A stretch of DNA of 39,538 bases from an uncultured Opitutia bacterium (GTDB lineage: Bacteria; Verrucomicrobiota; Verrucomicrobiia; Opitutales; Puniceicoccaceae): contig CAJXLM010000024.1 of assembly GCA_913056175.1 (NCBI GenBank), positions 1 through 39,538 on the forward strand, in the 5' to 3' direction. Positions within the stretch are counted from its first letter, which is position 1; every line of letters begins with the position of its first letter. Below, one piece after another: positions 1 through 39,538 of this stretch. The position numbers and the translations under genes are program-made. Below the pieces are notes generated by a model. The model worked only from the letters and a program-made list of their open reading frames with translations. It made no database searches and had not been told where the DNA came from.

Positions 1-63
1 GTCGAGGAGGTCGACATCCCCCTCTGGGGTGCCCAGCCCTGGCGGCGGACGATGCTGAAGTAA
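1..63 (+). CDS. RAYT (REP-associated tyrosine transposase), C-terminal fragment
   Basis: The window opens inside a plus-strand frame that encodes 20 residues ending in RRTMLK and a TAA stop. These 20 residues are identical to the last 20 residues of the minus-strand gene at the other end of the window (39350-39538). They also resemble the C-terminus of the complete RAYT at 3832-4770, which has IEEV, a LW and a WRR at matching places. The function is therefore inferred by homology to Y1 single-strand transposases that act on REP hairpins. The catalytic part lies outside the window, so nothing can be said about whether the gene is intact. The stop is followed directly by the hairpin array. Confidence 0.75.
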   Translation, partial: VEEVDIPLWGAQPWRRTMLK

Positions 64-760
64 CGGCTTCGGGGGTCTCGGGTTTCCTGGGTCTTCCGGT
101 GGTTCCGGGGGTTCGGGGTGTCTTGAGGGATCCGGGGTATTGCGGGCTCGCGGGCAGGGGAGCGCCTGCGGCGCGGCAGGGGAGTGGGCGAAGCCCACGG
201 CAGGAGAGCGGGCGGGGGCCCGCAGCATGGGGGTGGGTTCGGGATGTTTCGGAGAATTGAACCCAAGGTGCGCCTTTTGGCGTTTCTCTGCCGGGCCTCC
301 CGGCAGATCCCGGCCTCGCTTTCCAGCGCTTTCCTGCTGTGCCTCACGGCACATCCCTGCCGCGCCTTTCGGCGCTTCCCTGCGTTTCGGCTCGGGGTGG
401 TCGCGCGCGGGGCGGCTGGGCGTCGGGGGTGGCTTTGGGGGTAGGAGGTGGCTTTGGGGGTAGGGGCGTTGCGGGCTTGCGGGCAGGGGAACGCCTGCGG
501 CGTGGAGGGGGAGTGGGCGGAGCCCATGGCAGGGGAGCGGGCGGGGGCCCACGGCAGAGGGTGGGTTCGGGATGTTTCGGAGAATTGAATCCAAGGTGCG
601 CCTTTTGGCGCTTCTCTGCGCCTTGGTGCGGGGAGGCGGGGTGTTTCGGTGCTACTGGGAGTGCGGGGTGTCTTTGAGGTTCGGCGCGTTACGGGCTTGC
701 GGGTAGGGGAACGCCTGCGGCGTGGCCGGGGAGGGGGTGGGGGCCATGGCGTGGGGGGCT
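64..760 (+). repeat. Left array of short hairpin-linker repeats (REP/BIME-like)
   Basis: No gene is credible here. From about 139 the DNA consists of 22-23 bp units, each a small hairpin plus a conserved linker close to GGCAGGGGA. Clear stems are GCGCC/GGCGC (162-174), GTGGGC/GCCCAC (184-198) and GCGGGC/GCCCGC (208-223). A central element follows (235-264, GGTTC...GAACC type). Then come units in opposite orientation with linker TCCCTGC: 289-305, 317-328, 338-353 and 362-375. A second partial copy starts near 467 (ACGCC/GGCGT 491-503; GTGGGC/GCCCAT 513-527) and a third near 686 (711-723). Between them is a 19 bp direct repeat (428-446 and 447-465). Positions 64-138 are homologous to the matching stretch beside the right RAYT. 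I see nothing recognisable from 761 to 924. Confidence 0.85.
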
Positions 761-924
761 GCTTCTGGGGGGATCGGGGATTTGGGTGGTTTGAGGTTCC
801 GTCCTGCTGCAGCCGAGGGTCGGCGCAGTCGGCCGTGGAGCTGTTTGTTTCCTCCCTTGGAAACTCGCGACTTTCGGTGGCCTCCCGCGGGCTCCTCGAA
901 CAGTCGTGGAGTTCAGGCGAGAAC

Positions 925-960
925 CAAAAAAAGTCCCGCGGTGGGGACCACCGCGGGACT
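925..960 (-). terminator. Rho-independent terminator of the HTH gene
   Basis: A perfect 13 bp stem (932-944 paired with 948-960, loop GGA) is followed, read on the minus strand, by a run of seven T (complement of the A-run at 925-931 and the stem edge). It lies about 50 bp beyond the stop of the minus-strand HTH gene. It is the clearest intrinsic terminator in the window. Confidence 0.9.
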
Positions 961-1011
961 GCAGGAGAGCTGGGTGGCAGGCGGCGGACCGGATGCCACG
1001 GACCAGCGCTC

Positions 1012-1614
1012 TCAGATGTTGCCGGAGAGGAAGGGGGAGGCCGGTGGGTTCGGATGCGCGTTCGCTTCCGGTTGCTCGGCGGGCTGATGGGCCTGCGGGG
1101 CGAATTCACGGTTCGGCTCCGTCGCGGCCGTTCCGGGCTCTGCAATCGGATGCGCCGGACTTTCTCCGGTCTTCGCTTCGTTGGCCTCCGCGGCCTGCTG
1201 CTCCGCGGCGAGGGCCGCAGAGGGCGTGCGCGCGGGTTGCATGCGGGTGCGGGAGAGGGCCGGCAGGTTCTCCGCCGGCATCATCGCGAGGTAGGCCCGG
1301 ATCTTCGCTACGACCCATTCCTCGGCCGTGTCGAAGCCTTCCCGGAAACGCATTTCCTCGAGCCGCTGCCACTCTTCCCGGCTGAAGGGGAGGGCGCCGT
1401 CCGGCTGGACGACGCGTACGTCGAAGGGGAGTTCTCCCCGAATGAGCAGGCGGATCAGGGCCGTCTCCGGTCCCGGAATCGCCTGGTGTCCGTTCAGCCA
1501 GCGCGAGACCGTCGCCTTGGCCACGCCGAGTTCGCGCGCGAGCCATGTGGCGGTATGGCCATGTCGCGAAAGCCAATCCGTCAGTTCTTGTGGTGTGATC
1601 TTATTCTCTTCCAT
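1012..1614 (-). CDS. HTH DNA-binding protein with Ala/Pro-rich tail
   Basis: The product has 200 residues from ATG 1614; a TTG at 1647 in the same frame is an alternative start. Residues about 5-62 look like an XRE/Cro-type helix-turn-helix, with ELTDWLSRHG, then WLARELGVAKATVSRWLNG as the recognition region. A middle segment (about 63-120) is rich in Glu and Trp and contains FREGFDTAEEWV. The last 80 residues are Ala/Pro/Glu-rich and probably disordered. The role is likely transcriptional regulation, but no ligand or target can be read. The upstream DNA (1615-1766) is notably AT-rich for this window. It has its own strong terminator and is probably monocistronic. The HTH assignment is good; the physiological role is unknown. 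Confidence 0.8.
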   Translation of the reverse strand: MEENKITPQELTDWLSRHGHTATWLARELGVAKATVSRWLNGHQAIPGPETALIRLLIRGELPFDVRVVQPDGALPFSREEWQRLEEMRFREGFDTAEEWVVAKIRAYLAMMPAENLPALSRTRMQPARTPSAALAAEQQAAEANEAKTGESPAHPIAEPGTAATEPNREFAPQAHQPAEQPEANAHPNPPASPFLSGNI

Positions 1615-1752
1615 GATGTATATGCTTTTGTAGGTTCGGTTGACCAATTACAAGTGAATTCGACTGTTACATTCGCCAAGAGTTTTTGGGTGGCCCTTCC
1701 CCATCCACACTGGAAAGGGAATGTGCACCAGATGGCGGTCGAACGCCAGCGA

Positions 1753-1762
1753 ATTATATAAT
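1753..1762. promoter_or_regulatory. AT-rich perfect palindrome, possible operator or -10 element
   Basis: ATTATATAAT is a perfect 10 bp palindrome in an AT-rich island between the HTH gene and the L,D-transpeptidase gene. It contains TATAAT on both strands, but no convincing -35 stands at 16-18 bp on either side. It lies about 140 bp upstream of the HTH gene start, so it could be an autoregulatory operator or simply a promoter core. This is inference only. Confidence 0.25.
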
Positions 1763-1766
1763 CCGC

Positions 1767-2276
1767 TTACGCTCCCGGGTCGGGTAGACCCCGGTCGAGG
1801 AGGAGGAGGGAACCCAGTGGGACAAGGTCGAACAATTCCTCCACGTCGCGATTCAAAAGTTGCACGCAGCCGCCGCTGCACGGAGTCCCGATACGGTTTT
1901 CGTGATTCGTACCGTGAAGGTAGATGTACCGGGCGTGGCTATCAACCCCGACCCCGGAATTCAAGCCGGGTTCCACTCCTCGCAGCCAGAGAATCCTCGT
2001 GGTGATCAGGTTGCCCTCCTGGTCCTCGGGAGGAAGCTCCCAGAAGCGCTTGCCCGTGGAAACTCTGCCACGGAAGACTGTACCGCGCGGTTCGCCGTCG
2101 CCGAACTTATCGGCAATTTCATGGAGACCCCACGGTGTACCCCCGGAACCGTGGGCGCAGGAGGGCGGCGCGACGGAGGTGGAGACGGGCAGGGTGCGCT
2201 CGAGGGCGCCGTCGAGGAAGACGGAGAGGACCTGGTCGGGCAGTGAGACCGTCAGGCAGACCGGGGTCGGACTCAT
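1767..2276 (-). CDS. L,D-transpeptidase (YkuD domain)
   Basis: The protein has 169 residues from ATG 2276. An in-frame ATG at 2327 would overlap the divergent asd start, so the inner one is preferred. The YkuD active-site region is visible as HGTNHENRIGTPCSGGCVQ near residues 128-146. It has the leading His, the IGTP element and the catalytic Cys. The usual SHGC is SGGC here and the Arg after Cys-Val/Ile is Gln, so the active site is slightly atypical; YcbB-type enzymes carry SSGC. The family makes 3-3 peptidoglycan cross-links or attaches proteins to peptidoglycan in the periplasm. No clear signal peptide is visible at either start, which leaves localisation open. Confidence 0.8.
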   Translation of the reverse strand: MSPTPVCLTVSLPDQVLSVFLDGALERTLPVSTSVAPPSCAHGSGGTPWGLHEIADKFGDGEPRGTVFRGRVSTGKRFWELPPEDQEGNLITTRILWLRGVEPGLNSGVGVDSHARYIYLHGTNHENRIGTPCSGGCVQLLNRDVEELFDLVPLGSLLLLDRGLPDPGA

Positions 2277-2325
2277 TGACAGGTCGAGACAGCGGCGGAT
2301 AAGGAAGGAGAAGGTGGAGCGAGAC

Positions 2326-3378
2326 ATGCAATCATCCGTACGCGTGGGAATCGTCGGGGCAACCGGGGCGGTCGGCGTGGAATTGTTGGAACTGCTGGAG
2401 CGGCGGAATTTTCCGGTGGGGGAATTGCGACTGCTCGCGTCGGCGCGTTCGGCGGGGAGGCGGGTCGCCTTTCGCGGGGAGGAGCTGGAGGTCCGGGAAA
2501 CGCGGGAGGCCGAGCTTGCCGGGCTGGATTACCTGTTTCTCTGTGCGGGAGCGGAGCAATCGAGGACGCTCGGCCCGCTGGGCGTGAAGGCCGGGGCGGT
2601 GGTCATCGACAACAGCTCGGCGTTCCGGATGGACCCGGAAGTGCCCCTCGTGGTGCCGGAAGTCAATCCGGAAGCCCTGCGCGGTCATGGCGGGCTGATC
2701 GCGAATCCGAACTGCTCGACGGCGATCACCCTGATGGGGCTGGCTCCCCTGCACGAGGCTTTCGGGCTCGAGTGGATGATCTGCTCGACCTACCAGGCCG
2801 TCTCCGGGGCCGGTGCGGGGGGCATGGAGGAGCTCACGGCAGGCGTGGAGGCATGGCAGCGCGGGGAGGAGGGACCGCGGGAGGTGTTTCCGCACCCGAT
2901 CGCCTTCAACCTCCTCCCCCACGTGGACCGTTTCGAGCCCGGGGGCTACACCCGGGAGGAGCATAAGATGCGGGATGAGAGCCGAAAAATCCTCGGGCTG
3001 GAGGGATTGCCCGTTTCCTGCACCTGCGTGCGTGTGCCCGTCTTCCGGGCGCACGCGATCAGCGTGACCGCGAATTTCCGGGAGCCGGTCGACCGGGAAA
3101 CGGCACGGGCGGCTGTCGCCGCCTTTCCCGGGGCACAGCTCATCGACGAACCCGAGGCCAACCGCTACCCGCTCCCCCTGGAGGTTTCCGGCGAGATGGA
3201 TTGCGCGGTCGGTCGGATCCGGGTGGACGAGGCCCTGCCGAATGGCCTCTCCCTCTGGGTGGTGGGTGACCAGCTCTGGAAGGGCGCGGCCCTGAATGCC
3301 CTGCAGATCGCGGAGACTCTCGAGGCACAGGCCGACGCCGCGGGAGTGACGGCGGCCCGCCATTCCTCCTCGGACTGA
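2326..3378 (+). CDS. asd: Aspartate-semialdehyde dehydrogenase
   Basis: The enzyme has 350 residues, a normal length. It reduces aspartyl phosphate to aspartate semialdehyde with NADPH, the shared step toward lysine/diaminopimelate, threonine and methionine. It has the N-terminal GIVGATGAVG dinucleotide-binding loop, the catalytic Cys in ANPNCSTA (near residue 130), STYQAVSGAG, and the late RVPVFRAHA with the active-site His. The start at 2326 has a good purine-rich ribosome site (AAGGTGGAG) upstream. It is divergent from the L,D-transpeptidase with about 50 bp between starts. Both have a link to peptidoglycan, asd by way of diaminopimelate, though co-regulation is not shown. Confidence 0.96.
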   Translation: MQSSVRVGIVGATGAVGVELLELLERRNFPVGELRLLASARSAGRRVAFRGEELEVRETREAELAGLDYLFLCAGAEQSRTLGPLGVKAGAVVIDNSSAFRMDPEVPLVVPEVNPEALRGHGGLIANPNCSTAITLMGLAPLHEAFGLEWMICSTYQAVSGAGAGGMEELTAGVEAWQRGEEGPREVFPHPIAFNLLPHVDRFEPGGYTREEHKMRDESRKILGLEGLPVSCTCVRVPVFRAHAISVTANFREPVDRETARAAVAAFPGAQLIDEPEANRYPLPLEVSGEMDCAVGRIRVDEALPNGLSLWVVGDQLWKGAALNALQIAETLEAQADAAGVTAARHSSSD

Positions 3379-3831
3379 GCCAACCGCACCCTCCGTGAAT
3401 CTCGCGGCCCTCGTCGATGCAGGAAGACGGGTGCGTTGGGAAGGATCGGGGTGGGAAAAGGCCGGGGCCCCCGGCGGGCGGTGAGGCTGTGGGGCGGGGG
3501 CGGCTGAGGAAAGAGGAGCGCGGAGCTCCGGACTCATCGAATCCATCCGCGCACTCGGTGGGCCTGAGGGGGCGGAAGGCTCTCCGTCGGCACCGTCCCA
3601 AGGGAGCCTGATCCTCACGGCCCGTGCTCGCCCATCGCCGGGACCATCAAGAGGAGGTCGGGGAAGTCCGCCGGATGCCCTCACCCGGACCCTTCCCGCC
3701 CGCCGTAGGCCGATCGGGACAGGTTCCCCGGCCCGCACGACCGAGTCCCTGCGGGATCGAATTCCCGGTGCATTCCCGGGCAAACGGCCCCGCTGGCTGT
3801 CTCCCGGTGGAGGGGCTGCCCCGGATGGGCT
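3379..3831. other. Intergenic region between asd and RAYT 3' ends
   Basis: About 450 bp without a convincing gene; the frames here have no family features. There are several weak inverted repeats, for example AGGCTC/GAGCCT at 3577-3582 and 3604-3609. I find none of the ordered GGCAGGGGA hairpin units that follow the other two RAYT genes. The complete RAYT therefore seems to lack its array on the 3' side. Confidence 0.5.
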
Positions 3832-4770
3832 CTATTCTTCCCTTTTCTCCAATTCCGACTCGGTCAGTCCGTACCCGAGCAGCCGCCTTCGCCAGCCGCG
3901 GGCAGCCCAGAGAGAGGTGCCCACTTCCTCGATGGGAACGGCCTGGCGCACGCCGCTCCAGCGGGCCTGGTGGCGGCGGACAAAGGCCTCCGAGCCGGCG
4001 ATCACCCGGCGGGCGAGAGCTGCCTCCAACTCCCGCGGGGGACATCGGTTGCCCTTGATCTGCGCGATTTGGCTCGTCGGTGCCAGCAGCCAACTGAGGG
4101 CTTCCTCGACCGCCCGGGCCGTCCACGCGCGCAACTCCCGTCGGAGCGAGAAACAACGGATTCCCCGCCAGCCCCCCGGCCCCGCCGTCGACCAACGGTA
4201 GTCATAGGGATCAAAGACTTCCCCCGCCCGCACGGGCGCGCTTTGCACCGAGGCCCGGTACCAACCGACGGTGTTCGGCTGCGGCTCGAGGAGCACGCTC
4301 TGGAAACGGTCGGTCCAGAGCGTGCCCCGCCGGTTGTGACGGCGGTTGTACCAACTGGTGAAGCGCTGCTTGATCGTCTTCATCAGCTGCGAGATGTCGT
4401 GCATGCGGGCGAGCAGCACCTGCCGGGCTTCCCGAGCGTCCGCGCCCCCCTTGGCCAACACTTGTTCCAGCTGGTCCGCGTCGTAGCCGAGGCAGCCTAC
4501 CGCACCCCCGTAGAGGGCCCGGTAGCGCGCCACCAGCTCCGCCGCCCCGGTATCCGCCCGCTCCTTCGGGTCGGCCACCACGACCAGCTGGATTCCCGTC
4601 GGCAGCACCGCGCATTCCAGCACATCCACCCCCGTAAACTCCGAGGCTCGCACCGCCAGCCGCATCAGGAACTCCCGCTCCTCCGCCGAAAAACGGATCA
4701 TCCCCCCCAGTGTTTCCGTCCGCAAATAGTAGTACCCTTCTCCCTTGAGTTTGTAACGTGCCTTCCTCAT
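3832..4770 (-). CDS. RAYT-like Y1 transposase, HUH motif degenerated
   Basis: The product has 312 residues from ATG 4770 (MRKARYKL..., the typical RAYT start); an upstream GTG/ATG at 4833 is less likely. RAYTs are single-copy Y1 nucleases thought to mobilise REP hairpins. The helix with the nucleophile is well kept: QRFTSWYNRRHNRRGTLW, Tyr about 141. The nearby DRFQSVLLE and PVRAG also match the family. The metal-binding HUH motif, normally like MSNHFHLL, reads LPTGIQLVV at about residues 57-64, so both histidines are gone. The usual YH near residue 14 is YYYL. The frame is intact, so this looks like a retained but probably non-cleaving DNA-binding relative, or a recently inactivated copy. 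Its C-terminus resembles the partial RAYTs at both window ends. Confidence 0.85.
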   Translation of the reverse strand: MRKARYKLKGEGYYYLRTETLGGMIRFSAEEREFLMRLAVRASEFTGVDVLECAVLPTGIQLVVVADPKERADTGAAELVARYRALYGGAVGCLGYDADQLEQVLAKGGADAREARQVLLARMHDISQLMKTIKQRFTSWYNRRHNRRGTLWTDRFQSVLLEPQPNTVGWYRASVQSAPVRAGEVFDPYDYRWSTAGPGGWRGIRCFSLRRELRAWTARAVEEALSWLLAPTSQIAQIKGNRCPPRELEAALARRVIAGSEAFVRRHQARWSGVRQAVPIEEVGTSLWAARGWRRRLLGYGLTESELEKREE

Positions 4771-5326
4771 GCCCCCATCCCACTCGACTTCAACTCCTCG
4801 GTCAAGCCCATATTTGGACTGTCCCTGTACCATCGACCTATGGATCGAAAAGGGTGAAGGGGGGACGGGGGGTGGGGTGGTGGAACGGGGGCGGTGAGGG
4901 TGCGTGGGGAGTGCTGTGGGGATCTCCGGGGGGGTTCTCCGCTTGGGGGATTCCTTGGTTCACCTCTCTGGCGAGGTAGCTCTGCTTTCAGGGGAGGTAG
5001 CTCTGATTCGTGGGGAAGTGGTTCTGGTCCCTGGTGGGTGGCTCTGATTTGCGGGGAGGCGGTCTGGCTCCGTTGGGGGGTGGGTTCTTTTTGGTGGGTT
5101 ATGTGCTTTCGGTGGAGCCTTGTTTTCGGGGGTCCAGGGGAAGGCGGGGGGTCCGGGGAAGGCGGAGTGGGGAGTGGGGTTGGGGAGCCTTTTGGTCCTT
5201 TGGGGGGAGGGTGGTGAGTCGTGGGGGGTGGGGGTTCTCTCTCGGCGGTGCTCCCGGTGCCGAGGTTCTTCGTTGGGCGGGCCGGCTGGGGTGCCTTGGG
5301 TGGGAGCACCGGGGCTGGGCGGGCAC
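4771..5326. repeat. G-rich intergenic region with five 21 bp tandem repeats
   Basis: No gene is credible in these 556 bp. Five consecutive 21 bp degenerate repeats run from 4971 to 5075 (4971-4991, 4992-5012, 5013-5033, 5034-5054, 5055-5075), with core GGGAGGTAGCTCTGATT. A shorter direct repeat of about 18 bp (GGGGTCC-GGGGAAGGCGG type) occurs near 5128-5164. A 9 bp inverted repeat, GGTGCTCCC/GGGAGCACC, lies at 5247-5255 and 5302-5310, just beyond the methyltransferase stop. The plus strand is very G-rich with many runs of four or more G, so quadruplex formation is possible. The region lies upstream of the complete RAYT. Confidence 0.7.
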
Positions 5327-5926
5327 TCAGTCGGGGGTGGGGTTCGCCGAGGGGCCGATTGTCCTTTGGCGCACTGCCTCGTAGAGGGCGATGCCGGCGG
5401 AGACGGACACATTCAGGCAGTCGACCCGGCCGGCCATGGGGAGGGAGACCGTCTCGTCGCAGAGCTCGGCGGTCTTCCGCCGGAGGCCCCAACCCTCGCT
5501 GCCGAGGATCAGGGCGGTCGGTCCCGTGAGGTCGGACTCGAAGAGGGACAGTTCGGCCCGGTCGGCCGTGCCCACCAGGCGGAGGCCCTCTTCCCGGAGC
5601 CGGCGGAGCGTCTGGCCGAGGTTGCCGACCTGGAGGAAGGGCACATCGGCCACGCCCCCGCAGGAGACATCGCGCACCGTGTCGGTGATCCCGCAGGAGG
5701 CCTTGCGGGGGGCGAGCAGGGCGGTGGCCCCGGCTCCGGAGGCCGTGCGGAAGCAGGAGCCGAGATTGCGGGGATCCTGGACGCCCTCCAGCACCAGCAG
5801 GAGCGGGGTCGTGGCGGCCTCCCGGATTGCCGCGAGCAGGTCCTCCTCACCTTCCAGGGCGGGGAGGGGGGCGGCGATGGAGTGGCGGGGGCCGCGGGTC
5901 CCGCCGTGCGCTCTTCCTCGGGCCAT
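5327..5926 (-). CDS. SpoU/TrmH-family RNA 2'-O-methyltransferase
   Basis: The protein has 199 residues from ATG 5926. A longer frame to 6019 would run through the upstream terminator and is rejected. The three SPOUT motifs are visible: LEGVQDPRNLGSCFRTA (motif 1, RNA and catalytic Arg), LILGSEGWGL (motif 2) and VDCLNVSVSAGIALYEA (motif 3, knotted SAM site). The family transfers a methyl group from SAM to ribose 2'-O in rRNA or tRNA. RlmB-like 23S guanosine methylation is the nearest guess. The N-terminal RNA-binding domain of RlmB appears absent or very short, so the substrate is uncertain. The gene stands alone between a terminator and the repeat region. Confidence 0.85.
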   Translation of the reverse strand: MARGRAHGGTRGPRHSIAAPLPALEGEEDLLAAIREAATTPLLLVLEGVQDPRNLGSCFRTASGAGATALLAPRKASCGITDTVRDVSCGGVADVPFLQVGNLGQTLRRLREEGLRLVGTADRAELSLFESDLTGPTALILGSEGWGLRRKTAELCDETVSLPMAGRVDCLNVSVSAGIALYEAVRQRTIGPSANPTPD

Positions 5927-5973
5927 GGGAGGGAGCCTGCCACGCCGGCCTTCCCGCGCCAAGCCCGCGCACG

Positions 5974-6009
5974 AAAAAGGGCCCGGGGGACAGCGTCCCA
6001 CCGGGCCCT
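5974..6009 (-). terminator. Rho-independent terminator of the hsp20 pair
   Basis: Stem AGGGCCCGG/CCGGGCCCT (5978-5986 and 6001-6009) is followed on the minus strand by TTTTT (complement of 5974-5978). It sits about 50 bp past the stop of the second small heat-shock gene and separates it from the methyltransferase. Confidence 0.85.
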
Positions 6010-6056
6010 GAGGGTTCACGCAGGAAAGGGCGTGACCGTGTCGGCTGCCGAGCGGT

Positions 6057-6440
6057 TTACTCGACCCGGATCGTGCGAGGCTTGCTCGCCTCGGCGATCG
6101 GCAGGTTCACCACGAGGATGCCGTTCTCGGTGCGGGCCTCCGCGCGCTCCGCGTCGATGTCGACGTTGAGCCGCAGGGGCAGCCGGTAGGGAACGGTGCT
6201 CAGCTCGCGATGGAGGACCCGGCTCCCTTCCGGCCGTTCCGGGGCGGGGGGCCGCCCGGTCACGACCAGCTGGTCGGCCTCGACGTTCACCTCCGCATGG
6301 TCGCGGGGAACCCCCGGCATTTCCACGCGCAGCTCGTAGGCGTCCTTGTTTTCCACCACCGTGTAGCGGGGACGCCGGTACTGCGGGGTGCGGGTGGACG
6401 GCTGGGCCGTCCCGTTGGTCTTTTCCAGAGTGGTTGTCAT
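6057..6440 (-). CDS. Small heat-shock protein (Hsp20/alpha-crystallin), second of pair
   Basis: The protein has 127 residues. An alpha-crystallin domain fills most of it: YELRVEMPGVPRDHAEVNVE, then the late ENGILVVNLP signature, and a C-terminal IRV that can dock into a neighbouring subunit. Small heat-shock proteins bind unfolding proteins without ATP and form oligomers. The start has a near-perfect Shine-Dalgarno (AAGGAGG, 7-8 nt before ATG), unusual in this window where most genes have weak sites. That suggests strong translation when induced. It lies about 60 bp downstream of the other hsp20 gene in the same direction and is closed by a terminator, so the two probably form a two-gene operon. 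Confidence 0.95.
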   Translation of the reverse strand: MTTTLEKTNGTAQPSTRTPQYRRPRYTVVENKDAYELRVEMPGVPRDHAEVNVEADQLVVTGRPPAPERPEGSRVLHRELSTVPYRLPLRLNVDIDAERAEARTENGILVVNLPIAEASKPRTIRVE

Positions 6441-6501
6441 GTCTGTTACCTCCTTGAGTGTTGGGAAGGGTTGATCGTTGTCGTGGCGGGCCGTTCCAGC
6501 C

Positions 6502-6918
6502 TCAGGAGACCGTGATGGCCCGCGGCTTGCGGTGCTCGCTCTTGGGCAGGGTGACCGAGAGGATGCCGTCGTTCAGCCGGGCCTTCACCCGGTCGGCGTC
6601 GACTTCCTCGCCCACGGTGAGGCGGCGGGTCTGCTCGCGCACGACCTTCTCCTGGTCTCCGTCGCCACCCTCCGTCTTCTTCGCGTGGATCTCGAGGACG
6701 GCATTCTCCAGCTCGACCTGGATTTCCTCGCGGGTGAAGCCGGGAAGCTCGGCCCGGACCTCGTAGGCTTCGTCCGACTCCTCGACGTCCAGCGGCACGG
6801 ACTGGCTGCCCATGCCTTCGAACCATCCCTCGCGCAGGCTGCGCCGGAAGGGTTCGAAAAAGCTTTCGAGGCTCCGGAACGGATCCGTTTCCATCGGTTC
6901 GTACTTCAGTAATCTCAT
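6502..6918 (-). CDS. Small heat-shock protein (Hsp20/alpha-crystallin), first of pair
   Basis: The protein has 138 residues from ATG 6918, which has a canonical AAAGGAGG ribosome site. The longer frame to 7071 is rejected because it crosses the promoter. The N-terminal part contains RSLESFFEPFRRSL, typical of the flexible arm. The alpha-crystallin domain follows (YEVRAELPGFTREEIQVELE ... NDGILSVTLP), ending in AITVS. It is the promoter-proximal gene of the pair. It is more acidic and has a longer N-terminal arm than the second protein, which suggests the two could co-assemble as partners rather than being redundant copies. That is inference. Confidence 0.95.
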   Translation of the reverse strand: MRLLKYEPMETDPFRSLESFFEPFRRSLREGWFEGMGSQSVPLDVEESDEAYEVRAELPGFTREEIQVELENAVLEIHAKKTEGGDGDQEKVVREQTRRLTVGEEVDADRVKARLNDGILSVTLPKSEHRKPRAITVS

Positions 6919-6984
6919 GATTGGTTTCCTCCTTTGAATTTGTAGGTTGGTTTCAGCGGGGATGCACCCCGTGCTCCCCAAGAT

Positions 6985-7000
6985 TGCAGGAGCGGTGCCA
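6985..7000 (-). promoter_or_regulatory. Sigma-54-like promoter of the hsp20 pair
   Basis: On the minus strand the sequence is TGGCAC-CGCTC-CTGCA. It matches the -24/-12 consensus TGGCAC-N5-TTGCA with one mismatch (C for T) and exact spacing. The invariant GG (-24) and GC (-12) are present. Transcription would start near 6974, leaving a leader of about 55 nt before ATG 6918 and its strong ribosome site. No housekeeping -35/-10 pair stands out in this gap. Confidence 0.6.
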
Positions 7001-7036
7001 AGGCCGAGAATCCTGGAAAATGTTGATAGGCAGTGA

Positions 7037-7063
7037 CTTGAGGATCCTCCTGCCCAGCTCAAG
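7037..7063. promoter_or_regulatory. Inverted repeat upstream of hsp20 promoter, possible activator site
   Basis: CTTGAG (7037-7042) and CTCAAG (7058-7063) form a perfect dyad with a 15 bp centre. The dyad is centred about 50 bp upstream of the -24 element, roughly -75 from the predicted start. Activators of sigma-54 polymerase commonly bind dyads at such distances. Function is inferred from position only. Confidence 0.35.
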
Positions 7064-7148
7064 AGAGACACTGTGACTCAGCAAGCCTTCCCCTTCTCCT
7101 CTACAGAGCCAACCTGACTCACACCCTCTCCCCCGTTTCCGTAAGGAA

Positions 7149-7174
7149 CCCCGGAAGCCGGAAGTTTCCCGGGG
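7149..7174 (-). terminator. Hairpin after hemE, likely transcript end
   Basis: CCCCGG (7149-7154) pairs with CCGGGG (7169-7174), with extra AA/TT pairing inside. On the minus strand it lies about 90 bp beyond the hemE stop and is followed only by a weak T-rich stretch (TTCCTT). It probably closes the coaB-to-hemE transcript before the hsp20 promoter. The rest of the 6919-7265 gap holds the hsp20 control sites. Confidence 0.4.
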
Positions 7175-7265
7175 CGGAGCTCGCGCGCGGGCCGTGCCCC
7201 AGGTCTTCCCGGGGCTTGTCTCCGGGGACGCGCCCGAGTCGCGGGGGGTTCTTCCTGCCCTTTGC

Positions 7266-8285
7266 TCAGTCCCCGAGGGAGTCGAGGAGGGCGTGGACGC
7301 AGTCGATGCGTGTCTGTGGGGTGACCCCGTGGCCCGTGTTGAGGATCCATGCCGGGTCGTGGGGGAGAGAGTCGAGCAGGGCGCGGGTGTGGGCCTCGAC
7401 CGTGGCCGGGGAGGTCGTCAGCAGGAGCGGGTCGAGGTTCCCCTGGAGGGTGGTGTCCGGTCCGAGAAGCTGCCGGCTTTCCGGGAGCGGGGTCTGCCAA
7501 TCGAGGGCGAGGGCGCGGGTGCCGAGGGCCTGTTGGGCGGGGAGGCGGTTGCCGGCGCCGCGGGAGAAGAGGAGGACCGGCACGGAGACCGCTTCGAGGA
7601 GGGGCTGGAGGATTTCCAGGCAGAGTTCCTCGTAGAGCGGGGCCGGGCAGAGGCCGGCCCAGGAGTCGAAGACCTGGATGGCGTCGGCGCCGGAAGCTTC
7701 GAGGAGGCGGGCGTATTCGGTGCAGGCGCCGGCGACCGTGTGCAGGAGGGCGCGAGCGGAGGAGGGGTCCTCGTAGAGCCACCGGCGGAGGCGGTTTCCC
7801 TCGCCGGGGGAACCGCCCTCGACCAGGTAGAGGGCGAGCGTCCAGGGGGCGCCGCAGAACCCGAGGAGGGCGCGGGTGCCGTCGAGGGCGGAGCGGACCG
7901 AGCGGAGGGCCTCCCCGACGTAGTGGAGGCGTTCGGCGACGCCCGTGGGGTGGAGGGTGGCGAGGTCCTGGGCGGAGCGGACTGTGCGTTCCAGCTCGAT
8001 GCCGCCCTCCTCGCGGAAGCGGTAGGGGACCCCGAGCGCTTCCGGGATGACGAGGATGTCGGAAAAGAGGATGGCGGCGTCCAGACCCGGGAAGCGGCGG
8101 AGCGGTTGCAGGGTGACCTCCGTGGCGAGGTCCGGAGTCTGCACCAGCGTGCGGAAGGAGTGTTCCTCCTTGAGGGCGCGGTACTCCGGGAGGTAGCGGC
8201 CCGCCTGGCGCATCAGCCATACCGGCGGGCGGCCGGAGTGGTTGTGGCCGTGGAGGGCGGCAAGGAAACGATCGCGTCCGTTCAT
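7266..8285 (-). CDS. hemE: Uroporphyrinogen decarboxylase
   Basis: The enzyme has 339 residues from ATG 8285. It decarboxylates the four acetate side chains of uroporphyrinogen III to give coproporphyrinogen III in the cytoplasm. The signature PPVWLMRQAGRYLPEYR is present near residues 18-34, followed by AAILFSDILVIPEALG with the catalytic Asp. Later come FCGAPWTLALYLVEGG and a C-terminal ILNTGHGVTPQT. The ATG overlaps the hemF stop by 4 bp (ATGA), so the two consecutive heme enzymes are translationally coupled. The upstream 28-residue extension of the frame was rejected because it lies within hemF. Confidence 0.97.
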   Translation of the reverse strand: MNGRDRFLAALHGHNHSGRPPVWLMRQAGRYLPEYRALKEEHSFRTLVQTPDLATEVTLQPLRRFPGLDAAILFSDILVIPEALGVPYRFREEGGIELERTVRSAQDLATLHPTGVAERLHYVGEALRSVRSALDGTRALLGFCGAPWTLALYLVEGGSPGEGNRLRRWLYEDPSSARALLHTVAGACTEYARLLEASGADAIQVFDSWAGLCPAPLYEELCLEILQPLLEAVSVPVLLFSRGAGNRLPAQQALGTRALALDWQTPLPESRQLLGPDTTLQGNLDPLLLTTSPATVEAHTRALLDSLPHDPAWILNTGHGVTPQTRIDCVHALLDSLGD

Positions 8286-9298
8286 AAGGGCTTCGGCTCG
8301 GGGTCGTTGGCGGGGGCGTCCGGCCCCTCGTCCCCCTCCGTTTCGGGCGGCGTGCCCGGGCGGAGCCATTGGCGGGGCTGGAGGAAGTGGGTGGTCAGGG
8401 TTTCCTCCGGGGAGCCCGGCTCCGGCCGGAAGGACTCATCCCAGCGGACCCGGGCGGGCAGGGAGACCAGGATGGACGCGGTGCGCCCTCCGGAGAGGAG
8501 CCCGAAGCGGGTGCCCCGGTCGTAGAGCAGGTTGAACTCCACGTAGCGCCCGCGGCGGAGTTCCTGGAAGGCGCGGTGGCGGGCCGTGTAGGGGTGGCCG
8601 CTGCGGTGGTCGAGAAGAGGGAAGTAGGCGCGGCGGTACTCGTCGCCCGTGTGCCGGGCGAGGGCGAAGGCGGTGGCAAAGTCCGGCCCGTCGAGGTCGT
8701 CGAAGAAGATCCCTCCGATCCCCCTTTGCTCGCCGCGGTGGGGCAGGGAGAAGTAGCGGTCGCACTCCCGTTTCCAGCCCCGGTAGCGTTCCGCGAGCCC
8801 TGCTCCCGTGCAGGCGCGGGCGGCGGCCTCGTGCCAGCGAACGGCGTCCTCCGGGAACCCGTAGGTCGGGGAGAGGTCGAATCCGCCCCCGAACCACCAG
8901 CCCTCCGGCCGATCGCGATCCTCGCCGAGAAAGAAGGCGCGCACGTTCAGGTGGGAGGTGGGGGCGAAGGGGTTGCGCGGGTGAAGGACCACGGAGACCC
9001 CCATGGCCTCGAAGGGAAGGCCGGCCCATTCCGGGTGGCGCTCGGTGGCGGGCCCCGGGAGGTGGGCGCCGCGGATGCGGGAAAAATTCACGCCCCCGCA
9101 CTCGAGGAGGTTGCCCCCGCGGACTGCCCGGGTGATCCCCCCGCCGCCCTCCGGGCGGTCCCACCGTTCCTCGCGGAGGGTGCCGGCCGGCTCGCGGGCC
9201 TCGATCTCGGCGGAGAGGGCGTCCTGCAGGCCGCGGAAGGCCTCTGCCACCTGGGCGGGGAGGCTTTCCCCGGGGGGAGGGTGGGGGATGTCCGCCAT
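8282..9298 (-). CDS. hemF: Oxygen-dependent coproporphyrinogen III oxidase
   Basis: The enzyme has 338 residues. It uses O2 to convert coproporphyrinogen III to protoporphyrinogen IX, the step after HemE. Family blocks are visible: GGVNFSRIRG, LHPRNPFAPTSHLNVRAF, WWFGGGFDLSPTYGF, RGIGGIFFDDLDGP and the late VEFNLLYDRGTRFGL. Length and motif order are normal. It begins exactly where the binding-protein gene ends (9299) and overlaps hemE by 4 bp. Presence of the O2-using enzyme implies aerobic growth; no hemN (anaerobic enzyme) is seen in this window. Confidence 0.97.
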   Translation of the reverse strand: MADIPHPPPGESLPAQVAEAFRGLQDALSAEIEAREPAGTLREERWDRPEGGGGITRAVRGGNLLECGGVNFSRIRGAHLPGPATERHPEWAGLPFEAMGVSVVLHPRNPFAPTSHLNVRAFFLGEDRDRPEGWWFGGGFDLSPTYGFPEDAVRWHEAAARACTGAGLAERYRGWKRECDRYFSLPHRGEQRGIGGIFFDDLDGPDFATAFALARHTGDEYRRAYFPLLDHRSGHPYTARHRAFQELRRGRYVEFNLLYDRGTRFGLLSGGRTASILVSLPARVRWDESFRPEPGSPEETLTTHFLQPRQWLRPGTPPETEGDEGPDAPANDPEPKPL

Positions 9299-10201
9299 CT
9301 ACGGGGAGGGCAGGGAGAGGATCTGTTCCTCGCGGAGGGTCGGGAGGAGGGGCACCAGACCCGCCTCCTCGAGGAGGTTAGCCGCTTCCGCGGAGAAGAG
9401 GCGGGCGAGGTAGGGGGCGAGGGCGCGGAACTCCGTGCGAGGCACGGCCACCGCGAAGAGGAGGGAGAGCGGGTAGTCGCCGAAGTTGACGTTGGCCGGG
9501 GAGGGACCGAAGGCCGGCCCGCCGTCCGGCCCGGCGAGGCCGACAGCCTTGAGTTCCGGGGAGTCCGGGACGCGGCCGAGGAGGCCGAGGGCCCCCTCGT
9601 TGTCGCGCAGGAATTCCTCGGTGGCTGCGGAGGAGGGGAAGGCGGTGATCCCGGAGCGGATCGGTTGCCCGCGGAGAAAACGGGCGCGGAGCAGGCCGGC
9701 CACCGGTCGGTCCGGCGGGTCGGCATAGGCCACGGTGACGGGCCGGCTGGCCCAGGGTTCCGCGGTGACGCCGAGGGCGGACCAGCGGGAGGGGAAGCTC
9801 CCCGGCGCGGCCGTGAAGAGGGCATCGACCTCCGGGGCCCCGAGGGCGGCGAGGGGATTGTCGCGGTGGACGGCAAGGACCCCGATCCCGTGGGCGAGAG
9901 GAAGGACCGGGTAGGAAAAGTCGCCGGGGGAGCGCTCCGGGAGGGCGACGAGGACCAGGTCGGCCTCGCCGGCCTCGAGCTGGCGGAAGGCGGGAAGGGT
10001 GCCCGGCCGGGTCCACCGCATCTCGTCGCCCCGGCGGTCGGCGAGCTCCGCGAGGCTCTCGTAGAGCGCGGTCGGGAGCAGGTCGGAGCCGGCCACGCGG
10101 ACGGTCCGGCCCTCGGCGGCGAGCGGGCCGGCGAGCGTGGCGGCGAGGGCGGCGAAGAGGGCGAGCAGGGAAAGCCGCGGGAAGGGGAGGGAGCGGGTCA
10201 T
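9299..10201 (-). CDS. Orphan periplasmic substrate-binding protein (PstS/PBP-like)
   Basis: The protein has 300 residues. A signal peptide is clear: a short basic start, then a Leu/Ala-rich core (LSLLALFAALAATLAGPLAA) ending near AEG. The mature part begins TVRVAGSDLLPTALYESLAE and continues with GEADLVLVALPE and a SSAATEEFL segment, like phosphate/PstS-type type-2 binding proteins. No ABC permease or ATPase gene is nearby. It sits between the NtrC-type regulator and hemF with 16 bp and 0 bp gaps. It might feed a signal to the two-component pair or handle a metabolite related to heme, but both ideas are inference. The ligand cannot be read from sequence. Confidence 0.7.
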   Translation of the reverse strand: MTRSLPFPRLSLLALFAALAATLAGPLAAEGRTVRVAGSDLLPTALYESLAELADRRGDEMRWTRPGTLPAFRQLEAGEADLVLVALPERSPGDFSYPVLPLAHGIGVLAVHRDNPLAALGAPEVDALFTAAPGSFPSRWSALGVTAEPWASRPVTVAYADPPDRPVAGLLRARFLRGQPIRSGITAFPSSAATEEFLRDNEGALGLLGRVPDSPELKAVGLAGPDGGPAFGPSPANVNFGDYPLSLLFAVAVPRTEFRALAPYLARLFSAEAANLLEEAGLVPLLPTLREEQILSLPSP

Positions 10202-10217
10202 GAGGTTGGCGGGAAGA

Positions 10218-11585
<1,368 letters not shown>

Positions 11586-11637
11586 GGCAGGCTCGAACCA
11601 AAAGCGGGAGGCGGGGAGGGGCAAGACGGGAGGCCCC

Positions 11638-12822
11638 TCAGGAACCCTCCTCCAGCCGCGGATGCTCCGGTCGGCCCACCGGGAATTGCAGGGTGACCGC
11701 GGTGCCCTCGCCCGGCTGGCTGTCGAGGGCGATGCTCCCGTGGTGGTCGCGCATGATGCGCTGGACAATCATCATGCCGAGACCGTTGCCCCCCTCCTTG
11801 GTGGTAAAGTAGGGCTGGAAGATGCGGGACACATCGGCCGGGTCGATGCCGGAACCGTCGTCGGCGAGGATCAGGTAGACATGGCGGGGGTCGCGCCGCC
11901 ACTGGATGCGGATGGTGCCGCCCTCGGGCATGGCGTCCACCGAGTTCTGGAACACGTTGAAGAAGACCTGCTTCAGCTGGTCGGGGTCGGCCGGGACGGA
12001 GGGGGGCGGGGCCTCCACGTCGATGACCACCTCGACCCCGCGCTGGGAGAAGAGGTCCTCCTCGACCTTGAGCACCTCGCTGAGCACCTGGAGCAGGTCG
12101 GTGGGCCGGAGGTCGGGGGGCTGGGGCCGGATGGCCTGGAGGAAGTGGGTGATGATCCCGTCGAGGCGCTCCACCTCGCCGCGGCAGACTTCCAGCGACT
12201 GGAGGACCCGGTCGTGGTCGGCCCCGTCCCGCCCCTTTTCCATCTGCCGCTTCATCAGTTGGAGGTGAATGGTGAGGGAGTTGAGGGGGTTGCCGAGTTC
12301 GTGGGCGACCCCGGCAGCGAGCATCATGATGGAGGCGATGCGCTCGTTCTCGATCAGCTCCTCCGTGGAGTGCTTCATCTCGGTGACATCCGAGAGGATG
12401 AGGACGGAGCCGCCCTCCAGGTCGTGGTCGGCCCCCTCACCGAGGGGGACCACATAGGCCTGGAGGACGCGGGTCTCCGGGTAGGAGATCTGCACCTCGC
12501 AGGAGGCGGAGAAGCCGGCGGTGCGTTGCCTTTCGGGATCCAGCTGGAGGGCCTCGGTGACCTCGGGAATCCGCCTCCAGAGGTTGCTGCTGCCGATCTC
12601 ACGGCGGCGGAGGGCGAGCAGCTGGAAGGCGGCGTCGTTGGCGTACTCGATGACGCTTTCCTCGTTCGTCACGAGGATGGCGTCGCGCATGATGTCGAAG
12701 ACCCTCTCGAGGAGGGCCCGGTCGCGCACCAGGCGGTCGACGAGGATGGAAAGGTTGGTCTCGTCGAGGTTCTCGACCCGGCCGAGAATCCGGTCGAGGC
12801 CCTGGTTACGCCGTCGGGGCAT
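11638..12822 (-). CDS. Cytoplasmic PAS-domain sensor histidine kinase (NtrB-like)
   Basis: The protein has 394 residues. There is no membrane segment or signal peptide, so sensing is probably cytoplasmic. A PAS domain spans about 40-150 ([21 protein letters not shown]). The HisKA box is [15 protein letters not shown] with phospho-His about 174. The ATPase has N box [15 protein letters not shown]1 ADDGSGID, an F box [11 protein letters not shown] and G2 GLGMMIV. It should phosphorylate the NtrC-type regulator directly downstream. The start overlaps the end of coaB by 17 bp. The signal bound by PAS is unknown. Confidence 0.93.
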
Positions 12823-13513
12823 GGGCGAGGAGTTCCTCGACCCGGTCGAGGAGGAGGGAGGCGAGTTCCACCTTGGGGGCGGGTCCCCATTCCTGGCGGC
12901 GGCCCTGGCGATCGAGGACGAGGAGGGTGGAGCGCTCCGCCCCGAAGGCGCCGGCGGGCCCGTCGACCCGGTTGGCCGCGATCAGGTCGAGGTTCTTGCG
13001 GAGCAGTTTTGCGCGGGCGTGGGCCTCGAGTTCCTCCGTTTCGGCGGCGAAACCGACCAGCAGGGGTCGCGGGTGCCCGCCGCGGCGTTCCGCGAAGGTG
13101 GCGAGCAGGTCGGGGACGGGCTCCAGCTGGACGGAGCGGGACCGCCCGTCCTTCTTTTCCTTCTGCTCGTGGTAGGTGGCCGGGCGGAAATCGGTGACCG
13201 CGGCCGTCATGAGGAGGACATCGCACGCGGGGAGGAGGGCGTCGACCTGGTGGAGCATTTCCTCTCCCGTCTCGACCGGGTAGAAGAGGACGCCGTCCGG
13301 CTCGGGAAGCTCGGTGGGCCCGGCGACGAGGTCGACGGACCATCCGCGGGCGGCCGCCTGGCCGGCGAGGGCGTAGCCCATCCGGCCGGTGGAGGGGTTG
13401 CTGAGGAAGCGGACCGGATCGAAGTACTCGCGGGTGGGCCCCGCGGTGACCACGCAGCGGATGGGGCTCGGGGGGTGGCCCCTGCCGGGCGCATCTCGGT
13501 CGGGCTCAACCAT
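12806..13513 (-). CDS. coaB: Phosphopantothenoylcysteine synthetase, stand-alone CoaB
   Basis: The enzyme has 235 residues. It joins phosphopantothenate and cysteine using CTP (or ATP) in coenzyme A synthesis. The CoaB half of the usual CoaBC fusion is complete: VVTAGPTREYFDPVRFLSNPSTGRMG, MTAAVTDFRP, the Lys-rich EQKEKK loop, LEPVPDLLA and VGFAAETEELEAHA. The decarboxylase CoaC half is absent, so it must be encoded elsewhere. It is the first gene of the minus-strand cluster down to hemE and is divergent from the membrane-protein gene at 13566 with about 50 bp between them. Confidence 0.92.
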   Translation of the reverse strand: MVEPDRDAPGRGHPPSPIRCVVTAGPTREYFDPVRFLSNPSTGRMGYALAGQAAARGWSVDLVAGPTELPEPDGVLFYPVETGEEMLHQVDALLPACDVLLMTAAVTDFRPATYHEQKEKKDGRSRSVQLEPVPDLLATFAERRGGHPRPLLVGFAAETEELEAHARAKLLRKNLDLIAANRVDGPAGAFGAERSTLLVLDRQGRRQEWGPAPKVELASLLLDRVEELLAHAPTA

Positions 13514-13565
13514 GGCGGAGGGAATAATCTTGTCGGGGGGAGACTGTCACGGGTATTCGCGGGGC

Positions 13566-14300
13566 ATGGGTAGTGAGGCGAGTGCGGCGAAGGCGGAGAA
13601 TCCCTGGGCGAATCTCGGCTTCAACCTCGTGGTCCCCTCGCTCCTCCTGATCAAGGGAGAGGACTGGCTCGGCGATTTCCTGCCCGCGGCTGGTACCGGC
13701 TCGTCGACCCTTGTCTTCCTCCTCGCGCTGGCCTTCCCCCTCGGGTACGGGGCCTACGACCTCCTCCGCCGGCGCAAGGCGAACTTCCTCTCCCTGCTCG
13801 GGCTCGTCGGGGTGCTCCTTACCGGGGGCATCGGCCTCCTCCGGCTGCCTCCGGAGTGGGTGGCGGTGAAGGAGGCGGGGATTCCCGCCCTCCTCGGGGT
13901 GGCCACGGCGGTGTCCGCGTGGACCCGTTATCCCCTCGTTCGGGTTTTTCTCTACCGGAAGGAGATCTTCGAGACCGGGAAGATCGACCGGCTCCTGCGG
14001 GAGCGCGGGGAGGAGGGTTCCCTCGACCGTCTTCTCCGGCGGACCACCTGGCTCCTCGCGGGTTCCTTCTTCCTCAGCGCCGTGCTGAACTTCCTGCTGG
14101 CCGTGACCCTCGTGCGGAGCCCGGCGGGGACGGAGGCCTTCAACCGGGAGCTCGGCCAGATGATGGCGTGGAGCTATCCGGTCATCCTCCTGCCGACCCT
14201 GCTCGTGACGATCGTGGCCCTCTGGCTGGCCCTGCGCGGCTTGCGGCGGCTGACCGGGTTGCCGTTGGAGGAGTTGCTCGTGGAGGGGAAGAAGGGCTGA
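13566..14300 (+). CDS. Multi-pass membrane protein (VC0807-like)
   Basis: The protein has 244 residues from ATG 13566. There are about six hydrophobic segments: near 18-35, 45-65 (FLLALAFPLGYGAYDLL), 75-95, 105-122, 160-185 (WLLAGSFFLSAVLNFLLAV) and 205-230. A soluble, charged loop (EIFETGKIDRLLRERGEEG) lies before the last pair. The layout, including the conserved SAVLNF segment, resembles the VC0807 family of intracellular-septation-A-like membrane proteins. No enzymatic motif is visible and the function is unknown. It is the only plus-strand gene between 3.4 and 29.9 kb. Confidence 0.75.
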   Translation: MGSEASAAKAENPWANLGFNLVVPSLLLIKGEDWLGDFLPAAGTGSSTLVFLLALAFPLGYGAYDLLRRRKANFLSLLGLVGVLLTGGIGLLRLPPEWVAVKEAGIPALLGVATAVSAWTRYPLVRVFLYRKEIFETGKIDRLLRERGEEGSLDRLLRRTTWLLAGSFFLSAVLNFLLAVTLVRSPAGTEAFNRELGQMMAWSYPVILLPTLLVTIVALWLALRGLRRLTGLPLEELLVEGKKG

Positions 14301-14603
14301 GGGCCGCTTGAACCCCCCTCCGCGTGCCCGCGACTTCCCCGGGACCGGGGTCGTGGCGTGCCGGGCAGGTTGGCGCGGTGGGCCGTGCGATTGTCCCGAG
14401 CTCCGCAGGGAGCGGAGGTTCGGGGTGGGTCGCGCGGCGGGGAGCGAAGGACGGCCGCGGAGAAGGGCCGGAGCGAGGGCTCCCCGCGTGATGCCCACCG
14501 GGGCGCGGCTGCCGTCCCGCAGAGGGTGTGGCGGGAGTTTTTCCCGGGGGAAAATCCGGGACTCAGTCGGCCACGGATTCCCCGGTAGGCCTTTCTTCCC
14601 TCT
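14301..14603. other. Intergenic region between converging genes, hairpins only
   Basis: No gene is seen. The region holds several GC-rich inverted repeats without T-tracts: CTCCGC/GCGGAG (14401-14417) and CGGGGAGC/GCTCCCCG (14438-14445 and 14479-14486). Another, GAGT-tttt-CCCGG with CCGGG-ACTC (14535-14564), lies about 40 bp past the lipA stop. These may end transcripts coming from both sides. Confidence 0.45.
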
Positions 14604-15494
14604 TCAGGCGCTCTGGGCGGCGGGGCGATCCTGGCGGCGGGCGCTGAAGGCGGCGGATTGCTCGTCGGCCCGGTAGGAGGAGCGGACCAGCGGACCGGAT
14701 TCCACGAAGTCGAACCCGATGCCGTGCCCGACCTCCTTCCAGTGGGCGAACTCCTCCGGCGTGACCCAGCGGTCGACCGGAGCGTGCTTCGGGGAGGGGG
14801 AGAGGTACTGACCGATGGTGAGGATGCGGGCCCCGGCGGCCCGGATGTCGCGGAGGGTCTGCTCGACCTCCTCGGGGCGCTCCCCGATCCCGAGCATGAG
14901 GCCCGACTTGGCGACGAAGCCCCGTTGGCTGGCGTGCTCCAGGCACCAGAGGGAGCGCTGGTAGCGGGCCGTCTTGCGGATCGGGCGCTGCAGTCGTTCC
15001 ACCGTTTCCAAGTTGTGGTTGAAGATGTCGGGCTCCGCGTCGAGGACCAGGTCGAGGTACTCCGCTTTCCCCCGGAAGTCGGCGGTGAGCACCTCGACGG
15101 CCGTCTCCGGGTTCTTGTGCCGGATGGCGCGGATGGTGGCGGCCCAGACGGAGGCGCCCCCGTCGCGGAGGTCGTCGCGGGCGACCGAGGTGATCACGCA
15201 GTGCTTCAGCCCCATCTTGCGGACAGACTCGGCCACGCGGGCCGGCTCACCCATGTCCAGCTCGGTGGGCCGGCCCGTCTGGATCGCGCAGAAGGAGCAG
15301 GCCCGCGTGCAGACATTGCCGAGGATCATGAGGGTAGCGGTGCCCCGCGACCAGCATTCGCCCATGTTCGGGCACTGGGCGCTCTGGCAGACCGTGTGGA
15401 GGTCGTGTGCCTCCACGTTCTCGCGGACTTCCTCGAAGAGCGGTCCGCGCGGGAGCGGCGCCTTCAGCCACTCGGGGCGTTGTTCCGTCAACAT
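14604..15494 (-). CDS. lipA: Lipoyl synthase (radical SAM)
   Basis: The enzyme has 296 residues from ATG 15494. It inserts two sulfurs into protein-bound octanoyl groups to form lipoate. The auxiliary cluster Cys are at 36, 41 and 47 (VCQSAQCPNMGEC). The radical-SAM CxxxCxxC is at 62/66/69 (CTRACSFC). Later come DDLRDGGA, FNHNLETV and KSGLMLGIGE. The C-terminal SGPLVRSSYRA carries the Arg-Ser-Ser signature whose Ser ligates the auxiliary cluster. It forms a set with lipB at 16212, with one outer-membrane-like gene between them. Confidence 0.97.
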   Translation of the reverse strand: MLTEQRPEWLKAPLPRGPLFEEVRENVEAHDLHTVCQSAQCPNMGECWSRGTATLMILGNVCTRACSFCAIQTGRPTELDMGEPARVAESVRKMGLKHCVITSVARDDLRDGGASVWAATIRAIRHKNPETAVEVLTADFRGKAEYLDLVLDAEPDIFNHNLETVERLQRPIRKTARYQRSLWCLEHASQRGFVAKSGLMLGIGERPEEVEQTLRDIRAAGARILTIGQYLSPSPKHAPVDRWVTPEEFAHWKEVGHGIGFDFVESGPLVRSSYRADEQSAAFSARRQDRPAAQSA

Positions 15495-15568
15495 GGGGGC
15501 AGGTTGGCGCTTTCCCCGGCCCGGCTCAACCGAGAAGCGCCCTTTTCCGCGTGGGGGCTGCCGAGCGC

Positions 15569-16174
15569 TCAGGGCCCGAGGGAAAAGGAGCGCCGCAGCC
15601 CGAGGACGAAGGCATTGGAGGCCGTGACGACCTCGTCGTCCGAGTAGAGCCCAAAGGTGGAGCTGCGGTGCTGCCAGCGGAGGAGGGCCTCCCAGGGCGA
15701 GTCCGGCCGGAGGGTGAGGGCCAGTTCCACGAAGACTCCGGAGAGGAAGAGGTTCCGGGCGACGTCGTCCTGCTTCGGTGCCTTGGTGAGCCAGGAGGGC
15801 CCGTAGCCGGCGGCGAGGTCGAGGCGGTGGGGTCCGAAGCGGAGAACACCTTCCCGGCGGAGGGCGAGGAAGAGATCGAACTCGCCGGTGGTGGAGCCCT
15901 CTTTGGGGAACTGCAGGCCCGCGTATCCCTCGGCCTGGAGTTTCCACCGGGAGGGGAGTTCCCAGAGGTCCCGGGTGAGGGCGAGCCCGGCCATCTCGAA
16001 ATCGGTCCGCCAGTCCCCCTGCAGGAAGACCTTCGTGGAATTGTTGTGGGTGCCCGGGCCGGCAAAGACGGCGACCGACCAGGGCTCCCCGGAGGAGGCG
16101 GAGGCCCGGTCGGGCGGCAGGAGTGGAAGGAGGACCGCGGCGAGGGGGAGAAGAAGAACAGGGCTCGATCTCAC
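15569..16174 (-). CDS. Outer-membrane beta-barrel protein, PagL (lipid A deacylase)-like
   Basis: The protein has 201 residues, read from GTG 16174 because no ATG fits. A hydrophobic signal (SPVLLLPLAAVLLPLLPP) ends near ASA. The mature part has alternating amphipathic strands and GTHNNSTKVFLQGDW early. It carries RWQHRSSTFGLY near the end, which resembles the His-x-Ser catalytic region of PagL 3-O-deacylases. It ends with an aromatic Phe-x-Leu-Gly-Pro barrel tail. PagL trims lipid A acyl chains in the outer membrane, but this assignment rests on one motif and the overall layout. Its place between lipA and lipB is not an obvious functional link. Confidence 0.55.
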   Translation of the reverse strand: MRSSPVLLLPLAAVLLPLLPPDRASASSGEPWSVAVFAGPGTHNNSTKVFLQGDWRTDFEMAGLALTRDLWELPSRWKLQAEGYAGLQFPKEGSTTGEFDLFLALRREGVLRFGPHRLDLAAGYGPSWLTKAPKQDDVARNLFLSGVFVELALTLRPDSPWEALLRWQHRSSTFGLYSDDEVVTASNAFVLGLRRSFSLGP

Positions 16175-16211
16175 CCGGGCAATGTGCAGGCGACGCCCTT
16201 TCCGGAAAAGT

Positions 16212-16910
16212 TCAGGAAGGAGAAATTCCGCCGTCGGCCGGTTCCGCCCCCGTGCTCGCGGCCGGCCCCGGGGCGAACCACTCCCGGAAGCGGGCGGCCA
16301 CGAGCGTCTTGAGTTCCTCCCAGGCGGGGGTGTCGGCCCGTTCGGCGCGCAGGGAGGTGACGGTCCCGTCGGTGATCCCGCAGGGGACGATTCCGCCGAA
16401 GGCGGAGAGGTCGGGATCCCAGTTGAGGGCGAAGCCGTGGAAGGAGATCCAGTGGCGGGCACCCATGCCGATGGCGGCGATCTTCCGCTTGCCGATCCAG
16501 ATCCCGGTGAGCCCCTCCCGGGTGGAGGCCTCCAGCCCGCAGTCCGCGCAGACCGCGAGGAGGCACTCTTCGACCCGGCGGAGGAGGCGGTGCAGGTCGC
16601 GGGAGGCGGAGAGGTCGATGATGAGGTAGCCGGTGAGTTGTCCCGGGCCGTGGTAGGTGATGTCCCCGCCCCGGTTGGTGGCGATCACCTCGATTCCCCG
16701 GGCGCGCAGGGTGTCCCGGTCGGCGAGCAGGTGCTGCTCGGCTCCGCGGCGCTGGCCGATCGTGTAGACCGGGTCGTGCTCGGTGAGGCAAAGGGTGTCC
16801 GGGCGCTCCCCGCGGCGGCGTTCGCCGAGGACTTCCAACTGGCGGGCGAGGGCGGCCCGGTACCCGGTCCGTCCCCAGTCCTCCAGGCACCATGCGGGAT
16901 CAGGCTCCAT
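16212..16910 (-). CDS. lipB: Octanoyl-[ACP]:protein N-octanoyltransferase
   Basis: The enzyme has 232 residues. It moves octanoate from acyl carrier protein to lipoyl domains, giving the substrate of LipA. Family blocks: LTEHDPVYTIGQR, TNRGGDITYHGPGQLTGYL, the catalytic Lys in KRKIAAIGM, ISFHGFALN and the catalytic Cys in GIVPCGI. Length is normal. The ATG overlaps the end of the DUF456 gene by 11 bp. Confidence 0.96.
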   Translation of the reverse strand: MEPDPAWCLEDWGRTGYRAALARQLEVLGERRRGERPDTLCLTEHDPVYTIGQRRGAEQHLLADRDTLRARGIEVIATNRGGDITYHGPGQLTGYLIIDLSASRDLHRLLRRVEECLLAVCADCGLEASTREGLTGIWIGKRKIAAIGMGARHWISFHGFALNWDPDLSAFGGIVPCGITDGTVTSLRAERADTPAWEELKTLVAARFREWFAPGPAASTGAEPADGGISPS

Positions 16911-17409
16911 GGCCGAAGAATCGGAAGTAGAGAAAGGCGAGGATCAGGAAGAAGCAAACCGCCAGCTTCAGGCCGAGCCCGAGGACCAGGCCGAGGAAGC
17001 TGCCCCAGCCGGCCCGGCCGGCCTCCCCGAGCGGGCGGCCGGAGAGGATCTCGGCGAGGACCGCCCCGATCCCCGGACCGAGGAAGACCCAGAGCAGGGG
17101 TGGGGGCAGGAAGAGGCCGACGATCCCGCCGAGGAGGGCGCCGAGCGCGCCCCACCAGCTGGCACCGTAGCGGCGGGCCCCGAGCAGGGCGAGCAGGTAG
17201 TCGACGAGGAGGACCCCCGCGACGAGGACCAGGGCGAGCACGAGGAAGCCGCGGCCGGGGGGCAGTTCCGGCACCCAGAGCGCGTGTACGGCGATCCCGA
17301 GGAAGACGAGGAGCGGGCCGGGAAAGACGGGCAGGATGGTGAGGAGGACCCCGGCGGCGAAGAGGAGGAGGACGACCAGCAGGGGGAGCCAGTCGAGGAC
17401 GACGGTCAT
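16900..17409 (-). CDS. DUF456 family membrane protein
   Basis: The protein has 169 residues from ATG 17409. It is almost entirely hydrophobic, with four or five membrane segments. A Gly-rich stretch (WWGALGALLGGIVGLFL) and GPGIGAVLAEILSGRP are typical of DUF456 proteins; ILPVFPGPLLVFLGI near the start also fits. The function of the family is not known. It overlaps lipB and follows rnr by 56 bp, so it is likely co-transcribed with both. Confidence 0.8.
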   Translation of the reverse strand: MTVVLDWLPLLVVLLLFAAGVLLTILPVFPGPLLVFLGIAVHALWVPELPPGRGFLVLALVLVAGVLLVDYLLALLGARRYGASWWGALGALLGGIVGLFLPPPLLWVFLGPGIGAVLAEILSGRPLGEAGRAGWGSFLGLVLGLGLKLAVCFFLILAFLYFRFFGHGA

Positions 17410-17465
17410 GGCTACGCGGAGGAAAGGGCGGGTTGGGTTGGTGGGCCGGGGGCGGATCGTCGTCC

Positions 17466-19766
17466 TCAGGAGACAATGGCGAAGTCGATCTGCCGCTTGA
17501 AGCGGTCCACCCGCTCCACGGTGACCTGGACCGACTGGCCGAGGGTGTACTCCCGGCCGGTCTTGCGCCCGACCAGGCTCATGCCGTCCGCACTGAGTTG
17601 GTAGAGGTCGTCGCGCAGGGTGGAGACGTGCACCAGCCCGAAGGCGAGGGACTGGGCGAGCTCGATGAAGAGCCCGTGGTTCTTCACGTCGGTGATGATC
17701 GCCTCGTAGGTCGGGCGCGGGGCCGGGCGGGCGAGGGCGTCCTCGAAGTACTCGAGCAGCTTGATCTTCACGGACTCGCGCTCGGCGTCCACGCTGTTGC
17801 GCTCCATCACGGAGAGGTGTTCGCCGAGGGACTCGAGGCGGGCCGGCGAGTAGGTGATGGCCAGCTGGTCCGGGGCGCTCGGCACGCCCTTCTTGAGGAG
17901 GAGATTCTCGAAGACGCGGTGGACGACCAGGTCGGCGTAGCGCCGGATGGGCGAGGTGAAGTGGGTGTAGTCGCTCTTGTTGAGCCCGTAGTGGCCGTCC
18001 GGGCTGGCCCGGTAGCAGGCCTGGCGGAGGCTGCGGAGGAACTGGATGCGCAGGGTGTAGGCCTGGGGGTGATCGTTCACCTGCCGGAGCATGCGGGCGA
18101 TCTCCCGGCGAAGGGTGAGGTCCCCCACGGTGATGCCGACGGTGGCGAGATACTCGCGGAAGTCCTCGAGCTTTTCCGCGTCCGGCTCGTCGTGCACCCG
18201 GAAGAGGCAGGGGAGCTTCAGCTTCTGGATCTCGTGGGCGACCGCCTCGTTGGCCGCGAGCATGAACTCCTCGATCAACTGGTGGCTCTCGTCCTGCTCG
18301 ACCGATTCCATGCGGTCGGCCCGGCCCTTCTCGTCGACGAAAATCTTCACCTCGGGCATGTCCAGGTCGAGCGAGCCCTCGCTCATGCGGTTGCGCCGCT
18401 GGCGGGAGGCGAAGACCCAGAGCTTGCGGATGGTGCGCTGGAGTTCGCGCATCTCGCGGTTGCCGACCTCCCCGAGGGGACGGCCGGTGGAGCCCGTCTG
18501 GTGGGCCGGGGGGAGCGGGGTCGCCCGGATCTCGGCGAAGTCGTCCTTCTCGAGGAAGGCGAGCGCCTGCTGGTAGGTGAGCCGTTTGTTGCTGCGGATG
18601 ACCGTGTTCGCGAAGGAGTGGCGGACCAGGCGCCCCTTCGCGGTGAACTCGAGGAAGACGCTCTTGGTGAGCCGGTCCTCTCCCTCGACGAGGCTGCAGA
18701 TCCCGTTGGAGAGCGCGGGCGGGAGCATGGGAATGACCGTGCCCGTAAGATAAGTGGAATTGGCCCGGCGGGCGGCCTCCTGGTCGAGGGGGGAGCCCGG
18801 TTTCACGTAGGCGTGCACATCGGCGATGTGTACGCCTACCTGCCAGTTCCCGTTCTCCGCCTTCTCCAGGGAGAGGGCGTCGTCGAAATCCTTGGCGTCC
18901 TCCGGGTCGATGGTGAGGGTGAAGCGGTCCCGGCAATCGAGCCGGCCCTCCCGTTGGCGGGCGCTCACCTCGGAGGGGACATTGCGCACCTGCTTGAGCA
19001 CTTCCTCGGGGAAATCCGGGTCGAGGTTGTACTTGTGGAGGATGGCCCGGTACTCGGCCATGGGCTCGTGGGTGCGCCCGAGGACCTCGGTGATCTCGCC
19101 CTCCGGGTTCATGTGCCGCTGGGTCCACTCCAGCAGGCGGACAACCACCTTGTCGCCCACGCGGGCCTTGGGCTGCCCGTCCTTTCCCGGCTGCGGCACG
19201 AGGATGTCGTGGACGATGCGGGGCTCGTCGGGGATGACGTACCAGGCGTGGCGGGCCTTCTTGAGGGTGCCGGGGATGGAGTCGCGAGCGCGCTCGAGGA
19301 TGCGGATGACCCGTCCGTTGGAGGCTTCCGCGGTGGGCGGAGGGGTCGGCTTGCCCTTCCCCTTGGCCCGGCCCCGGCTCTTGCCCGGACGGCCCCGGGT
19401 CACCGGGCGCTCCCGCTGGAGGCGGGCGACGACCCGGTCGCCGTGCAGGGCCACGCCCGTGTCGGCCGCCCGGATCTCCACGGGCTCGGCGGAGGCCTGG
19501 TAAGTGTTCGTGAACGGGCGGACCATGGCGCGGCCGCTCTGGCGAAACTGGATGGTGCCGGTGACGAGGTCGGCGTCCCGCGGGAGGCAGTAGCGGTCCC
19601 GCTTCACGCGGACGACCTGTCCGCCCTTTTCCATGGCGTCCACCTCCTCGCGGAAGGCCTTGCGCTTGCGGGTGGGCACCTCGAGGCGCTGGGCCAGCTC
19701 ATCGGCGGTCCCGGGGGTGGAGTCGGATTCCAGCAGGTGCCGGAGGATGTGGTTGTCCGTAGTCAT
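17466..19766 (-). CDS. rnr: Ribonuclease R (RNB-family 3'-5' exoribonuclease)
   Basis: The enzyme has 766 residues from ATG 19766. It degrades structured RNA processively. Domains: N-terminal winged HTH (about 5-65), cold-shock-type RNA-binding domains, a Lys/Arg-rich insert GKSRGRAKGKGK near 130, and the RNB catalytic core with DPEDAKDFDDALS (metal-binding Asp residues). The core also has SNGICSLVEGEDRLTKSV, SHQLIEEFMLAANEAVA and HFTSPIRRYADLVVHR. A C-terminal S1 domain starts at YEAIITDVKNHGLFIEL. Length and order are those of bacterial RNase R. The basic patch usually found after S1 is missing; the protein ends FAIVS. Confidence 0.95.
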   Translation of the reverse strand: MTTDNHILRHLLESDSTPGTADELAQRLEVPTRKRKAFREEVDAMEKGGQVVRVKRDRYCLPRDADLVTGTIQFRQSGRAMVRPFTNTYQASAEPVEIRAADTGVALHGDRVVARLQRERPVTRGRPGKSRGRAKGKGKPTPPPTAEASNGRVIRILERARDSIPGTLKKARHAWYVIPDEPRIVHDILVPQPGKDGQPKARVGDKVVVRLLEWTQRHMNPEGEITEVLGRTHEPMAEYRAILHKYNLDPDFPEEVLKQVRNVPSEVSARQREGRLDCRDRFTLTIDPEDAKDFDDALSLEKAENGNWQVGVHIADVHAYVKPGSPLDQEAARRANSTYLTGTVIPMLPPALSNGICSLVEGEDRLTKSVFLEFTAKGRLVRHSFANTVIRSNKRLTYQQALAFLEKDDFAEIRATPLPPAHQTGSTGRPLGEVGNREMRELQRTIRKLWVFASRQRRNRMSEGSLDLDMPEVKIFVDEKGRADRMESVEQDESHQLIEEFMLAANEAVAHEIQKLKLPCLFRVHDEPDAEKLEDFREYLATVGITVGDLTLRREIARMLRQVNDHPQAYTLRIQFLRSLRQACYRASPDGHYGLNKSDYTHFTSPIRRYADLVVHRVFENLLLKKGVPSAPDQLAITYSPARLESLGEHLSVMERNSVDAERESVKIKLLEYFEDALARPAPRPTYEAIITDVKNHGLFIELAQSLAFGLVHVSTLRDDLYQLSADGMSLVGRKTGREYTLGQSVQVTVERVDRFKRQIDFAIVS

Positions 19767-19817
19767 GCGTTCGATGAAGGGGGAAACGGGCCCGGCTCTC
19801 CCGCGGAGAATCCGGTG

Positions 19818-19854
19818 GGTGCCCTCCCCGGGAGAGATCATCGGGGAGGGCACC
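19818..19854 (-). terminator. Strong GC hairpin between hemA and rnr
   Basis: A perfect 13 bp stem (GGTGCCCTCCCCG 19818-19830 with CGGGGAGGGCACC 19842-19854) and an 11 nt loop lie about 30 bp past the hemA stop and 50 bp before the rnr start. There is no T-run after it on either strand. It could be a terminator of a U-poor type, a transcript-stabilising end or an attenuation point. Confidence 0.45.
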
Positions 19855-19882
19855 GGGGATCCGCAATCGTCTTCTCGGCCCG

Positions 19883-21034
19883 TCAGCGGGAACGCTCCCG
19901 GCCGGAGGGCGGCTCGGCAGGGGTGGGGGCCGCTTCCCGACCGGGCGGGAGCGTTCCCGACAGTCCCTCCCCGGCCGGAGCCGGGTCCGCCCCGTGGGCC
20001 ACCGGGTCGCGCCGGAAGAAGCGCAGCCAGGCCTGCCAGGCCCGCCGCTGCATCTCCGACTGGCAGGAGGCAATCGCCTCGTGGCGCTGTTCGAGGTTCT
20101 CGTTGGCCGTGCGGGCGAGGTCGTCGAGGTTGTAGAGGAAGACCTGGCGCACGGCCCCGGCGGCGGGATCGATGTCGCGGGGCATGGCCACATCGATGAA
20201 GAGGAGGGGGTTGTGCTTGCGCAGGCGCATCAGCTGGCGGACCTGGTGGGCGCCCACGAGGGTGTGCCGGGCGGCGGTCGAGCTGATGATGACATCGAAG
20301 TGGTGGAGGTGGGTGGCGAAGATTTCGAAGGGAAGGGCGGTGCCCTCGTAGGCGTGGGCGAGCTCCTCGGCCCGGGCAAAGGAGCGGGAACTCACCGTGA
20401 TCTCGTCGACGCCCCGGCTGTGCAGGGCCTGGGCCGTCCGCTCGGCGACATCCCCCCCGCCGAGGAGGAGGACCCGTTGCCTGCGGAGGTTGCCGAAGAT
20501 GCGCTGGGCGAGGTCGACGACCACGCTGCCGATGGTGACTTGCCCCGAGCCGATGCAGGTGTGGGTACGGGCCCACTTGGCGGCCTGGAAGGAGCGTTCC
20601 ACCAGCGGTCCGAGATCCGGCCCGACCCACTCCCGGGCGCGGGCGTTCTCGTAGGCACTCTTGAGCTGCCCGAGGATTTCGGTTTCCCCGACCATCTGCG
20701 AGTCGAGCCCGGCGGCGACCGAGAAGAGGTGGGCGAGCATCGAGCTGTTCGCCTGGACGAAGGTGTAGGCGGCCAGTTCCGAGGCGGGGTGGCCGATCCG
20801 CCCGGCGAGGAGGGCGAGCAGTTCCGGGGTGGGAATTTCCCGCCGCAGGGAGAGATACACCTCCAGGCGGTTGCAGGTGCCCAGGACGAAGACCTCCCGG
20901 ACTCCCGGGTGGGTGAGAAAGTCCTCGGCGAGCTGGCCGAGGGCGGTGTCATCGAGGGAGAGCCGCTCGCGGGCCTCCAGCGGGGTACGGTGGTGGGAGA
21001 GCCCGAGGACGACGAGGTGCTTGGGCAGGCTCAT
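19883..21034 (-). CDS. hemA: Glutamyl-tRNA reductase, shortened C-terminal domain
   Basis: The enzyme has 383 residues from ATG 21034. It reduces glutamyl-tRNA with NADPH to glutamate-1-semialdehyde, the first committed step of C5 heme synthesis. The catalytic Cys is about residue 54 in GTCNRLEVY. Also present are AGLDSQMVGETEILGQLK, the NADPH loop LLGGGDVAERTAQAL and FIDVAMPRDIDP. After YNLDDLARTANENLEQRHEAI the usual helical dimerisation domain is cut short. It is replaced by a Pro/Gly-rich tail of about 30 residues. HemA is normally near 420 residues. The stop is clear, so this is a short version, not a frameshift that I can detect. It overlaps the hemX/ccsA-like gene by 4 bp. Confidence 0.93.
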   Translation of the reverse strand: MSLPKHLVVLGLSHHRTPLEARERLSLDDTALGQLAEDFLTHPGVREVFVLGTCNRLEVYLSLRREIPTPELLALLAGRIGHPASELAAYTFVQANSSMLAHLFSVAAGLDSQMVGETEILGQLKSAYENARAREWVGPDLGPLVERSFQAAKWARTHTCIGSGQVTIGSVVVDLAQRIFGNLRRQRVLLLGGGDVAERTAQALHSRGVDEITVSSRSFARAEELAHAYEGTALPFEIFATHLHHFDVIISSTAARHTLVGAHQVRQLMRLRKHNPLLFIDVAMPRDIDPAAGAVRQVFLYNLDDLARTANENLEQRHEAIASCQSEMQRRAWQAWLRFFRRDPVAHGADPAPAGEGLSGTLPPGREAAPTPAEPPSGRERSR

Positions 21035-21885
21035 GGCGGCCCCTCCTCCAGCGGGGCGCGCGGGGGGGGGTCGTCGGGATTCCAGCGGGAGGCGTCGAGG
21101 GGCCAGAGGCTGGCGAGGGCCACCACGAAGAGCAGGACGAAGGCGGCCGAGGCGACCTGCGGCCCGATGCGGCGGCGCAGCCGGAGCACCCAGAGGGCAC
21201 CGTAGCCCACCCAGAGGAGGAAGACGGCGATGAGCTTGCCCTCCAGCTGGGCCCAGTCGCCGCGGGTCCACACGAGGAGGCCCGTGCCGAAGGCGAGGGT
21301 GAGCACGACCAGCCCGGCCGGGAGCAGTCGCCGCACCAGGTTGTCGAGCTGGACGATGGAGGGAAGGAAGGAGAAGAGGAAGGAGCTCTTCTTGCGCTGC
21401 AGGCTGTTGTACTGGATCCAGTGGAGCAGGGAGACGGCGGCGAGCAGTCCGAAAATCCCGTAACCGAAGACGGAGAGGGCGGCATGCAATTCGATGAGGG
21501 GCTCCCCTCCGAAGAGGGCCCGGTCGTGCGGGCGGTCCCAGGCGGGCACGAGGAGCGAGAGGATCCCGAAGAGGGAGACGAAGGCGGAGGTGACCGTGCC
21601 GAGAAAGTTCAGGGAGAACACCGGCCCAATGACCAGGTAGAGGAAGAGGGTGGACCAGAGGACGAACTGGATCAGCTCGTAGGGATTGCCGAGGGGGCAG
21701 GCCCCGATCTGCAGGCCCCGCAGGTAGAGGCCGACGGTCTGGAGGACGAAGGCGAGGGCGACGAGGGTATAGCTGGCCGCCCAGGGAAGCGGCTTCTTCC
21801 GGAGGACCTGGAGGGCGGCCAGCCCGACCACGGCCGCGCAGAGGAGCATGGCGGCCCAGACGAAGAGGCGGTCGGGCGTCAGCAT
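21031..21885 (-). CDS. HemX/CcsA-like membrane protein (cytochrome c assembly)
   Basis: The protein has 284 residues with about eight hydrophobic segments. The central part ELHAALSVFGYGIFGLLAAVSLLHW carries the conserved His in the setting typical of CcmC/CcsA/HemX proteins, and a second candidate His precedes it (RPHDRALFGG). The family either handles heme for cytochrome c or, as HemX, influences HemA levels. The WWD tryptophan-rich loop of true CcsA is not evident, and the position directly upstream of hemA with ATGA overlap is classic for hemX. The N-terminal start at 21885 begins with a hydrophobic helix. Confidence 0.8.
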   Translation of the reverse strand: MLTPDRLFVWAAMLLCAAVVGLAALQVLRKKPLPWAASYTLVALAFVLQTVGLYLRGLQIGACPLGNPYELIQFVLWSTLFLYLVIGPVFSLNFLGTVTSAFVSLFGILSLLVPAWDRPHDRALFGGEPLIELHAALSVFGYGIFGLLAAVSLLHWIQYNSLQRKKSSFLFSFLPSIVQLDNLVRRLLPAGLVVLTLAFGTGLLVWTRGDWAQLEGKLIAVFLLWVGYGALWVLRLRRRIGPQVASAAFVLLFVVALASLWPLDASRWNPDDPPPRAPLEEGPP

Positions 21886-21919
21886 GGGGGCGGGGTCCCC
21901 CTCCGGAGGGGAGGGATGC

Positions 21920-22942
21920 TCAGAGGGCGGCGGCCCACTGGTCGATCCGGTCCCGCAGCATCTGCAGCCAGCGGGGGTGCTCGTTCAGGCAGGGGATCTG
22001 GTGGAAGGACTCACCGCCCGCCTCGAGGAAGGTCTCCTTGCCCTCCATGGAAATCTCCTCGAGAGTCTCCAGGCAGTCCGCGGTGAAGGCGGGGCAGGCG
22101 ACCAGGAGCCGCTTGACCCCCTGCGCGGGGAGGGCTTCGAGGGTTTTGTCCGTGTAAGGCTGCAACCAGGGGTCGCGCCCGAGCCGTGACTGGAAGGTGA
22201 CCTGGTACTTCTCGGGGGGGATGCCGGCCCGCTCCGCAGTCAGCCGGGCGCTCACCTTGCACTGGTGCCGGTAGCAGGTGGCGTGGGCGGGGTGGCACTT
22301 CTCGCAGCAATCTTCGGTGGCGAGGCAGTGCGCGTGGGAGGGATCGGTCTTGCGGAGATGGCGCTCGGGGATCCCGTGGAAGGAGAAGAGGACCATGTCG
22401 TAGGGTTCCTCGAGGAAGGGGCGGGCGACCTCGGCGGCCGCCTCGAGATAATCCTCGTCCTGGTAGAAGGGCTGTAGCAGGGTCGTTGCGATCTCCGGCG
22501 TCTGGTTCCGCAGTTCCTCCATCGCCTTCACCACGACGGTCTCGTAGCTGGACATGGCGTAGTGCGGGTACTGCGGCATCACGTAGAGGTGGGTGATCCC
22601 GGCCTCCCGGATCCTGGCCACCTCGCCGGGGATGGAGGGCTCGCCGTAATTCATGGCGAGGAAGACCGGGAGGTCTTCGCGGTGGAGGTGGGACCGCACA
22701 TGTTCACTGGTGACCAGCAGCGGGGAACCCTCGTCCGTCCAGATGTTCCCGTAGGCTTCCGCCGAGCTCTTCGGGCGGAAGGGAAGGATGAAGCCGTTGA
22801 CCACCATCCAGCGGATCGGCTTGGGAGCGTCGAGGACCCGCCCGTCCATGAGGAACTCCCGCAGGTAGGAGCGCACGCTGGACACCTCCGTCGAGGAGGG
22901 GGAGCCCAGGTTAAGGAGGAGAACGCCGGGGCGATGAGTCAT
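21920..22942 (-). CDS. hemH: Ferrochelatase with Cys-rich insertion
   Basis: The enzyme has 340 residues from ATG 22942. It inserts Fe(II) into the porphyrin to make heme. It starts [10 protein letters not shown], has [11 protein letters not shown] with the metal-binding His about 189, and [15 protein letters not shown] and [15 protein letters not shown] near the end. Between the catalytic His and CYRHQC lies an insertion holding six Cys (206, 212, 213, 216, 223, 228). Some bacterial ferrochelatases bind an iron-sulfur cluster in such a region. The gene follows tatD by 68 bp and may have its own promoter. Confidence 0.96.
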
Positions 22943-22954
22943 TGCCGACAAGAC

Positions 22955-22978
22955 TGTCGAATGAACGGGAAGTGTCAA
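22955..22978 (-). promoter_or_regulatory. Possible promoter of hemH
   Basis: A perfect TTGACA (complement of 22973-22978) lies in the 68 bp gap before hemH. The -10 position 16-17 bp on reads CAGTCT/AGTCTT, a poor match. If used, the leader would be very short (about 10 nt). Weak evidence. Confidence 0.3.
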
Positions 22979-23010
22979 TTGGGAGCCGGGGAGAATCGCG
23001 GGCGCGGCGG

Positions 23011-23892
23011 TCAGGCGGGATCGCCGGGTTCGCCGGAGGCCCCGGGGAGGTCTCCGCCGGGAGGGATCGGCAGCCCGAAGAAGGCCCGCGTGTTCGCGGT
23101 GGCGCGGTCGGCGACAGTGGCGACCGGGCAGTCGAGCAGCCGGGCGCAGCACTCCCCGATCACGGGAATCCTCGCCGGCTCGTTCGTCCGTCCCCGGTGG
23201 GGCTCCGGGCTCAGGTACGGGCTGTCCGTCTCGAGGATCAGCTCCTCGAGGCCGAGGACTCCGAGGGCTTCCTGTACGCGCCGCGCGTTGGCGAAGGTGA
23301 CCAGCCCGGTGAAGGAGGCCCGGGCCCCGAGCGCGCGCAGCTGCTCCATGGCCTCCGGCCCGTCGGCGAAGCAGTGGAAGAGGGCGCGCTCCGCGGGGAA
23401 GTCCGCCTCCGCGAGGACCTCCAGGCAGGCCTCGAGGGTTTCCCGGGAATGGATCACCACGGGCAGCCCGGCCTGCCGGGCGAGGTCCAGCTGTCTCCGG
23501 AAGGCCTGCCGCTGGCGGGTGAGGACCTCCTCCCGGTCCGGCTTGGCCACGCGAAAGACGTCGAGGCCGATCTCCCCGATCGCGCGGGGGGCGGGGTCCG
23601 GGGAAGCTGCGAGAAGGCTTTCCAGCCGGTCCACGCTGTCCTCCCAATCCGGGCCGACCTCGGAGGGATGCAGGCCGAGGGTCCAGTGGACGCCGGCGGG
23701 ATGCTCCCGCGCGAGGTTGCGGTACAGGTCCCAGTCGTCCGGGCCGGTCCCGATGGCGATCATTTCCCCGACCCCGGCCCTCCGGCTCCGCGCGAGGAGC
23801 TCCACCCAGGCCCCCGGCTCCCGGAGGGCGAAGGCCGGATGGCAGTGGCTGTCGATCCAGTAGTGGGGTTGGGGGGCACTCGGTTCAGTCAT
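23011..23892 (-). CDS. tatD: TatD-family metal-dependent hydrolase (DNase)
   Basis: The protein has 293 residues. It is a TIM-barrel metal hydrolase; TatD proteins have 3'-5' DNase/RNase or deacylase activity in the cytoplasm. Metal ligands are visible: the early [33 protein letters not shown] and the late LETDSPYL. The C-terminus has the usual [11 protein letters not shown]. The last 25 residues are Gly/Pro-rich. The start overlaps the upstream membrane-anchored unknown by 8 bp, so it is translated from the same transcript as exbB/exbD. No functional link is evident. Confidence 0.94.
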
Positions 23893-24676
23893 CGGGAGCG
23901 GCGGGCGGGAGGTGGACGGTCAGGCGCAGGTAATGGGTGTCCGCGGGGAGGCCGAGGTCCTCCGTGCGGAGGAGGTCGCCGAGCAGGCGATCGACCTCGG
24001 GACTGCCGGAGGAGGCGGTCCGAAGGGGTTCCGGGACCAGTCCCCCGCTCCCCTTCTGGAGAAGGAAGATGGCCGGGGAAAGGTTGCTGCTCTCCCGGCG
24101 GGCGGCGAGGAGGGCCTCACTGGCGGGAAGGGCGGACTGTCCGGCCTCCCCCGTGGTGAGGTCCGTCCACTCCAGGAGGACCCGGGCGGGCAAGCCGGGA
24201 ACGGGCTCCCCGGGCCGGCGCCCGAAGAGGCGAAGGTTTTCCTCGGTGTTCTCAAGGATGAGGGGTCGTTCCGTGGTTTCCTCCCGGCGGAGGAGGAACC
24301 ACTGGTCCCAGCTGCCGTGTTCCTCGAGGAGGAGGCGGGGCGGCGCTTCGCCGATGTCCCGGGCGAGGGAGAGGTCGTGCAGGTCGCGGAGGGAGGGCCG
24401 CACCGCCGGGGGCTCGACCCCGGCACCGGGGAAGGCGGGGGCGAGGAACCGGAAGACGCCCGCGGGCATCACGCCCTGCCACTCGACCCGGGCCGACGGG
24501 AGGGGCGAGGTGGGCGGGGCCGGGGGAAGCGGTTGGACAAGGGTGAGGGCGAGGAGGACGATACCGCCTCCGCCGAGGGCGGCGGCCAGGCCGGCAGCCA
24601 GGCGGTCGCGACGGCGATGGGAGGATCGCGGCCCGGGCAGTTCCCCCTGGGCGCCGGGATTTCCTCGGCCGTTCAT
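23885..24676 (-). CDS. Membrane-anchored periplasmic protein of unknown function, in the TonB position
   Basis: The protein has 263 residues from ATG 24676. A short basic cytoplasmic N-terminus (RRRDR) is followed by one membrane segment at about 25-48. A Pro-rich spacer (PLPPAPPTSPLP) comes next, then a mostly hydrophilic periplasmic part. It ends DTHYLRLTVHLPPA. The architecture (anchor, Pro-rich arm, small C-terminal domain) and the position after exbD are those of TonB. No TonB C-terminal signature such as YP is seen and I do not recognise the family. It overlaps exbD by 4 bp and tatD by 8 bp. It may be a divergent TonB/TolA analogue; that is inference from context. Confidence 0.65.
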   Translation of the reverse strand: MNGRGNPGAQGELPGPRSSHRRRDRLAAGLAAALGGGGIVLLALTLVQPLPPAPPTSPLPSARVEWQGVMPAGVFRFLAPAFPGAGVEPPAVRPSLRDLHDLSLARDIGEAPPRLLLEEHGSWDQWFLLRREETTERPLILENTEENLRLFGRRPGEPVPGLPARVLLEWTDLTTGEAGQSALPASEALLAARRESSNLSPAIFLLQKGSGGLVPEPLRTASSGSPEVDRLLGDLLRTEDLGLPADTHYLRLTVHLPPAAPDD

Positions 24677-25164
24677 GGCTGCCGCCCGGGAATCGTGCCG
24701 GCCTCCTCGGGCTGGGCGGCCACCTGGACGGTGGCAAAGCCGGCCTCGGTGGCCGCCTGGAGAACCTCCTGGAGGGCGGCGAGTGGGAGCCCGCGGTCGG
24801 CGAGGAGGAGGAGGGTCGCCTCCCGGTCCGCGGGGAGCCCGGCGCGGAGGCGCTCGAGGGGCCCGGCGGCCTCCCCCGCGGGGAAGGAGCCCTCCGCGGT
24901 GACGAGGCGGTCCTCCCAGAGGGTGACGATGGCGTCGGCGTGGACCCCGGCGAGGGTCTCGGAGGGACCGGTGGGCATCGCGATGGAGACGCCCGGGCTG
25001 AAGAGGAGCGGTTGCAGCAGGAAGAGGGCGAAGAGGCCGAGAAGGAAGAAATCGACGAGGGGGAGCGGGTCGATCCCGGCGGGAACCGGCCGGAGGTGCT
25101 CGGAGAAGGCAAAGGGCCGGGTCAGCCGGGCGGCGGGCCCTCGATCCGTGGGGGCCTTGCTCAT
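24673..25164 (-). CDS. exbD: ExbD/TolR-like proton-channel component
   Basis: The protein has 163 residues. It has a single membrane helix at about 33-52, PLPLVDFFLLGLFALFLL, with the proton-path Asp (about 38) in the ExbD/TolR position. A small periplasmic domain follows: SPGVSIAMPTGPSE, then VTLWEDRLVTAEG and LLLLADRGLPLAALQEVLQAA, close to the usual D.....g.V..v......ag. With ExbB it would form the PMF-driven motor of the inner membrane. It overlaps exbB and the next gene by 4 bp each, showing strict co-translation. The symbol is by family; TolR is not excluded. Confidence 0.85.
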   Translation of the reverse strand: MSKAPTDRGPAARLTRPFAFSEHLRPVPAGIDPLPLVDFFLLGLFALFLLQPLLFSPGVSIAMPTGPSETLAGVHADAIVTLWEDRLVTAEGSFPAGEAAGPLERLRAGLPADREATLLLLADRGLPLAALQEVLQAATEAGFATVQVAAQPEEAGTIPGRQP

Positions 25165-25856
25165 GAGGGGTCGCGGACGGTTTCCCCTTGGGGGGTGGGG
25201 ATGGGTGCGGGGGTCGTGGCCCCGTTCGCCGGGAGGTCGGGCAGGTTGCCGATCTCTTCGACAATGCCCTGGGCGGCCAGCTCCATGTCGTGCACGATCG
25301 CCCGGATCCTGCCGTGGAGGAAGTGGTGGGCGAGGTAGGCGAGGGCGGCCACGGTAAGCCCGAAGACGGTGGAAAGCAGGGCCGCCCCGAGGTCACCGGC
25401 AAAGAGGGCGGGATCGGCGTAGACCCCCTCTTCGCGGAAGAGGAAGAGGGCCTCGGCCGCTCCGAGGAGGGTGCCGAGCAGCCCGAGGACCGGGGCGACC
25501 CTGCCGATGGCGGCGAGGGAGCCGATCCGGCGCTCCAGCAGGGGGATCTCCACGAGGGCCGCCGACTGCACGGCCTGGCGCACCCGGGCATCGGGCTGGT
25601 CGTGGTGGAGGAGGGCCGCCTTGACGATCTGGGGGACCGGCCCGGGGGACTCTTCGCAGACGGCGAGGGCCTCGGCGAGCTTGCCCCGGCGGAGCAGGTT
25701 GCGCACCCCCTCGAGGAAGGGGCGTACCCGGATCTGTCCCTGGTGGAGGAAGAGGGTCCGCTCGACAAAGAGCACCAGCCCGAGCACCGCGAGGACGGCG
25801 AGCGGCCAGAAGAGCGGGCCGGTCTTGAGGAGGAGGACGGAGTGCCAGTCGTTCAT
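25161..25856 (-). CDS. exbB: ExbB/TolQ-like proton-channel protein
   Basis: The protein has 231 residues from ATG 25856; the longer frame upstream overlaps the TPR gene and is rejected. It has three membrane segments: about 14-33 (FWPLAVLAVLGLVLFVERTL), about 115-145 (IGRVAPVLGLLGTLLGAAEAL, with the conserved Gly-rich pore) and about 165-190 (ALLSTVFGLTVAALAYLAHH, with the conserved Thr). A long cytoplasmic loop separates TM1 and TM2. This is the MotA/TolQ/ExbB fold. It is preceded by the TPR gene with a gap of 16 bp, in an order often seen as tpr-exbB-exbD. Confidence 0.92.
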   Translation of the reverse strand: MNDWHSVLLLKTGPLFWPLAVLAVLGLVLFVERTLFLHQGQIRVRPFLEGVRNLLRRGKLAEALAVCEESPGPVPQIVKAALLHHDQPDARVRQAVQSAALVEIPLLERRIGSLAAIGRVAPVLGLLGTLLGAAEALFLFREEGVYADPALFAGDLGAALLSTVFGLTVAALAYLAHHFLHGRIRAIVHDMELAAQGIVEEIGNLPDLPANGATTPAPIPTPQGETVRDPS

Positions 25857-25872
25857 GGGAGAGGGGGCGGAC

Positions 25873-28473
25873 TCAGGAGGCGTCGGTCCCGGCGGTGGCC
25901 CGGAGGCGGGCCGTGGCGATCTCGTGCCCGGGGAGGAGCCGCCGCTCGATGATCTCGAGGAGTCGGCGGGCCTCTTCCGGCTCGCCCTCGTTCTCCCGCC
26001 ATTCGGCGAGGGTGAGCAGGCCGCGGGACATCCAGAAGGCAACGTCGGCGGTGACCTCCGGATCCTCCTGGGCCAGCTGGGCGCTCAGTTCCCTCCAGAG
26101 CAGGTCGCGGGCGGCGTCCTCCCGGCCGGCCCGGTGGAGGGCCTGGGCCTGGCGGAAGCGGGCCTCGAGGGCGGTGGCGGGGCTCACCCCGGCGAAGGTG
26201 GGGATCTCCCCGAAGCGGACTGCGGCTTCGCGAAGCTGCGCCGGGGAGGACTGGCCGTCGGCGAGGACGGTTTCCGCCCAGCCCATGAGGGCCCGGTAGC
26301 GCAGCGGATGGTCGGGGAATTGGTTCCCAGTGTCGCGGAAGACCAGCCGGGCGCTGGGAAAGTCGCCGGCATCGCGGAGCATGCGGCCCTGCCGGAGGCG
26401 GGCGGGCAGGGCGAGGGGGTGGTCGGGGAAGCGGCGGACGAGGTCGTCGAGCATTTGCAGGGCCTCGGCGCGGGCCTCGTCGGAGCCCCGTGACTCGGCG
26501 ATGGAGGCGGCCTCGTAGAGGGCAATGGGGGCCTCGGGGTGGTGGGGGAAGCGTTCGGCGAGGTTGACCAGTCGGCTCTGCGCCTCGCTGCCCTGGTCGC
26601 GCCCGGCGAAGAAGCGCGCCTCGTAGAGGAAGCTGAGGACGGAGGCGTTGTCCTCCGGGAAGCGTTGGCGCAGGTTCGCGAGCACGGTGGTCCCCTCCTC
26701 GATGCGACCGGTCCGCAGGAGCAGCTCCCCCTCCAGCAGCAGGGTGCGGGCCCGGAGGGCTTCGGGGGCCCGGCTCCCGCCGGTCACCGCGGCGGTCTCG
26801 ATCCGTTCCCGGAGCGCCCGGACCCCGGCGAGGGCCGTGGGGAGGTCGCCGAGACGGGCCCGGAGGTAGGCGCGCAGCCAGAGGAACCGCCAGCGTTGGG
26901 GCGGGGTCAGCTCCGCCCCGGCGAGGACCCGGTGGACCCTCCGGAGAGCCTCTTCCTCCTCACCGGCGCGCAGCTCGGACCGGGCGAGATTCCACTGCAG
27001 GTCGCCGGCGAGGGGGTCCTCCCCGAGGATCCGGCTCCATCGGGCGGCCTCCCCGGTTTCCCCGTTGCGGAGGTGGGACAAGCCGGCTTGGTAGGCGAGC
27101 ACCGGATTGTCCTCGGTCTCCCACGCCTCCTCGTAGGCGGCGGCGGCGGAGGCGTAGTCACCGTTGGCGAAGAAGAGGTCCCCGGCGAGTTGCCGGTAGA
27201 AGGCGCGGGCCTCGAAAGGGAGCTCGGGGACGATGCGGATGAGCAGGGAGGCGGCCTGCCGATAGCCGGGAGGGTCTCCCTGCCAGGCGAGGAGGGCCTC
27301 GGCGAGGCGGGCCTCGTCCCGGAGGGGGGAGCCCGGGTAGTCCGCAAAGAAGCGCTCGAGGGTCGCGCGGGCCTCCGCGATGTTCCCGGCCCGCGAGAGC
27401 AGCTCCACCTGGCTGAGGAGGAGGCGGTCGCGGATGGGGTGCTCTGGCCGTTCCTCGAGGAGATCGTCGAGCTGGGCGGCGCCCTCCGCGGGCGACTCCT
27501 CGGCGCCCCGCAGGTAGAGGCGCAGGGCCGCGCGCAGGGTGGTCGCGTCGGTCCCGCTGCGCAGGAGCTCGCGGAGGAGGGGGCGGCTGGCGGGTTGGTC
27601 GAGCCCGGTGAAGACGGCGAGGGGCAGGAGGATGCGATCGGCGATGGCCGCGGGTCCGGCCGCGCTCTCCCGGCGGAGCTGTTCGAGAACCTCGCGGGCG
27701 TCGTCCGTGCGGCCCCGGCCGGCGAGGGCGAGGCCGTACTCCCGGGCCAACTGGAGACGCAGCTCCGGCTCGAGGGCCTTCGCATAGCGGTCCCGGAGGT
27801 CGAGAACCGTGGCCTCGTCGACCTCTCCGCGGAGGAACTGGAGGCGGGCCCGGAGGGCCTCGATGGTATCGAGGAGAAGGGGTTGGTCGGCGGCGGCCTC
27901 CCGGGCCCGGCGGAAGGCCGCCGCCGATCGCTCGGACTCGCCCTCGGCCTCGGCGAGGAGGCCGCGCAGGAGAAAGAGCCAGGGCCTCTCGTCGGCGGAG
28001 AGGCGGGCGGGCGCGATCCGCCCCTCGAGGATGGAAGCGGTGGGAAAGTCGTCCTCGAGGAATTCGGCGAGCGCCCAGCGGAGGCGCACCCCCATGTCGT
28101 CCCGCCTCCCGTACCGCCAGACGAGGTCGATGGCCTCGTCCGGCTGGTCGCGCTGGAGGAGGGCGCCAAGGAGAGCGTCGAGGGCGCGCTGCCGTTCCTC
28201 GTCCGAGAGATCCTCGCGGTCGAGGAGCGGGCGCAGCTGCTCCACGGCGAGCCCGGCGAGGCCCCGCCGGACGGCCTGCTCCCCGGCGAGGAGCTGGCGC
28301 TGGGCCTGCCGGGTGGCGGAGGGGGGGGCGGCCGGGCCGCTGGGAACCACGAGGCCAGGGGTCGATTCCGGGGGAGGGGGGAGGGGGGCGACGTCCTCCT
28401 GGGCCCACCCCTCCAAGAGGACGAGCACGCACCCGAGGGCGAGGAGGATCCGGTGGGTCGGGGAGGGGCTCAT
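25873..28473 (-). CDS. Large periplasmic tetratricopeptide-repeat protein
   Basis: The protein has 866 residues from ATG 28473. A signal peptide (HRILLALGCVLVLLEGWAQ) is followed by a Pro-rich linker and then helical TPR repeats over nearly the whole length. Examples are YASAAAAYEEAWETEDNPVLAYQAGLSHLRNGE and SEAQSRLVNLAERFPHHPEAP; tandem alanine/leucine helices repeat about every 34-40 residues. Such proteins are scaffolds for other envelope proteins. Its position immediately before exbB/exbD suggests it couples the motor to the outer membrane or a substrate. No catalytic motif is visible. It overlaps the kinase gene by 4 bp. Confidence 0.85.
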   Translation of the reverse strand: MSPSPTHRILLALGCVLVLLEGWAQEDVAPLPPPPESTPGLVVPSGPAAPPSATRQAQRQLLAGEQAVRRGLAGLAVEQLRPLLDREDLSDEERQRALDALLGALLQRDQPDEAIDLVWRYGRRDDMGVRLRWALAEFLEDDFPTASILEGRIAPARLSADERPWLFLLRGLLAEAEGESERSAAAFRRAREAAADQPLLLDTIEALRARLQFLRGEVDEATVLDLRDRYAKALEPELRLQLAREYGLALAGRGRTDDAREVLEQLRRESAAGPAAIADRILLPLAVFTGLDQPASRPLLRELLRSGTDATTLRAALRLYLRGAEESPAEGAAQLDDLLEERPEHPIRDRLLLSQVELLSRAGNIAEARATLERFFADYPGSPLRDEARLAEALLAWQGDPPGYRQAASLLIRIVPELPFEARAFYRQLAGDLFFANGDYASAAAAYEEAWETEDNPVLAYQAGLSHLRNGETGEAARWSRILGEDPLAGDLQWNLARSELRAGEEEEALRRVHRVLAGAELTPPQRWRFLWLRAYLRARLGDLPTALAGVRALRERIETAAVTGGSRAPEALRARTLLLEGELLLRTGRIEEGTTVLANLRQRFPEDNASVLSFLYEARFFAGRDQGSEAQSRLVNLAERFPHHPEAPIALYEAASIAESRGSDEARAEALQMLDDLVRRFPDHPLALPARLRQGRMLRDAGDFPSARLVFRDTGNQFPDHPLRYRALMGWAETVLADGQSSPAQLREAAVRFGEIPTFAGVSPATALEARFRQAQALHRAGREDAARDLLWRELSAQLAQEDPEVTADVAFWMSRGLLTLAEWRENEGEPEEARRLLEIIERRLLPGHEIATARLRATAGTDAS

Positions 28474-29345
28474 CGGGCGGCGGCCCGCACGCTGCGGACG
28501 CCCTCCTCCACGGCGGGGAGGTAGGAGCGACCGAACAGGTTCAGGTGGTTGAGCATGTGGTAGAGATTGTAGAGCGGTTCGCGGGACTCCCGGCCCGGGG
28601 ACGGGGGGAGGCATCGCTCGTAGGCATGGTAGAAGCTGGCGGGGAAACCGCCAAACACCTTTGTCCAGGCGAGATCGGTCTCCGGGTCGCCGCGGTAGTA
28701 GGCCGGATCGAAGACCACCGGCCGGTGGTCACTGTCGGCCGCGGCATTGCCGCCCCAGAGGTCGCCGTGGAGGGGAGCCGGGGAGGGGTGGTGATCGGAG
28801 AGGAGGGCACGGGCATCCGCGAGGAAGGGGGCCATCTTCGGGAGGGGGAATCCGGCCTTTTGGGCCCGTTCCCACTGGGGCCGGAGCCGTTCCCCGATGA
28901 AGAAGTCGGCCCAGACTGCATGGGGTCGGTTGGACTGGGGGGTCGAGCCGATGAAGTTGTCCCGTTCGGCCCCGTGGGTGGGGTGGGTTCGCGTGGAGTG
29001 GAGGGCGGCGAGGGCCTCGCCGAGCGCGGCCCCCGATCGGTCGTCGAGGGGCCGCAGGTCGATCCACTCGAGGAGGAGCAGGGCCGTTTCTCCCTGGGTG
29101 AGGCAGCCGATCACCTCGGGAACCCGGACGGTGCCAGTGGCGGCGAGGGCGCGGAGCCCCTCCGCCTCGCGGGTGAGTGATTCCCCGTCGCGGAGCGGGG
29201 CCCGCTTGAGGAAGAAGTCACCCCGGTCGGTCCGCAGGTGGCGGGCCTGATGGATGCATCCGCCGCCGACGGGCTCCTCCCGCCACTGGCGAGGGGCGCG
29301 CCCGGTCCTCTCCTCAATCAGCCGCGGGAGGCCCTCCATGGTCAT
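28470..29345 (-). CDS. Fructosamine/ketosamine-3-kinase family protein
   Basis: The protein has 291 residues from ATG 29345; ATG 29339 is equally possible. It has the choline-kinase-like fold: GGGCIHQARHL (nucleotide loop), DFFLKR (ATP Lys), LLLLEWIDL hinge, catalytic loop PLHGDLWGGNA and VFDPAYYRGDPETDLA. It ends YNLYHMLNHLNLFG as in fructosamine-3-kinases. The family phosphorylates sugars attached to protein lysines, so that the adduct falls off. It overlaps the LMW phosphatase gene by 32 bp and the TPR gene by 4 bp. Confidence 0.92.
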   Translation of the reverse strand: MTMEGLPRLIEERTGRAPRQWREEPVGGGCIHQARHLRTDRGDFFLKRAPLRDGESLTREAEGLRALAATGTVRVPEVIGCLTQGETALLLLEWIDLRPLDDRSGAALGEALAALHSTRTHPTHGAERDNFIGSTPQSNRPHAVWADFFIGERLRPQWERAQKAGFPLPKMAPFLADARALLSDHHPSPAPLHGDLWGGNAAADSDHRPVVFDPAYYRGDPETDLAWTKVFGGFPASFYHAYERCLPPSPGRESREPLYNLYHMLNHLNLFGRSYLPAVEEGVRSVRAAAR

Positions 29346-29802
29346 CCAGCTCCCGGAGGAGGTTGGCGCAAGCTTCCTCAAGCAGGTCGAGGACGCGCTC
29401 AAATCCTTCGGGGCCTCCGTAGTAGGGATCGGGGATTTCCTCCACCGCAGGGTCGACGATCCACTCCGGGAGTGAGCGCACCCGTTCCTCCTCGCCGGGA
29501 TGGGAGGCGAGGGCCCGGGCGGCGTGATAGGTGTCGCGATCCATGGTGAGGACCAGGTCAAAGGCCCGGAGATCCTCGGGGAGGAGCTGGCGGGCACGGC
29601 TGGTGACGTTCAGTCCGCGAGCGGCGGCGGTGCGCCGCATGCGTTCGTCCGCGGGCTCGCCGGCGTGGACGTCGAGGATGCCGGCGGAGTCCACGCGGAT
29701 CTCCCCGGACTCGGCGCGCCCGGCCGCCCGTTGGCGGAAGACCGATTCCGCGGCGGGGGAACGGCAGATGTTGCCGAGACAAACGAAGAGGATGTTCCGC
29801 AT
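29314..29802 (-). CDS. Low-molecular-weight protein-tyrosine-phosphatase family
   Basis: The protein has 162 residues from ATG 29802. The P-loop VCLGNICRSP (CX5R-S) is at residues 7-16 and the general-acid region PDPYYGG near 130. Length is typical of LMW-PTPs. These enzymes dephosphorylate phosphotyrosine, phosphoarginine or sugar phosphates. The 3' end overlaps the fructosamine kinase start, so the two are coupled, and a role in removing phosphates from glycated protein is plausible. It is the first gene of the minus-strand block. Confidence 0.94.
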   Translation of the reverse strand: MRNILFVCLGNICRSPAAESVFRQRAAGRAESGEIRVDSAGILDVHAGEPADERMRRTAAARGLNVTSRARQLLPEDLRAFDLVLTMDRDTYHAARALASHPGEEERVRSLPEWIVDPAVEEIPDPYYGGPEGFERVLDLLEEACANLLRELDDHGGPPAAD

Positions 29803-29947
29803 GGACCGGGGAAGAGGGCGCGGGTGGACCCACCCACGGCCAGAGGGTCTGGATCGGCCCCCGCATTGGCAAAGGAAAAGCGATTGTGGAGGACCGCCGG
29901 GAGCGGGGGCTTGCTTCCCCGAGCCCGGTTCCAATGATCAACTTCGT

Positions 29948-30667
29948 ATGGAGGATTCATCCGAGGGTCACCGCTTCCGCCGCCTGTCGCGGTCGGAGCG
30001 GCCGCAGGAGCGCATGGAGCGCTTCGGGGCGAGCGCCCTCAGCGACACGGAGCTCCTCGCGGTCCTGATCCGGCAGGGAACGGTTGGGCAGGGGGTCATG
30101 GAGGTGGCGGAGCAACTCCTGCGGGAGGGCCAGAGCCTGGCCGGTCTTGTCCGCTGGGAGCTGGCGGATTTCCGGCGGGTGCCCGGGATCGGCCCGGTCA
30201 AGGCGATCCAGTTGAAGGCGATGGTGGAGCTGGCGCGCCGGGCGATCCTCCAGGAGGGCCGCGCGGAACCGCCGGTGCTCGATGCCCCGGACAAAATCTA
30301 TGCTTTCCTCCGGGCGGAGGTGGCCGGACTGGAGGTCGAGAATTTCTGGGTGCTCGTGCTCAACCGGAAGAACCGGTTGATCCGCGCACTGCCGATCACC
30401 CGGGGGATCGCCGATGCCAGCCTCGTGCACCCGCGGGAGGTTTTCCGCGAGGTCATCCGCGAGGGCGGATCCGCTGCTGTGGTGGCCCACAACCATCCCA
30501 GCGGGGATCCGGCCCCGAGCGCCGCCGATGTGCGGGTGACCCGGCAGCTGCGGGAGGCGGCCGGCCTCCTCGAGATTGCCCTGCTCGACCACGTCATCCT
30601 CGGCGAAGTACTCACCGATCCGCGGGGAGTGGGTTTCTACAGCTTTTCCGAGGCCGGGGTCTTGTAG
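29948..30667 (+). CDS. radC: RadC-family JAMM/MPN domain protein
   Basis: The protein has 239 residues from ATG 29948. The N-terminal helix-hairpin-helix region has FGASALSDTELLAVLIRQGT and FRRVPGIGPVKAIQLKA. The C-terminal JAMM metalloprotease-like motif is HNHPSGDPAPSAAD, preceded by a Glu in LEVENFW. The family function is unclear: it is no longer accepted as a DNA-repair protein in E. coli, and related proteins are linked to mobile elements. Here it is chromosomal and complete. It is divergent from the LMW phosphatase, with about 145 bp between starts. Confidence 0.94.
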   Translation: MEDSSEGHRFRRLSRSERPQERMERFGASALSDTELLAVLIRQGTVGQGVMEVAEQLLREGQSLAGLVRWELADFRRVPGIGPVKAIQLKAMVELARRAILQEGRAEPPVLDAPDKIYAFLRAEVAGLEVENFWVLVLNRKNRLIRALPITRGIADASLVHPREVFREVIREGGSAAVVAHNHPSGDPAPSAADVRVTRQLREAAGLLEIALLDHVILGEVLTDPRGVGFYSFSEAGVL

Positions 30668-30730
30668 GCGGGCCGCCGGCCGGTGGGGTCGTGCCCTTGA
30701 CCCGGAGCGGGCCAACACGGAGAACGAGGC

Positions 30731-31276
30731 ATGCGGCGAGAGGCGATTCCCTCGACTCCCTCCCGGGGGAGCAATCTCTACCTGGTCGGCTTCATGGGCA
30801 CGGGCAAGTCCTCCATCGGGCGTGAGCTGGCCCGGAGTCTCGGCTACCGTTTTCTCGACTCGGATGCGTGGATCGAGGAGCGGGAGGGTCGGTCGGTGCG
30901 GGAAATCTTCGCCGCGGAAGGGGAGGAGTACTTCCGGGAGCGGGAGGCGGACTTCGTCCGGGAGCATCCCCGCGAGGGCTGCGTGGTGGCCTGCGGGGGC
31001 GGGCTGGTGACGCGGCCGGGTCGGCTCGCGGCCCTCGGGGAGAAGGGTGTGGTCGTGGCGCTCTACGCCTCGCCCGAGACGATCCACCAGCGCACCTCCC
31101 GGAACCGGAACCGCCCGCTCCTCCAGGTCGAGAATCCCCTCGCCCGCATCCGCGAACTCCTCGCCGAGCGGGAGCCCTACTACCGGGAGGTGCCCCTCGG
31201 GGTGTCCACGGACGGGCGTTCCTTTGGCGAGGTGGTGGAGGCGGTCCGGCGGATCTATCGGTCCGCCCGCGCCTGA
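30731..31276 (+). CDS. aroK: Shikimate kinase
   Basis: The enzyme has 181 residues. It phosphorylates shikimate at the 3-hydroxyl in aromatic amino-acid synthesis. The P-loop [13 protein letters not shown] is near residues 19-31. Substrate residues are in FLDSDAWIE (Asp) and the Arg of [13 protein letters not shown]. Also present are the [10 protein letters not shown] loop and the lid Arg region SRNRNRPLL. Length is normal. It stands 63 bp after radC and 95 bp before yidD in the same direction. Confidence 0.96.
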
Positions 31277-31371
31277 GGAACGCTGGGGAAAACTGGGACT
31301 TGCCGGTGGGGGATTGCGAAAGTTGGGATTCCGTCTCGTCAGTCCTGACCCATTCCGGCAACTTCCGGAAG

Positions 31372-31734
31372 ATGGACCCAACGGTCCCCCACACCCCGGC
31401 CTCTTCTTCCGCGGTACCGGAAGCGACCACTCCCGCCCCCCGGGCGGGAGTTCGCGGTCGCTCGGTGCGCTGGGTGGCCGGCGCCTACCGCTACACCTTG
31501 CGCCCTTTGCTTGTGGCCTTCGGGGCCGGTGGGGGGACCTGCCGCTTCCATCCCACCTGTTCCGCTTATGCGGAGGAGGCCGTCCGCAGGCACGGCTGGC
31601 GGCGCGGCGGGTGGATGGCCCTCGGCCGGGTGTGCCGTTGCCGTCCCGGGGGAGGTTGTGGCTGGGACCCGGTTCCGGGGCCCCGTGAGCGCCCCTTCTC
31701 CTCCCCGAGCCCCCCGATTTCCGAAGAACCATGA
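31372..31734 (+). CDS. yidD: Membrane-protein insertion efficiency factor YidD
   Basis: The protein has 120 residues from ATG 31372. The conserved YidD core is clear: [37 protein letters not shown], then [20 protein letters not shown], with the family's Cys pairs. It helps YidC/Sec insert membrane proteins at the inner membrane. The N-terminal 35 residues and the C-terminal Pro/Ser tail are longer than usual (typical length 70-90). In most bacteria it lies in the rpmH-rnpA-yidD-yidC group; here it sits between aroK and pckG. It overlaps pckG by 4 bp (ATGA). Confidence 0.92.
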
Positions 31735-33539
31735 GCAAAGCAGAACACTACCCCACGCAAAACAAGCACGTCCGTCGCTGGGTGGACGGCATCATCAACC
31801 TGTGCCAGCCCGACGCGGTTTACTGGTGCGATGGCTCCCAGGAGGAGTACGACCGGCTCATGGGCGGGATGGTGGAGAGTGGCATGGCCACCCGGCTGAA
31901 CGAGGACAAGCGGCCGAACAGTTTCCTCTTCCGCTCGGACCCGCGGGATGTGGCCCGGGTGGAGAGCCGCACCTTCATCTGCAGCGCCGGCCCGGCCGGC
32001 GCGGGACCCACCAACAACTGGCGGGACCCGGAGGACATGAAGGCGGAGATCAACGCGGAGGCGGCCGGCTGCATGAAGGGGCGGACCATGTACATCATCC
32101 CCTTTTCGATGGGGCCGCTCGGCTCGCGGATCGCGCGCATCGGGATCGAGATCACGGACTCGCCCTACGTGGTCTGCAACATGCACATCATGACCCGGGT
32201 GAGTGACCGGATCTGGGAGATCCTCGGCAAGAGTCCGGAATTCGTGAAGTGTGTGCACTCCGTGCTCGTGCCTCTCGGCCCCGGCGAGAGCGGGCCCACT
32301 TGGCCCTGCAATCCGGAAAAGACGACCATCGCCCACTTTCCGGAGGAGCGCCTCATCCTCTCCATTGGTTCCGGCTACGGGGGGAACGCCCTCCTCGGGA
32401 AGAAGTGCTTCGCCCTGCGGATCGCCTCGGTGATCGCGCGAGACGAGGGTTGGATGGCCGAGCACATGCTCATCCTCGGGGTGCGCGAGCCGAGCGGGCG
32501 CAAGTCGCACGTGGCGGCCGCCTTTCCCTCAGCCTGCGGCAAGACGAATTTCGCCATGCTCGTTCCCCCCGAGCCCTTCGTGGAGGAGGGCTGGGAAGTG
32601 ACCACGGTGGGCGACGACATTGCGTGGATCTCGCCGGACGAGAATGGCGACCTGCGGGCGATCAACCCGGAGGCCGGCTTCTTCGGGGTGGCTCCGGGGA
32701 CGTCCGCCTCGACCAACCCGAATGCGATGGAGTCCTGCCGGGCGAACTCGATCTTCACGAACTGTGCGCTCACCGACGAGGGCGACGTCTGGTGGGAGGG
32801 GATGACCGAGGAACCGCCGGCCCACCTCATCGACTGGAAGGGCCGGGACTGGACCCCGGAGTCGGGGGAACCGGCCGCTCACCCGAACGCCCGCTTCACC
32901 TGCCCGGCGAGCCAGTGCCCGACCATCGATCCCGAGTGGGAGAATCCCGACGGGGTGAAGATCGACGCCTTCCTCTTCGGGGGTCGGCGCATGAACGATA
33001 TCCCGCTCGTCTTCCAGGCCTTCAACTGGTCGCACGGGGTCTACCTCGGGGCGACGATGGGCTCGGAGCTGACCGCGGCGGCGGAGGGTACGGTCGGCCG
33101 GCTGCGCCGCGACCCCTTCGCCATGCTGCCCTTTGCCGGCTACAATATGGGGGACTACATCCGGCACTGGTTGCGGATGGGCAAGGCGCAGAGCGAGCCG
33201 GCCCGCATCTTCCACGTGAACTGGTTCCGCAAGGCGGAGGATGGCAGCATGATGTGGCCGGGCTTCGGCCAGAATATGCGCGTCCTCCAGTGGGTGGTCG
33301 GCCGGGTCAACGGCAACGCCAAGGGCTTCGAGTCCCCGATCGGCTGGATGCCCCGTTACAGTGACTTCGACTGGAAGGGTCTCGATTTCAGCGAGGAGGA
33401 GTGGGACGCGCTCATGGGCGTGGACCGCGAGCGCATGAAGCAGCAGAGCCTCCAGCACGAGGAACTTTTCCTCCAGCTCGCTGAGGCCCTCCCGAAGGAG
33501 ATGATCTTCGAGAAGGAGCTCTTCATCAGCCGGATGTAG
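31731..33539 (+). CDS. pckG: Phosphoenolpyruvate carboxykinase (GTP)
   Basis: The enzyme has 602 residues. It interconverts oxaloacetate plus GTP with PEP, CO2 and GDP for gluconeogenesis or anaplerosis. The kinase-1 loop [15 protein letters not shown] with the reactive Cys is present, as are metal-binding [22 protein letters not shown] and [20 protein letters not shown] lies near the start. The GTP-specific type is clear from length and motifs; the ATP enzyme is unrelated in these blocks. The ATG lies inside the yidD stop, so translation is probably coupled. Its end overlaps the converging dioxygenase gene by 14 bp. Confidence 0.97.
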
Positions 33540-34533
33540 CGGCGCGCGCGTCCCCCTCGCCGGTGCCGTACTCGGGTCCGGCGGAGGGGGCCCCGCCTCC
33601 GGGAAGGCGAAGCGTTGGGAGACCGCGCTCGATGGCAACGCGCTGGGACTCGAGGGCCGGGGGCAGGCAGAGGCGCGTGCCGAGCTCTTCCGGTCTCTCG
33701 TCCCCGGTGAATCCCGGCAGATCGGTGGCGACCTCGAGGAGGCTTCCCCCGGGCTCCCGGAAGTAGATGGAGCGGAAGTAGAGGCGGTCGCGCGGGCCGG
33801 AAGTGGCCACCCCGGCCGCCTGCAGGGCCGCGTCCACCCGGTCCTGCGCGTCGTTGTCCGGACAGCGGAGGGCAAGGTGGTGGAGGGTGCCGGCCCCGCC
33901 CCGGGATGCCGGCAGGTCCGGGGTGGCCGCGAGGTCGAGGAAGTGACCGGGGACGGGCTCCCCGAAGGCGATTCGCGTACGGGTGCCGTCGCGTCGGTGG
34001 GGACGGCCTCCGAGGATCTTGCCGAGAAAGCTCTCCGTGGGTCCACTCCGCGCGACGGCCAGCTCCACCCCGGCCAGCCCGCGGAGCGCGTATTCCTCTG
34101 GGAGGGGGCCGGCCAACCACGGGGTGCGTGGGTCCCCTCCCGCGGCCACGAGCTCGACGGGCAGACCGTCCGGATCGCGAAAGGCGAGGACCGTCTCCTC
34201 CCAGCGCGGGCGGAGGCTGGTGGTCACGCCCGCGCGGGCGAGACGCTCGCGCCAGAAGGGCAGGGAGCCCTCGGGAGCGGAGAGTTGCAGCACGGAGGGC
34301 GCCCCGCTCCCGGGTCCTCCGGGAGGAGCACTGGGCACGACGAAGAAGGTGAGGAGTGTGCCGGGACGGCCCTCGTCGATTCCGTAGTAGAGGTGGTAGG
34401 TACCGGGGTCGTCGAAGTTGACGGTCTGCTTGACGAGGCGCAGGCCGAGCAGGCCGGCGTAGAATGCGAGGTTCGCCTGCGGGTCGGTGGCGACCGCGGT
34501 GAGGTGGTGGAGGCCGGGGAGGGTCAATTCCAT
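33526..34533 (-). CDS. VOC-family ring-cleaving dioxygenase
   Basis: The protein has 335 residues from ATG 34533 (GTG 34542 possible). There are two vicinal-oxygen-chelate modules. The metal ligands are visible as His in [15 protein letters not shown] (about residue 9), His in [14 protein letters not shown] and Glu in [10 protein letters not shown]. This matches the MhqO/MhqA hydroquinone-type dioxygenases that open quinol or catechol rings with Fe(II). It overlaps pckG tail to tail by 14 bp. No other aromatic degradation gene is nearby, so the substrate is unknown and quinone detoxification is a guess. Confidence 0.88.
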
Positions 34534-34552
34534 GGGGCCCACGGTACCCGCG

Positions 34553-34596
34553 GAGACGCTCGCGCGCGAACGCTGGCCGCCGGCAGCGGGCGTCTC
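34553..34596 (-). terminator. Structured region directly after glpF
   Basis: GAGACGC (34553-34559) and GCGTCTC (34590-34596) enclose smaller self-complementary pieces (TCGCGCGCGA and CGCTG...CAGCG). It starts immediately past the aquaporin stop. There is no T-run. It probably serves as a transcript end, though a cruciform is possible. Confidence 0.4.
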
Positions 34597-35343
34597 TCAG
34601 CCCCCCATCGCGTTGAGATGGGCGACGAAGAGCTTGTAGAACACCGCGCCGAGGATGCCCCCGAGAAGGGGCCCGGCGATGGGGATCCAGGAGTAGGCCC
34701 AGTCTGCGTCGCGCTTGCCGGGGACGGGGAGGAGGGCATGCATCACCCGCGGCACGAAGTCCCGGGCGGGGTTGATGGCGTAGCCGGTCGGCCCCCCGAG
34801 GGAGAGCCCGATCCCGAGCACGAGCAGTCCGACCGCGAGGGGCGCCATCCCGCCGGTCAGCCCGTTGTGCCGGTCGGCGATGCCGAGGACGCCGAGGAGG
34901 AGCATGGCGGTCCCGATCACTTCGGTGAGGAAGTTGAAGAAGGGCCGGCGGATGGCCGGCATGGTGCAGAAGCAGGAGAGCTTCGCATCGGCATCGTCCG
35001 TCTCCCGCCAGTGCGGCTGATAGGCGAGGAAGACGAGGAGGGAGCCGAGGGCCGCGCCGAGGACCTGGCCGGAGATGTAGGAGAAGGCGAGCCCGGGCGA
35101 GAGGTCGCCGACCGCCACGAAGGCGACGGTGACCGCGGGGTTGAGGTGGGCCCCGCTGATCCAACCGGTGACGTAGATGCCCATGGATACTCCGAGGGCC
35201 CAGCCGGTGGTCACGACGATCCAGCCGGCGTTCTCCGATTTGCTCCGCCGCAGGAGGACCCCGGCGACCACGCCGTTGCCGAGGAGGACGAGGATCATCG
35301 TGCCGACAAGCTCGGCCGTGAAGTCGGAGGTCATGAATTCCAT
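34597..35343 (-). CDS. glpF: Glycerol facilitator-type aquaporin
   Basis: The protein has 248 residues from ATG 35343 (ATG 35334 also in frame). It has six membrane helices with two NPA boxes: GAHLNPAV (Asn about 68) and GYAINPARDF (Asn about 191). Asp after NPAR and the following PR are typical of glycerol-conducting channels rather than strict water channels. It passively moves glycerol or similar small solutes through the inner membrane. No glpK or glpD is next to it. A strong 15 bp hairpin lies just upstream, so it is probably transcribed apart from the MFS gene. Confidence 0.92.
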   Translation of the reverse strand: MEFMTSDFTAELVGTMILVLLGNGVVAGVLLRRSKSENAGWIVVTTGWALGVSMGIYVTGWISGAHLNPAVTVAFVAVGDLSPGLAFSYISGQVLGAALGSLLVFLAYQPHWRETDDADAKLSCFCTMPAIRRPFFNFLTEVIGTAMLLLGVLGIADRHNGLTGGMAPLAVGLLVLGIGLSLGGPTGYAINPARDFVPRVMHALLPVPGKRDADWAYSWIPIAGPLLGGILGAVFYKLFVAHLNAMGG

Positions 35344-35448
35344 GGGGAGACGGGGTTGGGGAAGACGGGACAAGGACGGGGAAAGCGCCGGAGGCCGGGC
35401 CCGCCGGATCGGGTCGATCCCCGGCGCAAAGGCCAGGGGTTGATCGCG

Positions 35449-35486
35449 CAAGCCGGGAGCCGGGGTCAATTCCGGCTCCCGGCTTG
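35449..35486 (-). terminator. Perfect 15 bp hairpin between MFS gene and glpF
   Basis: CAAGCCGGGAGCCGG (35449-35463) pairs fully with CCGGCTCCCGGCTTG (35472-35486); the loop is 8 nt. It begins about 20 bp past the MFS stop (minus strand). The sequence after the stem lacks a T-run. It is most likely the end of the MFS/AspA-like transcript. Confidence 0.6.
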
Positions 35487-35508
35487 GGATGCCCGGCCTA
35501 CCGGACCC

Positions 35509-36825
35509 CTACTGCGAGGAATGAGGGTCCAGGAGGGTCGGCTCGAGCTCCGGCTTACAGTAGGTCTCGCGGATCAGGAATATGCTGATGGCGAGGGCGA
35601 TCAGGCAGAGGATCGGGATGTAGGCGAGGGCGTAGTTGAAGTTCTGCGCCGTGAAGTCCGTGCCCCCGTCCGTCATAGTGATCGTCACGAGGAGTCCGAA
35701 CAGGACCGGGTTCACCGTGTCGAAGAGGAGCATGAGCCCGTTGTTCAGCCCCATCGAAGTCGCGCTGAGCCGGTCCGAGACCTTTTCCACGATGGTGGCA
35801 AAGCCCACGTTCTGGGCACCGCCCGCGAGGCCGATCACGAAGAAGATGCTGCCGAAGACGAGGAGGCCCCCGCTGGGCACGGCCCAGAGGGCGGTGGTGG
35901 CGAGGAAGGCGAGCACGGCCATGACGATGAGCACGCCCTGGCGGCGCCTCATGCTGTCCGAGATGTACCCGGCGATCGGACAACCGACCGCGTAGCCGAT
36001 CCAAAGTACCGAGTCGAGATCACTCGCCTGGTCGTGGGGAAGGCCCTTGGCGATGAGGACGCGGGTCCCCCAGATCGCTCCGAGGGTGGCAATGGAGGTG
36101 TAGATGAGGGCCGAATAGAGGGCCACGTACCAGGCCTGACGCGTCTTCAGGAGCATTCCCACTTGCTGGCCGACCGAGAGCTTGGGCAGCAGGAAGCGGA
36201 TTTCACCGTTCTGTTTGGCCTTGCGCCCGCGGAGAAAGAGGGCGCACAGAATCGTGAGGACGAAACCGAAGAAGCCCAGGGAGGAGATCGCGGTACGCCA
36301 GCCGATGTCCCCGTCCTGGAGCACGGCGACAAGGGGACCGCCGGCGAGGATGGGCCCGAGGGTCCCGATGAACTGCGAGAGTCCGGCGAACAGCCCGAAG
36401 TTCTTCCGGGGGAACCAGTCGCGCGCGACTACGAGGAGGATGAGGAAGGCGAAGGAGGACCCGAAGCCCATGAGGAGCCGGGCGGCCAGGCCGACCCCGA
36501 AGTTGGTGGCGCCGGCGAGGAGGAGGGCGGAGAGGCCACAGAGGACCGTGGCAATGATCGCGGTGATCTTCACCCCGAATCGGTCCACGATGACCCCGAC
36601 TGGCACTTGCATGATGCCGTAGGTCAGGTAGTAGGCCGAACCGAGGATGGAGAAGGTGGTCGCGTTGAGCTGGAGGGCCTGGACGATCTCCGGCTCCAGG
36701 GTGCCGAAGAAAGTGCGCAGGAAGAACTCGTAGAGGAAGAAGAGGGAGGCGATCCCCCAGATGAACAGGCCAATGAAGCGGATCCGGTCGGCGCCTCCGC
36801 CTCCGGGTTGGACGGTGCCACTCAT
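35509..36825 (-). CDS. Major facilitator superfamily transporter
   Basis: The protein has 438 residues from ATG 36825, with about twelve membrane helices. The motif-A loop GVIVDRFGVKI is between helices 2 and 3, and a central soluble loop (RGRKAKQNGEIRFLLP) is at the half-way point. A second-half motif ISDSMRRRQG is present. The first half resembles organic-anion/proton symporters, but the substrate cannot be named. It lies 13 bp downstream of the AspA/AstE-like gene and is probably co-transcribed. That suggests it may carry the substrate or product of that protein. Confidence 0.9.
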   Translation of the reverse strand: MSGTVQPGGGGADRIRFIGLFIWGIASLFFLYEFFLRTFFGTLEPEIVQALQLNATTFSILGSAYYLTYGIMQVPVGVIVDRFGVKITAIIATVLCGLSALLLAGATNFGVGLAARLLMGFGSSFAFLILLVVARDWFPRKNFGLFAGLSQFIGTLGPILAGGPLVAVLQDGDIGWRTAISSLGFFGFVLTILCALFLRGRKAKQNGEIRFLLPKLSVGQQVGMLLKTRQAWYVALYSALIYTSIATLGAIWGTRVLIAKGLPHDQASDLDSVLWIGYAVGCPIAGYISDSMRRRQGVLIVMAVLAFLATTALWAVPSGGLLVFGSIFFVIGLAGGAQNVGFATIVEKVSDRLSATSMGLNNGLMLLFDTVNPVLFGLLVTITMTDGGTDFTAQNFNYALAYIPILCLIALAISIFLIRETYCKPELEPTLLDPHSSQ

Positions 36826-36838
36826 GTGGAAGGTGGGT

Positions 36839-37936
36839 TCAGCTCTCCGCGGAGTCGCTTCCCGCTTCCGCCGGAAGCTCCTGCTCGCTCCAGGTCTGGA
36901 GGGTCGTGGCAGCCCGCTCAATCTGGGCAAAGCGTGCCAGCCGGATGAGCGGATCGCCCTCGTAGACCATGGGAACCTCGTTGCGGCCGACGACCACCGC
37001 GTCCGTCGGGGCCTTCGCTGTCACCTCCTGATAACTTCCGAACGGCTCGCGGATATCGGCGAGCTTCTGTCCGGAGGAAACTTGGTCCCCGAGTTGCACC
37101 TGGGCTTCGGCAATCCCGCTCTTCGTTGCGTAGACCCACTCGCTGCTCTCGGCGATGAGCGGCTGGCGCGGCAGCTCCACGGGTTCGCTTTCCCGGGAGG
37201 GGAGCATGCCGAGCCGGGCGAGGAGGTGGGCGAGGCCTTCCTGACCGAGCCGGATGGCGTGCGGGTTCGTGTGCATGGCCTCACCGGCTCGGTAGCTGAG
37301 GATGTTCTGCCCACCGGTGCGGGCGACTTCCTGCACCGTGCCGGGCTCGGCACGCTCGTCGACGATCACCGAGACGGGGAAGTCCGCCGCCAGCTCCCGG
37401 TTGCCGGGGGTGCCGAAGTCGGTGTGGATGTGCGGGAGAGTGTTGTGGTGCATCTCCCCGGAGCTGAACTCCACGGCGAGTTGGCAGTGCTGGAAGAGAC
37501 TGTCCACGAAGAGGTGGGCAAGGCGCTCGGAGTACCGACCCTCCACATCCCCGGGAAAGGCATTCTCAAGGCGCTGGCCCCCGGGCAGGTCGGGACGGCG
37601 GTTGAGCAGGCCGTACACGTTCAACACGGGCGCAGCGAGGATCCGCCCGTGCAGGTCGTTGAGGTCATCGAGTTCGAGGAAATTGCGGATGATCTCGAGG
37701 CCGTTGAATTCGTCGCCTCGCATCGTCGCGAACAGCAGTACGGTCGGCCCTTCGTGCTTCCCGTTGATCACCCGGATGGGCATGTAGAGCGGGGCGAAGC
37801 CGAGTAGCTCCGGCATGGGCAGTCCGAGAGAGGCGGACTCGCCGGCGTTGATGTGGGTGTCGAGGAGCGAAAACCGGTGATTCTTCTTGCCGGTGCAGAG
37901 ATCGCGGAGCTCCTGAAGTCGGTCTTGGTGAGCCAT
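36839..37936 (-). CDS. AspA/AstE-family carboxypeptidase-like protein with altered zinc site
   Basis: The protein has 365 residues from ATG 37936, which has an AGGAAG ribosome site; the upstream frame to 38053 is rejected. The N-terminal domain has the fold of succinylglutamate desuccinylases/aspartoacylases: GPTVLLFATMRGDEFNG. The family has GxHGxE; here residue 73 is Arg and Glu 76 is kept. The second ligand region, normally DLHTGS....LPHI, reads EFSSGEMHHNTLPHI, with Ser 158 in the His place. Two of three metal ligands thus seem lost, though four other His follow. A C-terminal biotinyl-like barrel (VQLGDQVSSGQKLADI) is typical of the family. It pairs with the MFS gene. Confidence 0.85.
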   Translation of the reverse strand: MAHQDRLQELRDLCTGKKNHRFSLLDTHINAGESASLGLPMPELLGFAPLYMPIRVINGKHEGPTVLLFATMRGDEFNGLEIIRNFLELDDLNDLHGRILAAPVLNVYGLLNRRPDLPGGQRLENAFPGDVEGRYSERLAHLFVDSLFQHCQLAVEFSSGEMHHNTLPHIHTDFGTPGNRELAADFPVSVIVDERAEPGTVQEVARTGGQNILSYRAGEAMHTNPHAIRLGQEGLAHLLARLGMLPSRESEPVELPRQPLIAESSEWVYATKSGIAEAQVQLGDQVSSGQKLADIREPFGSYQEVTAKAPTDAVVVGRNEVPMVYEGDPLIRLARFAQIERAATTLQTWSEQELPAEAGSDSAES

Positions 37937-38407
37937 TGGCTTCCTGGGTTGGTGATCGTGGAAGAGAAACGATCCTCGGTGGAACCGCTCGGAAAGGACT
38001 GCTACCGTCGGAGCATTTTCTCCCCAATGGCAAGGGAACTTTTTCGCCGTCACGCCGCAGCCCCCGCCCCTGTGGGCCTCAAGAAGGATTATTTTTTGTT
38101 CCTCGCCGATTTTCGTCGCTCATCGGGTGGGGCGCGAAGAGCTCGGAAGGCGAGCACGGTCGGGCGGGGAAACAATCAGTCGACGGTCGACCAGACCGCC
38201 GTGCAGCCGTGGCGGAAGAACCTCTCGGGGGGCCGGAATCCATTGCACCGGGGAAAGCGTCCGGTCCGAGTAACCGTTCCCCATCCAGGCACGCCCCAGT
38301 CTCACTCTCGCCCGAATCCCAATCGAAAACTTCTCTCCAAGAAATTAACCCCCCCCCTCCCCACCGCGCCCAACCCACCCAAGTTCCCTCCAAAGCCGCA
38401 AGCGATC
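37937..38407. other. Intergenic region before the right array
   Basis: No gene is seen. The first 100 bp must hold the promoter of the AspA-like gene, but I cannot pick out a -35/-10 pair. Notable stretches are an AT-rich run near 38085-38100, paired GTCGAC sites near 38178-38191 and a run of C near 38347-38360. The hairpin array begins at about 38408. Confidence 0.5.
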
Positions 38408-39349
38408 GGCAGGGAAGCATCGAAGACGGCGACATGGATATGCCGAACGCACAGCACGGAAGCGCCGAAAGGCGTGGCATGGATGTGCCGGGGGCGCAGC
38501 AGGAAACGACGGAAAGCATAGCATCGGCGTCATTCCCCAAAAAACCCGAGCCCATCCCCTCCCGCGCCACTACCCCGAGCCAAAGCGCAGAAGAGCGCCA
38601 GAGGCGTAGCATGGCTCAGTTCCCGGAAAAAACCCGAGCCCACTCCCTGCTGCGGGCCCCCGCCCGCTCGCCCGCCGTGGCCCCCACCGCCCTGCCGCGC
38701 CCCGGGCGTTCCCCTGCCCGCAAGCCCGCGACGCCCCGACCCCCAAGGTTACCCCGCCGCTCGGCGCCACCACCCCAAAAGGAGCGTAGGGGAGCGGCGA
38801 AAGGAGCGGCCCAGCATTGCCGAAGGCACAAAGCATGGGAACGCAGCAGAGATAGGCCGCAGGCCCAGAAGAGAAGCGTCAGAAGAGGCAGTATGATTCA
38901 AATCCCCGAAAAAACCCGAATCCACCCCATGCCGCGGGCATAGCTCGCTCCCCCGCCCTGGGCTCCACCCACCCCCCTGCCGCGCCGCAGGCGCTCCCAT
39001 GGCCGCAACGCACCGCCTGCCCACGCCACTACTCCGAGCGAAGCGCAAGGAAGCGCCGAATGGCGCGGCATGGATGTGCCGGGGGCACAGCATGGAAGCG
39101 CTGGAAAGCGCGGCAGTGATCTACCGGAAGGCCCGACAGAAAAACGCCGGAAGGCGCAGCCTGGTTGAATTCCCCTAAAAACCTGAACCCATCCCATGCC
39201 GCAGGTCCCCGCCCGCTCCCCTGCCGTGGTCCCCGCCCACTCCCATGCCGCGCCACAGGCGCTCCTATGCCCACGGGCCCGCAACGCCACGGATGCCCTC
39301 AGACACCCCAACCTCCGGGACGCCCAGGACCCCCGGGACGCCGAAGCTG
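38408..39349 (-). repeat. Right array of short hairpin-linker repeats (REP/BIME-like), inverted copy of the left array
   Basis: Read on the minus strand, this follows a RAYT stop exactly as the left array does, and it matches the left array over hundreds of bases (for example GGGCTTGCGGGCAGGGGAAC). Units of 22-23 bp read on the plus strand include GCGCC-GAAA-GGCGT (38462-38475), TGTGCC/GGCGCA (38484-38498), GCGCC/GGCGC (39053-39066), TGTGCC/GGCACA (39075-39089) and GCGCT/AGCGC (39098-39111). They are separated by GGCATGGA-type linkers. At least three composite copies occur (near 38408-38740, 38820-39030, 39050-39300). Each has a central GGTTC...GAACC type stem with a T-rich side. Confidence 0.85.
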
Positions 39350-39538
39350 TTACTTGAGCATCGTCCGCCGCCACGGCTGGGCGCCCCAAAGGGGGATGTC
39401 GACCTCCTCGACGGGGACCGCTCGCGGTGCTCCCGCCCAGCGGGCGCGGTGGCGGCGTACGTAGGCCTCGGAGCCGGCGATCACCCGTCGGGCCATCGCC
39501 TCCTCGATCTCCCGGGGCGGAGCCCGGCCGCCCCGGAC
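39350..39538 (-). CDS. RAYT (REP-associated tyrosine transposase), C-terminal fragment
   Basis: A minus-strand frame enters from the window end and encodes 62 residues before TAA. It contains RRVIAGSEAYVRRHRARW and ends PWRRTMLK. It matches the C-terminal part of the complete RAYT at 3832-4770 (RRVIAGSEAFVRRHQARW). Its last 20 residues are identical to the fragment at 1-63. The nuclease domain is outside the window, so activity cannot be judged. The hairpin array begins within about 100 bp of the stop, as on the left side. This suggests the RAYT 3' end and its array behave as one cassette. Confidence 0.85.
   Translation of the reverse strand, partial: VRGGRAPPREIEEAMARRVIAGSEAYVRRHRARWAGAPRAVPVEEVDIPLWGAQPWRRTMLK

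Follow-up and report, generated by a model that had tools for sequence, protein, structure and literature searches.

Ordered arrays of REP-like hairpin units behind a multicopy RAYT-like gene family in an uncultured Opitutia bacterium

Introduction

In REPtrons, known from E. coli (yafM), Stenotrophomonas and Marinomonas, a gene of the RAYT fold adjoins tagged palindromes in both orientations. According to the RAYT literature this gene, tnpA-REP, is usually single-copy and immobile and keeps its HuH motif and Tyr, both of which are conserved in all aligned RAYTs (PMC2817692, PMC3733652). Tyr-to-Phe mutants of RAYT show no cleavage (PMC8266576), and one third of the early RAYTs adjoin BIMEs (PMC2817692). 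The Class 3 TnpA-Y1 genes of Solibacter and other bacteria exist in several related versions in one genome, have atypical structures lacking GTAG on their flanks, and have been termed possible intermediates between ISs and REPtrons (PMC6006769). The genome described here presents the opposite of the usual RAYT, and it sits poorly with the textbook view of RAYT as one stationary enzyme that cuts DNA and feeds scattered repeats.

Results

The window analyzed here is the whole contig C24 (CAJXLM010000024.1, 39,538 nucleotides) of the uncultured Opitutia bacterium assembly GCA_913056175.1. The host genome (2.61 Mb in 84 contigs, 96% complete) was covered in full by BLAST, in the form of a fragmented assembly. 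The relatives are placed by GTDB in the Opitutales (Verrucomicrobiota), and the RAYT sequences of one family member, G001, match those of 'Opitutia bacterium UBA4506'.

The window opens on the plus strand with the last 20 codons (VEEVDIPLWGAQPWRRTMLK and the stop, 1-63) of a RAYT-like gene cut by the contig start. Its identity as an array-linked, HuH-less copy was set from other copies, the 20 terminal codons alone lying inside the window, and its C-terminus matches about 18 other contig ends. A G/T-rich spacer (64-152) leads from the stop to the first array block (139-385), which begins about 90 bp past the stop and consists of three REP-like forward units, a central stem and five inverted units, all given on the plus strand. 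The forward linkers, read directly, are GGCAGGGGA (153-161 and 175-183) and GGCAGGAGA (199-207), and they precede the hairpins at 162-174, 184-198 and 208-223, respectively. The central stem TGGGTTC/GAACCCA spans 234-265. The inverted hairpins follow at 271-282, 287-307, 317-328, 338-353 and 362-375; the second is the strongest and is the site at which the block subtypes A and B are distinguished. The linkers after the inverted hairpins, including those at 283-292 and 376-383, are of the TCCCTGCC type, the reverse complement of the forward type. Each block is a mirror, with forward units, central stem and inverted units.

A sequence-only reading of this stretch had described a single composite cassette of seven hairpins with a fixed phasing of 22-23 bp. 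The composite, ordered block is real, both by direct reading and by folding (0 of 200 shuffles as good; z-scores of -6.7 for RNA and -6.9 for DNA). The supposed four inverted hairpins are five, that at 271-282 having been missed; the linker spacing is 22-25 bp genome-wide. Neither is the cassette single, for the block recurs on the plus strand at 438-621 (also given as about 463-620), truncated past the first inverted unit, and at 652-751 (also given as about 670-750), where the first units only are left. Most single units fold well in isolation; the first forward and the third inverted hairpin, folded singly, were no better than their own shuffles. The linker-hairpin-linker grammar was found in 46 runs at arrays and in 24 elsewhere (two of these belong to the array on contig C42), compared with 5-11 in a Markov-shuffled genome.

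BLAST and a profile built from 34 full blocks revealed about 28 array clusters in the genome. A cluster contains between one and five blocks, each roughly 300 bp long, which lie head-to-tail in one orientation only. The upstream side is readable in 20 clusters, and in 19 of them the C-terminus of the same RAYT family stands directly upstream; the sole exception, C36:598-1395 (minus strand), is situated some 500 bp upstream of another RAYT copy. The distance from the RAYT stop to the first linker is 58-98 bp in the 12 plus-strand copies measured. Because the tie to RAYT genes is this close and the block order is constant and never inverted, the attachment to the gene's 3' end that had been read from the window alone is borne out, and a genome with units mostly off RAYT genes and in no order is not what we found. 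Five clusters are cut by a contig edge, which falls within the spacer in four of them and within the array in one, and three are interrupted by other IS elements. An IS ending in CGGCATAGCTC lies inside arrays, or has left remnants there, at C9, C27, C39, C48 and C75.

At its far end the window carries a second array of four full or partial blocks (38398-39322, minus strand) behind the C-terminal region of another array-linked RAYT-like gene (39350-39538, minus strand), which is cut by the contig end. Arrays are absent beside other RAYT paralogues, including the complete HuH-less one in the window (3832-4833, minus strand, 333 aa); on C39, where a paralogue and an array-bearing element stand tail-to-tail, about 20 bp separate the paralogue's end from the far end of the opposing array. 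The 24 5' ends of the array-linked family are all at contig edges. The near-identity of the copies makes the assembly break within the gene, and consequently none of them is assembled at full length. The 5' ends have a common flank from near CCNGCTNGCCGGAATATAATGACAGGCTTT and nothing in common further upstream; besides the array no common 3' end motif was found, and the array ends are ragged. In the common flank, TATAAT is followed by GACAGG and by a G-rich leader (GGGTGGGTGGTGTTGGGGTGGGG) before the start codon; TATAAT and the leader could possibly represent a promoter -10 and a G-quadruplex motif.

The genome holds a second multicopy RAYT-like family without an array, with about five 5' ends (C3, C13, C22, C25, C34) and five 3' ends (C14, C17, C53, C62, C70). 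Its boundaries, TCTGTCCCCCAC at the start and CTATGTCCCTTTTA at the end, show TGTCCC in direct orientation at both ends. RAYT-free clusters of small hairpins were noted at C8:32340, at 12.1-12.6, 15.8 and 27.1-27.4 kb of C11 and at C35:30126-30431; they have the same linker type (GCAGGGGA) but other, varied stems (GGCCTGCGGCC, GTGCTTCGCAC). A DNA search of 52 genomes in all retrieved the array block from none of the 51 relatives, and no array was seen by eye beside the relatives' RAYTs in the few loci inspected. Plasmids (distant blastn) and viral contigs (one exact pattern) yielded no arrays.

The intact relatives from the same family and order read NHFHL at the HuH position and YIDLNP or YIDLNA at the Tyr position, whereas the array-linked family has TGIQL or RGIQL and SVQTAP. 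No catalytic Tyr of the Y---N type is kept, YIDLN(P/A) having given way to SVQTAP and variants. The HuH position is readable in six to seven array-linked copies and the Tyr position in one (C29), and some copies could be intact because the middle of the multicopy gene was never assembled. Other paralogues read REVQL, REVCL or REIQL at the HuH position, and the visible catalytic residues are also gone from the paralogues on C19, C39, C40, C9, C55 and C1 and from the second family. As judged from these alignments, the encoded protein has lost the residues needed to nick DNA. In about 80 relatives the catalytic residues are intact in nearly all. A first scan of GTDB by name retrieved no HuH-less relatives, a second showed that 80 loci encode intact RAYTs, frameshifts and minor variants aside, and among 373 genomes of the order no relative scored above intact RAYTs.

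The loss of HuH and Tyr is monophyletic (support 100/99). The sister C6:62787, on a long branch, keeps HuH and has Gln at the Tyr position, which suggests that Tyr was lost first. The HuH-less lineage has remained under constraint, has split into at least eight lineages and has attained about two dozen near-identical array-linked copies. Between HuH-less paralogues, with array-linked fragments against singletons included, dN/dS is 0.26-0.38, and in the first 52 codons of the multicopy gene 14 of the 20 variable codons are synonymous only. Two RAYT-like genes, C7:33676 and C8:37828, retain HSH and YVDLNP and lie far from any of these arrays. Behind the latter, C8:38850-39700 contains repeats GCAGACACCCA / TGGGTGTCTGTG in both orientations, plausibly its terminal repeats. 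In the Opitutales relatives G003, G024 and G047 the RAYT matches, mostly intact and diversified, number at least 39, 41 and 19, respectively. The literature emphasizes single copies, but in this order RAYT expansion seems to be frequent.

For the window paralogue (3832-4833), the AlphaFold model has a core pLDDT of about 95, and its best PDB match is 4er8 (Z 14.2, 156 residues), which holds the E. coli RAYT in complex with a REP hairpin. Fold and sequence similarity place the protein with the RAYT/Y1 group, and its identity to intact RAYTs is about 40%. The NF047646 match (E 8e-5) and PF01797 fall under their cut-offs, and PF01797 had no match in the genome at E <= 0.001. By sequence, a PDB match was absent with the HuH-less alignment and weak with the mixed alignment. 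The model predicts that the hairpin-binding RAYT/Y1 fold is retained in the encoded protein.

The mean identity between blocks is 77%. A recent local expansion of the array was ruled out, because blocks are equally alike within clusters (76.6%) and between them (77.2%, p = 0.71), and no fixed order of the subtypes A and B was found between clusters, the order being mixed. The hairpin pairs are conserved, yet one-sided changes that break them are common. Across 34 blocks compensatory change did not exceed that in shuffles, and an excess of C-to-T at paired and unpaired columns alike accounts for the G.U excess. A structured 3' transcript end, as the earlier reading suggested, is therefore unsupported: hairpin covariation is no higher than chance, and an RNA-structure function argued from covariation was rejected on the basis of the shuffles together with the strand mutation bias behind the G.U excess. 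The array has no Rfam match. Repeated DNA that undergoes exchange between loci accounts for the pattern better than a conserved RNA structure does.

C/A-rich 5' flanks were seen at the HuH-less RAYT loci examined. In the array-linked family the stretch 100-200 bp ahead of the start codon has a GC skew of -0.61, and 83% of the copies have a skew of -0.5 or lower, compared with 0.7% of 907 other genes (skew -0.03). The C/A-rich 5' tract was not seen at the two catalytic RAYT genes. Downstream, the strand is G/T-rich across the array and about 100-200 bp further, and the second family has G-rich flanks right behind its own 3' end. Among 107 extreme-skew tracts in the approximately 85% of the genome scanned, 52 are in the 6% near RAYTs or arrays and 31 further ones within 1.5 kb of contig ends. 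Intact RAYTs in other genomes have the same skew signs, weakly (-0.13 and +0.08). The 5' flank of the window paralogue (4771-5170) is C/A-rich on the coding strand past its first 100 bp, with a GC skew of -0.39 to -0.59, and at about 4834-5170 (coding strand minus) it has the same tract as is seen upstream of HuH-less RAYTs. The skew switch centered on each HuH-less locus examined looks origin-like. As the source of the flank skew, an insertion preference and strand-biased mutation proceeding outward from the locus would each suffice.

Discussion

We hypothesize, with roughly even confidence, that the locus makes up the 3' portion of a multicopy REPtron-like element, built of a RAYT-like gene and, behind it, one to five blocks of REP-like hairpin units in tandem. 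The protein would be a hairpin binder that does not cleave, and the array beside each copy would serve as its binding platform, probably bound while single-stranded during replication or transcription. Something other than the present protein may have spread the copies; the candidates are a lost active ancestor, a trans-acting Y1 enzyme of the C7/C8 type, or recombination. The coding part could have been homogenized later by purifying selection and perhaps gene conversion. Several observations count against this explanation, namely the solitary REP-like clusters with other stems, the solo array at C36:598-1395, the C7 and C8 genes with their catalytic residues, and the lack of covariation above chance. 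A broader proposal, that the family lost its nuclease once and then, as a constrained hairpin binder, diversified and multiplied with its own tandem binding array at loci that center origin-like skew switches, is put forward only tentatively. The sequence-only reading is partly supported overall: its idea of the array as a RAYT substrate in the usual sense is unsupported, since the HuH and Tyr residues required for cleavage are missing from the array-linked RAYT, and the predicted binding of the array by the RAYT-like protein is plausible.

The arrays could instead be BIME-like leftovers of a once-active RAYT, with both gene and array now functionless. Divergence to about 77% mean identity, ragged ends and insertions of other ISs speak for such decaying REPtrons, and REP clusters adjoining RAYT genes are well known (PMC6006769, PMC8266576). 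Nevertheless, we consider decay rather unlikely: dN/dS is 0.26-0.38 after active-site loss, several divergent ORFs are intact at about 300 aa, and about 24 copies have a nearly identical coding core. At the other extreme, a transposase that is still active by a non-canonical active site and uses the array hairpins as its ends would agree with the many copies, their common 5' boundary and unrelated flanks, and with the aromatic-Arg-Ala motif (Y/F-R-A/E) conserved beside the old Tyr position. We consider it very improbable, as both HuH histidines, Tyr and Asn are gone, no substitute is conserved across the paralogues, and the Tyr position is variously S, A, L, F or H.

Strong folding (z -6.7), the constant location of the array 3' of the gene on the coding strand, and a coding-strand C-to-T bias that suits transcription-linked deamination would be compatible with an RNA element, i.e., a structured 3' end with a role in stabilizing or terminating the RAYT transcript, or as an RNA ligand of the protein. 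Covariation within the range of shuffles, the missing Rfam match and the common one-sided, pair-breaking changes leave little probability for it. It is hardly credible that the array is a target, a pre-existing hairpin cluster into which elements inserted repeatedly: other ISs are present inside some arrays (C9, C27, C48), and IS elements elsewhere target REPs (PMC2817692), but the arrays occur on the 3' side only, 58-98 bp past the stop with a fixed spacer in 12 copies, and are almost never solo.

If the broader proposal holds, the family would represent a new kind of multicopy repeat system, with a RAYT that binds instead of cutting. Confirmation of the constrained, array-linked lineage without an active site would provide a natural system for studying roles of RAYTs besides cutting, and a view of how REP blocks evolve once the enzyme cannot move them.

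Comparison with known systems places the locus near several of them. An active TnpA-IS200 of the IS200/IS605 type with short subterminal hairpins is not what is seen here, the active site being absent from the array-linked family. With the TIRYTs (TIRtrons; subclass 2.1 TnpA-Y1, terminal inverted repeats GGGGWSAS) the family shares a long C-terminal extension, and GWSAS is fitted by the 5' motif GACAGG in the array-linked family and by GGGACAGG in a paralogue. However, a TIRYT has an inverted repeat at the 3' end where an array stands here, the catalytic residues are gone, and the motif is confined to the 5' side, with no enrichment of an inverted copy after the arrays. The Class 3 TnpA-Y1 systems are similar in having several related genes per genome and flanking structures without GTAG, but they keep HuH and Y----Q, both of which the present family lacks.

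As in a REPtron, tagged palindromes lie in both orientations beside the gene. A REPtron, however, usually has one stationary copy and REPs scattered genome-wide, whereas here there are about 24 copies, with repeats nearly confined to the 3' side of the gene: no array was found upstream of the 24 5' ends, the distant solo array on C36 excepted, and whole-genome BLAST located blocks nearly only at RAYT 3' ends or contig ends. The REPtron tag is GTAG (GT[AG]G at the hairpin foot) and the linker here is GGCAGGGGA / GCATGGGA; REPtron RAYTs keep HuH and Tyr, and the present family has lost both. Because several REPtron features fail, we regard the protein as a RAYT derivative and not as a functional RAYT. 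The array resembles a REPIN or BIME in its inverted pairs of tagged hairpins about a center, and differs from them in that 3+5 units make up each block, in a fixed order, head-to-tail in tandem and attached to the gene.
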